Shown: piece after piece, positions 1-64,000 of the stretch
Layout: each line of letters begins with the position of its first letter
Numbering within the stretch: position 1 is the first letter of the stretch
Program-made: the position numbers and the translations under genes
NCBI RefSeq assembly: GCF_001042675.1
Contig: NZ_AP012333.1
Location: 868,001 to 932,000, forward strand
Direction of reading: 5' to 3'
DNA from: Parascardovia denticolens DSM 10105 = JCM 12538
GTDB lineage: Bacteria > Actinomycetota > Actinomycetes > Actinomycetales > Bifidobacteriaceae
DNA: 64,000 nucleotides
The notes under the pieces: model-generated
Told to the model about the DNA's origin: nothing
Seen by the model: the letters and a program-made list of their open reading frames with translations, nothing else
Database searches by the model: none

Positions 1-3000
1 GCAGGGCGGGAGCGCCTGCGGGACAGGCCCGGGGCTCCCAGCGGTCCCAGGAACCCCTGTGGTACCGGATCCTTCTTTTCCTCCCCCGCGCCTTCGGGAA
101 ACTGATCAGGGGAGTCACCGGCGCCGGGACCGACGACGATGAAGCCACCCGTGACGGGCTCTGCTTCCTTTTGCTCATTTTCGCCATTCTCTTCATCGCC
201 AGCGAGTGGTTCCGGGTGAATGGGATCCTGGCCCGGGCCTTGCATGATTTCGCCGCCGGCGCTTTCGGCCTGATGAGCGTCTTCCTGCCGATCCTGTTGA
301 TCGTCATCGCCATCCGTCTTTTGCGCAACGTCGGTCAGGAGTCCAGTTACGATAACTCCCGCGTGGTCGCCGGCTGGTTGCTGCTTCTCTGGTCGGTCTG
401 CTCGATCCTGGACGCCGTCCGTTCCGCTCCTTTGCGGCGCTTCAGCTGGGAATCGGTCCGGCGAGCGGGGGGAGTCTTCGGGTTCGCCCTCGGATCCCCT
501 CTGGCCTGGGGCTTATCGGTTCCTTTCGCCGTGGTCGTTTTCGTCGTCATCGCCCTTTTCTCCCTCTTGCTGATCACCCGCACCCATCTGACGGACCTGC
601 CCGACATGATTTCCTCCCTTCCTTCCAGGAAGACCCGCTCCAAGGACGGGGAGTCCGAGGACCAGGCGACCGCTGATGACGGGTCCTTGCGATTCGCCGA
701 AGGCGTCCCCCTTCATGATGGGGAGGAGGGAGAGGGCCCGGGCAATGCCTCTTTCCTCCACCACTTCCTGGGCTTCTTCAAAGGGAAGAAGAAGGATGAC
801 GGTCTGGATTCCTACGAAGGGGATCAAGCCTTCGACCAGGCCCATAAGCGGGAAGGGGATTCTTCCCCTGAATCCGGGGCCTTCGACGATGGGGGAACCC
901 TGCCCCTGCCTTCCGCCTCCTTCCCACCCACCCTGTATCAGGATCAGGGGCAGGAAGCCGATGATGAGGAAGGGAAGACCGTGGCTTTCGCCCGTCCTTC
1001 CGCGGGGTCCACTGGAACAGCCGTCCACGATGGAAGCACCGGGTCTGCTGGGGCCATGGCCGCACCATCAGAGGCAGCGGGTCCTGGAAATCCGCCGAAC
1101 TCCTCTGCCTCTGCAGGCGCGAACCCTGCCTCCGCCGTAGCGGCAGCGGCCGCGGCGAATTCAGCCGGCGACGAGTTCATCATCACCGACGATGGTCGGG
1201 GAGGAAACGGGAACAGCCACTATCAGCTCCCTGACCTCAACCTCCTCAAGCGAGGCAAACCTCACGCCACCAAGACCCCGGAAAACGAACGGGTCATGAA
1301 CTCCCTCCAGGCCACCTTCCGCCAATTCGGGGTGGACGCCCGGGTGGTCGGCTTCCTGCGCGGCCCCTCCGTCACCCAGTACGAAGTCGAACTGGGGCCT
1401 GGGGTCAAGGTGGAGAAGGTCACCAACCTGCAAAGGAACATCGCCTACGCGGTCGCCTCCTCCGACGTCCGGATCCTCTCTCCGATCCCGGGCAAATCCG
1501 CCATCGGCATCGAAATCCCGAACGCGGACAGGGAAATCGTCCATCTGGGCGACGTCCTGCGGTCCGACGTGGCCCTCAATGACCCCAACCCCATGTTGGC
1601 CGGTCTGGGCAAGGATGTGGAAGGCCACGTCATCACCGCCGACCTGACCAAAATGCCCCACCTCTTGGTCGCAGGCGCCACCGGCTCAGGAAAGTCCAGC
1701 TTCATCAACTCCATGCTCATGTCCATCGTCATGAGGGCCACCCCGGAACAGGTCCGGATGATCATGGTCGACCCCAAGCGGGTGGAGTTGACCGCCTACG
1801 CCGGCATCCCCCACCTGCTGACCCCCATCATCACCGATCCCAAACGGGCCGCCCAGGCCTTGGAATGGGTGGTCAAAGAGATGGACGCCCGCTATGACGA
1901 CCTGCAATTCTTCGGTTTCAAGCACGTGAAAGACTTCAACAAAGCCGTCCGCGAAGGCAAGGTCCATGCGCCGGCCGGGTCCAACCGGAAGGTGGCCCCT
2001 TACCCCTATCTCCTTGTCGTGGTCGATGAGATGGCAGATATGATGATGGTGGCCAAGAACGACGTGGAAAGCTCCATCCAGCGCATCACCCAGTTGGCCC
2101 GAGCGGCTGGCATCCACCTGATCCTGGCCACGCAGAGGCCGTCCGTGGATGTGGTCACCGGCCTGATCAAGGCCAACATTCCTTCCCGGCTGGCTTTCGC
2201 CACTTCATCGGCTACGGATTCCCGAGTCATCCTCGACGCCACTGGGGCGGAGACCCTGATCGGGCAAGGCGACGCCCTTTTCCTGCCGATGGGACAGGCC
2301 AAACCGATCCGCGTCCAGGGATCCTGGGTGGGGGAGTCGGAGATCCACCAGGCGGTGGAATTCGTCAAGCAGCAGGAGAAGCCCCGCTATCGTCAGGACA
2401 TCGAAGAGATGGCCCAGGAGCAGGACGCCAAGAAGACCATCGACGAGGAGATCGGCGACGATATGGACGAACTCCTCCAGGCCGCCGAGCTGGTGGTGGG
2501 GGCCCAGTTCGGTTCCACCTCCATGCTGCAGAGGAAGCTCCGCATCGGTTTCGCCAAGGCCGGCCGGCTCATGGATCTGCTGGAATCCCGTGGAGTGGTC
2601 GGACCGTCCGAAGGGTCCAAGGCCCGCGAGGTCCTGGTCCAGCCCGATCAGCTGCCGGAAGTCCTCGCTTTCATCCGCGGGGACGCCTCCAGCATCGAGA
2701 CCACGTCCGGCTCGCCAGAGCAAGGTCAGGCCGCCCCCTCGACTGGCTCATCGGCTCAGACCGGCACCCCGATTCCAGCGGGAGCCTCAGCTCCTGCGGA
2801 CCACCCCTTCCAGCCGGACAGGCCGGGGGAGACCTCCTCTTTTGGGGAGCAGGATTCCCCTCTGGACGATGGCCAGGCTCAAGAGGATCCGGCGGACTCC
2901 TACCTGCCTCCTGAGGAAACGGAAGCCTATTATCCCTCGACCGCCACTCTGGCCCATACGCGACCGAACGACTTCAACACCCCGCCTCACGTGGAGAACG

Positions 3001-3050
3001 ACCGGGTGCAATCGGACAACGATTACGGCCGTTATTACTCCCGGAGCTGA
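1..3050 (+). CDS. ftsK: DNA translocase FtsK, 5' end outside window
   Basis: Septal DNA pump that clears and aligns chromosome termini at division. The frame is open from the first complete codon at base 3, so the TTG at 171 is internal and the gene starts before the window. In order: hydrophobic N-terminal membrane segments (about 165-580), a long acidic and Ala/Ser/Gly-rich linker (about 600-1180), then the motor. The Walker A motif GATGSGKS lies near 1674-1700 and the Walker B region [12 protein letters not shown] near 2009-2045. A winged-helix gamma domain follows (around [19 protein letters not shown], 2508-2570), which in the family reads KOPS sites. A disordered Pro/Gly/Ser tail closes the protein. 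Family assignment is certain; the length is not known here. Confidence 0.97.
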
Positions 3051-3162
3051 ATCGAAAACCGGCGGCGCAAACGGCGCCGACGGGGCTTCCTTTGCCCGAA
3101 CGTAGGGATATCATAGAGGCCAGCGAAAATTTTCACTGACGATAGAACGCGAAAGGAAAACG

Positions 3163-3828
3163 ATAACGGAATCTCGTGAAACTCAGACCCGATCTTCAGA
3201 CGCAGCAGGAGGGAAAAGCCTCTTTGAAGGGTGGAACAACGTCCCGAATCTGGTGACTTTCACCCGTATCGCCCTCGTGATCGTCTTCATCGTGCTTACC
3301 GCTTTGGCCGGGCCTTTCGGGCAGAAATCCTACGCTTTGCGGTGGGTCGGCGCCCTTCTTTTCATCTTCGCCGCCAGCACGGATAAGATTGATGGGTATC
3401 TGGCCCGCAAATACGATCAGGTGACCGAGCTGGGCAAGCTCATGGACCCGATCGCCGACAAGCTCCTCATCTGCTCGGCCCTGGTTCTCCTGTCCGTTTT
3501 CGGTGAGCTGTGGTGGTGGGTGACCATCCTTTTCCTGATCCGCGAACTGGGCATCACCGTCATGCGTTTCTTCATCATCGATCAAGGCGGCAGCGTCATC
3601 GCGGCCAACATGGCGGGCAAGCTCAAGACGGTCTTCGAATGCGTCGGCCTGAGCCTGCTCCTGGCTCCGGTGTGGTCTTGGGCCGCGACAGGTTTGAAGG
3701 CAGGCTGGGTCAAGGCCTACCTGATCATCGCCCTGATCGTCACCCTGGTGGCCCTGGCCCTCTGCCTCTATTCCGGCTTCATGTACGTGTACGGGGTGGT
3801 GTCGGCTGGGAAGAAAAAACAGGCCTGA
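3163..3828 (+). CDS. pgsA: CDP-diacylglycerol-glycerol-3-phosphate 3-phosphatidyltransferase
   Basis: Membrane enzyme making phosphatidylglycerol phosphate from CDP-diacylglycerol, the committed step to acidic phospholipids. The CDP-alcohol phosphotransferase signature is visible around STDKIDGYLARKYDQVTELGKLMD, with its conserved Asp residues, and several hydrophobic helices follow. The first standard start is GTG at 3253, but this would cut into the conserved lead-in GWNNVPNLVTFTRI. The frame is open back to a TAG at 3103-3105 without any ATG, GTG or TTG. The only codon placed behind a good ribosome binding site (AGGA 3154-3157) is ATA at 3163, giving 221 residues, close to what I recall for bifidobacterial PgsA. 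The start is therefore an inference; the product is secure. Confidence 0.9.
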   Translation: MTESRETQTRSSDAAGGKSLFEGWNNVPNLVTFTRIALVIVFIVLTALAGPFGQKSYALRWVGALLFIFAASTDKIDGYLARKYDQVTELGKLMDPIADKLLICSALVLLSVFGELWWWVTILFLIRELGITVMRFFIIDQGGSVIAANMAGKLKTVFECVGLSLLLAPVWSWAATGLKAGWVKAYLIIALIVTLVALALCLYSGFMYVYGVVSAGKKKQA

Positions 3829-3880
3829 ACCGCTTGACCCTGGAGAGTCCTGAAACTCGAAGCAGGGAAGTTTGGGGGCT

Positions 3881-3920
3881 GGAGACCTGGGGACATGGAA
3901 ACCTGGAAATCTGGAAACCC
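3881..3920. repeat. Degenerate 8-nt tandem repeat, five units
   Basis: In the pgsA-cinA spacer five consecutive 8-base units follow the pattern GGAAACCT: GGAGACCT, GGGGACAT, GGAAACCT, GGAAATCT, GGAAACCC. No function is evident. It is one of several short-period repeats found in spacers of this window. Confidence 0.75.
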
Positions 3921-3952
3921 AAGAAAATCCGCAAGGAAGGGATAAGACGAAC

Positions 3953-4597
3953 ATGACTGTCCAAGAAAGAGATGACAAGGCGGCCCAGATCCTGGAGATC
4001 TGCCGCGAAAAGAAGCTCCACATCGCCTGCGCCGAATCTTTGACCGCAGGCTTGCTGGCGGACGCTTTCGTGCGCATTCCCGGAGCCTCGGACGTCTTTT
4101 TGGGATCGGCCGTCACTTACACCGACGAAGAGAAGATGAACGTCCTGGGCGTGGACCCCTCCCTCTTGGAGACTTACGGGGCGGTGCATCCCCAAGTAGC
4201 CCGGCAAATGGCCCAAGGAGTAGGGAAGCTATACTCCCGAGCCGATGAGGGCTATCAGGATTCCGTCATCGGCCTAGCTACCACCGGGGTCGCCGGCCCC
4301 GGACCTGATGACATGGGGAAGCCGGCCGGACTCGTCTATATCGCCTGTGCCTTGCCTTACGGGGCCCAACAGCGCACGCAGGTTACCGATGACGAAGCTG
4401 CCGATCTTCAAGAGGAGATCGATTACGAGAATTCCCTGCGGTCCCGTGCTTATGTGGCCGCCTATTACATCAAAGAGTTGCATTGCCAAGGGGATCGGCA
4501 GGAGGTCAGGGAGAGGACGGTGGATGCCGTTCTTGACCTGCTTCTGACCAAACTCAAGGCCCAAGAACAGACCGTCGGATATCGGCAACAGCCGTGA
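3953..4597 (+). CDS. cinA: CinA C-terminal domain protein (nicotinamide-nucleotide amidohydrolase type)
   Basis: A 214-residue protein consisting only of the CinA C-terminal domain, which in characterised members (PncC) deamidates nicotinamide mononucleotide. Family motifs are the N-terminal CAESLTAGLLADAF, the SAVTYTDEEKMNVLGV segment and ATTGVAGPGPDDMGKPAGLVY. The ATG at 3953 is preceded by GGAAGG at about 3935-3940. The domain is interrupted near its end by an acidic stretch (DDEAADLQEEIDYENSLRSRAY) that looks like a lineage-specific insertion. It lies between pgsA and clgR, a common actinobacterial order (pgsA-cinA-clgR-recA). The family is clear; the exact activity is inferred. Confidence 0.9.
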   Translation: MTVQERDDKAAQILEICREKKLHIACAESLTAGLLADAFVRIPGASDVFLGSAVTYTDEEKMNVLGVDPSLLETYGAVHPQVARQMAQGVGKLYSRADEGYQDSVIGLATTGVAGPGPDDMGKPAGLVYIACALPYGAQQRTQVTDDEAADLQEEIDYENSLRSRAYVAAYYIKELHCQGDRQEVRERTVDAVLDLLLTKLKAQEQTVGYRQQP

Positions 4598-4772
4598 ACC
4601 GGGGCGGATTCCCGCTCGGCTTCAGTCCATTGGTCTTTTTCCCCTCCTTCGTGACCTGGCTCACAAAGCTTCCTTGGCCAGGAATAAACCTGCCATCTTC
4701 GTGTTATCTCTGCCAGAAGCGTGAAAACAAGAAGACACTGCGGAAACAACATATGACCACAAGGAGGCATCC

Positions 4773-5342
4773 ATGACTGAAACCACTTTGAATCGCACGA
4801 CCTCCACCTCCATGGACCGGTCTGGAATGATGAATATGCATCGCGGCGACGCCATCAACAAGAACCTCACCCCTGCCCAGCAGAGGGCGGTGCGTCTGGC
4901 GCAAGAACAGATCATTCGGGCCCGTCAGGCTCGGGCCGCGAAGAACGAAAGGGAAAACAACCTCCACCGTATGTGGGCCAACTCAGAAAGTGATGACGAT
5001 ATGTTTGCGACCACACCTTCCCCTCAGAAGAACCACCAGGACGACAGCGAGATTTCCCTGCGGAAGGTCCAAGGCGGGGTCCTACGCTCCCTGAGGACGA
5101 AGGACCACAAGACCTTACGCGAAATCAGCGAACGGGCAGGCGTGTCATTGGGCTATCTGTCGGAAGTGGAACGCGGTCAGAAAGAGGCCAGCTCCGAACT
5201 GCTGACCTCCATCACCGAGGCGCTCGGCGTGCGTTTGTCCGACATGCTGATCATGGTGGCCAAGCAGTTGCGCGTGGCTGAGAAGAAGGCCAAGGGCGTG
5301 GCTTTGGCTTCTTCCCCTGTGTCCAATCCCATGGCTTTGTGA
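4773..5342 (+). CDS. clgR: XRE-family transcriptional regulator ClgR
   Basis: DNA-binding activator that in actinobacteria controls clp protease and other proteostasis genes. The C-terminal half carries a Cro/C1-type helix-turn-helix (around [22 protein letters not shown] and ITEALGV), followed by a Lys-rich tail. The N-terminal ~95 residues are polar and probably disordered; this extension is longer than the compact ClgR of corynebacteria. ATG 4773 follows a strong ribosome binding site AAGGAGG (4761-4767). The protein ends in small residues (NPMAL), which fits a ClgR that is itself a Clp substrate, though that is inference. An intrinsic terminator follows. Context between cinA and recA supports the name. 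Confidence 0.9.
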
Positions 5343-5355
5343 TTTTCTTCCCGAT

Positions 5356-5387
5356 GGCGGAGGCCGGCGACGGTCTCCGCTTTTTTG
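5356..5387 (+). terminator. Intrinsic terminator after clgR
   Basis: Stem GCGGAGGCC (5357-5365) pairs with GGTCTCCGC (5372-5380) with one G-T pair, followed directly by six T (5381-5386). It separates clgR from the DUF3046 gene. Confidence 0.85.
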
Positions 5388-5414
5388 TCTCTTTCCTGGT
5401 GTGAACTGGATACT

Positions 5415-5654
5415 ATGTCAATGCGAGAACGTGAATTTTGGGAATTGCTGGAAGAGGTGTTCGGCCGGGTCTATGGCCGCAGCCTGGCCAAAGACCAGCG
5501 TCTGGACCGGCTTGATTCCATGACCGTCAACGAGGCCTTGGCCGCCGGGGTGGAGCCCCGTGTTGTCTGGAACGTTTTCTGCGACCAGATGGATATCCCC
5601 GATTCTCGACGGTGGGGGAAGGACCATGCCGCCCCGCCTTTGCCGGCCGCCTGA
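5415..5654 (+). CDS. DUF3046 family protein
   Basis: Small 79-residue protein of an actinobacteria-specific family of unknown function regularly found next to recA. The sequence MREREFWELLEEVFGRVYGRSLAKDQ and the ending VWNVFCDQMDIPDSRRW are characteristic. Two in-frame ATG codons (5415 and 5421) are possible starts; the family usually begins MREREFW, which favours 5421 or 5415 over the upstream GTG-type starts. No ribosome binding site is obvious. It lies 35 bp after the clgR terminator and upstream of the SOS promoter of recA. Confidence 0.85.
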   Translation: MSMREREFWELLEEVFGRVYGRSLAKDQRLDRLDSMTVNEALAAGVEPRVVWNVFCDQMDIPDSRRWGKDHAAPPLPAA

Positions 5655-5689
5655 AGGGCTTGCCAGAATGGGGATTCCCGCGTGTCTAA

Positions 5690-5720
5690 TCGAACAGATG
5701 TTCGAACCGCATTGTATGAT
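5690..5720 (+). promoter_or_regulatory. LexA (SOS) box and promoter of recA
   Basis: A near-perfect palindrome TCGAACAGATGTTCGA at 5690-5705 matches the actinobacterial SOS box (CGAACATATGTTCG type). A -10 element TATGAT sits at 5715-5720, so the box covers the -35 position, the expected arrangement for LexA repression of recA. Confidence 0.9.
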
Positions 5721-5756
5721 AAAAAAGGAAAAATGGAAAGCCGTTGGTGGGGTGTG

Positions 5757-5836
5757 TTATCCACATTCGACCACATTGCTGCGGAAAGATGATTCTTTCC
5801 TTTTCCTCTGGCATGATGGAGGCAGAGGAAACTCTG
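5757..5836 (+). promoter_or_regulatory. recA leader: DnaA-box-like site and competing hairpins
   Basis: The leader of about 140 nt contains TTATCCACA (5757-5765, a DnaA-box match) overlapping CACATTCGACCACATTGC (5762-5779), which recurs at 18264-18281. A terminator-like hairpin follows: GGAAAG (5783-5788) with CTTTCC (5795-5800), then TTTT. Next come two exclusive helices: CCTCTG (5805-5810) with CAGAGG (5823-5828), or CAGAG (5823-5827) with CTCTG (5832-5836) closed by a GAAA loop. Regulatory meaning is inferred. Confidence 0.45.
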
Positions 5837-5864
5837 GCAAACAGCAATAGTTAAAGGAGCTGAG

Positions 5865-6986
5865 ATGACACGCACAAAAGATACGGCCAGCGCCCAAGAC
5901 GCTCGTCGCCAGGCGGCCTTGGACACCGCTTTGGCCCAGGTGGAGAAGACCTTCGGCAAGGGGTCGGCCATGCGTTTGGGGGATAAGCCCGTTCAGCACG
6001 TCGAAGTGATTCCCACGGGTTCCTTGGCCTTGGACTTGGCCTTGGGCATCGGAGGCCTGCCCCGGGGCAGAATCGTGGAGATTTATGGCCCTGAATCTTC
6101 CGGTAAGACGACCATCGCTTTGCACGCCGTGGCCAACGCCCAGAAGGCTGGCGGGGTGGCCGCCTTCATCGATGCCGAGCATGCCTTGGATCCCGAATAC
6201 GCCCGGAAGTTGGGCGTGGACACCGATTCCTTGATCATCTCCCAGCCTGACAACGGGGAGCAGGCCTTGGAGATCGCCGATATGCTCATCCGGTCGGGGG
6301 CTTTGGACATCATCGTCATCGATTCCGTGGCCGCCTTGGTTCCCAAGGCGGAAATCGATGGGGAGATGGGGGACAGCCATGTGGGTCTGCAGGCCAGGCT
6401 CATGAGCCAGGCTTTGCGCAAGATGACCGGCGCCTTGTCCCAATCCAACACCACAGCCATCTTCATCAACCAGCTGCGCGAGAAAATCGGGGTCATGTTC
6501 GGGAACCCGGAAACGACGACCGGTGGCAAGGCCTTGAAGTTCTATGCTTCCGTTCGTTTGGACATCCGCCGCATCCAGACTCTGAAGAACGGGGACGAAG
6601 CCGTCGGCAACCGCACCAGGGTCAAGGTCGTGAAGAACAAGATGGCCCCGCCTTTCAAATCGGCGGAATTCGACATCCTCTACGGGGAGGGCGTTTCCCG
6701 TGAAGGGTCCATTCTGGATATGGGGTTGGCCTTGGGCTTGGTGAAGAAGTCCGGATCCTGGTTCACTTATGATGGGGACCAGCTGGGCCAGGGCAGGGAA
6801 AAGGCCCGTCAATTCCTCAAAGACAATCCTCAGCTCGCGGACGAAATCGAGACGAAGGTCAAAGTCGCTTATGGGGTGATTCCCGATCCCAACCCCGATG
6901 CCGCTTCCCAAGAAGGCGAAAGCCCTTCTGCGGCGGATGATGGAGCCAAGGGAGAGGACGATTCTGTCCCCATCGTGAAGGAATGA
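5865..6986 (+). CDS. recA: Recombinase RecA
   Basis: ATP-dependent strand-exchange protein and co-protease for LexA. Walker A GPESSGKT is at residues 75-82, the segment [21 protein letters not shown] provides Walker B and loop L1, and the L2 region [20 protein letters not shown] is intact. Length of 373 residues is slightly long because of an acidic C-terminal tail ([19 protein letters not shown]). ATG 5865 follows AAAGGAG. It is controlled from the SOS box at 5690 and is 12 bp upstream of recX, so both are probably co-transcribed. Confidence 0.98.
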
Positions 6987-6998
6987 CCTTTTCCTCTC

Positions 6999-7634
6999 AT
7001 GATATCCGCTGAAGACTTCCTGGCCCGTCACCCTGCTTCGGATTCGGGTCCCGATGAGGTCGATGATCAGAGCGTCGGCGGCTGTCTTGGCCATGACGGC
7101 GATTCCGTCGCTGATCGTGCTTCCGATGTCGACCCCGTTTCCGAAGCCGAAGGTGGGGACCTCTATCGCAGTGATGAGGAGAACCATTGCCAAGAGGCGG
7201 CCTTACGCCTCTTGGATGCGGCCCCCCGGTCCTCCGGAGCCCTGACCCAGCGGTTGCGGGACAAGGGTTATGACCCTGACCTGATAGACCGCGTCGTCTC
7301 CCGGCTCGTCGCTTCCCGGCTCATTGATGATGAGGCCTACGCCCATGCCCTTGTTTCCTACTGTCTGTCACGGAACATGGGGGCTTATGGGACCCGGCAG
7401 GAGTTGAGGAAGAAAGCCGTGGACGACCGCCTAGCCGCCGCTTGCGTCTCCCAAGCCGAGGCGGAGGGGCGTTTCGACCAAGCGGCTTACGAACTCGCCC
7501 GGAAAGTCGCCCGGAAAACGAAGGGGCTTGATTATCAGGTCCGTCTGCGTCGTTACTGGTCGGCTGGAGCCAGGAAGGGCCATGGACCCACCGCCATCAA
7601 ACGGTATGCGGGCCTCCTCAGGGAAGAGGAGTGA
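6999..7634 (+). CDS. recX: Regulatory protein RecX
   Basis: Modulator that inhibits RecA filament growth. The conserved RecX repeats of three-helix bundles begin near LRLLDAAPRSSGALTQRLRDKGYD and continue through VSRLVASRLIDDEAYAHALV and a basic C-terminal end. The first ~60 residues are acidic and not conserved, so the true start may be downstream of the ATA/ATG cluster at 6999-7001; an upstream ribosome binding site is not convincing. The position 12 bp behind recA makes the identification firm. The gene ends in a repeat-rich spacer facing the 3' end of rnpB. Confidence 0.92.
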   Translation: MISAEDFLARHPASDSGPDEVDDQSVGGCLGHDGDSVADRASDVDPVSEAEGGDLYRSDEENHCQEAALRLLDAAPRSSGALTQRLRDKGYDPDLIDRVVSRLVASRLIDDEAYAHALVSYCLSRNMGAYGTRQELRKKAVDDRLAAACVSQAEAEGRFDQAAYELARKVARKTKGLDYQVRLRRYWSAGARKGHGPTAIKRYAGLLREEE

Positions 7635-7641
7635 ACCAGGG

Positions 7642-7739
7642 ATAGGGGTTGGAGTATGGGTGTTGGGGCATAGGAGGTTGGAGCGATGAAGAAAGGACCA
7701 AACCAAGGAAGCGAAAATCAAGGTTCGAATCAAGGATGA
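7642..7739. repeat. Degenerate 14-nt tandem repeats between recX and rnpB
   Basis: Three units ATAGGGGTTGGAGT, ATGGGTGTTGGGGC and ATAGGAGGTTGGAGC run 7642-7684. A second set of about 14-nt units of the type AAAATCAAGGTTCG covers roughly 7700-7739. The two sets lie in the spacer where recX and rnpB converge; no terminator-like hairpin with a T tract was seen there. Confidence 0.6.
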
Positions 7740-7742
7740 GGG

Positions 7743-8104
7743 GTGAGACCTCTTATACCCCGGGTTCTGTCCTCCGAAGAGGGATGGCCATCCATCTCGA
7801 CTCAACGTCGCCGCTAAGCTCCAGCGGCCTACCCGAAGACTCGGGCGAGCAACCCTCGAACGTCTTCTGCTTGGCCTTGCTCCCGATAAGGCTTGCCATG
7901 CGGTTGACGTTACCGCCAACCCGGTGGTCTCTTACACCACCCTTTCACCCTTACTCGCCCGCTTTTTGAAAAGGCGGGGGGAAGCGGTTTGCTTTCTGTT
8001 GCGCTATCTCTCAGGTCGCCCTGGGCGGACGTTATCCGCTATCGTGCTCTGTGGAGCCCGGAAGTTCCTCAGTCCATGGGACCGCGGCCATCAAGAGGTC
8101 TCGG
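7743..8104 (-). ncRNA. rnpB: RNase P RNA, bacterial class A
   Basis: Catalytic RNA that matures tRNA 5' ends. Read on the minus strand, the RNA begins near 8104. The P1 helix is formed by GAGACCTCTT (complement of 8093-8102) and AAGAGGTCTC (complement of 7745-7754). Conserved core pieces are GAGGAACTTCCGGGCTCC, the segment ending AGAGATAGCGCAACAGAAAG, GGTGAAAGGGTGGTGTAAGAG, GGCAAGC, GGGTTGCTCGCCCGAGT, and near the 3' end GAGATGGATGGCCATCC and AGGACAGAACCCGGGGTATA. The size of about 360 nt is normal for class A. One deviation: the usual GAAAGTCCGG is GAACTTCCGG here. Exact ends are approximate. Confidence 0.95.
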
Positions 8105-8201
8105 GAACAAGGATAGCAAGAGCGGGGGAATCGGCTCGCCCTGGCGACACGATGAGTCGATATGCATGTGGGCGAAAGAAAGTGAGTTAAGATAGGGGTA
8201 T

Positions 8202-8240
8202 ATCGACGTAGAAGTCGATGCCGATAGCGGCTTAGCCGCT
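8202..8240 (+). promoter_or_regulatory. Two consecutive hairpins in the hpf leader
   Basis: ATCGAC (8202-8207) pairs with GTCGAT (8214-8219), and AGCGGC (8226-8231) pairs with GCCGCT (8235-8240) around a three-base loop. Both perfect stems end just before the ribosome binding site TAGGAGG (8248-8254) of hpf. A role in mRNA stability or translation is possible but not shown. Confidence 0.5.
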
Positions 8241-8259
8241 CCAATTGTAGGAGGTTCAC

Positions 8260-8946
8260 ATGGAAATTGCAGTAACCGGACGGCGCGTCAGCATCTCGCA
8301 GAAGTACCGCGACGTGATTGAGAGCAAGATGAATCGTGTGACCGCAATCGCTCCTGACGCGGAACGTGTGACCGTCGTCGTCTCCCATGAAGGAAATCCC
8401 CGCCAGGCAGACACCGCCAAGCGGGTGGAAATCACCGTCTACGCAGGTCGAACCGTGGTTCGGGCCGAAGCATCCAGCTCCGATGAGTACAGCGCCCTGG
8501 ACCTGGCCCTCGATAAGCTCACCCTCCGCCTGCGTCGCTCCCGCGACCGCCGCAAGGACCATCGCCGTGGCTACAACAACCAGGTTCCCGTGGACCTGGG
8601 CGTGGCCCAGGAAGAGCCCGCCGTTCAGGAGGAGGCCGAGGCCGAGCCTGAATCCAACAGCACGGATGCGGCTGTGGCCGGCGACTTGGGGCCGGGCGAA
8701 TCCGTCGAAGTGCGCGTAGGGGACACCCCCATCACCATCCGCCGCAAGCTCCATATCGCAGAACCGATGACCATCGACGACGCCATCAACCAGATGGAAC
8801 TGATCGGCCATGATTTCTTCCTCTTCACCAACATCGACACCGGCCGTCCTTCCGTGGTCTACCATCGTCACGGATGGAGCTACGGCGTCTTCGAGATCGA
8901 CACCGCTGAGAACGTGGAGAAGGCGAAAGCCAAAGCTAAGAAGTAA
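8260..8946 (+). CDS. hpf: Ribosome hibernation promoting factor, long form
   Basis: Binds the 30S decoding region and promotes 100S dimers in stationary phase. Residues 1-100 form the S30AE/YfiA domain (MEIAVTGRRVSISQKYRDVIE to KLTLRLRRSRDRR); after an acidic linker the C-terminal dimerisation domain runs from RRKLHIAEPMTIDDAINQME to YHRHGWSYGVFEID, the hallmark of long HPF. Length of 228 residues fits. Start ATG 8260 has a strong ribosome binding site TAGGAGG. The gene is divergent from rnpB and sits upstream of secA, the usual actinobacterial order; a terminator separates the two. Confidence 0.96.
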   Translation: MEIAVTGRRVSISQKYRDVIESKMNRVTAIAPDAERVTVVVSHEGNPRQADTAKRVEITVYAGRTVVRAEASSSDEYSALDLALDKLTLRLRRSRDRRKDHRRGYNNQVPVDLGVAQEEPAVQEEAEAEPESNSTDAAVAGDLGPGESVEVRVGDTPITIRRKLHIAEPMTIDDAINQMELIGHDFFLFTNIDTGRPSVVYHRHGWSYGVFEIDTAENVEKAKAKAKK

Positions 8947-9009
8947 GTCATGAAGTACGCGACCAAGTGAAGATCGCGTAGCGCGCAAACCTTTCCGCGC
9001 ATGATCGGC

Positions 9010-9045
9010 AAGGCGTCGGAGCCCATGCTTCCGACGCCTTTCTTG
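9010..9045 (+). terminator. Intrinsic terminator after hpf
   Basis: AAGGCGTCGGA (9010-9020) pairs with TCCGACGCCTT (9030-9040) around a short loop, followed by TCTTG. The strong stem and following pyrimidines indicate termination of hpf before the secA promoter. Confidence 0.8.
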
Positions 9046-9074
9046 CGTCCTGCCCGCCTTGGCTAAAGCCGGGG

Positions 9075-9151
9075 TCAAATATCAATGCGATTGGGTACTA
9101 TAATAAAAGTTTGTCTGTAGTGAGCCTCAGTCCGGACAATCAGGCTCACTG
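9075..9151 (+). promoter_or_regulatory. secA promoter and 5' leader hairpin
   Basis: A consensus -10 TATAAT lies at 9099-9104 with a weak -35 near 9075-9080. Transcription would start near 9111. The mRNA 5' end can then fold into a 10-bp stem, TAGTGAGCCT (9118-9127) with AGGCTCACTG (9142-9151, last pair G-U), with a 14-nt loop. It ends 8 nt before the ribosome binding site AAGGAG (9159-9164). Confidence 0.6.
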
Positions 9152-9170
9152 TCTACGCAAGGAGCATGCA

Positions 9171-12011
9171 GTGTCATTACTGGATCGAGCACTACGAATG
9201 GGTGAAGGCTCTCAGCTGCGCAAGTTGAAGAACGTCGCTGAAGCCACCAATAATCTGGAAGACGAGATTTCCGCCCTGACCGATGATGAGCTCAAAGGCC
9301 AGACGGCCAAGTTCAAAAAGAAGCTCGATAATGGCGCCTCTTTAGACGACCTCATGCCCGAAGCCTTCGCCACCGTGCGCGAAGTCTCCAAACGGACCTT
9401 GGGGCAGCGTCACTTCGATGTGCAGCTCATGGGCGGCGCGGCCCTGCATTGGGGGAATATCGCCGAGATGAAGACCGGTGAAGGCAAGACCCTGGTGGCC
9501 ACCCTTCCCGCTTATTTGAACGCCTTGGAAGGGAAAGGCGTCCATGTGGTCACGGTCAACGATTACCTGGCCAGTTACCAGTCCGAGCTCATGGGCCGTA
9601 TCTTCCGTTTCCTGAAGATGGACACCGGTTGCATCATCACCGATCAGCAACCTGCCGAAAGGCGCAAACAGTACAACGCGGACATCACGTACGGGACCAA
9701 CAATGAGTTCGGTTTCGACTATCTGCGCGACAACATGGCCTGGGACAAGGGTGAATTGGTCCAGCGAGGCCATCATTTCGCCATCGTCGATGAAGTCGAC
9801 TCCATCCTCATCGACGAAGCCCGTACCCCTCTGATCATCTCCGGCCCGGCTGAAGGGGACGTGAGCCGCTGGTACCGTCAGTTCGCCCGTCTGGCTCCTA
9901 AGCTGGAACGCGACGTGGACTATGAGGTGGACGAAAAGAAGAAGACCATCGGCATCCTGGATCCCGGCATCACCAAGGTGGAGGACTACCTGGGCATCGA
10001 TAACCTCTACGAGCCCAGCAACACCGCCTTGATCGGCTACCTGAACAACGCCATCAAGGCCAAGGAGCTTTTCCTGCGGGATAAGGATTACGTGGTCCAA
10101 GGCGGGGAAGTCCTCATCGTGGATGAACACACCGGCCGCATGCTGCATGGCCGCCGTTACAACGAAGGCCTCCACCAGGCCATCGAAGCCAAGGAAGGGG
10201 TGGAAGTCCAGGCCGAAAACCAGACCTTCGCCACCATCACCCTGCAGAATTACTTCCGCATGTATGACAAGTTGGCTGGCATGACCGGTACCGCAGAGAC
10301 CGAAGCGGCCGAGTTCATGAACACCTACAAGCTGGGCGTCATTCCCATCCCCACCAACCGGCCCATGATCCGCAAGGACCAGGATGACCTGGTTTTCCGC
10401 ACCCGCAAGGAGAAGCTGGTAGCCGTCGTCAAGGACGTGGCCGACCGCTACGCCAAGGGCCAGCCCGTTCTGCTGGGCACCGCCTCCGTGGAAGCGTCCG
10501 AAGTGGTCTCCTCCCTGCTCGACGTGGCCCAGATCCCTCACAAGGTCCTGAACGCCAAGCACCACGAGGCCGAAGCGGCCGTGGTCGCCGTCGCAGGCCG
10601 CAAAGGGGCCGTGACCGTGGCCACCAACATGGCCGGTCGTGGTACCGATATCATGCTGGGCGGCAACGTGGAATTCCTGGCCGACCAGAAGCTCAAATCC
10701 CAAGGGTATTCGGCCGAGGACACTCCCGAAGACTACGAGCGCCTGTGGCCGTCAACCTTGGATGACATCAAGCAGCAGGTGAAGGATGAACATGAGGAGG
10801 TCGTCAAGCTGGGCGGCCTGTACGTGCTCGGCACCGAACGCCACGAGTCCCGCCGCATCGATAACCAGTTGCGAGGCCGTTCCGGCCGTCAGGGCGACCC
10901 CGGTGAATCCCGTTTCTACTTGTCTTTGGAAGACAACCTGATGCGCCTGTTCAACACCCAGCTGGTGGCCGCCATCATGCGCAACAACATGCCGGAAGGT
11001 GAGCCCCTGGAGCAGAAGAGCGTCTCCAAGGGGGTACGAAACGCCCAGAAGTCCGTGGAAGCCCGCAATTACGAAATGCGTAAGAACGTGCTTAAGTATG
11101 ATGACGTCATGAACAAGCAGCGTACGGTCATCTACAAGGAAAGGATGGAGGTCCTCAAAGGGGCCGATATCCAGTCCGATGTCCAGAACTTCATCAAGTC
11201 CGTCATCGACTCGTACGTGCGCGGGGCTTCGCGCGGGTCCGACAAGGTCGCCCTCTGGGACTTCGATGGCCTGTGGAAGGCCTTGGAAAGCGTCATGCCT
11301 CTTGACTTCGACAAGGACGCCGTCCTTGACTCCCTGGACGGGCTGAAAGGCGAGAAGGCCCGGATCAAGCTCGTGGACGCGATCTATGAGCAGGTCAAGG
11401 AGGAATACGACAAGCGCGAAGACGAGATCGGCGCCGACAGTATGCGGGAGATCGAACGACGCGTGGTCTTGGCGACCATGGACCGCAAGTGGCGCGAGCA
11501 CCTGTATGAGATGGATTATCTCAAGGACGGCATCGGCCTGCGTGGCATGGGTCAGCGCGATCCTCTGGTTGAGTACCAGCGCGAAGGCTTCCAGATGTAT
11601 AACTCCATGGTGGACTCCATCAAGGAAGAGGTCATCCAGCTCTTGTTCAACCTGGACTTGCAAGCCGTGGCCCGGGCTGAGGAAGAGGCAGAACAAGAGG
11701 AAAGCGACCAGCTTGAGTATTCATCTCCGACCGATCCTGATTCCGTGGAATCAGATGGGGACGAGGTCTCTGATCTGGATGAGACCGAAGACAGGCTGGA
11801 ATCCCACAGCTACGAGGGGTCCGTCACCGGTTTGGAGCCTATGACCCACGAGGATAAGAAGGTCCCCCTGTCCAAGCGGCCCAAGAGCGACGAGCTCAAG
11901 ACCCCGTGGGCTGATGGACGCACTTTCCCCGGCACGTCGAAGAACGCCCCTTGCCCCTGCGGCTCCGGACGCAAATACAAGATGTGCCACGGCCAGAACG
12001 AAGAGAAATAA
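9171..12011 (+). CDS. secA: Preprotein translocase ATPase SecA
   Basis: Motor that drives unfolded preproteins through SecYEG at the membrane. GTG 9171 with AAGGAG seven bases upstream is preferred to the in-frame TTG at 9111, which lies at the expected transcription start. The 946-residue product has Walker A MKTGEGKT (about residues 100-107), DEVD in [20 protein letters not shown], the preprotein-crosslinking and helical domains, NMAGRGTDI and [12 protein letters not shown] in the second nucleotide domain. A C-terminal zinc-binding SEC-C motif [14 protein letters not shown] near the end binds SecB or ribosomes in other bacteria. Length and motifs match housekeeping SecA1. A strong terminator follows. 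Confidence 0.98.
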
Positions 12012-12022
12012 GGGCAAGACTT

Positions 12023-12078
12023 CGGTCGGGAAAGCCTCGCAGTCGGTAAGACACACGGGCTTTCCCGGCCGTTTTTTA
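12023..12078 (+). terminator. Intrinsic terminator after secA
   Basis: CGGTCGGGAAAGCC (from 12023) pairs with GGCTTTCCCGGCCG (12058-12071) and is followed by six T and ATT. A long-stem rho-independent terminator. Confidence 0.9.
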
Positions 12079-12222
12079 TTGGGGGCTCGATAGTATAAAC
12101 TGAACCCTGTGAAGGGGGGCGTCAGGCCGCATCGCCGGCGCTTCACAAGTGAACCAAGTCCCGTCTAAATAGTGACTGTCTAGGCGGGCGCATTGCCTCG
12201 TACGACAAAGGAGTGTCAAGAC

Positions 12223-13170
12223 ATGCATACTATGGCCGTTGATATTGGCGGAACGAAGATCGCCATTGGGATCTGCGATGAAACGGATTCGATCGTGCGT
12301 TCGTGGACGGTTCCCACTCCCAAGGAATCCCAAGCCATTGATAAACATATCGCTTCCACCTATCTGGAGGCGAAGAAGATCTATTCGGACATCGCCGCCA
12401 TCGGAATCTCCGCCGCTGGCAATGTGAAGGAGGATCGGCGCACCATCGTCTTCTCCGCCAACATCCCCGCTTGGATCCAGTATGATTTGGCCGCCCACAT
12501 CGAAGAGCGAATCAACCACGAGGTGCCGGTCATCGTGGAGAACGATGCCAATTGCGCCGGTTGGGGCGAATTCGTGCATGGGGCCGGCCAGGGCCACACC
12601 AACATGGTGGCTTTGACGGTCGGCACCGGCTTGGGCGGAGCCATCGTCTTGAACGGCGAGCTTTACCGGGGCTCTTTCGGCATGGCCGCCGAGCTGGGGC
12701 ATATGCCCATGGTCCCCGATGGGGACTTCTGCGGTTGCGGCCTGCGCGGTTGCGCCGAACGTTATACCTCCGGCAACGCCTTGGAGCGTTTCGCCCGGGC
12801 CGCCGTCCGCCGTCGTCCTCAGGACGCCGCCCGTCTGCTGGAACTGTGCAACGGCGATGTGGATGAGCTCAAGGGCAAGATGGTCTCCCAGGCCGCGGAA
12901 GAGGGCGATGTGCTCGGTCTGTACGCCTTCAACAAGATTGGTGAATGGCTGGGGCGCACCATGGCCGCCATCTCGGCCGTTTTGGACCCTGACATCTACG
13001 TGATCGGAGGCGGGGTGATCTCCGCCGGAGACGTGCTTCTGGACCCGGCCCGGGCCGCCTATGTGCGTTTCCTGCAGGCCAGTGCTTACCGCCGGAAGGC
13101 CGAAATCGTCCCCGCGACAGCCGGCCAGGATGCGGGCTTAATCGGCGCCGCCAACTTGGCTTTGCGCTGA
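12223..13170 (+). CDS. glk: ROK-family glucokinase
   Basis: Cytosolic sugar kinase, probably ATP-dependent glucokinase feeding the bifid shunt. ATG 12223 follows AAAGGAG at 12208-12214; 315 residues. Visible motifs: phosphate-binding VDIGGTKIAIGI at the N terminus, sugar-binding ENDANCAGWGEF with the catalytic Asp, VGTGLGGAI, and the ROK zinc motif CGCGLRGCAERYTSG. A second glycine-rich adenosine motif, VIGGGVIS, lies near the C terminus. The lack of an N-terminal helix-turn-helix excludes a ROK repressor. Whether glucose is the main substrate cannot be read from sequence. Monocistronic, between two terminators. Confidence 0.9.
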   Translation: MHTMAVDIGGTKIAIGICDETDSIVRSWTVPTPKESQAIDKHIASTYLEAKKIYSDIAAIGISAAGNVKEDRRTIVFSANIPAWIQYDLAAHIEERINHEVPVIVENDANCAGWGEFVHGAGQGHTNMVALTVGTGLGGAIVLNGELYRGSFGMAAELGHMPMVPDGDFCGCGLRGCAERYTSGNALERFARAAVRRRPQDAARLLELCNGDVDELKGKMVSQAAEEGDVLGLYAFNKIGEWLGRTMAAISAVLDPDIYVIGGGVISAGDVLLDPARAAYVRFLQASAYRRKAEIVPATAGQDAGLIGAANLALR

Positions 13171-13218
13171 CCTGTCGCGGCTTGGCAGCTTGCTGAGTGA
13201 CTTATTGCTTAGTGTCGA

Positions 13219-13272
13219 TTTCCCTGACCGACCGAGGCGCTGCCCCCGGATTGGTCGGGGAAATTCTTTTTC
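13219..13272 (+). terminator. Intrinsic terminator after glk
   Basis: TTTCCCTGACC (13219-13229) pairs with GGTCGGGGAAA (13253-13263), followed by TTCTTTTT. It lies between the convergent glk and the small membrane protein gene and may serve both. Confidence 0.8.
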
Positions 13273-13303
13273 GGATCTGATCTGCTTTGCCTTAAGCCCG
13301 CTT

Positions 13304-13834
13304 TCAGACTCGGGCCGCATCCTCATAGACCGGTCCATCGGACGGTGAGGCGTGATGCCGGGCGGAACGGAGGGAACCGATCAGGAGCCCCAGTGCGAGG
13401 AGAAGGGCCAGGGCGCAGAAGAAGGACAGGGAGCCGGATTGTGCGTGATCGTTCAAAGCCAGGATGAAAAGGACCACGCCCAAGACGAGAAAGACAAGGG
13501 CCAGAATCAGGCTGATGGAGAGGGAAGCCAAGTTCGTCGGCGGGTCAAAGTGATCATTGGCCTCGTCCGCATCCAGCCAGGGAGTGGAGAAAGTCCTCGG
13601 ACCGGCCGGATTTCCGGCGACAAAAGCGGAATTCTTGAAATCACGGGAGGAGAAAGCCCCTTGGGAATCCAGTCTCTCTTTGGATTTGCGGACTTTCTTT
13701 TCGAATTTCCTAGCGTCTTTGGAGCGGGAGATGGAAGCGAATTCGTCCTCATGCTCGTCCAGGAAGGCTTGCCAATCGGCGTCCGGATCGGAGCCGGCGG
13801 GAGGGGAAGTGGTCTCATGATTGTTATCGGCCAT
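13304..13834 (-). CDS. Hypothetical two-helix membrane protein
   Basis: I do not recognise a named family. The 176-residue protein has a charged cytosolic-type N-terminal half (acidic start, then a Lys/Arg-rich stretch ARKFEKKVRKSKERLDS) and two hydrophobic segments near the C terminus: LSISLILALVFLVLGVVLFI and SFFCALALLLALGLLIGS, followed by a short polar tail. It could be a small anchor or stress-related membrane protein. The gene is transcribed away from plsC, with which it shares a short (53 bp) divergent promoter region. Confidence 0.75.
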   Translation of the reverse strand: MADNNHETTSPPAGSDPDADWQAFLDEHEDEFASISRSKDARKFEKKVRKSKERLDSQGAFSSRDFKNSAFVAGNPAGPRTFSTPWLDADEANDHFDPPTNLASLSISLILALVFLVLGVVLFILALNDHAQSGSLSFFCALALLLALGLLIGSLRSARHHASPSDGPVYEDAARV

Positions 13835-13887
13835 ACCTATACTGTAGTAGTTGACGCCGATAGATTACCAGGAGCAAAGGAGCGTCC

Positions 13888-14616
13888 ATGTTGTATTGGT
13901 TCTTCGTCAGGACTCTCGGACCCTGGGCCCGGCATCGCTTCGACCCCACGGTCCAAGGGGCTGAGAACATCCCCAAAAGCGGGGGTGGGATCATCGCGGC
14001 CAATCATCTGTCCGTCATCGACGACGCCATCATTCCCATCACTTCGCCCCGTATGGTCCATTACATGGGCAAGAGCGAATACTTCACAGGCAAAGGGATC
14101 AAAGGCGCTTTCAAAAAATGGTGGTTCACCTCCGTGGGGGTTTTCCCCGTGGACCGTTCCGGGGGAGCGGCGGCGGCCGGGGCCATGAGCACGGCGAAGA
14201 ATATCATCGAGGAAGGGCATCTTTTCGGCATCCATCCCGAAGGCACGCGTAGCCCTGACGGTCGCCTGTATAAAGCCCATACCGGGGCCGCCCGTCTGGC
14301 TTTGGAGACCGGATGCCCGGTCATCCCCACGGGCCTGTTCGGGACGGATAAGCTCATGCCCATCGGCCAGGTGATTCCCTCGAAGGGACGATGCAAAGTG
14401 GTGTATGGCCGGCCCCTGTATCCGCCTCAGGTGCAACTGGGCAGGGAAGCGACCCATGAAGAGATCCGCGCCTTCGCCGATCAGATCACCAAGGCCATTC
14501 GGGAGATTACTGGGCAGGAATACGTTGATGAATACGCTCAAGTGGTCAAGAAAAGGTTGGAAGCCTCGGAAGCGTTGAAGGCGGGAGAGAAGAAGGAGAA
14601 TCAGCAGGACCAGTAG
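13888..14616 (+). CDS. plsC: 1-acyl-sn-glycerol-3-phosphate acyltransferase family protein
   Basis: Membrane-associated acyltransferase converting lysophosphatidate to phosphatidate, or a related lysophospholipid acyltransferase. The catalytic NHxxxxD box is present as NHLSVID and the acceptor-binding block as HPEGTRSPDGRLYKAHTGAA; a conserved PVIPTGLFG block follows. Length of 242 residues is typical. ATG 13888 is preceded by GGAGCAAAGGAG. Fits with pgsA in the same window as part of phospholipid synthesis. It converges on the PASTA kinase gene; the spacer holds short GGAAGCCGCTG repeats. Confidence 0.88.
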   Translation: MLYWFFVRTLGPWARHRFDPTVQGAENIPKSGGGIIAANHLSVIDDAIIPITSPRMVHYMGKSEYFTGKGIKGAFKKWWFTSVGVFPVDRSGGAAAAGAMSTAKNIIEEGHLFGIHPEGTRSPDGRLYKAHTGAARLALETGCPVIPTGLFGTDKLMPIGQVIPSKGRCKVVYGRPLYPPQVQLGREATHEEIRAFADQITKAIREITGQEYVDEYAQVVKKRLEASEALKAGEKKENQQDQ

Positions 14617-14629
14617 AAGGTGTATGAAG

Positions 14630-14680
14630 GGAAGCCGCTGCAAGGAGGCGCGGAAGCCGCTGATGGATGCGAAGCCGCAG
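14630..14680. repeat. Short direct repeats in the plsC-pknB spacer
   Basis: GGAAGCCGCTG occurs at 14630-14640 and 14652-14662, and a variant GCGAAGCCGCAG at 14669-14680. The repeats lie between the convergent ends of the two genes. No function evident. Confidence 0.6.
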
Positions 14681-14709
14681 GGCGCAAAGGCGGAAGAGCC
14701 GGAACGACT

Positions 14710-16881
14710 TCAGAAGCCAAAAGAGAAGAGGCCGGTGGTCAGTTCAATTGTCCCCTTATCGGAGTCCAGCTGGTCGACGGGGACTTTCATCCCGCTTTCC
14801 AAAGACTGGTCGATCACCGTGTCCCCCAAGCCGAAACCTGTCTTGCGGGTGACGGTGAAGCCTAGGTCCTCCAGCTTCTTTTTGGCCTCACCGTAAGACA
14901 TGCCGGTCACATCGGGCACGGTCACTGTCAGCGGCCCCAAGGAAACGGTGACTGTCACCTTGTCGTTCCAATGCAGCTGGGCCCCGGCCTGGGCGGATGC
15001 GGAGATGACATGGTCCTTGGCGATATCCGACGAATAAACCCGTTTGACCGTCACCTGCAGCCGGGCCTGGGCCAGCATCGGTTGAGCCTGACTCCATTCG
15101 AGCCCGATGATGCTGGGCATGGCCACGTCCTTCTGACCGAGGGAGAGGACCACGGTCACCGGGGCGTTGTGTTTGATACGGCTCCCCGGCTTGGGGTCGA
15201 TGGAAGTCACGGCCCCGCGGGGGACGGTCAGGGAATATTCATCTTGGGAAGGATGATGGATGATTCTAGTGAAGCCGAGCTTTTTCAAGGTCTCCAAGGG
15301 TTTTTTGCCGTGGGCGCTGGTCGCTGTGGCGATGTCGGAGGGGATGGTCAGCATCCGAACCCCCTTGGACACCGTGATTTTCAGGGAATCATGTCTTTTG
15401 TTGATGTGGGATCCCAAAGTTTCGTGGTTGGCGGAGACGATTTTGCCGGCCGGAATCGTGTCGTCGAAGGCGTAGATCACGTGGTAGGGAATGCCTTCCT
15501 GATCCAAAGTGGTCTTGTAAGAGCGGAAATCTATTCCTCGGATGGAGCAGGTCTGGTTCGAAGAGGCGGGGTCCGTCACGCAGGAGGCCCCGGGGCTGTA
15601 AGGCAGGACGTAATAGCTGCCGGGACCGACCAGGAACCAGGTCAGGCCTGCTATCGCCATGAAGAGGGCTAGGATGCCGGCCAGAATCAGCAGCCGGGCT
15701 TGATGCTTCTTTTTCGGCTTCTCCTGAGGCAGGGCCTTGGTCCGGTTTTCTTCCTTAGCCCTTTGCTCAGCCGGACTCACCGGAGGCAGGGGGGCTGGGA
15801 GGGTCTTTTCCCCTGAGGAGGAGTCGGCCAAGAAGGAGGGGAGGTCGGATGGCTTGGTTTTCTGCGGAACTTGCCTGATGGTCGGTTTGCCCGTTCTGCC
15901 TGGGGTCGCCGGGATGGGGGCATATGACGAATCAGGGGACGAAAGGGATGATGGTGAAGACGAGGGGGAAGAAGAGGAAGCGGTGGCAGGCCGAGGGGAG
16001 AGACGGATGGCCCCCTGCTCCGGACTGACTTGGTGGCTGACGACCCGGATCTGCCTGAGGGCCTCGAAGCCGTTCTCCGGACGTCGCCGTGGGTCCCTCT
16101 CCACCAGGGAGGCGATGAATTCGCTGACGGGGTGGGGAATCCGCGGATCTACGCTTTCCAAGGTGGGGACGTCGTCGTGCACATGCTTGAAGACGACGGT
16201 CACCGGGTTGGCTGAGCTGAAAGGGGTGTGGCCGGTCAGCATCTCCCAGCCGACGATCCCCAAGGAGTAGAGGTCCGACTGGGGGCTGGAGATGTTGTCT
16301 TCGATCATCTCCGGGGCCAGGTAGGAAGCGGTTCCCAGAAGCATCCCCGTGGCGGACAGGGTTTCCTGGGAGGTGGCCTTGGCCAGGCCGAAATCGGTGA
16401 TCTTGATCTGCCCATGGCGGGTGATCATGATGTTCTCTGGCTTGATGTCCCGGTGAATGACGCGGGCTTCATGAGCGGCCGCCAAGCCTTCCAGGATCTG
16501 GGTGAGGATGACCAGGGTTTCGTGGACGGAGAAGGTCTTATGGGAATCCAACTCCTGACGCAAGGTCACCCCTTGGATCAGCTCCATGATCAGATAGGAG
16601 CGTCCGTCATAGGTGCCGGTGTCATAGACGGGCACGATGTGGGGGTTGGAGACGGCCGCGGCCGACCGGGCCTCCCGGTGGAAACGTTCTATGTATTCCT
16701 GGGCGTGAGGTCCCTGAGCCAGCTGGGCGTGCATGATCTTCAAAGCGACTTGCCGGCCCAGACGCTGGTCGCGGGCTTGATAGACCGAAGCCATGCCACC
16801 TTCGGCGATTTTGCCGACGATCAGATAACGGCCGTCCACAAGTTGGCCGACCGGCCTCTGCTGTCCTTGTGTCGTCGTCAT
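14710..16881 (-). CDS. pknB: Ser/Thr protein kinase with PASTA repeats (PknB-like)
   Basis: Receptor kinase that in Gram-positives senses muropeptides or lipid II and controls cell-wall growth. Residues ~18-280 form the kinase: glycine loop GKIAEGGMASVY, Lys48 in VALKIM, catalytic loop HRDIKPEN (143-150), DFG (163-165), then the APE equivalent APEMIEDN. A Ser/Pro-rich juxtamembrane linker (~300-390) leads to one membrane helix (~396-418, RLLILAGILALFMAIAGLTW). Outside the cell four PASTA units follow, the last ones starting at VAMPSIIGLEWSQA and VTVPDVTGMSYGEA. Length of 723 residues is normal. It is not in the usual rodA-pbpA-stp cluster but is followed by the prenyl synthase upstream on the same strand. 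Confidence 0.95.
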   Translation of the reverse strand: MTTTQGQQRPVGQLVDGRYLIVGKIAEGGMASVYQARDQRLGRQVALKIMHAQLAQGPHAQEYIERFHREARSAAAVSNPHIVPVYDTGTYDGRSYLIMELIQGVTLRQELDSHKTFSVHETLVILTQILEGLAAAHEARVIHRDIKPENIMITRHGQIKITDFGLAKATSQETLSATGMLLGTASYLAPEMIEDNISSPQSDLYSLGIVGWEMLTGHTPFSSANPVTVVFKHVHDDVPTLESVDPRIPHPVSEFIASLVERDPRRRPENGFEALRQIRVVSHQVSPEQGAIRLSPRPATASSSSPSSSPSSLSSPDSSYAPIPATPGRTGKPTIRQVPQKTKPSDLPSFLADSSSGEKTLPAPLPPVSPAEQRAKEENRTKALPQEKPKKKHQARLLILAGILALFMAIAGLTWFLVGPGSYYVLPYSPGASCVTDPASSNQTCSIRGIDFRSYKTTLDQEGIPYHVIYAFDDTIPAGKIVSANHETLGSHINKRHDSLKITVSKGVRMLTIPSDIATATSAHGKKPLETLKKLGFTRIIHHPSQDEYSLTVPRGAVTSIDPKPGSRIKHNAPVTVVLSLGQKDVAMPSIIGLEWSQAQPMLAQARLQVTVKRVYSSDIAKDHVISASAQAGAQLHWNDKVTVTVSLGPLTVTVPDVTGMSYGEAKKKLEDLGFTVTRKTGFGLGDTVIDQSLESGMKVPVDQLDSDKGTIELTTGLFSFGF

Positions 16882-17039
16882 AATCCCAATCCCCTGCTGG
16901 AAACCTGTATACCCGCTCGCAGCCTCAGGCCGCTCCCGTCCTTCCTCGGCTTGAAGAAGTCATATCAGTCAAGTATAGAAGAAGCGGCCTATCGGGCAGA
17001 CGGAAGCTAAGCGAAATCCATAGGGAAATCAGACGGAAG

Positions 17040-18155
17040 TCAAACGAAAAGGGGAAGGAGGCCGAGCAAGGCTTGCTTCCCCTTTTCATCCAGGGTCAAG
17101 CCCGACTCCTGCATATGGTCCAAGGCCTTCTCCAAACCGGACCTGGCTTGGCGATAGAGGGAGTCGATTCTCTTCTGGTTCCGCTCCAGAGCCCCCGTCT
17201 TCCGGAAAATCTCCACGGCCGTCCGCACGTTGGACTGGTTCCGCTTCCGGGCCGAATAAAGGGTCAGGAGGGTCTCCTTTTCCTCCTCGTTCGCGCACGA
17301 AAGGGCATCGGCCAGAAGAACGGTCCTCTTGCCTTCGATGATGTCCCCGCCCACGGGTTTGCCGGTATGGAGCCCGGTCACGTCGATCAGGTCGTCCTTG
17401 AGCTGGAAGGCGACTCCTAGGGGAAGGCCGACAGCTTGGCTGACTTCATGGGAGGTCTCCTGATCCAAGCCGCAAGCCAGGAAGGCGATCCGAAGAGGGG
17501 CGATGGTCGTGTAGCTGGCCGTCTTCCAGACGTAGGTGGCCAAGGCTCCGCCTTCGATCGAGGCGGGGTCGTGCAGATCGACCGTCTCCATGGAAAGATC
17601 AAGGACTTGGCCGATTTCCACCTGCCTGTGCATGGTCAGAAAGGCGGTCATGATGACTGATTTCAAGCTTTCCGGAACGCTCAGCCGCGATGACGCCTCC
17701 TGGATCAGGTCGACGCTTTCCGTGGCCAGCAGGTCTCCCAGCATGAGGCCGAGCCCTAGGCCATCCTGCCGGGCTGTGGAAGATCGCTTCAGCAGGTGGG
17801 AGGCGAAGGCCTTATGGGCCGAGGGGGCTCCGCGGCGCAGGTCGGAGTCATCGATGATGTCATCATGGACCAAGGCCCCGGTCTGGAATATCTCGATGGC
17901 GCAGGCCAGATCGATGGCCGCGTCCCAATCTTCCTCAGGCAGGCGCAAGGCCTGGCAGGTCCGGCAGAGAAGAAGAGCCCGCAGGCGTTTTCCTCCTCGC
18001 GAGGAGGACAGGGCTTGGTCGGTCAGGAGGGCCAGATAATCCTCATGGGCCACAGGAACGGCAAAATCACCCTCGAACAGGGCTTCGCGCAGGTTCTGAG
18101 AGACGAGATAGCTCAGACGGTCGTCAATGGTTTTTCTGCTGATTTCCATATTCAT
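17040..18155 (-). CDS. Polyprenyl diphosphate synthase (trans-type)
   Basis: Cytosolic enzyme condensing isopentenyl diphosphate into C15-C35 prenyl chains, substrate for undecaprenyl or other isoprenoids. The first Asp-rich motif is DDIIDDSDLRRG and the second KDDLIDVTG, with GKR-type residues in GGKRLRALL and a conserved KT in VWKTASYT. The first candidate TTG at 18161 is less likely than ATG 18155 or 18149. 371 residues. Chain length cannot be deduced with confidence. Transcribed divergently from the DUF4192-like gene, from a promoter region with a duplicated 21-nt element. Confidence 0.9.
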   Translation of the reverse strand: MNMEISRKTIDDRLSYLVSQNLREALFEGDFAVPVAHEDYLALLTDQALSSSRGGKRLRALLLCRTCQALRLPEEDWDAAIDLACAIEIFQTGALVHDDIIDDSDLRRGAPSAHKAFASHLLKRSSTARQDGLGLGLMLGDLLATESVDLIQEASSRLSVPESLKSVIMTAFLTMHRQVEIGQVLDLSMETVDLHDPASIEGGALATYVWKTASYTTIAPLRIAFLACGLDQETSHEVSQAVGLPLGVAFQLKDDLIDVTGLHTGKPVGGDIIEGKRTVLLADALSCANEEEKETLLTLYSARKRNQSNVRTAVEIFRKTGALERNQKRIDSLYRQARSGLEKALDHMQESGLTLDEKGKQALLGLLPLFV

Positions 18156-18163
18156 CCCCAACC

Positions 18164-18281
18164 ATGGCGGAACTTGTGCACATTATTGTGTTTGTCCCTG
18201 GTTTTCAGTCTACCGACAGACCTGCCAATTGTGGAAAAACGAAGGCTCATGGCGGCACTTGTTCACATTCGACCACATTGC
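18164..18281. promoter_or_regulatory. Divergent promoter region with a repeated element
   Basis: A 21-nt direct repeat (18164-18184 and 18249-18269, two mismatches; pattern ATGGCGGnACTTGTnCACATT) is 85 bp apart. The second copy runs into CACATTCGACCACATTGC (18264-18281), identical to 5762-5779 in the recA leader. These are good candidates for binding sites of one regulator; identity unknown. Confidence 0.55.
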
Positions 18282-18391
18282 CTTTTCCCGATTGAAATTC
18301 CGCAGGAGGACGGTCACACTGGTCTGTACCGATGGCCACCATCTCGTCGCCGGCCCATTGCGGGTGACGGAAGAAAAGGAAAGGAGTCATG

Positions 18392-19138
18392 ATGGAACGG
18401 CGGAATTGGCAGAACGAGACCGAAGCGGATATGCGGCTGAAGGAGAAGGACCGGGTGAAGGAGCGGGTCTCCTACCCCCAGCCCCAGCCGGCGAGGCGGG
18501 AGGAGGATGAGAGGCAGATGCGGGCCATTCGGCAGGCCATCCGTTCAGACCGGAGAGAACTGGGCCTAGTGGAGAGCGATTGCCGATGGTTCGCCGAACC
18601 CATAGCCCATATGCATGATTTCCTAGAAAGCTCGGTGGAAGAGATCGATCCCCTCACCCTTCGCGATTGCCTGATCCTCATCGTCGCCATCACCGATATC
18701 AGGGCGGTGAGGGACTCCATCATCTGCATGTGCATCAAGTCCTTGGACATCCGGCAGGGACAGGTGATCGCCTGCAAACCGCAGACCAAGGAAAGCACGC
18801 AATTGGTATGCGCCTGCCTCAACCCCGCCTTCAACGACATCCGCGCTCCGCGCAGGACCAAACAGGGCCAGCGTCTCTTCGTCCTCCTGCGCGCTTGGGA
18901 GAATTGCGTGGGAGAGGCCTACCGGGCTCAGCTGAACGCGACTTTGGCCTATATCGCTTGGTGGCTGGGCTATCCCCATCTGAGCGTGTCATACGCCAAG
19001 ATCAGCCTGGGCCTGAATGAGGATTGCGCTTTGGCATCCATCGTCAAACAGGCGGTGGAATGGCAGGCCATGCCGGCATGGTATCGGGAAAGGGAAAGGA
19101 GGCAGCGGGAATCGATCTGCCGGACGTCTTCGGAATAA
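18392..19138 (+). CDS. DUF4192-like hypothetical protein
   Basis: A 248-residue protein resembling actinobacterial DUF4192, which is often near the primary sigma factor gene; function unknown. The N-terminal 60 residues are highly charged. The core contains the hydrophobic LTLRDCLILIVAITDIRAVRDSIICMCIKSLD, and the C-terminal part the alpha-helical repeat ATLAYIAWWLGYPHLSVSYAKISLGLNEDCALASIV, similar to TPR-like ends of DUF4192. ATG 18392 is preferred over 18389 because of spacing to AAGGAG. It precedes rpoD by 81 bp. Family membership is a judgement by eye. Confidence 0.6.
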   Translation: MERRNWQNETEADMRLKEKDRVKERVSYPQPQPARREEDERQMRAIRQAIRSDRRELGLVESDCRWFAEPIAHMHDFLESSVEEIDPLTLRDCLILIVAITDIRAVRDSIICMCIKSLDIRQGQVIACKPQTKESTQLVCACLNPAFNDIRAPRRTKQGQRLFVLLRAWENCVGEAYRAQLNATLAYIAWWLGYPHLSVSYAKISLGLNEDCALASIVKQAVEWQAMPAWYRERERRQRESICRTSSE

Positions 19139-19219
19139 TTGTCCCATGGCTATGGTTCATTACAGATAGTTGCACTTGCCTGAACTATGCCCATTTGGGG
19201 CTCCCACCGAGGAGGAAAC

Positions 19220-21259
19220 GTGGCCACCAAGAAAACCGTCACGACCGATGCGAATCCTACTGTCACTGTATCGGAAATCGATGCGTCTGTAAAGGGTTCC
19301 GAGGTGAAAATTTCCAGGACCAAGACGAAAAAGGCCACGGGGACGAAGAAAGCGACCGCCAGCAAGAAAACCACGGTGAAAAAGCCGAGTTCCAAAGCCG
19401 CCTCGGCCAAAGCCACATCAGCGAAGGCCAAGTCAGACAAGACCGAATCGGGGAAGGTCGAACCTGTAGCCGAAAAAGACGTTGCTTCCACTCAGAAGCC
19501 AGCGAAGGCCAAGAAGTCAGTTGCGTCCGACAAGGCTGAGAAATCAGCTGAATCCAACAAGGGCAAATCTGCGAAGACCGTGAAGTCGGACAAGACTGAG
19601 AAGGCTGAGGATTCCGCGAAGACCGTGAAATCCACCAAGACTTCGGCGACCAAGGCCCCAAAGACGAAGGCGGCTTCGAGATCCTCTTCCACCTCGAAGG
19701 CGAAGAAGGCCAGTTCCACCGAGGCAAAAGAGGCTCAGTCCAAGGCGGCCGAGCCTACAGCAGCCAAGACAGGCAAGTCCCGGAAGACCGACGAGACGGA
19801 AAAAGAGGAGGGGAAGGCTTCCGCCAAGAAAACCACCTCCAAGAAGGCTTCCGCTAAGAAGGTCGCCGCCAAGACCAGCGAAAAAACCGGCAAGAAGTCC
19901 TCCGCGAAGTCCGCCGAAAAGACCGAGGACGAGGACCTGCCGGCCGAGGAAGCCTCGGCTGAGGAGGGCAAAGTCGAGGAAGACAAGGTCGACGAGTCCA
20001 CTTCCGCCTCGGATGAGGATGACCAGTCCTTGAACGATGACGATGACATGGATGGCGATCTGGGGCCAGGCAGCCACGCCGTGAATGCCCTGGACCACAT
20101 CGACGACTCTGTGGAGCTGGACGAGAACGGGGACCCGATCCAAGAGGATGACGAAAACATCGTCACCGACTCGGAGGAAAAGGACCTGGAGGACGAAGGA
20201 GACGAGGAAGAGGAAGCCCCCGTCGAGAAAAAGCCTTTGGAAGAGGGCGCCTTCGTGGTCAGCGAAAAGGACGATGACGACGAGGAGGAAAGCGTCACTC
20301 CGGCTGGCAACCCCAAGCGTCGCATCCTGACGACGGGAGCCACCTCCGACCCGGTCAAGGACTACCTGAAGCAAATCGGCAGGGTCAACCTGCTGAACGC
20401 CCAGCAGGAAGTCGACCTGTCCGAACGCATCGAAGCCGGTTTGTACGCCCAGCATCTCCTGGACACCACCCCGGCCGACCAAATGACTTTCCAGCGCAAA
20501 CGCGAACTCAAGTGGGCGGCGAACGATGGGCGCAAGGCCAAAGACCACCTGCTGGAAGCCAACCTGCGTCTGGTCGTCTCCCTGGCCAAGCGTTACACCG
20601 GCCGTGGCATGCTCTTCCTCGACCTGATCCAGGAGGGGAACCTTGGTTTGATCCGCGCCGTGGAAAAGTTCGACTGGAAGAAAGGCTTCAAGTTCTCCAC
20701 CTACGCCACCTGGTGGATCCGTCAGGCCATCACGCGCGCCATGGCCGATCAAGCCCGGACCATCCGCGTGCCCGTCCACATGGTGGAAGTCATCAACAAG
20801 CTTTCCCGGGTCCAGCGGCAGATGCTGCAGGATCTGGGTCGCGAACCTACGCCCGATGAACTGGCCCGCGAGCTGGACATGCCGGTGGAAAAGGTCCAGG
20901 AAGTGCAGAAGTATGGCCGCGAGCCCATCTCCCTGCACACGCCTTTGGGTGAAGACGGCGACTCGGAATTCGGCGACCTGATCGAGGACACCGACGCCAT
21001 CGCCCCGTCCGAAGCGGTCGCCTTCTCCCTCCTTCAGGAACAGTTCAAGCAAGTCCTGGAGACCCTCAGCCCTCGGGAGGCCGGAGTCATCAAAATGCGT
21101 TACGGTCTGGAAGACGGTCAGCCCAAGACTTTGGATGACATCGGGCATGTCTATGGCGTGACCCGCGAGCGCATCCGGCAGATCGAGTCCAAGACCATGT
21201 CCAAGCTCCGTCATCCTTCCCGGTCTCAGACCCTGCAGGACTTCCTCGACCAGGAGTGA
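19220..21259 (+). CDS. rpoD: RNA polymerase primary sigma factor (SigA/RpoD)
   Basis: Housekeeping sigma-70 factor. GTG 19220 follows GAGGAGG. Residues 1 to about 240 are a low-complexity Lys/Ala/Ser/Thr extension (repeated [19 protein letters not shown] motifs), followed by an acidic stretch to about 370. The conserved part starts at [29 protein letters not shown] (region 1.2). Region 2 contains [19 protein letters not shown] and [13 protein letters not shown]; region 3 [16 protein letters not shown]; region 4 ends with the helix-turn-helix [20 protein letters not shown]. The histone-like N-terminal extension resembles HrdB/SigA of other actinobacteria but is long. 679 residues. Confidence 0.97.
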
Positions 21260-21279
21260 CGGGGGAAAGGCTTGGTCGG

Positions 21280-21396
21280 AACAGGATTTTCCGGTTTTCC
21301 CGGGCTTCCCGGAGATCCAGGACTTTCAGGATATCGGGGATATCCAAAGCATTCAGGACGTCCGGGACGTTCAAGACATCAGGGCAATCGAGGTTA
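21280..21396. repeat. Degenerate 9-nt tandem repeat array, about 13 units
   Basis: Between rpoD and parE the sequence runs in 9-base units of the type TYCRGGAxx, e.g. TTCCGGTTT, TCCCGGGCT, TCCCGGAGA, TCCAGGACT, TTCAGGATA, TCGGGGATA, TCCAAAGCA, TTCAGGACG, TCCGGGACG, TTCAAGACA. The array nearly fills the 148-bp spacer and ends 11 bp before the parE start codon. No gene is in it; a function is not known. Confidence 0.75.
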
Positions 21397-21407
21397 AAAG
21401 CGCATCC

Positions 21408-23771
21408 ATGGCAACGAAGAAAAAGAACAAAACCGAGTCCCAGGCCGCCGCTGGCGGCGATTACAACGCCGCCAGCCTGTCCGTTTTGGAAGGACTGGAC
21501 GCCGTCCGCAAAAGGCCCGGTATGTACATCGGGACCACCGACAGCCAGGGGCTGATGCATTGCCTTTGGGAAATCATCGACAACTCGGTGGACGAAGCCC
21601 TGGCTGGCGCTTGCAATCACATCATCGTCACCCTGCATAAGGACGGGTCCATTTCCGTGGCCGACAACGGTCGCGGGATTCCGGTGGATGTGGAGCCTAA
21701 GACGGGCTTGTCCGGAGTGGAAGTGGTGCTGACCAAGCTTCATGCCGGCGGAAAATTCGGCAACTCCGCCTATAACGCCGTCGGCGGCCTGCACGGGGTC
21801 GGCTCTTCCGTGGTCAACGCCTTGAGCTCCCGTCTGGGCGTGGAGGTGGACCGGGACGGAAAGACCTACCGGATGGAGTTCCACCAGGGTCATCCTGGGA
21901 CTTATGATGATCCCGACCCGCAGAATCCTTCCCCCGAGTCGCCTTTCACCCGCACGCGGAAGAACAAGCCGACCGAACTGCGCATGGTGGGCAAGTATTC
22001 CGGCAAAAAGACCGGTACCCGCATCCGTTATTGGGCGGATCCCGAGATTTTCAACAGCACGGCCGTCTTCAACTATGAACAGCTGATCGACCGGGTCCGC
22101 CAGACCTCCTTCCTAGTCCCCGGCTTGCGTATCGAAGTGATCGACGAGAAGGTGGATGACAACACTTACAGCGCATCGGTGGATTCCCAGGCCGAGCGTG
22201 AATTCGAGGCCACTGGCGCCCAGGAAATCGTCGATACGGAAGTGACGGATACGGACGCTGATACTGAGATCTCCGAAAAAACCGGAGGCATTGATGATTT
22301 CGACGGCTCCGACGGCTCCAACGACGATGATCTGGCTATGTCCGCCCTCGCCTCCCACTCCCAGAGGCTGGAGAAGCATCGCCATCCCCGTGTGCAGGAA
22401 TTCTTCCATCAAGGGGGAGTGGTCGACTTCGTCGATTTCCTCTCCAGCGGGGAGCCCGTCAGCGATATCTGGCACATCGAAGGGGACAGCACCTATCAGG
22501 AGGAGACCCAGCAGGTCGATTCCAACGGGGACTTGCACGCCACCATGGTCCAAAGGGATTGTCATGTGGACATCGCCTTGCGGTGGATCAACGATTATGA
22601 GACCGTCTTGCGCTCCTTCGTCAACGTGGTCGAAACGCCCGGGGGCGGCATGCATGTGGACGGCTTCCTCAACTCCATAACCAAGAACATCCGCAAAACC
22701 GTGGAGGCCAACGCCCGCAAGCTCAAAGTGAACTTGAAAGACCCCCACATGAAGATCGAACGGGACGACGTCCTGGCCGGAATCGTAGCCGTGGTCACCG
22801 TGCGCATAGCCGAACCCCAGTTCCAAGGGCAGACCAAGGACGTGTTGGGAACCGCCCAAGTCAAGCCCATCGTCACCCGCATCTGCGACAAACAATTCGG
22901 CGAAATGATCACCGGGTCCAAGCGGGGGTTCAAAGAGCAGTCCGGCCGGGTCTTGGAGAAGATCGCCGGCGAGATGCATGCCCGCGTGCAGGCCAGGAAA
23001 ACCAAAGAAGTCACCCGGCGCAAGAACGCCTTGGAGTCCGCCTCCATGCCCGCCAAACTGTCCGACTGCCAGCCTGGCAACGACGACATAGCCGAGCTTT
23101 TCATCGTCGAGGGCGACTCCGCTTTGGGAACGGCCAAGGCGGCCCGCAACTCCATGTTCCAGGCCCTCCTACCCATCCGAGGCAAGATCCTCAACGTGCA
23201 GAAGGCCTCCGTCGCCCAGATCCTGGCCAATAAGGAATGCTCCGCTATCATCCAGGTGGTGGGGGCGGGCTCCGGGGCCACTTTCGACCTGGGCCAGGCC
23301 CGCTACGACAAGATCATCATGATGACCGATGCCGACGTGGATGGGGCCCATATCCGCACTCTTCTGCTGACCCTTTTCTACCGCTATATGCGGCCCTTGG
23401 TCGAGGCCGGGCACGTCTACGCGGCCGTCCCCCCTCTGCACCGGATCGCCTTGGCCGGCAAGCATAAGGGCGAATTCGTCTACACTTATTCCGAGGAGGA
23501 GCTCAGCTCCCGTCTGACGCAGCTGGAGAAGCAGGGGATCGATTACAACGAGGACATCCAGCGGTACAAGGGCTTGGGCGAGATGGACGCCGACCAGCTG
23601 GCCGACACCACCATGGATCCACGGACCCGGCTTTTGAGGCGGATTCGTCTGGATGACGCCCGTCATGCATCGGAAATTTTCGAGCTGCTGATGGGGGATG
23701 AGGTCCCGCCTCGTCGCCAGTTCATCGTGGACAATGCCGACGACTTCGACCGTTCGGCCATCGATGCCTAG
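21408..23771 (+). CDS. parE: DNA topoisomerase IV subunit B
   Basis: ATPase and TOPRIM subunit of the type IIA topoisomerase that decatenates daughter chromosomes. The GHKL ATPase has NSVDEALAGAC (catalytic Glu), DNGRGIPVD and GGLHGVGSSVVNAL. The TOPRIM part is FIVEGDSALGTAKAARN, LLPIRGKILNV and DADVDGAHI. The EGDSALGTAKAARN variant and the partner downstream support ParE rather than GyrB. Between transducer-domain blocks (about residues 260-370) there is a long acidic, Asp/Thr-rich insertion absent from E. coli ParE. ATG 21408 has only a weak ribosome binding site. 787 residues. Converges on parC. Confidence 0.92.
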   Translation: MATKKKNKTESQAAAGGDYNAASLSVLEGLDAVRKRPGMYIGTTDSQGLMHCLWEIIDNSVDEALAGACNHIIVTLHKDGSISVADNGRGIPVDVEPKTGLSGVEVVLTKLHAGGKFGNSAYNAVGGLHGVGSSVVNALSSRLGVEVDRDGKTYRMEFHQGHPGTYDDPDPQNPSPESPFTRTRKNKPTELRMVGKYSGKKTGTRIRYWADPEIFNSTAVFNYEQLIDRVRQTSFLVPGLRIEVIDEKVDDNTYSASVDSQAEREFEATGAQEIVDTEVTDTDADTEISEKTGGIDDFDGSDGSNDDDLAMSALASHSQRLEKHRHPRVQEFFHQGGVVDFVDFLSSGEPVSDIWHIEGDSTYQEETQQVDSNGDLHATMVQRDCHVDIALRWINDYETVLRSFVNVVETPGGGMHVDGFLNSITKNIRKTVEANARKLKVNLKDPHMKIERDDVLAGIVAVVTVRIAEPQFQGQTKDVLGTAQVKPIVTRICDKQFGEMITGSKRGFKEQSGRVLEKIAGEMHARVQARKTKEVTRRKNALESASMPAKLSDCQPGNDDIAELFIVEGDSALGTAKAARNSMFQALLPIRGKILNVQKASVAQILANKECSAIIQVVGAGSGATFDLGQARYDKIIMMTDADVDGAHIRTLLLTLFYRYMRPLVEAGHVYAAVPPLHRIALAGKHKGEFVYTYSEEELSSRLTQLEKQGIDYNEDIQRYKGLGEMDADQLADTTMDPRTRLLRRIRLDDARHASEIFELLMGDEVPPRRQFIVDNADDFDRSAIDA

Positions 23772-23920
23772 CCTGGGCAAGTGGGAGCGGCTCCAGAGGC
23801 TGGAGTGGCTCCAGGGTCTCAGGAGAGACAGTGGCTCAGAAAAGACAGGGACTTAGATTCTCGATAAAGGCTACGAGAAACCAAGGCAGGTAGACAGGCA
23901 GATTGACTAAGACCGGTAAT

Positions 23921-26641
23921 CTAAGACAGGTAGGCGATAGGGGCTGTCAGGTCGGTCCCTGATCCGTCCCGTTTTCCGCTGATATCCGGCAGGGCTACGG
24001 GGTGGCCGCTTTCGCTGGAGGCGAGGACCGGGTAAGGGCCGACGAAGGCTGCCAGCAGGCTGTTCTGCCCCTTCAGGAAACGTTGGGAACGGACGCCGCC
24101 GGTGTTGCGGCCTTTGGTGGGGTAAAGCTCCAAGGGGGTGACCTTGGCTGACCCGTTGTCGGTCCCGGTCAGTGCTTCCGCATCCCCGGCCACAGTCACG
24201 ACCACGGCCCCCGAGGCGGCCTGATCTCCTTCTTCCTGAGCGGGAACCCAGGCGAGTTGACCTGCAGGCACCACGGCGAAGGCGAGCACCCGGCTGCCAT
24301 CGGCCAGTTTGATGCCGCCCATGCCCCCGGCGTTTCGTCCTTGCGGACGCACGTTGTCGGCCGTGTAAGTCAAAAGACTGGAATCGCTGGAGATGAAGAC
24401 CAGACGGTCTGCGTCGGTTGCCGGAGCGGCGAAGACAAGGGAATCATCGTCTTTGAGGTCGATGATGGACCAGGAATCCATGGTGGTGGGGGAGTCCATG
24501 TTCCAGCGTTTGACGATTCCCCGGGCGGTGCCGATGGCCAAAGGAGCGGGGCCGTCCTGTCCGCCCGCGGCTTTCTCTTTGCTTTCGTCCTTGTCTTTGT
24601 CCTCGCTCTCGCCCTCGTGTTCCTTGGACCCGGCCAGGGGAATCACCGTGATGGCCTTTTCTCCTGCAACCGCTTCCGTGCTTTCGGTGTGGGTCAGCAA
24701 ATCGTCGACCCTGACTCCTCCTTGGGCGGACAGGCTCAACTTATCCGGATCCAGATGGAGGAGAGGCAGGTCGGCCGTATGGGCCAGGACCAGACGGCCG
24801 GCCGAGGTGACGATGCCATAGGAGGCCAAGGTCGACGAAGGGATGACCGTCCGAATCTGATCATGGGGCTGGCGGACGGCGTCAAGCGGCCTGCTTCGCC
24901 ACAGATCCAGGGCCGTGGCCGAAGCGCGGCCGATGAGGCGGTCGGCGCTCAAAATTATGGCGCAAGGCTTATCCTCCAGCTTGAGGCCTTCGGATCCGGC
25001 CGAGGCGGGGATAGGGGCGGACGCCGCCAAAGAAGCGGTGGCCAGGGCGGAACTGAGGGCTTCCCCCTGCTTGATGCTGGCGTCGACCTCCTGCCCTAGC
25101 TCGGCTGCGGGGACAGGGGAGTAAGCCCCCTCTTCATCCACATCCAGCAGGACCGTCCGGCGGGGAGTCCCGTAATCGCGCACGACATGGTCCATGGATT
25201 CGATGACGACCGCGTCCCGGCGTTGGTCGGAGGCGAGGATTTCGTCAAGCTCGGCGATGGCCCTTTGCAGGTCATCCCGTTCGGATTCCAGCTCGATCCG
25301 GCTCATCTTGGTCAGCCGGCGCAGGCGCAAATCAAGTATGTACTGGGCCTGGATCTCGTCCAAGTCGAAAACGGCCATCAACCGGGTCTTGGCCGAGTCC
25401 GCGTTGTCGGAAGAGCGGATGACCTCGATCACTTCATCGATGTCGATCAAGGCCAACAGAAGGCCATCCACCAGGTGGAGGCGCTCTTCGGCCTTGCGTT
25501 TGCGGTACTGGCTGCGTCGGGTGATGACTTCGCGCCGGTGCTGGATCCACACGTCCAACAGCTCTTTCAGACCCATGGTATGGGGACGGCCGCCCACCAG
25601 GGCCACGTTGTTGATGGTGAAGGAATCCTCCAAAGGCGTATATTTGAAAAGCTGCCCCAAAACGGCGTGCGGGTCGAATCCGGTCTTGATCTCGATGACC
25701 AGACGGGTCCCGTTATGACGGTCGGTCAGGTCGATCGCCCCGGAGATGCCGTCCAGCTTCTTGTTCTTGACCCCGTCGGAGATGCGTTCCAGCACCTTCT
25801 CCGGGCCGACCATGAAAGGAAGTTCGGTGACCACGATGGCCTTCTTGCGGGCGGTCACGTTTTCAATGTGAGTGGTCGCCCGGGTGCTGAAAGATCCGCG
25901 CCCACTCTCATAAGCCTCTTTGATCCCCTCCCGACCCATGATGATGCCTCCGCCGGGCAGGTCGGGGCCGGGGATGTAATGCATGAGGTCGTCGGTCGTG
26001 GCGTCGGGGTGGGCCATCAGGTATTTGGCCCCGGCGACCACTTCGGCCAGGTTGTGGGTGATCATGTTGGTGGCCATGCCGACGGCGATGCCGGAGGCCC
26101 CGTTGACCAGCAGGTTGGGGATGGCCGAAGGCAGGACGGTGGGCTCCTGCAGCTTGTTGTCATAGTTGGGGGCGAAATCCACGGTCTCTTCGTTGATGGA
26201 CTCGTTCATGCCCAAGGCGGCCGGGGCTAGGCGGGCTTCGGTGTATCGGGAGGCGGCGGGGCCGTCGTCCAAGGAACCGAAGTTCCCATGGCCGTCGACC
26301 AAAGGCAGGCGCATGGCGAAATCCTGGGCCAGGCGGACCATGGCCTCATAAATGGCGGAATCCCCGTGTGGATGCAGTTTACCCATCACTTCGCCGACCA
26401 CGCGGGCGGACTTCATGTAAGGCTTGTCCGGGGTCAGGTTCATCTGTCCCATCTGATAGATGATGCGGCGCTGGACGGGCTTGAGCCCATCGCGGGCGTC
26501 CGGCAGGGCCCTGGCGTAAATGACCGAATAGGCGTAAGCCAAGAAGGAGGTGCTCATTTCCTCGCCCAAGGGTGTGTCCACGATCTTCTGCTTGACGGTG
26601 CGGGGATCGTAGCTGGCTGCATGGGTCTGGCGTTTTGGCAT
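23921..26641 (-). CDS. parC: DNA topoisomerase IV subunit A
   Basis: Breakage-reunion subunit that cuts DNA through a catalytic Tyr, here in the segment [10 protein letters not shown]. The quinolone-resistance region [17 protein letters not shown] is intact with Asp and Ser/Ala-type positions readable ([10 protein letters not shown]). The C-terminal half is a beta-pinwheel with repeats such as [12 protein letters not shown] and [12 protein letters not shown]; no GyrA box (QRRGGKG) is seen, which favours ParC over GyrA. ATG 26641 follows AAAGGAG. 906 residues, with an Ala/Ser/Glu-rich insertion ([24 protein letters not shown]) within the C-terminal domain. Faces parE; the 149-bp spacer holds CAGG-rich degenerate repeats. 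Confidence 0.93.
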
Positions 26642-26751
26642 GGGGCTGTCTCCTTTGATGACTTACCTATTATCCACAATCCTGCCGAAAAGACGGCGAA
26701 AACGGCAGAAGACGGTGAAAGACGGTAGCGATGTTTGGATAAGATGAAGGC

Positions 26752-27924
26752 ATGCCTTATGACCAAGCCCGACATTTATCCGCCATTCTTCCCGCCTGCG
26801 CCAGCGCTTTGGGGTACGATCTGCCGACCCCGGTGCACCCCCTCCCTCGGGCGGACCAGGAGGCTTTGGGGATTCCGGACGCCCGGTCCATCCTCGTGGT
26901 CCTCGTCGACGGCTTGGGTTTCCACAACTTGGATGAGCGCAAAGGGCACGCCCCTTTCCTGAGGTCTTTGCTCAAGCAGAAGGTCAATTCCCGGCCAATC
27001 AGCACCTGTCTGCCATCCACGACCCCGGTGGCCATGGCCGCTTTCGGCACAGGGACCGCCCCGGGCCTGACCTGTATGACCGCCTACAAACAGCTGAACG
27101 CCGAAGTAGATCTCGTCTGCCAGCTCATCCAGTTCATCAACACCCCCCAGCCGGAAGACCTCCAGCGGATTCCGACGATTTTCGAGCGGCTGGTCTCCGC
27201 AGGAGTCAGGGTCTCGGCCCCAGGAATGGCGAAATTCCAGGGGTCTGGCTTGACAAGGGCGGCTTTGCGCGGGCCGGACTACATCGTCGGCCGTACCATG
27301 GCGGACCGGGTCAAGGCCGCCATCCTCTGCTCCAGGCAGCCGGGGCTGACTTATTTCTATATTCCTGACGTCGACAAGGCCGGTCATGAATACGGGGTCG
27401 ACAGTGATCAGTGGGTCGCCGCCTTGGAAAAGACGGACAAGGCCCTCTCCCTCATCAGGCAGAATCTCCCGGCTGGGACGGTCATGGTGGTGACGGCCGA
27501 CCACGGCATGATCAATTCCGACCCCCATTCCCGGATTGACATCGCCCAGGAACCGGTCTTGCGCAAGGGGATTCGTCTGGTCGCCGGAGAGCCCCGCAAC
27601 CGGATGCTCTACGTCTATGGCGAGACCCGGCAGGAGAAGGATGCGCAGGCCGAGGAGGTGGCCGCCCGCTATCGGGCTTTCCTCGGGAATCTGGTCCAGG
27701 TCTTCCTGAAAGAGGAGGCCATAGGCAGAGGTTTTTACGGCCCGCCGGATCTGGTGACGGACCGCGCCCGTGAAATCCTGGGTGATGTGATTGTTCTGGC
27801 CCAGGGGTCGACGACCCTCGTCGACACCCGTTACGAAACGGACCAGGCGACCAGGCTTCCTTCCGTGCACGGCTCCAACAGTCAGAGGGAGGAGGGAATC
27901 CCCTTCCTCTTGGAGAGGATTTAG
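26752..27924 (+). CDS. Alkaline phosphatase superfamily / nucleotide pyrophosphatase-phosphodiesterase
   Basis: 390-residue member of the type I phosphodiesterase/nucleotide pyrophosphatase family; substrate unknown. Metal-binding and catalytic blocks: LVVLVDGLGFHNLDE (first Asp), STTPVAMAAFGTGTAPG (nucleophile Thr/Ser), YFYIPDVDKAGHEYG (Asp and His) and TADHGMI (Asp-His). There is no signal peptide, so it may act in the cytosol. ATG 26752 follows GATGAAGG. It converges on sepH. In actinobacteria such a gene is commonly found next to sepH and dut, so this appears to be conserved order. Confidence 0.88.
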   Translation: MPYDQARHLSAILPACASALGYDLPTPVHPLPRADQEALGIPDARSILVVLVDGLGFHNLDERKGHAPFLRSLLKQKVNSRPISTCLPSTTPVAMAAFGTGTAPGLTCMTAYKQLNAEVDLVCQLIQFINTPQPEDLQRIPTIFERLVSAGVRVSAPGMAKFQGSGLTRAALRGPDYIVGRTMADRVKAAILCSRQPGLTYFYIPDVDKAGHEYGVDSDQWVAALEKTDKALSLIRQNLPAGTVMVVTADHGMINSDPHSRIDIAQEPVLRKGIRLVAGEPRNRMLYVYGETRQEKDAQAEEVAARYRAFLGNLVQVFLKEEAIGRGFYGPPDLVTDRAREILGDVIVLAQGSTTLVDTRYETDQATRLPSVHGSNSQREEGIPFLLERI

Positions 27925-28020
27925 GGCGTGGCCCCTCCGGTTGAGTCCGATGGCCCCGATTCTCCGGAATCGCTCATATTCAGTGAGCTGGCTTGAATCG
28001 GCCGCAGGGGGATACGGGAA

Positions 28021-29274
28021 TCAGTTGCCGAAGAGGATCTCATCCCATTGAGGGATGGCCGACCGGCTGCGGGTCTTGCGGGCCGGTTGTTTTTTCGCCG
28101 TCTTCGCCGCTTTCCCCTTGGCGCCACCCTCATTCGCTGAACCAGGCTTTTGACCCTGCTCGGAATCGCCGGAGGTTGACGGGGATGAAGAGGAGGGATC
28201 GGATGAAGGAGAAGCAGGGTCAGCGGTCAGATTAGCCTCCGTAGGCCTGTCTTTGTTGATCGGCCGGTTCTTATGGGCGAAGTCGAAGAGGGAAGGCTTG
28301 ACGGATTTGGAAGACTTGGACGGTTTCGGATCCCTGCTTGACCCTGCTTGCGCCGCCTCGCCCGCCTCTTCCTGAACGTTCGTCGTCGTTGAGTCGCCTT
28401 CGTCGCCATCGTCACCGGAGAAGCCGGAAGCCAGGGATCCATCCCTGTCCATCCTCGCTTGCGCCTTTCCTTGTTCCTTTTTTTGCGCCCCTTCTCCTTC
28501 TTCCTTTTCTCCCGCTTCCTCCCCGGCCGAGGGTTTCCCCTCCTCTTCCACATTCATCCATTGGGGGGTCAAAGGGCCGCGGGCCTTGATGGAGAAGGAG
28601 GAGGCTGGGGCCGAAGAATCATCGGCGACGGTCAGGCCGAAAAGCTCATGATCCACAGGGGAATTATCGGTGCCGAAAAGGCCGAAAAGCTTGCGGGCTG
28701 TCTTGTTGAGGCAGACGATGTCGTTGTTGCGGGGGTTGAAAGTCCATTCGGCGGTCGCCTGCCGGCCGTCCTCGGATGTGACGGTCGCCATGATATGCCA
28801 TGGATCGCGGCCGACCCTGGTCGCTTTCCACGAAACGTCTTCATAATCCAATCCGTAATTCTCGATGGACCGGGTGAGGATGTCTTCCACCGAGGGGGGA
28901 ACGAGCTGCTTCTTGTCCGTCTTGAAGGAGGAATTGAGGAACTGCGCGATGGTGTAGCTCTTTTCCTGCTCTACCTGCTGGGCGAAACGACGGATCAGGG
29001 CCAGGTCGACGTCGAAATCGCGCCTGATCTCTTCCGGGCTTCTGCCTTCCCTGGTCAGCTGTTGGATTTCCCTGATGGGCAGGGTGCGGAACTGATGGGG
29101 GTGGGCTGGCCCCTGCTGGTCGGACATGATCTGCCTGGCGGCCAGGATGCCCTGTTCCAATTCGTCGCTGATGCGCACGGCGAACTGACGGTGACTCTCC
29201 TTCTCTTCGAAGATCAAGTCCCCCGAAGGGTCGACCTTGACGAAAAGAGCCTGATTCCTAGTCTCATCAACCAT
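28021..29274 (-). CDS. sepH: Septation protein SepH (DUF3071)
   Basis: Cell-division regulator that in Streptomyces and mycobacteria stimulates FtsZ assembly. The N-terminal DUF3071 domain covers about residues 1-200: FVKVDPSGDLIFEEKESHRQFAVRIS, the helix-turn-helix-like TREGRSPEEIRRDFDVDLALIRRFAQQVEQEK, and WHIMATVTSEDGRQATAEWTFNPRNNDIVCLNKTA. The C-terminal half is a disordered Ser/Glu/Ala-rich stretch with a basic end (KAAKTAKKQPARKTRSRSAIPQWDEILFG), a combination typical of SepH. 417 residues. Divergent from the DUF4193 gene. Confidence 0.9.
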   Translation of the reverse strand: MVDETRNQALFVKVDPSGDLIFEEKESHRQFAVRISDELEQGILAARQIMSDQQGPAHPHQFRTLPIREIQQLTREGRSPEEIRRDFDVDLALIRRFAQQVEQEKSYTIAQFLNSSFKTDKKQLVPPSVEDILTRSIENYGLDYEDVSWKATRVGRDPWHIMATVTSEDGRQATAEWTFNPRNNDIVCLNKTARKLFGLFGTDNSPVDHELFGLTVADDSSAPASSFSIKARGPLTPQWMNVEEEGKPSAGEEAGEKEEGEGAQKKEQGKAQARMDRDGSLASGFSGDDGDEGDSTTTNVQEEAGEAAQAGSSRDPKPSKSSKSVKPSLFDFAHKNRPINKDRPTEANLTADPASPSSDPSSSSPSTSGDSEQGQKPGSANEGGAKGKAAKTAKKQPARKTRSRSAIPQWDEILFGN

Positions 29275-29354
29275 ATAAACCTCGCTTACGCATCTGTTCC
29301 TTTCTATACTATAGGGAAACTTTTACATTTTCGTCATAATCGGGTCGTGTCACC

Positions 29355-29382
29355 TTGCAAAATTTGAAAATTCGTGTATCCT
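29355..29382 (+). promoter_or_regulatory. Promoter of DUF4193-dut-rel
   Basis: A -35 like TTGCAA (29355-29360) and a -10 like TATCCT (29377-29382) are separated by 16 bases and lie 37 bp before the DUF4193 start codon. The opposite strand also holds a TATAGT -10 candidate near 29311-29320 for sepH. Confidence 0.6.
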
Positions 29383-29418
29383 GTGGCGCGTACCTGTTTT
29401 TTTGTTGAAAGGCTGAAT

Positions 29419-29712
29419 ATGGCACAAGACTACGATGCGCCTCGCTCCAAAGATGAAGACGAAGAGTCGTTGGAAGCTCTCTCCAATAGCGCCCGACAGG
29501 AACAAGCCGCGGACTTGGATGACGATGAAAACGCCATTGCCGAGGACTATGAACTCCCCGGCGCCGATCTGAGCAACGAGGACTCGTCCGTCACCGTCAT
29601 CCCTCAGCAAGGCGACGAATTCGTCTGTTCCGAATGCTTCCTGGTCTATAATCGTCGACTGCTCGACCATTACGAGAACGGCAAGCCGGTCTGCAAGGAT
29701 TGCGCCGCCTGA
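29419..29712 (+). CDS. DUF4193 zinc-ribbon-like protein
   Basis: 97-residue protein of an actinobacterial family of unknown function. An acidic N-terminal half (EDEESLEALSNSARQEQAADLDDDEN) is followed by a four-cysteine module: EFVCSECFLVYNRRLL... then GKPVCKDCAA, consistent with a small zinc ribbon. ATG 29419 follows AAAGG. Its stop TGA overlaps the dut start ATG (TGATG), indicating translational coupling. The order sepH / DUF4193 / dut / rel is common in actinobacteria. Confidence 0.9.
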   Translation: MAQDYDAPRSKDEDEESLEALSNSARQEQAADLDDDENAIAEDYELPGADLSNEDSSVTVIPQQGDEFVCSECFLVYNRRLLDHYENGKPVCKDCAA

Positions 29713-30191
29713 TGCCTGGCGACCAGACTTACGAAGGAGCGGAGAAGCTGGACGTCCTGATTACTTATCTGGACCCTAAAGTGAGGGAAGCGGGATTGAA
29801 TTACGCCCATGAGGGCGACGCCGGCTGCGATTTGCGCTGCAGGTTGGATTTCGATTTGGCCCCCTTCGAACGGGCCTTGGTCCCCACCGGGATTTCCCTC
29901 GCCCTGCCTGAAGGATACGTCGCTTTGGTCCATCCCCGGTCCGGATTGGCCGTGAAGAAAGGGATCACCGTCCTCAACGCCCCCGGTACCATCGACGCTG
30001 GTTACCGCGGGGAGATCAAAGTCCCGCTCATCAACCTGAATTCGCACGAAACCGTGCATTTCGACGCAGGGGACAGAATCGCCCAGATGGTCATCCAACG
30101 TTACGTTCAAGCGACCTTCGTGGAAGCCAATGCTTTGCCGGAGTCCCAAAGGGCCGACCGGGGATTCGGGTCCAGCGGAATCAAAGGGTAG
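29712..30191 (+). CDS. dut: dUTP diphosphatase
   Basis: Cleaves dUTP to dUMP and pyrophosphate, keeping uracil out of DNA and feeding dTMP synthesis. Trimeric dUTPase motifs: DAGCDLR (motif 1), HPRSGLAVKKGI (motif 2), LNAPGTIDAGYRGEIKVPL (motif 3 with catalytic Asp), DRIAQMVI (motif 4), and the C-terminal arm DRGFGSSG (motif 5). All five are intact. ATG 29712 overlaps the upstream stop; a TTG at 29700 is less likely. 159 residues. Confidence 0.97.
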   Translation: MPGDQTYEGAEKLDVLITYLDPKVREAGLNYAHEGDAGCDLRCRLDFDLAPFERALVPTGISLALPEGYVALVHPRSGLAVKKGITVLNAPGTIDAGYRGEIKVPLINLNSHETVHFDAGDRIAQMVIQRYVQATFVEANALPESQRADRGFGSSGIKG

Positions 30192-30292
30192 GGGTCGATG
30201 GCAGAAAGGCGCGGGAAGCCTCCTTTCGCCGTTTTGCCGCCATTTTTCTCCCGGTGTGGATAGGATAATCATAATCGACCGGGGAGGCGCAT

Positions 30293-32662
30293 ATGAGTGA
30301 ATCTCGACTTGAACTCAGCGATGAGGACTCCCTTGCCCGCCAGCTGGGCGCTGAGGTCTCCACTGATCCCACGAACCCCCTTCTGCCCATCTGGCAGTCG
30401 GTCCATTACCACTACCCGCAGGCCGACCTGTCCGTTCTCGCCCGGGCCTACTCCAGGGCCGTGACCCAGCACGCCCATCAACAGAGGCGGTCGGGGGAGC
30501 CTTACATCATCCATCCCATCGCCGTGGCCCAGATTCTGGCCGACCTGGGCATGAGCCCCAAGGTGGTCGCCGCCGGTCTTCTTCACGATACGGTGGAAGA
30601 CACGGACTACACCTTGGACCAATGTCGGGAGGAGTTCGGGGACACCATCACCGGTCTGGTCGACGGGGTGACCAAGCTGACAAAGATGGATTTCGGGGAC
30701 CACGCCCAGGCGGAGACCATCCGCAAGATGGTCATCGCCATGAGCCGGGATGTGCGCGTCCTGGTGGTCAAGCTGGCTGACCGGGTCCATAATGCCCGGA
30801 CCTGGCGCTACGTCAAGGTATCCAACGCCCGGAAAAAGGCTCAGGAGACCTTGGACGTCTATTCCCCTCTGGCCAACCGCCTGGGCATGAACGCCATCAA
30901 AACCGAGCTGGAAGAGCTGTCCTTCAAAGCCCTGCACCCCAAGATCTATCATGAGATTGTCCTGCTGGTACAAAAGCGGGCCGGCAAACGCGAGGTCTAC
31001 CTCAAACAGATCCTGGACGAGATCGGCGATGATTTGAAAGGGATGGGGATCAAGGCTTACGTGACCGGCCGTCCCAAGGATTACTACAGCATCTACCAGA
31101 AGATGGTGGTCCGTGGGCATGATTTCGAAAGCATCTACGACCTGACCGGGGTCCGGATCATCGTGGATTCCATCCAGGATTGCTATGCGGCCCTGGGGGC
31201 CGTGCACGCCCGCTGGAAGCCCATGCCTGGCCGTTTCAAAGACTACATAGCCATGCCCAAGCTGAATATGTACCAGTCCCTCCATACCACCGTCGTCGGT
31301 CCTGGCGGCAAACCGGTGGAAATCCAGATCCGGACCTGGGACATGCATCGCAGGGCCGAATTCGGCATCGCCGCCCACTGGAAATACAAGGCCAACGGAC
31401 AGGCGGGCAACGCTTTGTCCACTCCTGACCGATCCGACAAGGAAAGGGAGAAGGAGCTGCAGGCCCAGACCCCGACCCTTCCGACCGCCGAAGAGCCGCA
31501 GGAGATCAGCCAGGCTGACAACCTCAAGTGGATTCAGCAGTTGGCCGATTGGACCAGCAACACTCCGGATTCGGATGAATTCCTGGGTACCCTCAAAGAC
31601 GATCTCGGGGCGGGGGAGATTTACGTCTTCACCCCCAAAGGCCGGGTCATCACCATTCCGCAGGGAGGGACCCCGGTTGACTTCGCCTACTCCGTCCATA
31701 CCGAAGTGGGGCACAAGACCATGGGAGCCAGGGTCAACGGCCGTCTTGTCCCTCTGGACACCCAGTTGGAGACCGGCGACACGGTGGAGATCCTCACTTC
31801 CCGCAACAACGCCCAAGGTCCTTCGCGCGACTGGCTGAATTTCGTCAAGAGCCCCCGCGCCCGCAACAAGATCCGTCAATGGTTCTCCAAGGAACGGCGC
31901 AGCGAGATGGTCGAAGAAGGCCGCAGCGAGCTCATCCGCTCCATGCGCAAGCGGAACCTGCCCGTCCAGGTGCTCACCACCAACGAAGCCCTCTTGGGCG
32001 CGGCCCAGGACCTGAACCTGCCCAACGTGGACGTCCTCTTCGCCGCCTTGGGGGAGGGGCAGATCTCCGCCCAGAACGTCATCACCCACTTGGTCAAAGA
32101 CGTGGGCGAGTCCGAAGTGGAGGAGGACATCGAGCAGGTGATCCTGCCTTCCCGCCCAGTCAAGCGCCACCGGTCCACCGGGGCGGCCGACGTGTCCGTC
32201 AAGGGGGTGGACGGAATCTGGGTCAAACTGGCCAAATGCTGCACCCCGGTCCCTGGCGACGCCATCGTCGGCTTCATCACGCGCGGGGACGGCGTCTCCG
32301 TCCATCGGGAGGACTGCGTCAACGCCCAGCATTTGCAGGATACCCATCCGGAGCGCATGGTCAAAGTCTCCTGGAACGCCTCCACGGGGACCTTCCTGGT
32401 GAAAATCCAAATCGAGGCCCTGGACCGCGGCCATCTTCTGACCGAGATCACCAAGGTCCTGTCCGACATGGGGGTCAACATCATCTCCGGCAACGTTTCA
32501 TCCGGCGAGGATAGGGTGGCCATCTGCCAGTTCACCTTCGAGATGGCTTCGCCCAACCATTTCGGCAAGCTTCTGTCCGAGTTGCGCAAGGTGGAAGGCG
32601 TTTTCGACGTCTACCGGGTGACGGACAACAAGGGGTCCAAACATCCTCGGATGAGGAACTGA
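30293..32662 (+). CDS. rel: Bifunctional (p)ppGpp synthetase/hydrolase Rel
   Basis: Long RelA/SpoT homologue controlling the stringent response. Domains in order: HD hydrolase with LLHDTVEDTDYTLDQC and MVIAMSRDVRVLVVKLADRVHN (about 75-200), synthetase with YDLTGVRIIVDS and MYQSLHTTVVGPGG (about 255-390), TGS domain VFTPKGRVITIPQGGTPVDFAYSVHTEVGHK (about 445-510), a zinc-finger region with KCCTPVPGDAIVGFITRG, and a C-terminal ACT domain. Intact HD residues mean that both activities are likely. 789 residues. A bidirectional terminator follows. Confidence 0.97.
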   Translation: MSESRLELSDEDSLARQLGAEVSTDPTNPLLPIWQSVHYHYPQADLSVLARAYSRAVTQHAHQQRRSGEPYIIHPIAVAQILADLGMSPKVVAAGLLHDTVEDTDYTLDQCREEFGDTITGLVDGVTKLTKMDFGDHAQAETIRKMVIAMSRDVRVLVVKLADRVHNARTWRYVKVSNARKKAQETLDVYSPLANRLGMNAIKTELEELSFKALHPKIYHEIVLLVQKRAGKREVYLKQILDEIGDDLKGMGIKAYVTGRPKDYYSIYQKMVVRGHDFESIYDLTGVRIIVDSIQDCYAALGAVHARWKPMPGRFKDYIAMPKLNMYQSLHTTVVGPGGKPVEIQIRTWDMHRRAEFGIAAHWKYKANGQAGNALSTPDRSDKEREKELQAQTPTLPTAEEPQEISQADNLKWIQQLADWTSNTPDSDEFLGTLKDDLGAGEIYVFTPKGRVITIPQGGTPVDFAYSVHTEVGHKTMGARVNGRLVPLDTQLETGDTVEILTSRNNAQGPSRDWLNFVKSPRARNKIRQWFSKERRSEMVEEGRSELIRSMRKRNLPVQVLTTNEALLGAAQDLNLPNVDVLFAALGEGQISAQNVITHLVKDVGESEVEEDIEQVILPSRPVKRHRSTGAADVSVKGVDGIWVKLAKCCTPVPGDAIVGFITRGDGVSVHREDCVNAQHLQDTHPERMVKVSWNASTGTFLVKIQIEALDRGHLLTEITKVLSDMGVNIISGNVSSGEDRVAICQFTFEMASPNHFGKLLSELRKVEGVFDVYRVTDNKGSKHPRMRN

Positions 32663-32663
32663 C

Positions 32664-32712
32664 GATAAAGGGGCCGACGGTTCATCCGTCAGCCCCTTTA
32701 ATCATTATTATC
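32664..32712. terminator. Bidirectional terminator between rel and the DUF349 gene
   Basis: TAAAGGGGCCGACGG (32666-32680) pairs with CCGTCAGCCCCTTTA (32686-32700) around a five-base loop. AT-rich flanks on both sides give T tracts for both converging genes. Confidence 0.88.
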
Positions 32713-32786
32713 TTATTTATTATTTCGGCTTCTGTCGTCTGAGCTTATTTGAGTTCACCTAAGTTTGCCTGAGCGGACCCTGAATC

Positions 32787-34208
32787 TTACTTGATCGCCT
32801 TGAGCCAGGCCTCTTTAGCGGCCTTCTCCGCTTTCAGCTCCTGCTTCTTGGCAGGGTCGGTCTCGGAGGCGATCTTCCGATCCAACTCTTCCAATTGGGC
32901 GTTGAGCTGGAGTTCGAAATCGGACTTACGGGCGTCGGTCTCGGGGTCGGAATTGGTCCACTGGGTTTCCTCGACCGCCTTGATCTGCTTGTCCACGTCA
33001 TCCAAGGCGGATTCCAGACGGTGCACGTCGGCTCGCGGCACATAGCCGATCTGATCCCATTCATCCTGGATCTTGGCCAAGCTCTGACGGGTCTGCTTGG
33101 CTTCTTTCACGTCTTTGACCGGAAGAAGGGCCTTGGCCTTCTCCAAGAGGGCCTCCTTCTTTTTGAGATTTTCCGTCTCGCCTTCGTTCAGTTTGTCACG
33201 GTCTGCTTGGCGGGCGTTGAAGAAGACATCGGCCGCGGCGCGGAAACGCTTCCACAGGGCGTCGTCCTCCTCGTGGCGGCCCACGCGACCAGCGGCCTTC
33301 CATTCGTCCATGAGTTCGTTGAACCTGCGGGAGGTCGCGGCCCAGTCGGTGGAATCCTGGATGCTTTCGGCCGCGGCGATGATCTTCTCCTTGGCTTTGC
33401 GGGCTTCGGAACGCTGGCTGTCGCGCTGCTGGATCCAGGCCCGGCGGGCGCTGTTGAAGGAGGAACGGGCGGCTGAGAAACGTTTCCACAGGGCGTCGGC
33501 CTGGGACTTCTCCAAGTGGATGGAATGCTTCTGATGTTCCTGCCATTTGTTGAAAAGGGCCTGGAACTTGTCGCCGGTCTGACGCCAGTTGGTGCTGTCA
33601 CCTAGGCTGGCGGCCAGTTGCTCGGCTTCGACCACGATTTTCTCTCGTTCCGCGGCCGCCTTGGCCATGGCTTCCTTACGGGCCGCGGCCAATTCCTCCT
33701 TCTTGGAGGCGCCTTCGGTCTTGAGCTCTTCCAATCGGGATTTCAGCGCCGCGATGTCGCCGACCACATCGGCTTTCTTGATGTCCTCTTCCAGCTCGTT
33801 CAGGGTGGAATCGATCTCGCGGGAACGGATGTGGCTGCCTTCCAAACGCTTGGCGAAGCGGTCGAACTTGGCTTTGAGGTCCAGATAACGACGGGCGAAG
33901 AAGCGCAAGGCCTTATCCGGTTCCTCCTGGGCCATTTGGCCGACTTTGTGCTCCTCGTCGCCTTCTTTGACGAAGACGGTGCTGTCGTCGGTGACGCGGC
34001 CGAACTTCATGGCCGCTTCCAAATCGGCTTCGTTATAGGTGGCTACTGCGCTCTGTTGTTGGGTCTTGCCAGCGAAAGCTTTGGGGGAGGGGATGACGGG
34101 CTTGGCCGGCTTAGGAGCGGGAGCAGGGGCAGGCGCTGCCTCCGCCGGGGCGGCGGGCTTGCTTTCCTCGGGTTCGGAGACGGATGGGGTCACAGTTTCG
34201 TCGGTCAT
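32787..34208 (-). CDS. DUF349 domain protein
   Basis: 473-residue, highly charged helical protein with several DUF349 units (e.g. ALWKRFSAARSSFNSARRAWIQQRDSQ, ALWKRFRAAADVFFNARQADRDKLNEG, each with the aromatic WKRF core). The first ~80 residues are Ala/Pro-rich and disordered. DUF349 proteins are widespread in actinobacteria; a role in nucleic acid binding or stress is suspected but not established. ATG 34208 follows AAGGAGTTGGCT, preferred to the upstream ATG at 34253. Divergent from hisS. Confidence 0.88.
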   Translation of the reverse strand: MTDETVTPSVSEPEESKPAAPAEAAPAPAPAPKPAKPVIPSPKAFAGKTQQQSAVATYNEADLEAAMKFGRVTDDSTVFVKEGDEEHKVGQMAQEEPDKALRFFARRYLDLKAKFDRFAKRLEGSHIRSREIDSTLNELEEDIKKADVVGDIAALKSRLEELKTEGASKKEELAAARKEAMAKAAAEREKIVVEAEQLAASLGDSTNWRQTGDKFQALFNKWQEHQKHSIHLEKSQADALWKRFSAARSSFNSARRAWIQQRDSQRSEARKAKEKIIAAAESIQDSTDWAATSRRFNELMDEWKAAGRVGRHEEDDALWKRFRAAADVFFNARQADRDKLNEGETENLKKKEALLEKAKALLPVKDVKEAKQTRQSLAKIQDEWDQIGYVPRADVHRLESALDDVDKQIKAVEETQWTNSDPETDARKSDFELQLNAQLEELDRKIASETDPAKKQELKAEKAAKEAWLKAIK

Positions 34209-34305
34209 AGCCAACTCCTTGTCGTAGCAGTAGTAGCAGGAAGACGAAATCATTCGGGCTTTCCGGCCTGCATAATTTCCTCAACACCATTTATTATAAG
34301 GGGCT

Positions 34306-35712
34306 ATGGCTAAAAAAGGTGCATCTATCTCAGGTTTCCCCGAATGGCTCCCGCAGGAAAGGGCCATCGAGCAGCAAGTCATCGATACTTTGCGAGAGGT
34401 CTTCGAGCTTCACGGTTTCCTGGGAATCGAGACGGCGGCGGTGGAGATGGGGTCCAGCTTGCTGAAAAAAGGCGAAACTTCAAAGGAAATCTACCTTCTC
34501 TCCCGGCTGCGGGAATTCGGACAGGACGATGAGACTCCGGTGGAGGAGCACCTGGGCCTGCATTTCGATTTGACCGTCCCCCTGTCTCGCTATGTGGTCG
34601 AAAACTCCGGCGCTGTCACTTTCCCCTTCAAACGGTGGCAGATCCAGAAGGTGTGGAGAGGGGAGCGGCCGCAGGAAGGCCGTTACCGGGAGTTTACCCA
34701 GGCCGACATAGACATCGTGGGCAACGGCAGTCTGCCCGAGCATTATGAGGTGGACGCTCCTTTGGTCATGGTCGAGGCCTTGGAGAGGCTCCGGCCCTTC
34801 GGCCTGCCCAAGGCCACCGTCCACGCCAACAACCGCAAGCTGTCCGAAGGCTTTTATCGGGGAGTGGGCGTGACCGACATTGAAAGCGTGCTGCGGGAAG
34901 TGGACAAGTTGGACAAGATCTCCGCCGCTGAAGTGGCCCAGCTCCTGCAAGACGAGGCCGGCTGCAGCCCGGAACAAGCGGCCGCCTGCCTGGAATTGGC
35001 GGAAGTGACCGCCACTGATAGCTCCCACTTGCGGGCCGCCTTCGATCAACTCTGTGAAAAACATGGGATCGATAAGGAATCCGAGGCTTATCCCTTGGCT
35101 CAACAGGGTGTGGAGACCCTGGCCATGATCATCGACGAGGCCGCCCGCATCCGTCCCGGCTCCGTCATGGCCGACTTGCGCATCGCCCGCGGCCTGGATT
35201 ATTACACTGGCTCCGTTTACGAGACCTTCCTCGATGGGGCCGAAAAGCTGGGGTCCATTTGTTCTGGTGGCCGCTATGACAACCTGGTCTCCCAAGGCAG
35301 CCGCAAGTATCCGGGTGTGGGCCTATCCATTGGCGTGACTCGGCTGATTTCCTACATCTTGCATACGGTCCAGGCGACGACTTCCCGGATTTCCCCTGCG
35401 GCTGTCATGGTGGCCGTCTGGAACGAGGACGAGAGGCAGACCTCCGACCACATCGCCGCTCAGCTGCGTCAGCGGGGGATCGCCTGCGACGTGGCCCCGA
35501 CCGCTGCCAAGATCGGCAAACAGATCAAATACGCCGACCATCTGGGCATTCCTTATGTCTGGTTCCCGCCTCAAGCCGGTGACCCAGCCGCTGAGGTCAA
35601 GCCGACCGGTCACCAGGTGAAGAACATCATCTCCGGAGACCAGGTGGACGCGGATCCCGCTTCCTGGACCCCGGCTCCCGAATACGCCCGGCGCGCGGTT
35701 GTAGTGAAGTAG
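34306..35712 (+). CDS. hisS: Histidyl-tRNA synthetase
   Basis: Charges tRNA-His in the cytosol. Class II motifs: motif 2 FKRWQIQKVWRGERPQEGRYREFTQADIDIVG, the histidine-binding RGLDYYTGSVYETF and the motif 3 region YPGVGLSIGVTRLI; the C-terminal anticodon-binding domain starts near VMVAVWNEDERQ. 468 residues, slightly long. ATG 34306 has AAGGGG upstream. Located before aspS, a widespread pairing, but separated by 322 bp holding a toxin relic. Confidence 0.97.
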   Translation: MAKKGASISGFPEWLPQERAIEQQVIDTLREVFELHGFLGIETAAVEMGSSLLKKGETSKEIYLLSRLREFGQDDETPVEEHLGLHFDLTVPLSRYVVENSGAVTFPFKRWQIQKVWRGERPQEGRYREFTQADIDIVGNGSLPEHYEVDAPLVMVEALERLRPFGLPKATVHANNRKLSEGFYRGVGVTDIESVLREVDKLDKISAAEVAQLLQDEAGCSPEQAAACLELAEVTATDSSHLRAAFDQLCEKHGIDKESEAYPLAQQGVETLAMIIDEAARIRPGSVMADLRIARGLDYYTGSVYETFLDGAEKLGSICSGGRYDNLVSQGSRKYPGVGLSIGVTRLISYILHTVQATTSRISPAAVMVAVWNEDERQTSDHIAAQLRQRGIACDVAPTAAKIGKQIKYADHLGIPYVWFPPQAGDPAAEVKPTGHQVKNIISGDQVDADPASWTPAPEYARRAVVVK

Positions 35713-35715
35713 GGT

Positions 35716-35940
35716 CTGCGATTCCGGTTTCGTCGCCGCATTCTTAGCGAAACGCAAAAGTCAGGCATGATGCGGCACCCCCGGTGATTGTGGGAATTTC
35801 CCGTGAGGGTACGGTCCCGGTATTTGCTGTCAGATTGTTGCCGAAGAGTCAAGACGTCGACGATGCGGCCGAGGAGGGCTAGGTCGTAGCCGCGTTCACG
35901 CAGGGGTTTGAGGTCTTGCTGAAGCGCGATGTCGGGACGA
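35716..35940 (-). pseudogene. Relic of a YafQ-like type II toxin gene
   Basis: In the 322-bp hisS-aspS spacer the minus strand encodes, starting near 35935, a stretch strongly resembling YafQ/RelE-family mRNA interferase toxins: DLKPLRERGYDLALLGRIVDV, KYRDRTLTGN, then HRGCRIMPD, where the family normally has KYRDHxLxGNxxxxRECHIxPDWLL. After PD the match continues only after a shift of frame near 35757-35760 (LLRFAKNAATKPES), so the gene is broken. The beginning does not resemble a normal N terminus and no antitoxin reading frame is seen upstream. Best read as a decayed toxin-antitoxin locus. The remainder of this spacer holds the aspS leader. Confidence 0.6.
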
Positions 35941-36034
35941 TTCGTGGATCTGGGGGTGAAATACCCCTGATGTTGTAGGCTATAGGAGGTTTTAACGCTG
36001 ACAGTCAAGCAAACGTTTGCGAGGTAGGAAAAGA

Positions 36035-37831
36035 ATGAGTCAAACGGCTTATCGCACGCATCATTGCGCGGATATTACGGAAGCTGTGATCGGCCAGGAA
36101 GTGACCATTTCCGGTTGGGTCGACCGGCGTCGCGATCACGGCGGCGTCGCCTTTCTGGATGTGCGTGACGCTTCCGGCCTGGTCCAGGTGGTCATTTACG
36201 AGGAAGAGGTGGCCCGTCCTCTGCGGTCCGAATTCGTGGTCCAGGTGACCGGCGATGTGCGCGAACGCCCGGAAGGCAATGAAAACGACCATCTGGCCAC
36301 CGGCAAAGTGGAGATCGTCGCCAGGAAGGTGACCGTTCTGGCTAAGTCCGCAGCCCTGCCTTTCCAGGTTTCCACCGCTCTGGCGAACGAGACCGAAGAG
36401 CAGCTGCCGGGGGAGGACACCCGCCTGCGTTTCCGCTACCTTGACCTTCGTCGGCCTCAGATGCAGAGGAATCTTCGTCTGCGCTCCAACATGGCCCGGG
36501 CAGCCCGGGGCGAACTGGACAAGCTGGGCTTCACCGAGGTGGAGACCCCGACTTTGATCAAGTCCACCCCCGAGGGGGCCCGTGACTTCGTGGTTCCCGC
36601 CCGCCTGTCTCCCGGCTCTTGGTACGCCTTGCCCCAGTCCCCCCAGCTTTTGAAGCAGCTGCTCATGGTCTCCGGGGTGGAACGCTACTACCAGCTGGCC
36701 CGCTGTTACAGGGACGAAGACTTCCGAGCCGATCGTCAGCCCGAGTTCACCCAGCTCGATATGGAAATGAGCTTCGTGGACCAGGAAGACGTGATCGCCA
36801 TGGCTGAACAGGTGCTCAAGGCCGTGTGGGAATCCGCCGGTTATCAGGTGGCCACTCCCTTCCCCCGCATCACTTGGACCGATGCCATGAACAAGTATGG
36901 CTCCGACAAGCCTGATCTGCGTTTCGGCAACCCCTTGGTCGATTTGACCGACTACTTCAAGGACACCCCCTTCCGCGTCTTCCAGGCTCCCTATGTGGGC
37001 GCCGTGGTTTACCAGGGAGCGGCCGATCTGCCTCGCCGCCAGTTCGACGCCTGGCAGGAATGGGCCCGTCAGCGCGGGGCCAAGGGCCTGGCCTACGTCC
37101 AGTTCTCGGAAGACGGTGTCCTCAAGGGGCCGGTCGCCAAGAACCTGTCGGATGCCGAGCGCGATGGCCTGATGAAGGCCGTCCACGCCCAGCCTGGAGA
37201 CGCCGTCTTCTTCGCCGCCGGTGCCCGAGAGTCCTCTCAGCTGCTTCTGGGGGCCGCGCGCGTGGAAATCGCCAAGCGCCAAGGTCTCCTGCACAAGGAC
37301 GAGTTCGCTTTCACCTGGGTCGTCGATTTCCCGCTCTTCAAGCGCACCGATGACCCCGACGACGATGATGTGGCCGTGGGCCATTCCAAGTGGACTTCCA
37401 TGCATCACCCCTTCACCATGCCTTCCGCCGCCTGGATTGACAAGTTCGATCAGGATCCCGAGCATGCCATGAGCGACTCTTATGACATCGTCTGCAACGG
37501 CAATGAGATCGGCGGCGGTTCCGTCCGCATCCATCGCGACGATATCCAGGATCGCGTCCTGGAAGTCTTGGGAATCGGCGAGGAAGAGGCCCGGGATAAG
37601 TTCGGTTTCCTCCTTGAGGCTTTCAAATATGGCGCTCCTCCTCACGCCGGCATCGCTTTCGGCTGGGATCGTTGCGCCGCCATCCTCTCCGGCGAGGATT
37701 CCATCCGCGACGTCATCGCCTTCCCCAAGTCCGGCGGCGGGGCCGATCCTCTGACCGGCGCTCCTGCCCCCATCTCCGACGAGCAGCGCGCCGAAACCGG
37801 CGTCGATTACGATCCTGAGGAAGACAAGTGA
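36035..37831 (+). CDS. aspS: Aspartyl-tRNA synthetase
   Basis: Charges tRNA-Asp (or tRNA-Asp and tRNA-Asn if it is non-discriminating). An N-terminal OB fold ([27 protein letters not shown]) is followed by the class II catalytic core: [47 protein letters not shown], the bacterial-type GAD insertion (about 300-410), and motif 3 [18 protein letters not shown] 36035 is chosen from the family N terminus ([14 protein letters not shown]). 598 residues. A terminator follows. Confidence 0.97.
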
Positions 37832-37868
37832 TCGACTAATCGAAGAGTCTGACTAGATCGGATTTCAC

Positions 37869-37896
37869 AGGCCAGTCCTCACGGGCTGGCCTTTCG
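37869..37896 (+). terminator. Terminator-like hairpin after aspS
   Basis: AGGCCAG (37869-37875) pairs with CTGGCCT (37886-37892), followed by TTC. The T run is short, so the terminator is moderate. Confidence 0.6.
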
Positions 37897-38029
37897 CCGT
37901 ATAAACCTATGTTGAATATATTCGTCTCTGATTTGATAAAGAGAGGGCCATGGTTATGATTGGTCTTATCAATCGCAATCGTGGATCATCCGCCGTAGGA
38001 AGCGATGATGAATCGGCAAGGAGGATGCT

Positions 38030-38698
38030 ATGGCTATCAGTCAGGAAGAGCTGGCCCAGGTTCGCAGGCTCACCATCAAGGCGACGGTCTGCTCCATCGC
38101 GGTCATCCAGGGGGACCAGCCTTCAGTCACTTATGAGAACTGCGGGGAGGATGATTTCTCCTTCAATTTCCAGGAAGACAAGCTCAAGGTGAAGATCAAC
38201 AAGTCCCAGTGGAAGAAGAACCATCCTGACCGGGTGATCTTCAATGGCTTCCTCACTATCCGAGGCACTATCGGCACCAGCAGGAAGGACATGTACAAGC
38301 TCACCATCACTCTGCCGAAGCTGGATTCCCTGAAGATCTCAGCCGACGTGGCGACCGTGAAAGTGCACGGTTTCGATTTGAACAAGCTGAAAGTGGAGGC
38401 CAACGCCGCTACGGTGTCCATCAAGGGCTGCCAGACCAGGAAGGCCAGGATGCTGGTGGACGCGGGGGCCGTGAAGGCCCGGGGCCTCAACCTGCGGGAA
38501 GACAGCTCCTTCGAGGTCAACGCCGGCAGCCTGAAGTTGAAGGATTGCATTCGGCCGGACATGGGTCTGGACGTCCGTTCCACCCTGAGCCATGTAAGCC
38601 TCCCAGTCAACGGTTACAGCGGCCGTGGCAACTTCTACCGTGAAGGCAGCCCCATGGTCAGGCTTGAAGCGTCCGTCGGCAGCGTCAATTGCAGCTGA
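38030..38698 (+). CDS. DUF4097-like beta-helix protein
   Basis: 222-residue protein with the repeated short beta-strand pattern of DUF4097 (putative adhesin) proteins: LKISADVATVKVHGFDLNKLKVEANAATVSIKGC, MLVDAGAVKARGLNL, FEVNAGSLKLKDC. No signal peptide or membrane segment is seen, so it may be cytosolic; DUF4097 proteins often accompany sensing modules of envelope stress. ATG 38030 has an excellent ribosome binding site AAGGAGG (38017-38023). It ends 23 bp before the converging accessory cassette. Confidence 0.75.
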   Translation: MAISQEELAQVRRLTIKATVCSIAVIQGDQPSVTYENCGEDDFSFNFQEDKLKVKINKSQWKKNHPDRVIFNGFLTIRGTIGTSRKDMYKLTITLPKLDSLKISADVATVKVHGFDLNKLKVEANAATVSIKGCQTRKARMLVDAGAVKARGLNLREDSSFEVNAGSLKLKDCIRPDMGLDVRSTLSHVSLPVNGYSGRGNFYREGSPMVRLEASVGSVNCS

Positions 38699-38721
38699 GA
38701 CCGTCGAGGGACACTCCGATC

Positions 38722-39006
38722 CTAGCTCAGGAAGAAATCATCGATTTCGGAGTCAGTATGGAGGATTCTCTCCTCGGGTACCCCTGCTTTTTCCGCTAAT
38801 TCTATGGAAGCGACGAGCCGTAGTCTGACGTTCACCCCGAAATCGAACGAGTAGGTTTGCAGGTCACCCAGTTCGAGATAACGTGCGTGAATCTCTTGGA
38901 AGTGGCCTTGATATTCTTGATCCAGTCCCTGAACATACTGATTGATCTTTTGCTGATAGGAGGCAAGGGCTTCCTTCTCTTGCTTCGAGAGAAAATCTTT
39001 GCCCAT
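38722..39006 (-). CDS. C-terminal fragment of the glycine-zipper protein, cut off by an in-frame TGA
   Basis: 94-residue open stretch beginning MGKDFLSKQEKEALASYQQK. It is in exactly the same reading frame as the 392-residue protein upstream (39046-40224): after TGA at 39046-39048 come 13 sense codons (AAIGSLIATNALS) that continue the hydrophobic segment, then this ATG. The ATG at 39006 has no convincing ribosome binding site. It is best read as the tail of one roughly 500-residue protein rather than a separate gene. It ends in an acidic helix-rich tail (EKAGVPEERILHTDSEIDDFF). Confidence 0.6.
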   Translation of the reverse strand: MGKDFLSKQEKEALASYQQKINQYVQGLDQEYQGHFQEIHARYLELGDLQTYSFDFGVNVRLRLVASIELAEKAGVPEERILHTDSEIDDFFLS

Positions 39007-39045
39007 ACTCAGAGCGTTGGTCGCGATAAGCGAACCGATTGCCGC

Positions 39046-40224
39046 TCACAGGACGGGAATCGGAATCAGGGCTTGCCCCACGGCAGCTCCCAGGGCGGCC
39101 CCCACGGAATCGACGGAATTGAAGATGACCGCCTGAATAAAGCCGTCGTCATCCAGTCTTCCCGCCCTGTACTCAATAACCGAGTTCAGAAGGCCATAAG
39201 TCCCGCTCACAAGCGCTCCCGCACTAGGCGCTGCCAAGCCGCAGAAATCGGTCAGACCATAGATAGCGAAGCCGGAGAAGCCTCCTTTGAAAGCGCCTTG
39301 GGCGGTGGAAAGTCCGCAAGCCTTCCAATCCTCGCTACCATACTGCCATAGCTCCTTCCCTTCTTTGTGCTTCTTATAGGCGAAGGAGAGGAAATTGAAT
39401 CCTCCTTGGACGAAGGCTCCAGCGGCTCCGGCTTTGGCTGCCTCACCGAGGTCAGGCGCCGCCTTTTTCGCCGCGAGGGTTCGTTCCTGGTCCGCCTGGT
39501 TGTGAATTTCCTTGCTCTCTTCCTGCTTTTGTTGGAGGAAGGATTCCTTTTGGCTGGCGAAGGTCTTCTCATAGGTGTTCTTTTGGACCTGGTCGTAATC
39601 GGTTTGGGCTGGCCTCATCCATTGAGAAAAAGGAGCCTTTCGCTCTTGCTCTGCTTCCTTGATTATTTCCCTGATCCTAGTGATTTTTTTCTGGGAGAGG
39701 GGACTTCCCTCATATTCCACATGGGTCTCTCCGTTCATGATCGCTTTATAGATGGCGACATGGTCTTTGGGGAAGAGCATATCCATGTTCCGGTGTTCGG
39801 GGTTCAGCGTGGTCTTCAGTTCCTCTACCAGGTTCTGATAGAACTTGGCTTGAACGGCTTTGCCTCCTACCAGGAGGTCAGCAGGACCGTTATTGTCAAA
39901 AGCCTTGATGATTGAATCAATTCCTTGGAAAGCGTTTTTGGCGTTGGAGATGCCTATCTCGGCTTGTTCGGCTATAAAGCCATGGATGCCTTTGATTCCG
40001 CCTCGGTCGGAAGCGATGTACTCGCCGATTCTGTTATCCGCTTTGACCAGCTGGTCTAAAGCATCCGCCAGCCGGTTGTTGAGGTCGTTTTCCGCATTCT
40101 GGCCATCGGTGAGGATTTTCTCCAAAGTATCCGCCAGGGTTTTCAAACGTTGGGTGTTGAGGAAACGGATGTAATCGGCTATCCCTTGGTTGATGACTTG
40201 GTCTTTCTCTTGTTCACTCAGCAT
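39046..40224 (-). CDS. Accessory glycine-zipper protein, main part (interrupted by TGA)
   Basis: 392 residues; I do not recognise a named family. ATG 40224 overlaps the end of the upstream gene by 11 bases, so the two are translationally coupled. Residues 1-300 are helical and charged (LSEQEKDQVINQGIADYIRF, QTDYDQVQKNTYEKTFASQK). The C-terminal ~100 residues are Gly/Ala-rich and hydrophobic (AAKAGAAGAFVQGGFNF, ALVSGTYGLLNSVIEY, AVGQALIPIPVL) and stop at TGA exactly where family-like sequence would have Gly. Base composition is lower in GC than in neighbours: a sampled line at 39661 has 26 G+C in 60. A membrane-inserting role is possible (inference). Confidence 0.7.
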   Translation of the reverse strand: MLSEQEKDQVINQGIADYIRFLNTQRLKTLADTLEKILTDGQNAENDLNNRLADALDQLVKADNRIGEYIASDRGGIKGIHGFIAEQAEIGISNAKNAFQGIDSIIKAFDNNGPADLLVGGKAVQAKFYQNLVEELKTTLNPEHRNMDMLFPKDHVAIYKAIMNGETHVEYEGSPLSQKKITRIREIIKEAEQERKAPFSQWMRPAQTDYDQVQKNTYEKTFASQKESFLQQKQEESKEIHNQADQERTLAAKKAAPDLGEAAKAGAAGAFVQGGFNFLSFAYKKHKEGKELWQYGSEDWKACGLSTAQGAFKGGFSGFAIYGLTDFCGLAAPSAGALVSGTYGLLNSVIEYRAGRLDDDGFIQAVIFNSVDSVGAALGAAVGQALIPIPVL

Positions 40225-41350
40225 GGGATTCCTCTTTTTCCGCTGGCTTGTCGGAGGGCTCTTCCGTTTGGATTTCCTGATTGATGAGCTGGGCGAGGAC
40301 CAAGGCGTGATTGACCAGGATACCGGCTTCTTCTTTTTCTTTCTGATTGAAAAGCTGATAATCCAGTCCTTTGACCTTGGCGTTGACCTGATCGACCAGA
40401 GAAATCTGCTCTTGAGTGAGTTCGTAGAGGGAATGGATTTTATCGAGGACCAGTTCAAGATTCCGGATGATGACTTCCCGACGCTCACGTTCCTCAATTG
40501 CCTTTTGAGCGTCAGTCTGATTCTTTTTTGCGGCATGATTACCAGCAGCGACAGCTCCGGCGAGCGCCACTCCTGCGATGGCCCAGCCGACAGGGCCGGC
40601 CAGGGCGAGCAGGGCGTCTCCAGCAGCCATGCCGCCCCCTCCTGCAGCTAGCGCTCCGCCGCCCAACCAGGCCAAAGCGGCGTTTTCGGCTGCCGCTCCG
40701 CTTAAGGTGGCGATGGCCGCTCCGGTGGAAGCGGTTCCGAAGGTGGTTGCGATTCCCATGGCCGCAGTTGGCCCCAAAGTCGCGACCGCCACACCCAGAG
40801 CGCTGACGGTAGAGCCGATTCCCGCTGCCTCGCCGGCCATTTTCGCCTCCTTTTCCGCTTCGGTGATTTCGTGGGTCTTCGCAGTGAAATCTTCGATCTC
40901 CCAACGTATTTCCTGAAGATCAGTCTCGAATTTCTTAGGAGTGTTAGCCAGGGAATTGATATGGCTTTCCGCCAGCCGAACATGGAGGAGGGCGTTGTTG
41001 CGGAGCTCGTAGAATTTCGTGCTGGCTTCCTGGGTTTCTTTCGCCTTTTCCGTGTAGAGGGAAACCGCCTGATTATAGTCTTTCACTGCATGCTTACGCA
41101 GGCCGGCATTCAGGAAACCGTTCTTCTTCGTGTTGTCGACAAAGTCCTCGGCAGCGTTCCCTGCGGATCGCACGGCGTTCCCGGCTGACCGGACTGCAGT
41201 GCTGGCGGCCTTGGCCGGATCTTTCGCGGCCCATTTGACTGTCTCCCCGGTTTTACTCGCAGCCTTCCGCAGATTCTTCCCTGCATCGGAAAGGCCTTTA
41301 TGAATGTTTTTCCCTGTATCATCAGCCAGCTTTTTAAGGTCGATTCCCAT
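40214..41350 (-). CDS. Accessory glycine-zipper protein, first gene of the cassette
   Basis: 378-residue protein without a recognised family. ATG 41350 with AAAGGTG is preferred over the upstream ATG at 41410. In order: a basic helical start rich in KAxS and AGNA repeats (SKTGETVKWAAKDPAKAAST, RSAGNAVRSAGNAAEDF), a coiled-coil-like region (about 95-185), a long Gly/Ala-rich hydrophobic block (about 185-280, including WLGGGALAAGGGGMAAGD and LLALAGPVGWAIAGVALAGAV), then a second helical region and an acidic tail. The middle block looks like glycine-zipper membrane helices. GC is low (28 of 60 in the line at 40381). Coupled to the next gene by an 11-nt overlap. Confidence 0.75.
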   Translation of the reverse strand: MGIDLKKLADDTGKNIHKGLSDAGKNLRKAASKTGETVKWAAKDPAKAASTAVRSAGNAVRSAGNAAEDFVDNTKKNGFLNAGLRKHAVKDYNQAVSLYTEKAKETQEASTKFYELRNNALLHVRLAESHINSLANTPKKFETDLQEIRWEIEDFTAKTHEITEAEKEAKMAGEAAGIGSTVSALGVAVATLGPTAAMGIATTFGTASTGAAIATLSGAAAENAALAWLGGGALAAGGGGMAAGDALLALAGPVGWAIAGVALAGAVAAGNHAAKKNQTDAQKAIEERERREVIIRNLELVLDKIHSLYELTQEQISLVDQVNAKVKGLDYQLFNQKEKEEAGILVNHALVLAQLINQEIQTEEPSDKPAEKEESHAE

Positions 41351-41433
41351 GTGAGCACCTTTCTGTGTGAAATAAGAAACGGAGAGGCTTTCATTCCCCT
41401 CCGTAACCATGAAGAATTTCTTTAAAATCTAGC

Positions 41434-41444
41434 GGGGGGGGGGG
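41434..41444. repeat. G11 homopolymer tract
   Basis: Eleven consecutive G (C on the minus strand) lie 84 bp upstream of the start codon of the cassette gene at 41350 and 141 bp upstream of the nicotinamidase start. Such tracts are prone to slippage; this position is in the divergent promoter region. Confidence 0.85.
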
Positions 41445-41584
41445 CGACGATTATGGCTCCGAAATGAATCGGAGTATCCTGTTCATCGGGGGATGATGAG
41501 GTCTTCAAAGTGTTCCAGTCAGAAGTCCGAGATCCGAAGATCGCGAATAGGAACGAATAAGAAAAGGAAACAAAGGAAGTCCGC

Positions 41585-42217
41585 ATGACGAAAGCATTGA
41601 TTATCGTGGATGTTCAGCCGACCTTCTGCGAAGGAGGGGAGCTGCCGGTGCAAGGCGGGAATGCGGTCGCCGCCCGGATCGCCGCCTTCGTCGCTCGACA
41701 TCGGCCCGATTACGACTATATAGCCACCACTCAGGATTGGCATATCGAACCGGGTAACCATTGGTCGGAGCACCCCGATTATGCCGATACCTGGCCGGTG
41801 CATGGCAAGGCCGGCAGCCCTAACGCGGATCTTCACCCGGCGATAGCCGCCTTGGGGATCAGACATCATTTCAAGAAAGGGCAATATAAAGCCGCTTACT
41901 CCGGCTTCGAAGGGATCGAGGACAACTCGTCACGGATCCATAGCCGCCAGGAATTCGCCGATTTCGAAAGCAAGGGCCTGACTTTGGCCCATGCCTTGGA
42001 AGAGGCCGGGGCCGATCAGGTGGACGTGGTCGGTCTGGCTGAATCCCATTGCGTCAAGGAGACCGCCTTGGACGCCGTCAAACTCGGCTATCGGGTTCGG
42101 GTCTTCGAAGATCTGACCGCCCCGACCAGCGAGGACCTGGGTCTTCTGGCAAGGAAAGAGATGAAGGCAGCTGGGGTGGAACTGGTTGATCAGGCTTTGC
42201 CGCTGGCCGACCTCTGA
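41585..42217 (+). CDS. pncA: Nicotinamidase (isochorismatase family)
   Basis: Hydrolyses nicotinamide to nicotinate in NAD salvage; works upstream of NadE, also in this window. Catalytic Asp in ALIIVDVQPTFCEGGELPV, metal-binding residues in TTQDWHI... and DTWPVHGKAG, and catalytic Cys in GLAESHCVKETALDAVKLGY are visible. The Lys of the triad lies in KGQYKAAYSGFEG. The usual TDxCV before the Cys is ESHCV here. ATG 41585 has only a weak ribosome binding site (AAAGGAAG). 210 residues. Its 3' end overlaps that of the converging DUF3021 gene by 28 bp. Confidence 0.9.
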   Translation: MTKALIIVDVQPTFCEGGELPVQGGNAVAARIAAFVARHRPDYDYIATTQDWHIEPGNHWSEHPDYADTWPVHGKAGSPNADLHPAIAALGIRHHFKKGQYKAAYSGFEGIEDNSSRIHSRQEFADFESKGLTLAHALEEAGADQVDVVGLAESHCVKETALDAVKLGYRVRVFEDLTAPTSEDLGLLARKEMKAAGVELVDQALPLADL

Positions 42218-42771
42218 TCCTCCGATTCCCGGGCATTGACGGCCTGGATCCGCGCGTTCACGGCATCGACTTCCTTACGCGCCCGCCAGACGGAAATCGA
42301 CCATACGACTGCATAAACCAGGAACCAGATGAGGGTGTAGATGATCATCCACGGGACGTTCAGCGGGAACCAGCCTGCGCAGACCATCAAAATCGTGGAC
42401 AGGACATAGCAGATCAGGCAATGGACGATGGTCCGTTTCAGCAGGGACCAGGCGGTTTTCTGCCAGACGTAATTTCCCCAGGAGAAGACCAGGCCGATCA
42501 GGCACCACAGCAGGAAGCTGGCCGCAACCCCCTCCAGCTGGGTAGGGAAGTGGGCCATGAAGCGGGGAGGGGCGGGGTAATACTCTTTGGTGTGGTTGAG
42601 GGCACTGGAGAGAAGAGATGCGACACCCCCGATAAGCATGCCCAACCCCGCGCCTTTGATCCCGTTCCAGAGGATCTTTCCCAGGGCCAGCGGCTTTTCC
42701 TCCTCGTTTGTTCTCAGATCATCCCAGTCGCGCGAGTCCGCCTGACCGGGGGAGAGATGTTCTTGGTTCAT
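42190..42771 (-). CDS. DUF3021 membrane protein
   Basis: 193-residue protein with four predicted membrane helices (GAGLGMLIGGVASLLSSAL, GVAASFLLWCLIGLVFSWG, TIVHCLICYVLSTILMVCAGW, WMIIYTLIWFLVYAVVWSISVW) and short charged ends. It is encoded 25 bp behind the LytTR gene with ribosome binding site AAGGAG. In LytTR regulatory systems of Firmicutes and actinobacteria a DUF3021 membrane protein is typically the partner or inhibitor of the LytTR regulator, so this is the likely sensor of the operon. Family call made by eye from topology plus context. Confidence 0.8.
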   Translation of the reverse strand: MNQEHLSPGQADSRDWDDLRTNEEEKPLALGKILWNGIKGAGLGMLIGGVASLLSSALNHTKEYYPAPPRFMAHFPTQLEGVAASFLLWCLIGLVFSWGNYVWQKTAWSLLKRTIVHCLICYVLSTILMVCAGWFPLNVPWMIIYTLIWFLVYAVVWSISVWRARKEVDAVNARIQAVNARESEDQRSASGKA

Positions 42772-42796
42772 AGGGTCTCCTTAATGATGACAGGGT

Positions 42797-43261
42797 TCAC
42801 AGGCCGAGCCTTTTTTTGAAATCGGACACGAAGCGCCGGGAGACCTGTATCCTCTCATGGTTCTTCATGACGACGTTGATGGTCCCGGTGAAACTCAAAT
42901 CGAGGAATTGGATCTTATGGGCGTTGATAGTGGCCGTGCGGGAGGCGTCCAGGAAAGTATCAGGAAGGAGCTGACGGATTTGATAAAGCCGGCCTCTGAA
43001 TTCGTACCTGCCTTGGGCGGTCATCACATAGGTCTTCTCCCGCAGGGTATAAACGGCGTAAATGTTTTCCACCTGAATGGGGACCAGGGAAGTGCCGAAG
43101 GCGCACCAGATGAGGCCCTCTTCTTCGGGGTTGCCCTTTTCCAGATTGTCTTCGGACAGGATGCGAATAGCCTCTTCAACGGCAGGACTCATGGCTTTCA
43201 GGTGAAAATCCACACGTTCCGGTCCGTCGAAGGAAGGATCAATCCGGAGATTCAGGTCCAT
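42797..43261 (-). CDS. LytTR-domain DNA-binding regulator
   Basis: 154 residues without a receiver domain. The C-terminal ~100 residues carry the LytTR fold: GTSLVPIQVENIYAVYTLREKTYVMTAQGRYEFRGRLYQIRQLLP, then FLDASRTATINAHKIQFLDL and IQVSRRFVSDFKKRLG, all typical. The N-terminal 60 residues are a small alpha/beta lead. ATG 43261 is preferred because AAGGAG lies six bases upstream. Probably activates the ABC exporter operon and itself. In LytTR/DUF3021 pairs the regulator is freed from the membrane protein by an unknown signal (family knowledge). Confidence 0.88.
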   Translation of the reverse strand: MDLNLRIDPSFDGPERVDFHLKAMSPAVEEAIRILSEDNLEKGNPEEEGLIWCAFGTSLVPIQVENIYAVYTLREKTYVMTAQGRYEFRGRLYQIRQLLPDTFLDASRTATINAHKIQFLDLSFTGTINVVMKNHERIQVSRRFVSDFKKRLGL

Positions 43262-43353
43262 TCTTGCTCCTTGGATCTGTGATGGGGGGCAATCGGGGGC
43301 GGACACATAAGCATCCGTCTCCGATTATTTTATTCCTTGCCGCTTATCGATGA

Positions 43354-44268
43354 TTATCGTTGGGCCGCCCCGCCCAGGCGGGTCCCCAGGATGAAAATCA
43401 GGAGAAAAACCAGGCTGAAACCCACAAGCACCCCATGCATGACGTCGGTCGGGACCGGATTTCCTTGGAAAGAGACGGTAAAGCTGATGCCTTCTTTGAT
43501 ACTGTCCAGAGCGGAAGTCGGCAGACCGGCCTTCTTCAACAAATCGATGGAGCTGCCCATGACATGTTGGCGGATCACGGTCGTGGCATAAGTGCTGGGC
43601 AGGTAGGAACAGACCTTTTGCAATCCAGGGGAATAACTGGCGAAAGGCATGTAGGCCCCGCAGATGAAGCCGTAGCCGGCGTTGACGATGGATCCGACAG
43701 CCGTCGCCTGCCCCTGGGTATTCAGCCAGATCGTGAGCGCGGTGGCCATGGCCGTTCCTAAAAGGGTGAGGACGACCACATCCACAAGAATCCATGCGAC
43801 CATGGAGGCGGTGATGGGGACGGAGCTGGCGTGCAGGTAAATTAGGCTGGCGATCAGGGCCAGACCATTGACGATCATGGATGCCAGGAAGGAGGAAGCG
43901 AAATAGGCGGCGCTCAAGGTGAGCATTCTGATCGGAGTCACGGTCAAGTCGTTGATCCTGTGGCTGGCCCTGTCTTTGACGATGAGCAGGCTGGAGGTGA
44001 AGGTGATGGTGATGCAGCTGACGGCCAGGAGGGAGGAAATCATCTGGGAGGAGCTCAAGGCGGTGATGGTGGATTCAGGAACTTTGGCCTGCGGAGGAAT
44101 GCCGCTTTTGAAGCTGTTCTGATAAATCCTCAAAAGGAAGGTGGCGTAGAGGACCAGAAGGATGACCGGGGTGATCAGGGAACTGAAGAAGGAGCCCTTG
44201 TCTTTGAAGAAAAGCTTGGTGTCTCGGGCTGTCAGGGAGAGGAAAGTGCGCATGGTTTTCGCTTTCAT
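43354..44268 (-). CDS. ABC-2 type exporter permease
   Basis: 304-residue membrane component with six predicted helices, starting with FSSLITPVILLVLYATFLL and including MISSLLAVSCITITFTSSLL, SAAYFASSFLASMIVNGLALIASLIYLH and VAWILVDVVVLTLLGTAMATALTIWL, then SLVFLLIFILGTRLGG near the end. The arrangement is that of ABC-2 permeases (DrrB/NodJ type). The substrate cannot be deduced. ATG 44268 or 44253 are both possible; neither has a strong ribosome binding site. Lies 54 bp behind the ATPase gene and 92 bp before the LytTR gene. Confidence 0.88.
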   Translation of the reverse strand: MKAKTMRTFLSLTARDTKLFFKDKGSFFSSLITPVILLVLYATFLLRIYQNSFKSGIPPQAKVPESTITALSSSQMISSLLAVSCITITFTSSLLIVKDRASHRINDLTVTPIRMLTLSAAYFASSFLASMIVNGLALIASLIYLHASSVPITASMVAWILVDVVVLTLLGTAMATALTIWLNTQGQATAVGSIVNAGYGFICGAYMPFASYSPGLQKVCSYLPSTYATTVIRQHVMGSSIDLLKKAGLPTSALDSIKEGISFTVSFQGNPVPTDVMHGVLVGFSLVFLLIFILGTRLGGAAQR

Positions 44269-44322
44269 GGGTAGGGGCCGGTTTCCTGGTTGGTGCGTCG
44301 TGGCTGGTCTGTTTACAGGGGT

Positions 44323-45282
44323 CTATTCCGTCGTCTCCGCTGAGGAAGGCGTGGGCAAGGGGTCGCCCGTTTGATGGGCCGATTCGTTTTCGGCCTGGCG
44401 GACCACCTTGAGGAAGACGTCGTCCATCTTCCCTTTGATCACCTCATAATTGGTGAAAAGGCCAGGATGGGCAAGGATGAGTTCGGTCGCTTGGGCGGGG
44501 GAATTGACAGGGATGTCGAACCGTCCCGCTCGAGCCCGATAAGGAAGGCCCAGCTCCTGGACCTCCTTCTCGTCGTGGTCGTAGATGATCACCGTATCCC
44601 CGGCGTACGTGGTTTTCAGATTCAAGGGAGTTCCTTGGGCGATGATGCGACCCTTATCGATGATGATGGAGTAATCCGCCTGGGCGGCCTCTTCCATGTA
44701 ATGGGTGGTCAAAAGGACGGTGATTCCCCGTTCGTTTTGCAAAGACCGGATGACATTCCACAGATCCCGCCGGGTCTGGGGGTCCAGGCCGGTGGTGGGT
44801 TCATCCAGAATCAGCAGGGAAGGCTCATGGATGATGGCCCGGGCTATGTCGACTCGACGGCGTTGCCCGCCCGATAGCTTGCGGACCTCCTGCTTGGCCA
44901 GGGGATCCAGGTCCAAAGCCGAGGCCAGCCGCCGATAGCGCTTGCGGAAATCCCGTCCATGGATCCCATAGAGGGCGGCCCGATAGCGCAAGTTGTCCTC
45001 CACCGACAGGTCTTTATCCAAGAGGGAATCCTGAAAGACGACCCCTAAGGAGGCCTTCACCTCCCGCAAAGAGGAAGCCGTCTGGCGCCCATTGATGCTG
45101 ATGGTCCCCGAATCGGGCCTAAGTTGCCCGCAAATCATGGAGATGGTCGTGCTTTTCCCCGCCCCATTGACTCCGAGGAAGGCGAAAAGCTGACCTTTAT
45201 CCACGTGAAAAGACAAATCCCGCACGGCATGCAGATGCCCGAAGCTCTTGTTGAGATGGGAGATGGTCAGGAGTGGCTGCAT
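44323..45282 (-). CDS. ABC transporter ATP-binding protein (ABC-2 type exporter)
   Basis: 319-residue ATPase energising the permease encoded next to it. Motifs: Walker A LGVNGAGKSTTISMI, Q-loop LGVVFQDSLL, signature LSGGQRRRVDIARAI, Walker B LLILDEPTTGLD and the H-loop Thr-His in LLTTHYMEEAAQ. ATG 45282 follows AAAGGAAG. The extra C-terminal ~80 residues are typical of DrrA/NatA-type drug or peptide exporters. First gene of the likely operon ATPase-permease-LytTR-DUF3021. Confidence 0.95.
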   Translation of the reverse strand: MQPLLTISHLNKSFGHLHAVRDLSFHVDKGQLFAFLGVNGAGKSTTISMICGQLRPDSGTISINGRQTASSLREVKASLGVVFQDSLLDKDLSVEDNLRYRAALYGIHGRDFRKRYRRLASALDLDPLAKQEVRKLSGGQRRRVDIARAIIHEPSLLILDEPTTGLDPQTRRDLWNVIRSLQNERGITVLLTTHYMEEAAQADYSIIIDKGRIIAQGTPLNLKTTYAGDTVIIYDHDEKEVQELGLPYRARAGRFDIPVNSPAQATELILAHPGLFTNYEVIKGKMDDVFLKVVRQAENESAHQTGDPLPTPSSAETTE

Positions 45283-45433
45283 GGGCTTCCTTTCGTCGAT
45301 CGTCCTGCGTCTTTCCCAGTCTATGCCCAAGCTGTCCAAAGGAGGCCGTGGATTTTGTCAGCGGTCAGGGAATGGACGTGAGCGGTAAGGGACGACCCCC
45401 CTGATATGCCAGCATACGGATAAAGTGGAAGCC

Positions 45434-48037
45434 ATGACTGATCCTGACCCGCATGCCGCTGCGACCGACCCGTCCCCCGCCGCCCTGGGCAAACTGGTGC
45501 CTAACGACGCTTTCGACCTGGCATCGCCCAACCTGACCGACGACCAGATTTTCGACCGCTTCCTTGACTGGGCCCACCAGGTCCGCCACCTCGACCTGTG
45601 GCCTCACCAGGAAGAATCCATCCTCTGCCTCTTGTCCGGAGACCACGTCATTGTCAATACCCCTACCGGGTCGGGAAAGTCAATGATCGCCATAGCCATG
45701 CATTTCATGGCCCTCTGCCAGGGGGAAAAGTCCTGCTATACGGCCCCCATCAAAGCCCTGGTCTCGGAGAAGTTTTTCGAATTGGTCTCCATCTTCGGAC
45801 CAGCCTATGTGGGCATGATCACCGGAGACACCCGGATCAACGCCGACGCCCCCATCATCTGCTGCACGGCCGAGATCCTCGCCAACCAGGCCTTAAGGGA
45901 AGGGGAGAGGGGGAACATCTCCTGCGTGGCCATGGATGAATTCCACTTCTACGGGGACTCGGACCGGGGCTGGGCCTGGCAGGTCCCCCTCATCACCCTT
46001 CATCACACGCAATTTTTGCTTATGTCGGCCACCTTGGGGGACGTCCAAGGGGTGGAAGACCTGCTGGAAGAGCAAACGGACCGGCCGGTCGACCTGATTT
46101 CGGACGCGAAGAGGCCGGTCCCCCTGGAATACCAGTACCTGGTGGAGCCTCTGCCCAACGTGGTCAATCGGCTGATCGCCGATGAGAAAACCCCCATATA
46201 CATCGTCCACTTCTCCCAGGATGCGGCCGTCTCCGCGGCGGAAAACCTGGCTGGGCTCGGAGTCGCCTCCAAAGAGCAGAGGGAAAAGATCAAACAGGCC
46301 TTGGAACATACCAAATTCACCACCGCCTTCGGCAAGACCTTGCGCCGCTTCCTCATCAACGGAATCGGAGTCCACCACGCCGGCATGCTTCCCCGCTACC
46401 GCCGCATGGTGGAACAACTGGCCCAGGACGGTCTCTTGCCGGTCATCTGCGGAACGGACACCCTGGGAGTGGGCATCAACGTGCCCATCCATACGGTCGT
46501 GTTCACCGCCTTGACCAAGTATGACGGCTACAAGCAACGCCGCCTGCGCGCTCGCGAATTCCATCAGATCGCCGGCCGGGCGGGGCGGTCCGGCTTCGAT
46601 ACGGAAGGCCTGGTCATCGCTTTGGCCCCGGACCATGAGATCGAGAACGCCAAGGCTGTGGCCAAGGCCGGGGACGATCCCAGGAAGCTGAAGAAAATCA
46701 AGAAAAAGAAGGCCCCGGAAGGGTTCGTCAATTGGTCGGAAGACACCTTCTCCAAGCTGATCGACGCCCAACCGGAGACTTTGCAGCCGCATCTGACCAT
46801 GACCCATTCCCTGGTACTCAACGAAATCTGCCAGGGTGGGGACGCCTGGAAGAGGATCAAAGACCTGATCGAGGCCAGCGCGCAAAGCGAGACGGATAAG
46901 GATAAGCTCCGCCAGCAGGCCGCTTCCATCATGGAGAACCTTATGGATTCGGGAATCGTGGAGAAGTGGGAGCTGGACGACGGCAGCATGGATTACACCC
47001 TGGCGGTGGATATGCCGGATGATTTCGCCATGAACCAGCCTTTGTCCCCCTTCCTGATCGCCGCCTTGGAGCTGTTGGACCCGGACAGCCCTTCCTATGC
47101 CTTGGACGTGGTCTCCATGGTCGAAGCCACCTTGGAGAACCCGCGGCAGATTCTGCGGGTCCAGGAGAAAAGGGCGAGGGACGAGGCCATGCTGCGCATG
47201 AAGGATGAAGGCCTGGATTACGACGAGCGAATGGAAAAGCTGCAAACGATCACTTACCCCCAGCCTTTGAAAGAGCTGTTGATGCCGGCCTTCTCCCAGT
47301 ATCTGAACGACATGCCTTGGGCGGCCGATTACCAGCTGGAACCTAAATCCATCGTGAGGGACATGGTGGAAAGGTCGTCCGATTTCACCCAATACATCGC
47401 CGCTTACGGGGTTCCCCGCAGCGAAGGCAACCTCCTGCGCTACCTGAGCGACGCTTATCGGGCCCTCTCCCGCACGGTCCCGCCGGATAAGGTGGACCAG
47501 ACTTTGGGCGACATCACCCAATGGCTGGGATACATCGTCCGCACGGTCGATTCCTCCCTGGTGGATGAGTGGGAGGACTCTTACGCCGACCAGGGCAAGG
47601 AAACCAATGCTCTGACCGCCGCTCCGCCGACCGTGGAAGAATCCATCGTAGCCAACCGCCGCGCTTTGACCCTCCTGGTGCGCAACGCCCTCTTCCGGCG
47701 GGTCCAGCTCATGGCCATCGAGGATTCGAAGACCTTGGGAGGGCTGGATTCCGACTTCGGCTACAACCAGAGGGACTGGGACCAGGTCCTGGACGACTTC
47801 TACCAGGATCATGAGGAAATCCTCACCGATGCGGACGCCCGGTCCCTCGACTATTTCATCCTGGACGAGTCGGAGGAGAAGAAGTCCCATCGCTGGCATG
47901 TCCGTCAGGTGATCCGGGATTTTGAAGGCGACAACGATTGGGCCATCGACGCTCAGGTGGATCTGGCCGCGACCCAGGAGGAAGGGCAGGTGGTCTTCTC
48001 CTCTTACCGAGTGGGTAGGTCGGACGAGCTGATTTAA
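45434..48037 (+). CDS. DEAD/DEAH-box helicase, DUF3516 type
   Basis: 867-residue superfamily 2 helicase related to Ski2/Mtr4 proteins, probably an RNA helicase of actinobacteria. Motif I is NTPTGSGKSMIAIAMHF, motif II AMDEFHFYGD, motif III MSATLGD, with the second RecA domain holding GVHHAGMLPRYRRMVEQLAQDGL, GTDTLGVGINVPIHTVVFTALTKYDG and motif VI FHQIAGRAGRSGFDTEG. The C-terminal half (about 480-860) matches the DUF3516 domain of unknown function. A lysine-rich insert KKIKKKKAPEG follows motif VI. Stands alone between the ABC operon and carAB. Confidence 0.92.
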   Translation: MTDPDPHAAATDPSPAALGKLVPNDAFDLASPNLTDDQIFDRFLDWAHQVRHLDLWPHQEESILCLLSGDHVIVNTPTGSGKSMIAIAMHFMALCQGEKSCYTAPIKALVSEKFFELVSIFGPAYVGMITGDTRINADAPIICCTAEILANQALREGERGNISCVAMDEFHFYGDSDRGWAWQVPLITLHHTQFLLMSATLGDVQGVEDLLEEQTDRPVDLISDAKRPVPLEYQYLVEPLPNVVNRLIADEKTPIYIVHFSQDAAVSAAENLAGLGVASKEQREKIKQALEHTKFTTAFGKTLRRFLINGIGVHHAGMLPRYRRMVEQLAQDGLLPVICGTDTLGVGINVPIHTVVFTALTKYDGYKQRRLRAREFHQIAGRAGRSGFDTEGLVIALAPDHEIENAKAVAKAGDDPRKLKKIKKKKAPEGFVNWSEDTFSKLIDAQPETLQPHLTMTHSLVLNEICQGGDAWKRIKDLIEASAQSETDKDKLRQQAASIMENLMDSGIVEKWELDDGSMDYTLAVDMPDDFAMNQPLSPFLIAALELLDPDSPSYALDVVSMVEATLENPRQILRVQEKRARDEAMLRMKDEGLDYDERMEKLQTITYPQPLKELLMPAFSQYLNDMPWAADYQLEPKSIVRDMVERSSDFTQYIAAYGVPRSEGNLLRYLSDAYRALSRTVPPDKVDQTLGDITQWLGYIVRTVDSSLVDEWEDSYADQGKETNALTAAPPTVEESIVANRRALTLLVRNALFRRVQLMAIEDSKTLGGLDSDFGYNQRDWDQVLDDFYQDHEEILTDADARSLDYFILDESEEKKSHRWHVRQVIRDFEGDNDWAIDAQVDLAATQEEGQVVFSSYRVGRSDELI

Positions 48038-48205
48038 ACCTGATCAGAGAATGGACTTAAGCGCCAAAAGGGTGTTTTCCGTGTCCAGTCATGACGTTTA
48101 AATGAAAAAGATATCCCCGGGTATCCACAAGAAATCAAGTGTTTTCTTTCTTTCCGCGTCGCTGGCGCAGGGCTTGGGAGACACGCAATCTGGCATGTTG
48201 CCGGA

Positions 48206-48230
48206 CTCTCCGCAGCATGCGGAGAGGGTA
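48206..48230 (+). promoter_or_regulatory. Hairpin sequestering the carA ribosome binding site
   Basis: CTCTCCGC (48206-48213) pairs perfectly with GCGGAGAG (48219-48226) around a five-base loop AGCAT. The 3' arm is the ribosome binding site GGAGAGG of carA (ATG at 48235). The structure should block initiation unless opened, suggesting translational control of carbamoyl-phosphate synthesis; effector unknown. Confidence 0.7.
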
Positions 48231-48234
48231 TTTT

Positions 48235-49365
48235 ATGGAACGGCTTTTGGTCCTGGAAGATGGGACGGTTTACCAAGGCTTTGCCTTTGGTTCCGACGAT
48301 TTTCGCATAGGGGAATTGGTCTTCAACACGTCGATGACCGGTTATCAGGAAATCATCACCGATAATTCCTATTGCGGGCAGATCATCACCATGACCTACC
48401 CGCTTATTGGTAATTACGGCATCAATCCCGACGACAATGAAAGTCTGGAACCCGTCCTCTTCGGCCTGGTCGTCCGAGATTATTGCGATCAGCCCAGCAA
48501 CTGGCGCAGTCAGGAGAGTCTGGACCAGTATCTGAAAAAGAACCATATCCCTGGCATCTACGGGCTGGATACCCGAGCCATCACCCTGAAAATCCGTTCC
48601 CGGGGAACCATGAAGGCCATCATAGCCAATCCTGACGCAGACATCGCCGCTGTGACCACCCAGCTTCAATCCTCTGATTTCCTGCATGACCAGATTCAGC
48701 GGGTCTCCACCAGCAAGCCTTTCCCGGTCCCCAACCGTGGCCGCCGGGTGGTCCTCCTGGATTTCGGGGAGAAGCTCAGCATCGTCCGTGAATTGACCCG
48801 ACGCAACTGCGACCTGATCGTGGTGCCATGGGATACCAGCGCCGAGCAGATCTTGGATTATCGGCCTGATGGGGTCATGCTGTCCAACGGACCGGGCGAC
48901 CCCACCGATATCGCCCCAGCCATTGAAACCGTCCGTCAGCTCCTGGGCAAGACAGCCATCTTCGGAATCTGCATGGGTCATCAGGTCCTGTCTTTGGCCT
49001 GCGGAGCCAGCACTTACAAGCTCAAGTTCGGACATCGTGGTTCCAACCATCCCGTCAAGAACCTGGCCACCGGTCGGGTGGAGATCACGACCCAGAACCA
49101 TGGTTTCGCCGTGGACAAGGATTCCTTGGCGGGAACCGACCTGGAACTGACCCACATCTCCCTCAACGATGGGGCTTGTGAAGGGGTGCGCAATACCACG
49201 GTCCCCGCTTTTTCGGTCCAATACCATCCCGAGGCCAACGGCGGCCCGCACGACAGCAATTACCTGTTCGACCAGTTCATGGACCTGATGGATTCAGCCT
49301 CCCATGGTTCTCGTGCAAAAGCCGCTGCAGACGATGAAGGTGATAAGGAGAAAGCCCATGCCTAA
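48235..49365 (+). CDS. carA: Carbamoyl-phosphate synthase, glutaminase small subunit
   Basis: Supplies ammonia from glutamine for carbamoyl phosphate used in pyrimidine and arginine synthesis. ATG 48235 begins the family N terminus [19 protein letters not shown]; the earlier in-frame ATG at 48139 is not supported. The glutaminase has [12 protein letters not shown] with the nucleophile Cys and the His-Glu pair near [14 protein letters not shown]. 376 residues. The ribosome binding site is within a hairpin. Overlaps carB by 8 bases. Confidence 0.97.
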
Positions 49366-52300
49366 GCGTACTGATATCCATAAGATCCTGGTCATTGGCT
49401 CCGGCCCCATCATCATCGGCCAGGCGGCTGAATTCGACTATTCCGGCTCCCAGGCCTGCCAATCCTTGAGAGAAGAGGGCTACGAAGTCGTCCTCATCAA
49501 CTCCAACCCCGCTACCATCATGACCGACAGGTCCATCGCAGACAAGGTCTATATAGAGCCTTTGACCGTGGAATTCGCCAAGCGGGTCATCTATAAGGAA
49601 AGACCGGACGCCATCCTGGGAACCCTGGGCGGACAGACCGGCCTCAACATGGTGGTCGAACTCCATAACGACGGAGTTCTGGACGAATACGGGGTGGAGA
49701 TCCTGGGAACCACCTTGGAAGCCATCAACAAGGCCGAAGACCGCGAGCTTTTCCGCTCCCTGATGAACGAGCTGGGGGAACCGGTCCCCGAAAGCGACAT
49801 CGTCCACACGGTAGAAGACGCGGTCCGATTCGCAGGCGAACTGGGCTATCCGGTGGTGGTCCGCCCGGCCTATACCTTGGGCGGCACCGGCGGCGGCTTC
49901 GCCCATAACGAGCGGGAATTGCGGCATATAGCCGATGCCGGCCTCAAGATGAGCCCGGTCCATCAGTGCCTGATCGAACGGTCCATCGCCGGTTTCAAGG
50001 AAATCGAGTACGAGGTCATGCGCGACGCCCACGACAACGCCATTGTGGTCTGCAATATGGAAAACGTGGACCCGGTGGGCATCCATACCGGCGACAGCGT
50101 GGTGGTGGCCCCGATCCAAACCCTGACCGACCGGGAGAACCAGATGCTGCGCGACGCTTCCTTGCGCATCATCCGGGCCCTGAAGATCTGCGGAGGCTGC
50201 AACGTGCAGCTGGCCCTGAACCCCCAATCCTTCAACTATTACGTGATCGAAGTCAACCCCCGCGTCTCCCGCTCGTCCGCCCTCGCCTCCAAGGCGACCG
50301 GCTATCCCATCGCCAAGATCAGCGCGAAACTGGCTGTGGGGCTGAGCCTGGACGAAATCCTCAACCCGATCACCCAGACCTCCTACGCCTGTTTCGAGCC
50401 GGCCCTGGACTACATCGTCACCAAGTTCCCCCGTTTCCCCTTCGACAAGTTCGAGACCGCAGACCGTCAACTAGGCACCCAGATGAAGGCGACCGGCGAA
50501 GTCATGGCCATCGGCCGCACCTTTGAGGAAAGCTTCCTCAAAGCGGTCCGCTCTTTGGAGATGAAGCTGGATCATCCGCAGGATTCTTCCCTGGCTGCCT
50601 ATTCCAAGGATCAGCTGGCCCGGAAAATCCGCAAGAGAGATGACGAACGCATCCTGGCCGTCATGGAATGGCTACGTCAGGGTCATTCCCCTGAAGAAGT
50701 CCATGAAATCACCAAGATAGACTACTTCTTCCTTTCTCATTTCCAGAAGATCATTTCTTTGGAAAAGACCATGACCGAGCATGTGGGAGATGTGGACACC
50801 CTTCGCCTGCTCAAGCGCAACGGCTTCTCCGACTCCTACATAGCTCGCGCCTGGGGCATGGCCGAGGCCGATCTCTACCGCTTGAGACAGCGGGAAGGCA
50901 TCGTCCCCGTCTACGAGATGGTCGATACCTGCGCCGGCGAGTTCGAAAGCGCAACCCCTTACTTCTACTCGACCTACGAGACGACCAATGAGTCCGATCC
51001 AGCTCCGGTCCCCGGTAAAAAAGGCAAGGTGGTCGTCCTTGGTTCCGGCCCCATCCGCATAGGGCAAGGGGTGGAGTTCGATTACGCCACCGTCCACTGC
51101 GTGGAGACTTTGAGGGCGGAAGGTTACGAGGCGATCGTCATCAACAACAACCCGGAGACCGTCTCCACCGACTTCTCCATTTCCGATAGGCTCTATTTCG
51201 AGCCACTTACCACGGAAGACGTGATGCAGGTGATCGCCCTGGAGCGGCCTTTGGGCGTGGTCGTCCAGTTCGGTGGCCAGACGGCCATCAACATAGCCGC
51301 TTCCTTGGCCACTCATGGAGTGAAGATCCTGGGGACCTCCTTGCAAGCCATCGACCGGGCGGAAGACCGGCATGAGTTCGAAGCCGCCTTGCAGTCCCTG
51401 GAGATCCCACAGCCTGAAGGAGCTACGGCCGTGACCGTGGATGAGGCCTTGGTCATCGCCAACCGCATCGGTTACCCGGTCCTGGTCCGGCCCTCTTACG
51501 TCTTGGGCGGGCGAGCCATGGAAATCGTCCACAACGGCGACGAACTCAAGGTCTACATGGCCACGGCCGTCAAAGAGATCTCTCATGACGCCCCCATCCT
51601 GGTCGATCGTTACGTCCTGGGCAAGGAGCTGGAGATCGACGCCATCTGCGATGGGGAGAATGTCTTCATCCCCGGCCTCATGGAGCATATCGAAAGAGCC
51701 GGCATCCATTCGGGTGACTCCATCTCCGTCTATCCTTCCCAGATCGTCTCCGACCAGGTGAAGCAGACCATCGTCGATTACGCCTTGCGGATCGGCACCG
51801 GCTTCGGCTTCGTCGGCCTCTATAACATCCAGTTCATCGTGGATAAGCAGAACCGGGTCTATGTGCTCGAAGTCAACCCCCGTAGCTCCCGCACGGTTCC
51901 CTTCCTGAGCAAGATCACCGGGGTCCCCATGAGCAACATCGCCACCAAAGCCCTGCTGGGGCAGTCCCTGATCGATCAAGGCCTTACTCCGGGCTACAAG
52001 CCGGAGCCACAAAAAGCCGTTTTCGTGAAAGCCCCGGTCTTCTCCTTCGCCAAGCTGCGTAGCGTCGACACCGTCCTGGGCCCGGAGATGAAATCCACGG
52101 GCGAGGCCTTAGGAGCCGACAGCACTTTGGACAAGGCCCTGTACAAGGCCATGGTGGCAGCCGGTATCCGCATCCCCAACCATGGGCATGTGCTTCTGAC
52201 CGTGGCTGACAGCGATAAGGAGGAGGCCTTGGGCATAGCCCGCCGTTTCTCCGCCATCGGTTATGGCCTTTACGCCACCAAGGGGACGGCTGAGTTCCTA

Positions 52301-52588
52301 CGCAAACATGATTCCACCTTGTACGTGCATACGGCAGCCAAGGTGTCGGAGGAAAGCCCGGACACCGATACGGTGACGGATCTGATCCAACAAGGCAAGG
52401 CCAACTTCGTCATCAATACCATCTCTTCGTCCGATCGGAACCTGCAGAAGGACGGATTCATCATTCGACGGGTGTCCGCGGAGAACAACATCCCTTGCAT
52501 GACTTCCTTCGATACGGCTTACGCCCTCCTAGGTGTCTTGGAGTCCCGATCCTTCACCTTGGCCCCGCTGGACCAGATGGGCCGCTAG
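49358..52588 (+). CDS. carB: Carbamoyl-phosphate synthase, synthetase large subunit
   Basis: Two homologous ATP-grasp halves make carbamoyl phosphate. The first begins at [25 protein letters not shown], the second at [24 protein letters not shown], each with its own VRPxYxLGG ATP-grasp motif. A C-terminal allosteric MGS-like domain covers about residues 940-1076. ATG 49358 has AAGGAG and overlaps carA by 8 bases, so the subunits are translationally coupled. 1076 residues, standard. Confidence 0.97.
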
Positions 52589-52605
52589 GATTCATATCAG
52601 ACGAT

Positions 52606-52665
52606 TTTTCCGATGATGTGGATGCTTTTCCGATGATGTGGATGCCCGAAGCCCCGGCTTCGGGC
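52606..52665. repeat. Perfect 20-nt tandem duplication plus hairpin upstream of rarA
   Basis: The 20-nt unit TTTTCCGATGATGTGGATGC occurs twice in direct tandem (52606-52625 and 52626-52645). It is followed by a hairpin, CCCGAAGCC and GGCTTCGGG (about 52645-52664), without a T tract, which ends shortly before the rarA start. Nothing else fills the carB-rarA spacer. Confidence 0.8.
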
Positions 52666-52678
52666 GGGGGTGCGAAGC

Positions 52679-54142
52679 ATGGGAGCTGATCTTTTCGAAG
52701 CGGCGGATGTGGGGGACGAGGCCACCGTCCGGCCTTTGGCGGTAAGGATGCGGCCGACCAGCTTGGACCAGGTGGTCGGTCAGGGTCGGGTCCTGGGGGA
52801 GGGGTCGCCTTTGCGGCGACTGGCCTCCGCCCCCTCCCATTCGAGGACGGCGCCCAGCTCCATCATCCTTTTCGGCCCTCCCGGAGTGGGGAAGACCACC
52901 TTGGCTTATATCGCCGCCCATGAGTCGGGGCGGGCCTTCGAAGAACTATCGGCCGTGATCGACGGGGTCAAAGAGCTGAGGGAAGTCCTCGCCCGGTCCC
53001 GTCAGCGCTTGGTGGCCGAAGGCAAGGAGACGGTCCTCTTCATCGATGAAGTCCATCGTTTCTCCAAATCCCAACAGGACGCCCTCCTGCCTGCGGTGGA
53101 GAACCGGGATGTGACCTTCATCGGCGCAACCACCGAGAACCCGAGTTTCTCCATCATCTCCCCCCTGCTTTCCCGTTCCGTCGTGGTCAAACTGGAAGCC
53201 TTGTCCCAGGAGAGCATCAAAGCGATCGTGAACCGGGCCCTCCGCAGCAAGGAAGGGCTGGGGGATGAAGTCCGTCTGGATGATTCGGCCGCGGACGACA
53301 TCATCCGCCTTGCCGGAGGAGACGCCCGCCGGGCTTTGACGATCCTGGAGGCCGCGGCAGGGGCCATCACGGGGGACAAGGACCGGCCCCGTGGGCGCAA
53401 ACGGCCTGTGATCAGCTCGGCCGTGGTCGTTTCCGTCATGGATACGGCCCAGATCCGTTACGATAAGGCCGGGGACAACCATTACGACGTGGCTTCCGCC
53501 TTCATCAAATCCATGCGCGGGTCTGACGTAGACGCTTCCTTGCACTACCTGGCCCGTATGCTCCGGGCGGGGGAAGACCCCCGTTTCATCGCCCGGCGCA
53601 TCATTATCGCCGCCAGCGAGGAAGTGGGCATGGCCGCTCCGCAGATCCTTCAATTGACCGTGGCCGCCGCCCAAGCCGTCGCCCTGGTCGGCATGCCGGA
53701 GGCCCGGATCATCCTCTCCCAGGCCGTGATCGCCGTGGCCACAGCCCCCAAATCCAACGCCTCCTATGAGGCTATCGCCGCCGCCTTGGCCGATGTGGAT
53801 TCCGGTGACATCGGCCGGGTCCCCCTCCACCTGCGCAACGCCCCGACCAAGCTCATGAAGGAATGGGGAAACAAGGAAGGCTACATTTACGCCCACGACG
53901 CCCCGCATGACATCGCCCGGCAGGAGTACATGCCTGAAGAATTGCGCGGCCATGAGTATTACCATCCCAAAGAGAACGGTTACGAGAAACAGCTGGGCCC
54001 CAGGTTGGAAGCCATCCGCTCCCTTTTGCATGGGGAGCCGTCCTCCGGTGCGAACAAAAGCGAAGGTGAAGAGACGACGGATGCGGGGGATCAAGGAGAT
54101 GGGAGAGAAAGGAAAGACAGGAAAGCCCAAGGGGATAAGTAA
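52679..54142 (+). CDS. rarA: Replication-associated recombination protein A (RarA/MgsA)
   Basis: AAA+ ATPase acting at stalled replication forks. Conserved blocks: RPTSLDQVVGQGRVLGEGSPLRR at the N terminus, Walker A FGPPGVGKTTLA, Walker B VLFIDEVHRFSKSQQDALLPAVE, sensor 1 FIGATTENPSF and arginine finger region LLSRSVVVKLE. The C-terminal clamp-loader-like part contains KYDKAGDNHYDVASAFIKSMRGSD. Start is ATG 52679, or GTG 52670 in frame. 487 residues, ending in a charged repeat-like tail (GDGRERKDRKAQGDK). Confidence 0.94.
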   Translation: MGADLFEAADVGDEATVRPLAVRMRPTSLDQVVGQGRVLGEGSPLRRLASAPSHSRTAPSSIILFGPPGVGKTTLAYIAAHESGRAFEELSAVIDGVKELREVLARSRQRLVAEGKETVLFIDEVHRFSKSQQDALLPAVENRDVTFIGATTENPSFSIISPLLSRSVVVKLEALSQESIKAIVNRALRSKEGLGDEVRLDDSAADDIIRLAGGDARRALTILEAAAGAITGDKDRPRGRKRPVISSAVVVSVMDTAQIRYDKAGDNHYDVASAFIKSMRGSDVDASLHYLARMLRAGEDPRFIARRIIIAASEEVGMAAPQILQLTVAAAQAVALVGMPEARIILSQAVIAVATAPKSNASYEAIAAALADVDSGDIGRVPLHLRNAPTKLMKEWGNKEGYIYAHDAPHDIARQEYMPEELRGHEYYHPKENGYEKQLGPRLEAIRSLLHGEPSSGANKSEGEETTDAGDQGDGRERKDRKAQGDK

Positions 54143-54193
54143 GGGGGGCTGCCGACGCCAGAAGGTGTCGTCGCATCCTTTGAAGGGACTATC

Positions 54194-55876
54194 ATGACGG
54201 GTATGACTGATGACTTTTCCGACTCTTCCAACTCTTCCGTGACCATCGCTTTGGCCCAAATCGACACCTGCGTGGGCGACCTGGATGGCAATGCGGCCAA
54301 GGTCCTGTCCTATTCCCGTCGGGCGGCCGGACAAGGGGCCGATGTGGTCCTGTTCCCGGAGATGACCTTGACCGGTTACCCCATCGAAGACCTGGCCTTC
54401 CGGGCGACTTTCCGCCAAGCGGCCTGGGACAAGGCTTCCACCTTGGCTGAAGACCTGGGCAAGGAAGGTCTGGGCGATCTCTACGTGGTGGTGGGGACCG
54501 TCGCCGCCGACGCCCATGGCCTGCCCCGCAATCGGCTCATCGTTCTCCACCAGGGGGTGGTGGAAGCTTCCTACGATAAGCATTTCCTGCCGAATTATGG
54601 GGTTTTCGATGAGTTCCGCATCTTTTCCCCCGGGGACCTGCCTTTGGTGATGACCATCAAAGGCAGGAAGATCGGCTTCGCCATCTGCGAAGACATCTGG
54701 CAGGAAGGCGGGCCGGTGGCCCAATTGGCTCAGAAGGGGATCGACCTTCTGGCCACCATCAACGGGTCCCCTTATGAAGAGGGGAAGGGGCATATCCGCA
54801 CCGATTTGTGCGCCAGGCGGGCTCGGGAGGTGACGGCCCCAGTCATCTACCTGAATCAGGTGGGCGGTCAGGATGACCTGGTTTTCGATGGTGCCAGCTT
54901 CGTCGTCAACCCTGATGGCGGCGTCGAAGAGCGTTCCCCCCAGTTCGTGGAAGACCTGAGTTTCTGGACCTTGCCGGCTGTGGCTGGAACCGACTCCGAC
55001 CAGGCGGGAAGGTCGACCTTGATCCCCCTCATGGATTCGGACGAGGAGGTCTATCGGGCTTGTGTGCTGGGCTTGAAGGATTATATGGCCAAGAACGGCT
55101 TCAAAGGCGTGGTCTTGGGCCTGTCCGGGGGAATCGATTCCGCCCTGGTGGCTACCATGGCCGCCGATGCCATTGGCGGTAGTAATGTTTGGGGATTATC
55201 CATGCCCAGCATGTATTCATCCTCCGGATCCAAAGACGACGCTGCCGATCTGGCCGCGAACATGGGAGCCCATTATGAGATCCAGCCCATTGAACCCCTC
55301 TTCCAAGCCTTCCAGAAACAGCTGGATTTGCAGGGGATCGCGGCCGAAAACCTCCAGGCGAGGATGCGTGGGGTCCTGGTCATGGCCTACTCGAACTCCC
55401 ACGGCCTCCTGGCCTTGGCCACCGGGAACAAGTCCGAACTGGCCTGCGGTTATTCCACCATCTATGGCGACGCGGTGGGCGGTTACGCCCCCATCAAGGA
55501 CGTCCTCAAAACCAAGGTCTGGCAGCTGGCGAAGTGGCGCAATTCCTATGCGCTTGGCAAAGGTCAGGTGCCGCCGATTCCGGTCAATTCCATCCTCAAA
55601 CCGCCTAGCGCCGAGCTGCGCCCGGGCCAGAAGGATTCCGACTCCCTGCCTGAATACGAGCTTTTGGACCAAGTCCTGGCTTCTTATATCGAGAAGGCCC
55701 ATGGCCGGGCTGATTTGCTCAAGGACGGTTTCGACCCGGAGACGGTGGATACGGTCATGCGCCTGGTCGACAAGGCCGAATGGAAGCGTCGCCAGTACCC
55801 GCTCGGGCCCAAGGTGACGGCCCTGGCCTTCGGACGCGATCGTCGCCTTCCGGTGACGTCCGCCTTCAGGGAATGA
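54194..55876 (+). CDS. nadE: Glutamine-dependent NAD+ synthetase
   Basis: Final step of NAD synthesis from nicotinate adenine dinucleotide. N-terminal nitrilase-type glutaminase has catalytic Glu in LFPEMTLTGYPIEDL, Lys in YDKHFLPNYGVFDE and Cys in GFAICEDIWQEGG. The C-terminal synthetase has the PP-loop GLSGGIDSALVATMAADA and LATGNKSELACGYSTIYGDA. An intact two-domain enzyme of 560 residues (557 if ATG 54203 is used). Together with pncA it completes nicotinamide salvage. Confidence 0.96.
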   Translation: MTGMTDDFSDSSNSSVTIALAQIDTCVGDLDGNAAKVLSYSRRAAGQGADVVLFPEMTLTGYPIEDLAFRATFRQAAWDKASTLAEDLGKEGLGDLYVVVGTVAADAHGLPRNRLIVLHQGVVEASYDKHFLPNYGVFDEFRIFSPGDLPLVMTIKGRKIGFAICEDIWQEGGPVAQLAQKGIDLLATINGSPYEEGKGHIRTDLCARRAREVTAPVIYLNQVGGQDDLVFDGASFVVNPDGGVEERSPQFVEDLSFWTLPAVAGTDSDQAGRSTLIPLMDSDEEVYRACVLGLKDYMAKNGFKGVVLGLSGGIDSALVATMAADAIGGSNVWGLSMPSMYSSSGSKDDAADLAANMGAHYEIQPIEPLFQAFQKQLDLQGIAAENLQARMRGVLVMAYSNSHGLLALATGNKSELACGYSTIYGDAVGGYAPIKDVLKTKVWQLAKWRNSYALGKGQVPPIPVNSILKPPSAELRPGQKDSDSLPEYELLDQVLASYIEKAHGRADLLKDGFDPETVDTVMRLVDKAEWKRRQYPLGPKVTALAFGRDRRLPVTSAFRE

Positions 55877-56003
55877 CGGTCTTGGACGCTCGCCGATAGG
55901 GGATAATGAAAAGCGGTGGAGACTGACGGTCTTGAAGGATTTCGAGCCAGTCTCCCGACGTCGCTGGGAAATCGATGGGGCATGCTTCGAGGAGGCGGAT
56001 GAC

Positions 56004-56324
56004 ATGCATGTGACGGACGGCAGCAAGAAGCAGTGGTATTACAATTCCCGTACCCATCAGGTGGAGCACGGCATGCTTTCGTCGTATGAGTACCGGATGG
56101 GGCCGTATAAGACCCGTCAGGAAGCCGAGAAGGCTTTGGAACTCGCCAAGAAGCGGAATGAGGAATGGGAGGCCGAAGACAAACGTTGGGCAGGGCAGTC
56201 CGATCAGGAAGGGGATGGTTCGGGCTCAGCCAATGGCGTCGGCGACAGCGCCGGCAAGAGCGGGGACGGCAAAAAGCCAAGTCGCCGGGACAAGGCCGAT
56301 GACTGGAAGGGGAGCTGGTTCTGA
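56004..56324 (+). CDS. Small SPOR-like protein
   Basis: 106 residues. ATG 56004 has a clear ribosome binding site GAGGAGG 55988-55994 (an upstream TTG at 55932 extends the frame but lacks one). The N-terminal part (KKQWYYNSRTHQVEHGMLSSYEYRMGPYKTRQEAEKALELAKKRNEEWEAEDKRW) resembles actinobacterial SPOR-domain short proteins; the C-terminal 35 residues are a Gly/Ser/Lys linker ending DDWKGSWF. No signal peptide, so a peptidoglycan-binding role is uncertain. Confidence 0.7.
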   Translation: MHVTDGSKKQWYYNSRTHQVEHGMLSSYEYRMGPYKTRQEAEKALELAKKRNEEWEAEDKRWAGQSDQEGDGSGSANGVGDSAGKSGDGKKPSRRDKADDWKGSWF

Positions 56325-56377
56325 TTCTTCCCCCAGCCTGACTTTTGTAGAAAAGAACGATCTCCTTGCCGTCATTA

Positions 56378-56393
56378 TGTGATAAAGGTCACG
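56378..56393 (+). promoter_or_regulatory. CRP/FNR-family binding site upstream of pflB
   Basis: TGTGATAAAGGTCACG matches the CRP/FNR-type palindrome TGTGA-N6-TCACA in nine of ten defining positions. It lies about 116 bp before the pflB start codon and is suited to control by redox or carbon state. Confidence 0.6.
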
Positions 56394-56508
56394 CATTTGC
56401 CTCTCTATGAGGATGAAAAAGCCACTCTGAATACAAGCCCCTCATCTAGAATGGACTTATCCGACGCATTGAAGCATCGTATGGAACGAGGCACAAAAAG
56501 GAGTGCAT

Positions 56509-58866
56509 ATGACTACCACAGAAAAGCCAGTCGTTTCCGCTGAGGAACTCCAGGCTGAGGCTTGGAAGGGCTTCGTCGGCGGCAACTGGGAAAAGAACAT
56601 TGATGTGCGTGACTTCATCCAGAAGAACTACACGCCTTATGAGGGTGATGAATCCTTCTTGGCCCCCGCGACCGAGAAGACCAAGCACCTGTGGAAAAAG
56701 CTGGATGACGAATATCTGGCAGTGGAACGCAAGCAGCGCGTTTATGACGTCGACACCCATACTCCCGCGGACATCGACGCCTTCCCCGCTGGCTATATCG
56801 ATGACCAGGATGATGTGATCGTCGGCCTGCAAACCGACGTTCCCTGCAAGCGCGCCATGATGCCCAACGGCGGTTGGCGCATGGTTGAGCAGGCCATCCG
56901 CGAGGCTGGCAAGGAGCCTGATCCCGAGATCAAGAAGATCTTCACCCGTTATCGCAAGACCCATAACGATGGCGTCTTCGGCGTTTACACCGCCCGTATC
57001 AAGCGCGCCCGCCACAACAAGATCCTCACTGGTCTGCCGGATGCTTACGGCCGTGGCCGCATCATCGGCGATTACCGTCGCGTGGCCCTTTACGGCGTCA
57101 ACACCCTGATCGCCTTCAAGAAGCTGGACAAGGACTCCATCCCTTACCGCAACGACTTCACCGAGCCTGAGATCGAGCATTGGATCCGCTTCCGCGAAGA
57201 GCATGATGAGCAGATCAAGGCCCTGAAGAAGCTCATTGTTCTGGGCAACGAGTACGGACTGGATCTGTCACGTCCCGCTCAGACAGCCAAGGAAGCCGTT
57301 CAGTGGACCTACATGGGCTACTTGGCCTCCGTCAAGAGCCAGGATGGCGCCGCCATGTCCATCGGCCGCCTGTCCGCCTTCTTCGATTGCTACTTCGAGC
57401 GCGACCTCAAGGCCGGCATCATCGATGAAACCGATGCTCAGGAAATCATCGATAACATCGTCATGAAGTTGCGTATCGTCCGCTTCCTGCGTACCAAGGA
57501 CTACGACAACATCTTCTCCGGCGACCCTTACTGGGCCACCTGGTCCGACGCAGGCTTCGGCGATGATGGCCGCACCCTGGTCACCAAGACCTCCTTCCGG
57601 CTGCTCAACACCCTGACTTTGGAGCATCTGGGACCCGGCCCCGAACCCAACATCACCATCTTCTGGGATCCCAAGCTGCCGGAAGGCTACAAGCGTTTCT
57701 GCGCCAAGATCTCCATCGACACCTCCGCCATCCAGTACGAGTCCGATAAGGACATCCGTTCCCACTGGGGCGATGACGCCGCCATCGCCTGTTGCGTGTC
57801 TCCTATGCGTGTCGGCAAGCAGATGCAGTTCTTCGCCGCCCGTGTGAACACGGCCAAGGCCTTCCTTTACGCCCTCAACGACGGCCGCGATGAGATGACC
57901 GGTCTGCGCGTGATCGACGAAGGCGTCCTGGATCCAATCCAGTTCAACGCGGACGGCTCCCTCAACTTCGAGTCCGTCACCAAGAACTACGAGAAGGCCC
58001 TGGAATGGCTGTCCGAGACTTACGTCGAGGCCTTGAACATCATCCATTACATGCATGATAAGTACGCCTACGAGGCCATCGAGATGGCCCTGCACGACAA
58101 GGAAGTCTACCGCACCCTCGGTTGCGGCATGTCCGGTCTGTCCATCGCGGCCGACTCCCTGTCCGCAGTCAAGTACGCCAAGGTCTACCCGATCTACAAC
58201 AAGGACGCCAAGGGCACTCCCGAGTATGTGGAAGGGGCTGACGACGACCTGATCGTCAACTTCAAGACCGTGGGCGACTTCCCGATTTACGGCAACGATG
58301 ATGACCGGGCCGATGATTTGGCCAAGTGGGTGGTCTCCACCGTCATGGGTCAGGTTCGTCGTCTGCCCGTCTACCGCGACGCCGTCCCCACCCAGTCCAT
58401 CCTGACCATCACGTCCAACGTGGAATATGGCAAGAACACCGGGTCCTTCCCCTCTGGGCACAAGAAGGGCACCCCCTTCGCCCCCGGCGCCAACCCTGAG
58501 AACGGCATGGATTCCCATGGCATGCTGCCTTCCATGTATTCCGTGGGCAAAATCGACTACGATGACGCCTTGGATGGCATCTCCCTGACCAACACCATCA
58601 CCCCTGATGGTTTGGGTCGCGATGAAGAGGACCGCATCACCAATCTGGTGGGCATCCTGGATTCCGGCAACGGTCATGGCCTCTACCACGCCAACATCAA
58701 CGTCCTGCGTAAGGAACAGCTGGAGGACGCCGTCGAGCATCCTGAAAAGTATCCTCACCTGACCGTCCGCGTGTCCGGCTACGCCGTCAACTTCGTCAAG
58801 CTGACCAAGGAACAGCAGCTGGATGTCATCTCCCGCACCTTCCATCAGGGAGCGGTGACCGACTAA
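56509..58866 (+). CDS. pflB: Formate C-acetyltransferase (pyruvate formate-lyase)
   Basis: Glycyl-radical enzyme splitting pyruvate with CoA into acetyl-CoA and formate under anoxia, a main outlet of bifidobacterial fermentation. Active-site Cys pair is seen in [18 protein letters not shown]; the radical Gly is in [15 protein letters not shown] near the C terminus. All conserved blocks are present, including the N-terminal [23 protein letters not shown] 56509 follows AAAGGAG; GTG 56503 is in frame. 785 residues. The gene for its activase follows after a terminator. Confidence 0.97.
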
Positions 58867-58888
58867 GGGTAGCTTTTCCGATTAAGCC

Positions 58889-58929
58889 AGAGGGGCTGGG
58901 CCGCGAGGGTCCGGCCCCTCTTCCCTTTT
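58889..58929 (+). terminator. Intrinsic terminator after pflB
   Basis: AGAGGGGC (58889-58896) pairs with GCCCCTCT (58914-58921), with further imperfect pairs inside, and is followed by TCCCTTTTG. It lies between pflB and pflA, so pflA probably needs its own promoter or read-through. Confidence 0.75.
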
Positions 58930-59097
58930 GGCCTACCTCTTCTTAAACGAATCGCCTGTGCTCAGAGGGAAGCGGACTGACACCTCTTTCTGTCTGGGCA
59001 GGAAAAACGTTAGGATAGGGGAAGACGAAAACCGTAACGAGCTCCGCTCATCCAGATGGCAACCATCCAGATGAGGCTCGGACCTAAGGAGACGACG

Positions 59098-59970
59098 ATG
59101 TCAGACTTCCGCACCACCCAGCCGCACATGCTGAAGGAATCCAAGGCTTACCAAAGCCAAATCCTCATGGGAGGCCTGTCAGGGTTCGAGTCCCCGGTCG
59201 GGATGGACCGGCGGGACAGGCTCCAGGCGTTGAAAACGGGGGATATCGGTTTCGTCCATTCTTGGGACATCAACACATCGGTCGACGGGCCCGGTACCCG
59301 GATGACCGTCTTCATGAGTGGCTGCCCCTTGCGCTGCCAATACTGTCAAAACCCCGACACCTGGAAGATGAGGGATGGGCGGCCCGTCTACCTGGAGGCC
59401 ATGATCGACAAGGTCGCCCGCTACAAGGACCTGTTCCAACTGACCCATGGTGGCATCACCTTCTCCGGTGGTGAGTCCATGCAGCAGCCGAAATTCGTCA
59501 CCCGGGTTTTCCGGGCGGCCAAGGAGATGGGGATCCATACCTGTCTGGATACCTCCGGCTTCCTGGGTAAGAACTACAGCGATCGGGACATCGAAGACAT
59601 CGACCTCTGCCTGCTGGATGTGAAGTCAGGCGATGAGGAGACCTATCACAAGGTGACGGGGGGGACCTTGCAGCCGACCATCGACTTCGGCAAAAGGCTG
59701 TCGAAGCTGGGCTCGAAGATTTGGATTCGCTTCGTTTTGGTCCCCGGTCTCACCGACTCGGTGGAAAACGTGGAGAACGTGGCCCGGATCTGTGAACAGT
59801 TCGGGAACGCGGTGGAGCATATCGATGTTCTACCTTTCCATCAACTGGGCCGGCCCAAGTGGCATGAGTTGCGCATCCCTTACCCTTTGGAGGACGCCAA
59901 GGGGCCGGGCAAGGAGCTGAAAGCCCGCGTCATCAAGCAGTTCGAAGACCACGGATTCGTCGTTTACTGA
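59098..59970 (+). CDS. pflA: Pyruvate formate-lyase activating enzyme
   Basis: Radical-SAM enzyme that installs the glycyl radical on PflB. The iron-sulfur motif CxxxCxxC is CPLRCQYCQNPD; the SAM-binding GGE motif is TFSGGESMQQP. ATG 59098 follows AAGGAG. 290 residues, with an N-terminal ~55-residue extension before the radical-SAM core (GFVHSWDINTSVDGPGTRM). Expressed with pflB in spite of the intervening terminator. Confidence 0.95.
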   Translation: MSDFRTTQPHMLKESKAYQSQILMGGLSGFESPVGMDRRDRLQALKTGDIGFVHSWDINTSVDGPGTRMTVFMSGCPLRCQYCQNPDTWKMRDGRPVYLEAMIDKVARYKDLFQLTHGGITFSGGESMQQPKFVTRVFRAAKEMGIHTCLDTSGFLGKNYSDRDIEDIDLCLLDVKSGDEETYHKVTGGTLQPTIDFGKRLSKLGSKIWIRFVLVPGLTDSVENVENVARICEQFGNAVEHIDVLPFHQLGRPKWHELRIPYPLEDAKGPGKELKARVIKQFEDHGFVVY

Positions 59971-60018
59971 TTCGTCCCGTCCATCCCGCTACCGGAGGCG
60001 TGTTAGGCTGGTTTCGTT

Positions 60019-61317
60019 ATGACTTACCAAGAAAAGCATGTGAGGCTTCTCAAGGAACCAGCCGGGGGAGTCCCTGACCTGATCGATACCAGAGCCGAGT
60101 ACGACGACTTCCTCCAGCGTTTTTCCTCCGCCTCAGGACCCATAGCAGTGGACGCGGAACGTGCCTCCGGCTACCGCTATTCCCAGCAGGATTGGCTCAT
60201 CCAATTCAAAAGGGAAGGGGCCGGGATCGCCTTGATCGACCCGGTCGCCTTGTCCGAGCAAGAGATGGACTGGCAAGACGTGAACGAGGCTTTCGGAGAC
60301 GCCGTCTGGATCATGCATGACAGCTCCCAGGACCTGCCGGGCTATTTCGACTTGGGGCTCAAGCCCGCCGGTCTCTTCGACACCGAAAGGGCCGCCCGCC
60401 TCCTGGGACAGGTCCGTTTCGGGCTGGCAGCCGTCACGGAACGTTATCTTGACCTCACTTTGGCCAAGGAGCATTCAGCCGCCGACTGGTCCTACCGGCC
60501 TTTGGACCGGGACATGCGCATTTACGCCGCCTTGGACGTGGAAGTGCTCATCGAGCTGGAAGGCCTGATGAAGAAAGACCTGAAGAAAGCGGGCAAATGG
60601 GACTGGGCCCAGGAGGATTTCATCTACCTCCTGAACAAGGGGAAACAGGCCAAACCTTTGAAGGAAGAGCCTTGGAGGGGGATCTCCCACATCAACGTCA
60701 TCGACCGGGACCTGCGGGGCCTTGCCATCGCCCGGGCACTGTGGACCGTCCGGGACCGGCTGGCCCAAGACAACGACATCGCCCCCCACCTGCTTCTGCA
60801 GGATTCGGCCATCATCGAAGCCGCCCAGCGCAAGCCCCACAATTCCCAGGAGTTCCGGCGGATCCGCTCTCTCAATCAGCGGGTGCGGGTCCATAAGGGG
60901 GATGAGCGGGACAAGATGTTCGAACGTTACGCCCCCATCCAAAGGAAGGTCAAGCCACAAGTCTGGAAGGAGGCCATCTTCCAGGCCCTCTCCCTTCCTT
61001 ACGATCAGCTCCCCAAGAGGAGGAACGAGAATCCGGAGACGGGGGAGAACGCCCCGAAATCCCTGAAATACTGGCGGATCCATCACCCAGACCGGTATGA
61101 GCTCCTCCAATCCGTCCGCAAATTCATCACCCAGGTTTCGGAGGACACCTCCACCCCGACGGACATCATCCTCAAGCCCAAGATCGTCCGTAACCTCTGC
61201 TGGCATACCGATGTGGACAAGACTCCGGCAGGAATCCACGCTTATCTGCTCAAACAGGGGGCTCGCGCCTGGCAGGCGGACCTGCTTTCTGAGTCGTTGA
61301 GTAGCGTTATCATGTAG
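60019..61317 (+). CDS. rnd: Ribonuclease D with HRDC domain
   Basis: 3'-5' exoribonuclease for tRNA and other stable RNA. DEDDy exonuclease residues: Asp and Glu in PIAVDAERASGYRYS, Asp in WIMHDSSQDLPGYF, and Tyr-Asp in RDMRIYAALDVEVLIELE. Two helical C-terminal domains follow, the first (about 225-300) with HRDC character (ARALWTVRDRLAQDNDIAPHLLLQD). ATG 60019 has no strong ribosome binding site. 432 residues. Confidence 0.93.
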   Translation: MTYQEKHVRLLKEPAGGVPDLIDTRAEYDDFLQRFSSASGPIAVDAERASGYRYSQQDWLIQFKREGAGIALIDPVALSEQEMDWQDVNEAFGDAVWIMHDSSQDLPGYFDLGLKPAGLFDTERAARLLGQVRFGLAAVTERYLDLTLAKEHSAADWSYRPLDRDMRIYAALDVEVLIELEGLMKKDLKKAGKWDWAQEDFIYLLNKGKQAKPLKEEPWRGISHINVIDRDLRGLAIARALWTVRDRLAQDNDIAPHLLLQDSAIIEAAQRKPHNSQEFRRIRSLNQRVRVHKGDERDKMFERYAPIQRKVKPQVWKEAIFQALSLPYDQLPKRRNENPETGENAPKSLKYWRIHHPDRYELLQSVRKFITQVSEDTSTPTDIILKPKIVRNLCWHTDVDKTPAGIHAYLLKQGARAWQADLLSESLSSVIM

Positions 61318-61388
61318 AGGTTGTCTTTGCGGACTCCTGCAGTCTTAGGCAAAGTGATGTATGAGAAATTGATGAATTGGAGCCTAGC

Positions 61389-62756
61389 GTGAAAATCACC
61401 ATGAGGAATGTGGAACCTACCAAGAAGGTTCTGACCGTTACCGTCGATCAGGAAGAGCTTGAGCCTTACATGGACAAGGCCCGCAAGGAAATCGCCAACC
61501 AGGTCAATATTCCTGGTTTCCGCAAGGGGCATGTGCCCGGAAAGCTGATCGAGCAGCGCTTCGGCTTCGGGGCCGTTATCGGCGAGGCCGTGAATGACGC
61601 CGTTCCCGACTTCTACAATAAGGCCATCGAAGAGCGCAAGCTCCGCCCCATGGACCAGCCCAAGATCGACGTCAAGGACGTCCCCGAGTCCCATGAGGAT
61701 GACAAGAAGCTGAAGTTCACCGCCGAGGTTGAAGTCCGCCCTGAAGTGAAGCTGCCTAAGTTCGACGCAATGGAAGTCTCCATCCCCGAGCAGGCGGTGA
61801 CCGATGAAGACGTGGACAAGCGCCTGAACAACCTCCGCCAGCGCTTCGGCACCTTGGTGTCCGTGGACCGTCCCGCCAAGAAGGGCGATTTCGCCAGCAT
61901 CAACCTGGATACCCAGATCGACGGTAAGAGCGTGGATTCCCAGGAAGGCATCAGCTACGAAGTCGGTTCCGGCGCCATGCTTTCCGGACTGGATGAGGCT
62001 TTGGATGGCCTGTCCGCCGGCGAGGACACCACCTTCTCCAGCACCTTGGAAGGCGGCGAGCACGAAGGCGAGAAGGCCGAGGTCAAGCTGACCCTCAACT
62101 CCGTCAAAGAAGAGCAGTTGCCTGAGCTGGACGACGAGTTCGCCAAGGACGCGTCCGAGTTCGACACTCTGGACGAGCTCAAGGCTGACATTCGCAAGCA
62201 GTCCGAAGTGGACGCTCAGGCCCGTCAGGCCACCGAGGCCCGCGACGCCTTCATGGCCCAGATCGAAGAAGCCGAAGAGATCCCCATCCCCAAGGGCGTG
62301 CTTGAGCGCACCGTGACCGAGCACCTGCGTTCCATGGGCGTGGAAGATCCCAAGAAGGCCACCAAGGAGCAGGAGAAAGAAGCCAAGGACAGCGCCGAGA
62401 AAGAGCTGCGCGACCAGATCGTCCTCGACACCGTGGCTGAATCCCTCAATGTTCAGGTGACCCAAGCCGACGTGACCAACTTCCTGGCTTCCATCGCCCA
62501 GCAGTATGGCATGGATCCGACCAACTTCATCACCTCCATCGTCCAGAACGGCCAACTCAACTCCGCAGTCCAGGAAGTGGCCCGTTCCAAGGGCATGATC
62601 GAAGCCATGCGTCAGGTCACCTTCAAGGATCCCGCCGGCAAGGTCGTGGACCTGGGCCAATTCCTCGGCAGTGATGAGGAAGAGGAGGAGGCCAGCGTGG
62701 CCGCCGCTTCCCAGGCCGCCGCCGTCGCGGACGAAGTCTCCAAGTCCGAAGAGTAA
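61389..62756 (+). CDS. tig: Trigger factor (ribosome-associated chaperone)
   Basis: Binds nascent chains at the ribosome exit and isomerises prolyl bonds. GTG 61389 gives the family N terminus VKITMRNVEPTKKVLTV; the TTG at 61377 is upstream of the family start. The ribosome-binding signature is GFRKGHVPGKLIEQRFG; the PPIase (FKBP) domain covers about residues 150-240 (KKGDFASINLDTQIDG to SAGEDTTFSSTLEGGE), and the C-terminal chaperone domain follows, with a short Ser/Glu/Ala tail. 455 residues. A strong terminator follows. Confidence 0.97.
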   Translation: MKITMRNVEPTKKVLTVTVDQEELEPYMDKARKEIANQVNIPGFRKGHVPGKLIEQRFGFGAVIGEAVNDAVPDFYNKAIEERKLRPMDQPKIDVKDVPESHEDDKKLKFTAEVEVRPEVKLPKFDAMEVSIPEQAVTDEDVDKRLNNLRQRFGTLVSVDRPAKKGDFASINLDTQIDGKSVDSQEGISYEVGSGAMLSGLDEALDGLSAGEDTTFSSTLEGGEHEGEKAEVKLTLNSVKEEQLPELDDEFAKDASEFDTLDELKADIRKQSEVDAQARQATEARDAFMAQIEEAEEIPIPKGVLERTVTEHLRSMGVEDPKKATKEQEKEAKDSAEKELRDQIVLDTVAESLNVQVTQADVTNFLASIAQQYGMDPTNFITSIVQNGQLNSAVQEVARSKGMIEAMRQVTFKDPAGKVVDLGQFLGSDEEEEEASVAAASQAAAVADEVSKSEE

Positions 62757-62821
62757 ATTCAAACCCTGAAAGTAGATTTCAGACCCTGGTCTCTGAGGCT
62801 TCATGGCTTCTAGAGCCGCTC

Positions 62822-62852
62822 AGAAAGCCCGAGGAATCGGGCTTTCTTCATT
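62822..62852 (+). terminator. Intrinsic terminator after tig
   Basis: AGAAAGCCCGA (62822-62832) pairs perfectly with TCGGGCTTTCT (62837-62847), loop GGAA, followed by TCATTT. Confidence 0.88.
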
Positions 62853-62903
62853 TCCATAAAAGAGACGCGCCGCTGAAGAGACTAGGTCAAGGAGGAATAA
62901 GGC

Positions 62904-64000
62904 ATGGAAGGCGAAAACGAGAAAGACTTCTTCTCGGCCAGAAACTGGCCCTTGGCCCTGCTGGTCATCGTCGGGCTTGGCGTGGCCATCGGGGCCTGCT
63001 CGGCCGGCCTGACTTACCTCCTCGACTTCGTCCAGAAGGTCTGTCTGGGTTGGGCCGAAAGCCTGGACGATCCCACCCCCTTCATCACCCCTTGGCGGAG
63101 AAGGCTGGTCAGCATCGTCCTCGCCTCTTTCATCGCATCCCTCATCTGGTATCTGATCAGGAAGAGGGAGAAGCCGATCCCGTCCGTTTCCGGGGCGGTG
63201 ACCGGCAAGCCCATGCCTGTCTTGCGCAGCCTGACCCATATCATCCTGCAGATCGTCATCGTCGGGGCCGGTCTTCCCGTCGGCCGGGAGACCGCGCCCC
63301 GCGAATTGGGCGCTTTGTTCGGACAGAAGCTCTCTTCCACCCTCCGCCTGTCCAAGAAAGACATGCCTGTGGTCATCGCCGTGGCCGCAGGCGCCGGCTT
63401 CGCCGGGGTTTACAACGCGCCTTTGGCGGGGACTTTCTTCGCCTTGGAGATCCTCCTGTCCAGGATCGAACTGCCCGTGGTCGGCTTGGCCTTGGGGACC
63501 TCCCTGGTTTCCACCTTCACCGCCGGCTTCCTCAAGGGGATCAAGGTCTTCTATCGATTGCCGGTTTTGAAAGTCAGCATCCATCTGATGGTTTTCTCCT
63601 GCCTGATCGGGCCCCTCTGCGGTCTGGCCGCCTTTTTCTTCCGTATGTTCACCCAATGGGCGAACCGTCGGCAGGAGACCTCAAGGAAGACCTTATGGAT
63701 GTTGCCTCTGATGGGCTTGATGACCGGTCTGGTGGCCATCGTCTTCCCCCAGGTGATGGGGAATGGCCGTTCCCAGGCACAGATGGCTTACGGCTTGAGT
63801 CTGCTCGCCCAGGCTTCAGGCGGTCGGCAAGTGGCCGGATTCACGGGCCTGGATGCCTTGAAGGGTCTGGGGGACTTGAGCCTCGGGAGCCTCCGCCCAG
63901 GGAAGGCGGTCGGGATCGTCCTGTTGGTCTTGATGGTCCTGATCGTCGCCAAGACTTTGCTGGCCGGATTCACCATCCGGGCGGGGGCGGCCGGAGGAGT
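62904..64000 (+). CDS. ClC-family chloride channel or transporter, 3' end outside window
   Basis: ATG 62904 with AAGGAGGAA starts MEGENEKDFFSARNWP; the frame stays open to base 64000 (365 codons). Multiple hydrophobic helices of the voltage-gated chloride channel family: LLVIVGLGVAIGACSAGLTYLLDF, the gating-glutamate motif VGRETAPRELGALFGQ, GAGFAGVYNAPLAGTFFALEIL and LGTSLVSTFTAGFLKG. The canonical GSGIP filter motif is not recognisable (SVSGAVTGKPMP lies in its place), so the subfamily is atypical. Ion and direction of transport unknown. Confidence 0.88.
   Translation, partial: MEGENEKDFFSARNWPLALLVIVGLGVAIGACSAGLTYLLDFVQKVCLGWAESLDDPTPFITPWRRRLVSIVLASFIASLIWYLIRKREKPIPSVSGAVTGKPMPVLRSLTHIILQIVIVGAGLPVGRETAPRELGALFGQKLSSTLRLSKKDMPVVIAVAAGAGFAGVYNAPLAGTFFALEILLSRIELPVVGLALGTSLVSTFTAGFLKGIKVFYRLPVLKVSIHLMVFSCLIGPLCGLAAFFFRMFTQWANRRQETSRKTLWMLPLMGLMTGLVAIVFPQVMGNGRSQAQMAYGLSLLAQASGGRQVAGFTGLDALKGLGDLSLGSLRPGKAVGIVLLVLMVLIVAKTLLAGFTIRAGAAGG

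What the first reader, a model, noticed from the sequence alone, without database searches (positions are those of the whole stretch)
38722..41350. Lower-GC two-gene glycine-zipper cassette, possibly a new membrane-active system
Seen: two coupled genes (40214-41350 and 38722-40224) overlap by 11 bases, encode charged helical proteins each with a Gly/Ala-rich hydrophobic block (WLGGGALAAGGGGMAAGD; GQALIPIPVL), and have clearly lower GC than the core (26 and 28 of 60 in sampled lines against 37 of 60 in aspS). No known domain is recognisable. Inference: a horizontally acquired pair whose products insert in membranes, e.g. a toxin-like or defence module.
Basis: partly seen in the sequence, partly recalled or inferred. 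Interest (0 to 1): 0.75.

Follow-up and report, generated by a model that had tools for sequence, protein, structure and literature searches.

The report
Broken copy of candidate phage-defence pair
Two adjacent genes that this relative of bifidobacteria picked up from elsewhere belong to a widespread but untested family of suspected virus-defence gene pairs, probably a membrane-docked nucleic-acid-cutting enzyme and its membrane partner, and in this genome the second gene is cut short by a stop signal.

Summary
The two genes are real. Gene A is 40214-41350(-), 378 aa. All 53 other B proteins aligned have glycine there.

A and read-through B match, nearly full length, the PADLOC candidate defence pair PDC-M09A/B (1.5e-94, 2.9e-149). 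The held PMC library has no paper naming PDC-M09. The pair is rare in the family (4 of 189 genomes, one of them doubtful), missing from a sister genome whose flanking genes lie 55 bases apart, and B groups with Bacillota copies, not with two other bifidobacterial ones.

B carries an invariant H-E-D-QxK set in an alpha-beta3-alpha-beta layout, suggesting a PD-(D/E)XK-like nuclease (no profile or fold match confirms this), then a glycine-zipper domain. A's hyperconserved glycine-zipper block resembles the LeoBC dynamin membrane region (51 of 52 members). B's C-terminal tail recurs in a different partner of A-like proteins; the stop removes it.

Best reading: a membrane-docked nuclease defence pair, probably inactive here.

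The parts
40214..41350 (-). gene A, 378 aa, PDC-M09A-like; start ATG at 41350 preceded by AAAGGTG
   Evidence: PADLOC PDLC04407 E 1.5e-94, residues 80-361 on profile 2-281 of 282
41114..41350 (-). A residues 1-79: lysine-rich amphipathic N-terminal extension, lacking in most A relatives aligned (gapped in 5 of 8)
   Evidence: predicted helices 5-41 and 45-74
40583..40771 (-). A residues 194-256: hyperconserved glycine-zipper block between two coiled-coil arms
   Evidence: overlaps the LeoBC-like stretch 230-336; low model confidence (pLDDT 31-70) at 181-270
39046..40224 (-). gene B as it can be translated: 392 aa, ending at the in-frame TGA
39736..39984 (-). B residues 81-163: PD-(D/E)XK-like domain with invariant H81, E86, D116, Q125, K127
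   Evidence: 54 of 54 rows identical at these positions; predicted order helix 83-99, strands 106-108, 117-119, 122-126, helix 132-140, strand 148-151, helix 153-163
39049..39336 (-). B residues 297-392: glycine-zipper hydrophobic domain up to the stop
39046..39048 (-). in-frame TGA, codon 393 of B, where 53 of 53 other aligned relatives have glycine
38722..39045 (-). remnant of B: codons 394-500 and the terminal TAG, still aligned full length to the family
   Evidence: read-through profile match to 480 of 480; identity to relatives no lower than in the first part
38728..38820 (-). B residues 469-499: conserved C-terminal tail shared with the unrelated partner protein X of other A-like proteins
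   Evidence: hhalign tail-only score 51.0, E 1.4e-7, 60 shuffles at most 21.0; B profile finds the tail in X of L142, L149, L141
41351..41584 (.). divergent leader between pncA-like gene and A: 11-base G run at 41434-41444 and a 9-pair terminator-like hairpin at 41404-41379(-)
   Evidence: no sigma-70-like promoter found
38030..38698 (+). left flank: gene conserved in sister genome G001 (42% identity)
41585..42217 (+). right flank: nicotinamidase-like gene (label recalled), 78% identical in G001, there 55 bases from the left flank

Best explanation
An acquired copy of the two-gene candidate phage-defence system PDC-M09. A is a helical hairpin whose glycine-zipper tip inserts in or packs on the inner membrane. 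B has a long helix, a PD-(D/E)XK-like nuclease domain, a second glycine-zipper membrane domain and a C-terminal tail. The likely working: A and B form a membrane-docked complex through B's zipper domain and tail, which keeps the nuclease away from the chromosome until incoming phage or plasmid nucleic acid, or an infection signal, meets it at the membrane. In this genome B ends at codon 393, in the middle of its most hydrophobic stretch and before the tail, so the system is probably inactive or crippled. Shown: the gene pair, the family match, the stop, mobility, the conserved residues and the shared tail. Inferred: nuclease activity, membrane insertion, docking, defence.
For: PADLOC full-length matches for both genes and for 54 of 54 B rows and 52 of 52 A rows. 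A found next to B in 79 of 80 relatives kept out of 247. H81, G82, E86, D116, Q125 and K127 identical in 54 of 54 rows, with predicted secondary structure in PD-(D/E)XK order; D and QxK kept in two far relatives (L145 and the third E. coli gene in L127) and QxK in a third (L140). A: LeoBC dynamin membrane region in 51 of 52. Shared tail. Mobility: 60 of 72,556 plasmids, 6 near-full-length viral-contig loci of 9, 6 of 5,426 E. coli genomes with a place covering over 60%, 4 of 4 viewed lying in mobile islands, with SIR2 in two (L127, L128), BREX and TrlF genes in one (L129), and a WYL or YafY regulator directly upstream in 3 of 4. Acquisition. Break.
Against: No solved structure, Pfam family or fold match supports the nuclease reading: profile search of the domain, hhalign against 13 Mrr_cat domains at shuffled-control level, Foldseek best E 0.46 for B and none under 0.001 in viral models. 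Gln replaces the usual acidic residue of the (D/E)XK motif. No experiment on PDC-M09 was found. Immediate neighbours are only partly defence genes (no control set). The identity of the tail to relatives has not decayed, so the stop is very recent, suppressed, or a sequencing error.
Confidence: 0.48

Rival explanations
1. Abortive infection by membrane damage: A (with B's zipper) forms a pore or breaches the inner membrane on infection, and B's conserved domain is a sensor or trigger rather than a nuclease.
For: Both proteins have glycine-zipper blocks; the best Foldseek rows for A include ClyA pore protomers (6mrt_A probability 0.87, E 0.11; 2wcd_A 0.80, E 0.26) and SmhB and AhlB; A is the constant member while partners vary.
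Against: None of those structural scores is significant, and VIA Z for ClyA (5.5 and 5.1) is inside the range given for unrelated helical proteins. The E-D-QxK set in B is invariant, as expected for an active site.
Confidence: 0.25
2. A dynamin-type membrane-support system that delays lysis, as reported for DynA, with B as an accessory.
For: LeoBC membrane-region match in 51 of 52 A members; a 'dynamin family protein' is annotated near the pair in 3 of 4 Lactococcus plasmids viewed (not), one of them a LeoBC match; DynA delays lysis (PMC8844932, abstract).
Against: A has no GTPase domain (378 aa, all helical); 55 of the 59 neighbour-scanned loci were not checked for dynamins by annotation; B's invariant polar set is unexplained.
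Confidence: 0.1
3. The TGA is not a break: the stop is read through, or B works as two polypeptides, or it is a sequencing error in this assembly.
For: Codons 394-500 keep frame and identity (C/N identity ratio 1.02 against 0.87 +/- 0.11 in 54 clade pairs); gene A is intact; a 94-aa ORF starts 13 codons past the stop.
Against: 0 of 88 other B loci examined has a stop inside the matched stretch; no reinitiation signal at the stop was seen; glycine in 53 of 53 relatives.
Confidence: 0.25
4. Not defence: a membrane toxin or other accessory pair carried by mobile elements for competition or stabilisation.
For: Defence function of PDC-M09 is untested in the papers found; neighbours are mixed.
Against: No secretion signal, immunity gene or toxin-antitoxin layout was seen at the loci viewed; regulators and neighbours in E. 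coli are of defence type.
Confidence: 0.12

Closest known systems
PDC-M09 (PADLOC-DB 2.0.0 candidate system, genes PDC-M09A and PDC-M09B)
   Same: Both genes, order, overlap and near-full-length profile coverage.
   Different: B is interrupted at codon 393; A has an extra N-terminal extension of about 80 aa beyond the shorter profile.
LeoBC / LeoABC bacterial dynamins
   Same: A residues 230-336 match LeoBC profile 457-567 of 601 (7.2e-8), the membrane-binding region by the description in PMC4159319 (passages).
   Different: No GTPase domain in A; different partner gene.
SNIPE (membrane-bound nuclease; PMC13190303, abstract and one section read)
   Same: Proposed working: nuclease held at the inner membrane, where phage DNA enters.
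   Different: SNIPE is one protein with one transmembrane helix, DUF4041 and a GIY-YIG nuclease; here two proteins, glycine zippers, and a PD-(D/E)XK-like motif. No membership claimed.
X-A pairs and X-A fusions of bifidobacteria and lactobacilli (unnamed here)
   Same: A-like protein with the same glycine-zipper block; X ends in the same tail as B.
   Different: X has a different body with no similarity to B 1-392 (hhalign score 14.8).

Membership tests
PDC-M09 (PADLOC) | gene matching PDC-M09A over its length | tested here: met
   PDLC04407 E 1.5e-94, profile 2-281 of 282
PDC-M09 (PADLOC) | adjacent gene matching PDC-M09B over its length | tested here: inconclusive
   Met only if the TGA is read through: 3-480 of 480; the 392-aa product alone covers 3-372 of 480
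PDC-M09 (PADLOC) | anti-phage activity | not testable with these tools
   candidate only; no paper found
PD-(D/E)XK nuclease superfamily | acidic and lysine active-site residues E..D..(D/E)xK | tested here: inconclusive
   E86, D116, K127 invariant in 54 of 54, but Q125 in place of the acid; QxK also occurs in Mrr_cat domains seen here
PD-(D/E)XK nuclease superfamily | alpha-beta3-alpha-beta core | tested here: inconclusive
bacterial dynamin (LeoBC) | membrane-insertion region | tested here: met
   51 of 52 members, best 1.3e-10
bacterial dynamin (LeoBC) | GTPase domain | tested here: not met
   no Pfam GTPase match; 378-aa all-helical model
SNIPE | DUF4041 and GIY-YIG nuclease in one protein | tested here: not met
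   no such Pfam match in A, B or B relatives' top lists
ClyA-type alpha pore-forming toxins | significant fold match | tested here: inconclusive
   Foldseek E 0.11, probability 0.87; VIA Z 5.5 and 5.1

The most novel reading that the evidence does not exclude
PDC-M09 is one branch of a modular defence superfamily: a constant glycine-zipper hairpin protein (A, akin to a dynamin membrane tip without its GTPase) holds interchangeable effectors at the membrane through a shared C-terminal tail. B is a membrane-docked nuclease with a QxK active site; X is a second effector type; some genomes, this one included, carry X and A fused in one protein. The window shows the B branch switched off by loss of the docking tail.
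Probability: 0.33. Interest if true: 0.72.

Novelty: new member of a known kind. Interest (0 to 1): 0.45.

Why it matters
PDC-M09 occurs in many phyla yet no function has been reported in the papers searched. The invariant E-D-QxK set, the dynamin-like membrane block of A and the tail shared with a second partner type turn it into a testable idea: a two-part, membrane-docked nuclease with exchangeable effectors. The local copy itself matters less, because B is cut short; it is an example of a recently acquired and perhaps already decaying defence gene.

Tried and rejected
Mrr family membership of B's domain: hhalign against 13 Mrr_cat domains gave score 11.5 over 4 columns, inside 40 reversed or shuffled controls (up to 17.4). 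One search had picked the wrong strand for four of those domains; one search corrected it.

Structure searches: no PDB chain at E <= 0.001 for A or B, none among viral models for B. B residues 256-383 gave the highest identity (23%) to a mitochondrial complex I subunit, 7zm7_J (VIA Z 5.8, rmsd 4.1, 111 aligned), and 257-343 to the TIM23 complex chain 8e1m_A (Z 5.6); both are inside the noise stated for helical models and probably reflect Gly/Ala content. PDB sequence searches with three profiles found nothing credible. NCBIfam's CdsZ match of A (5e-4, 19.6 bits against a cut-off of 275) and the Csn2 (4 of 54) and PDC-M62B (2 of 54) matches of B's domain were set aside as chance or coiled-coil effects.

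Family count: the fourth genome (G108, E 8e-4, two stops inside) overlaps an ORF that looks like a small channel protein (L005; label recalled) and is not counted as a relative. In G002 the right flank had no match and the left only 29%, so it says nothing about an empty site.

A as plasmid query gave only 5 records at 1e-10, matched on residues 73-198 at most, against 60 with B at 1e-3, because BLAST masks the glycine-rich part. A is interrupted by a stop in 2 of the 79 relatives in which it was found (L037, L071), and was not found in L051.

WYL regulators are not a general feature: my own profile found them in 3 of 87 loci, besides 3 of 4 E. coli loci viewed; L126 has a transposase there. 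Neighbour scan: 150 of 995 neighbour ORFs, at most 700 aa, from 59 loci: AbiLi 3, AriA 3, WYL 3, HsdS 2, Mad5 2, PDC-S31 2, BrxC/D 1, DUF697 3, integrase 2, besides MFS, serpin and other ordinary genes; only the first 25 families of each list are shown and no control set was run. Two of 152 chosen references were dropped to meet the limit.

Papers: Grafakou et al. 2024 (antiphage systems of the lactococcal plasmidome) is not held, so I cannot say whether the Lactococcus pair or the X gene was tested there; it was seen only as a citation in PMC13335696 (passages). Supplements were not searched. PMC11811056 (passages) calls the PDC series unpublished candidates. CoCoNuT paper PMC11090510 (passages) and DefensePredictor PMC13092281 (passages) gave nothing on this pair.

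Full report
What is there. Gene A (40214-41350, minus strand, 378 aa) is intact. Gene B starts at 40224 and overlaps A by 11 bases. Codon 393 is glycine in 53 of 53 other rows of the B alignment, and 0 of 88 other B loci examined (80 kept plus 8, a few near-identical, L003 and L082 being the same place) has a stop inside the matched stretch. So this copy is cut short. The 107 codons after the stop still align to the end of the family profile, and their identity to 12 clade members is no lower than that of the first 392 (ratio 1.02; 54 clade pairs give 0.87, sd 0.11). The stop is therefore recent, suppressed, or an error in the assembly.

What it is. PADLOC matches A to PDC-M09A (1.5e-94) and read-through B to PDC-M09B (2.9e-149, profile 3-480 of 480); the short product alone gives 3.1e-113 over 3-372. 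Pfam, NCBIfam and the PDB by sequence give nothing credible. No paper in the held PMC library contains 'PDC-M09'; another paper calls the PDC series unpublished candidates (PMC11811056, passages).

Acquisition. B is found in 1 of 3 genomes of the genus and 4 of 189 of the family, one of them doubtful, and in 3 of 396 genomes drawn from the phylum at 1e-10. In sister genome G001 the two flanking genes are 55 bases apart against 2,886 here. In a tree of 83 B proteins the window copy lies in a set of 19 (SH-aLRT 100) made of 13 Bacillota, 3 Actinomycetota, two Lactococcus plasmid copies and itself, while the two other bifidobacterial copies (L003, L004) lie in a different, well supported set. GC is lower (0.561 and 0.520 against 0.593 +/- 0.021).

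Spread. 247 relatives were found in the genome collection, 80 kept, from Bacillota, Actinomycetota, Cyanobacteriota, Bacteroidota, Pseudomonadota and others; A lies next to B in 79 of 80. B is on 60 of 72,556 plasmids, 1 of 50,697 phage records and 9 viral-contig loci, 6 near full length; one of these (L117) has genes that look like phage head genes beside it (label recalled). In E. coli, 11 of 5,426 genomes match, 5 over at least 80%, one over 62%, five only over 5-7%. Of the six, four were viewed: all lie beside integrases, IS elements or CbtA/YeeU, AlpA or antirestriction genes; three have a WYL or YafY regulator directly upstream; two have a SIR2 gene and one has BREX and TrlF genes within 10 kb.

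How it may work. In B, H81, G82, E86, D116, Q125 and K127 are identical in 54 of 54 rows. The AlphaFold2 model (mean pLDDT 84.0, pTM 0.61) puts E86 in a helix, D116 at the start of a strand and Q125-x-K127 on the next, followed by helix and strand: the order expected of a PD-(D/E)XK core (order recalled). Two far relatives keep D and QxK, a third QxK. Against this, no profile or fold comparison supports the nuclease, and the domain could not be folded alone. After it comes a hydrophobic glycine-zipper region whose strongest stretch (369-409) spans the stop. A has two helical arms (80-175 and 270-356, high confidence) around a low-confidence hydrophobic glycine-zipper block, the most conserved part of the family; 51 of 52 A members match the LeoBC dynamin profile there, a region described as membrane-binding (PMC4159319, passages).

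A second partner. The A profile matches 34 of 189 genomes of the family at 1e-3, far more than B. In four genomes with a full-length A match but no B (G022, G049, G077, G078) a different gene X lies directly upstream. X and B are unlike over B 1-392 (score 14.8) but share the C-terminal tail (tail alone: score 51.0, probability 94, E 1.4e-7; 60 shuffled tails at most 21.0). A profile of B finds this tail in X of L142, L141 and of a Lactiplantibacillus plasmid (L149) at 1.3e-6 to 1.7e-4. X occurs on 23 plasmids. This genome holds a 792-aa protein in which an X-like and an A-like part are joined (G000:C1:851489-853867), 14 kb left of the window. The tail is thus a candidate docking element for A-like proteins, and the window's stop removes it.

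Judgement. Membership in PDC-M09 is close to certain at the level of ancestry; the completeness of B is not. Defence function is likely but untested. The nuclease is a good guess from invariant residues, not a demonstrated fold. The working resembles SNIPE, a membrane-bound nuclease that cuts phage DNA on entry and becomes toxic when its membrane segment is removed (PMC13190303, abstract and one section), without being a member of it.

Noticed in passing
window 41434-41444: Run of 11 G in the leader of A, one of five distinct runs of 10 or more G or C in the 1.89 Mb genome; such tracts can vary in length and switch expression.
   Followed up: partly
window 41379-41404 (-): Nine-pair terminator-like hairpin with a T-rich tail just upstream of A's start, a possible attenuator; six such sites were found in the scanned stretch against 4.6 expected.
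   Followed up: no
L138 990-3368 (G000:C1:851489-853867), outside the window: 792-aa protein of the same genome that joins an X-like and an A-like part.
   Followed up: partly
L127 12328-14847 and the same gene in L128 and L120: Third gene of about 840 aa after B in E. coli islands; its C-terminal half weakly matches B, including the D and QxK motif, so it may be a B paralogue.
   Followed up: partly
L036 9417-9977, L038 9428-9949, L052 9417-9938: Small downstream gene, of a family that recurs in L036, L038, L039 and L052; DUF697 matches 3 of the 150 neighbours scanned, very likely these three.
   Followed up: no
L007, L130, L131: A dynamin family gene lies near the pair on three of four Lactococcus plasmids viewed; the one at L007 10298-12481 matches LeoBC at 1.8e-12.
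   Followed up: partly
L140 2356-5455: A further arrangement in a bifidobacterial genome: an A-like gene, a gene of 300 aa and a far B-like gene in one row.
   Followed up: no
L053 5864-7804: Two A-like genes in tandem before B in a cyanobacterial locus.
   Followed up: no
window 42190-45339: Next to the cassette lies what looks like a LytTR regulator, a small membrane protein and an ABC transporter (labels recalled from the translations).
   Followed up: no
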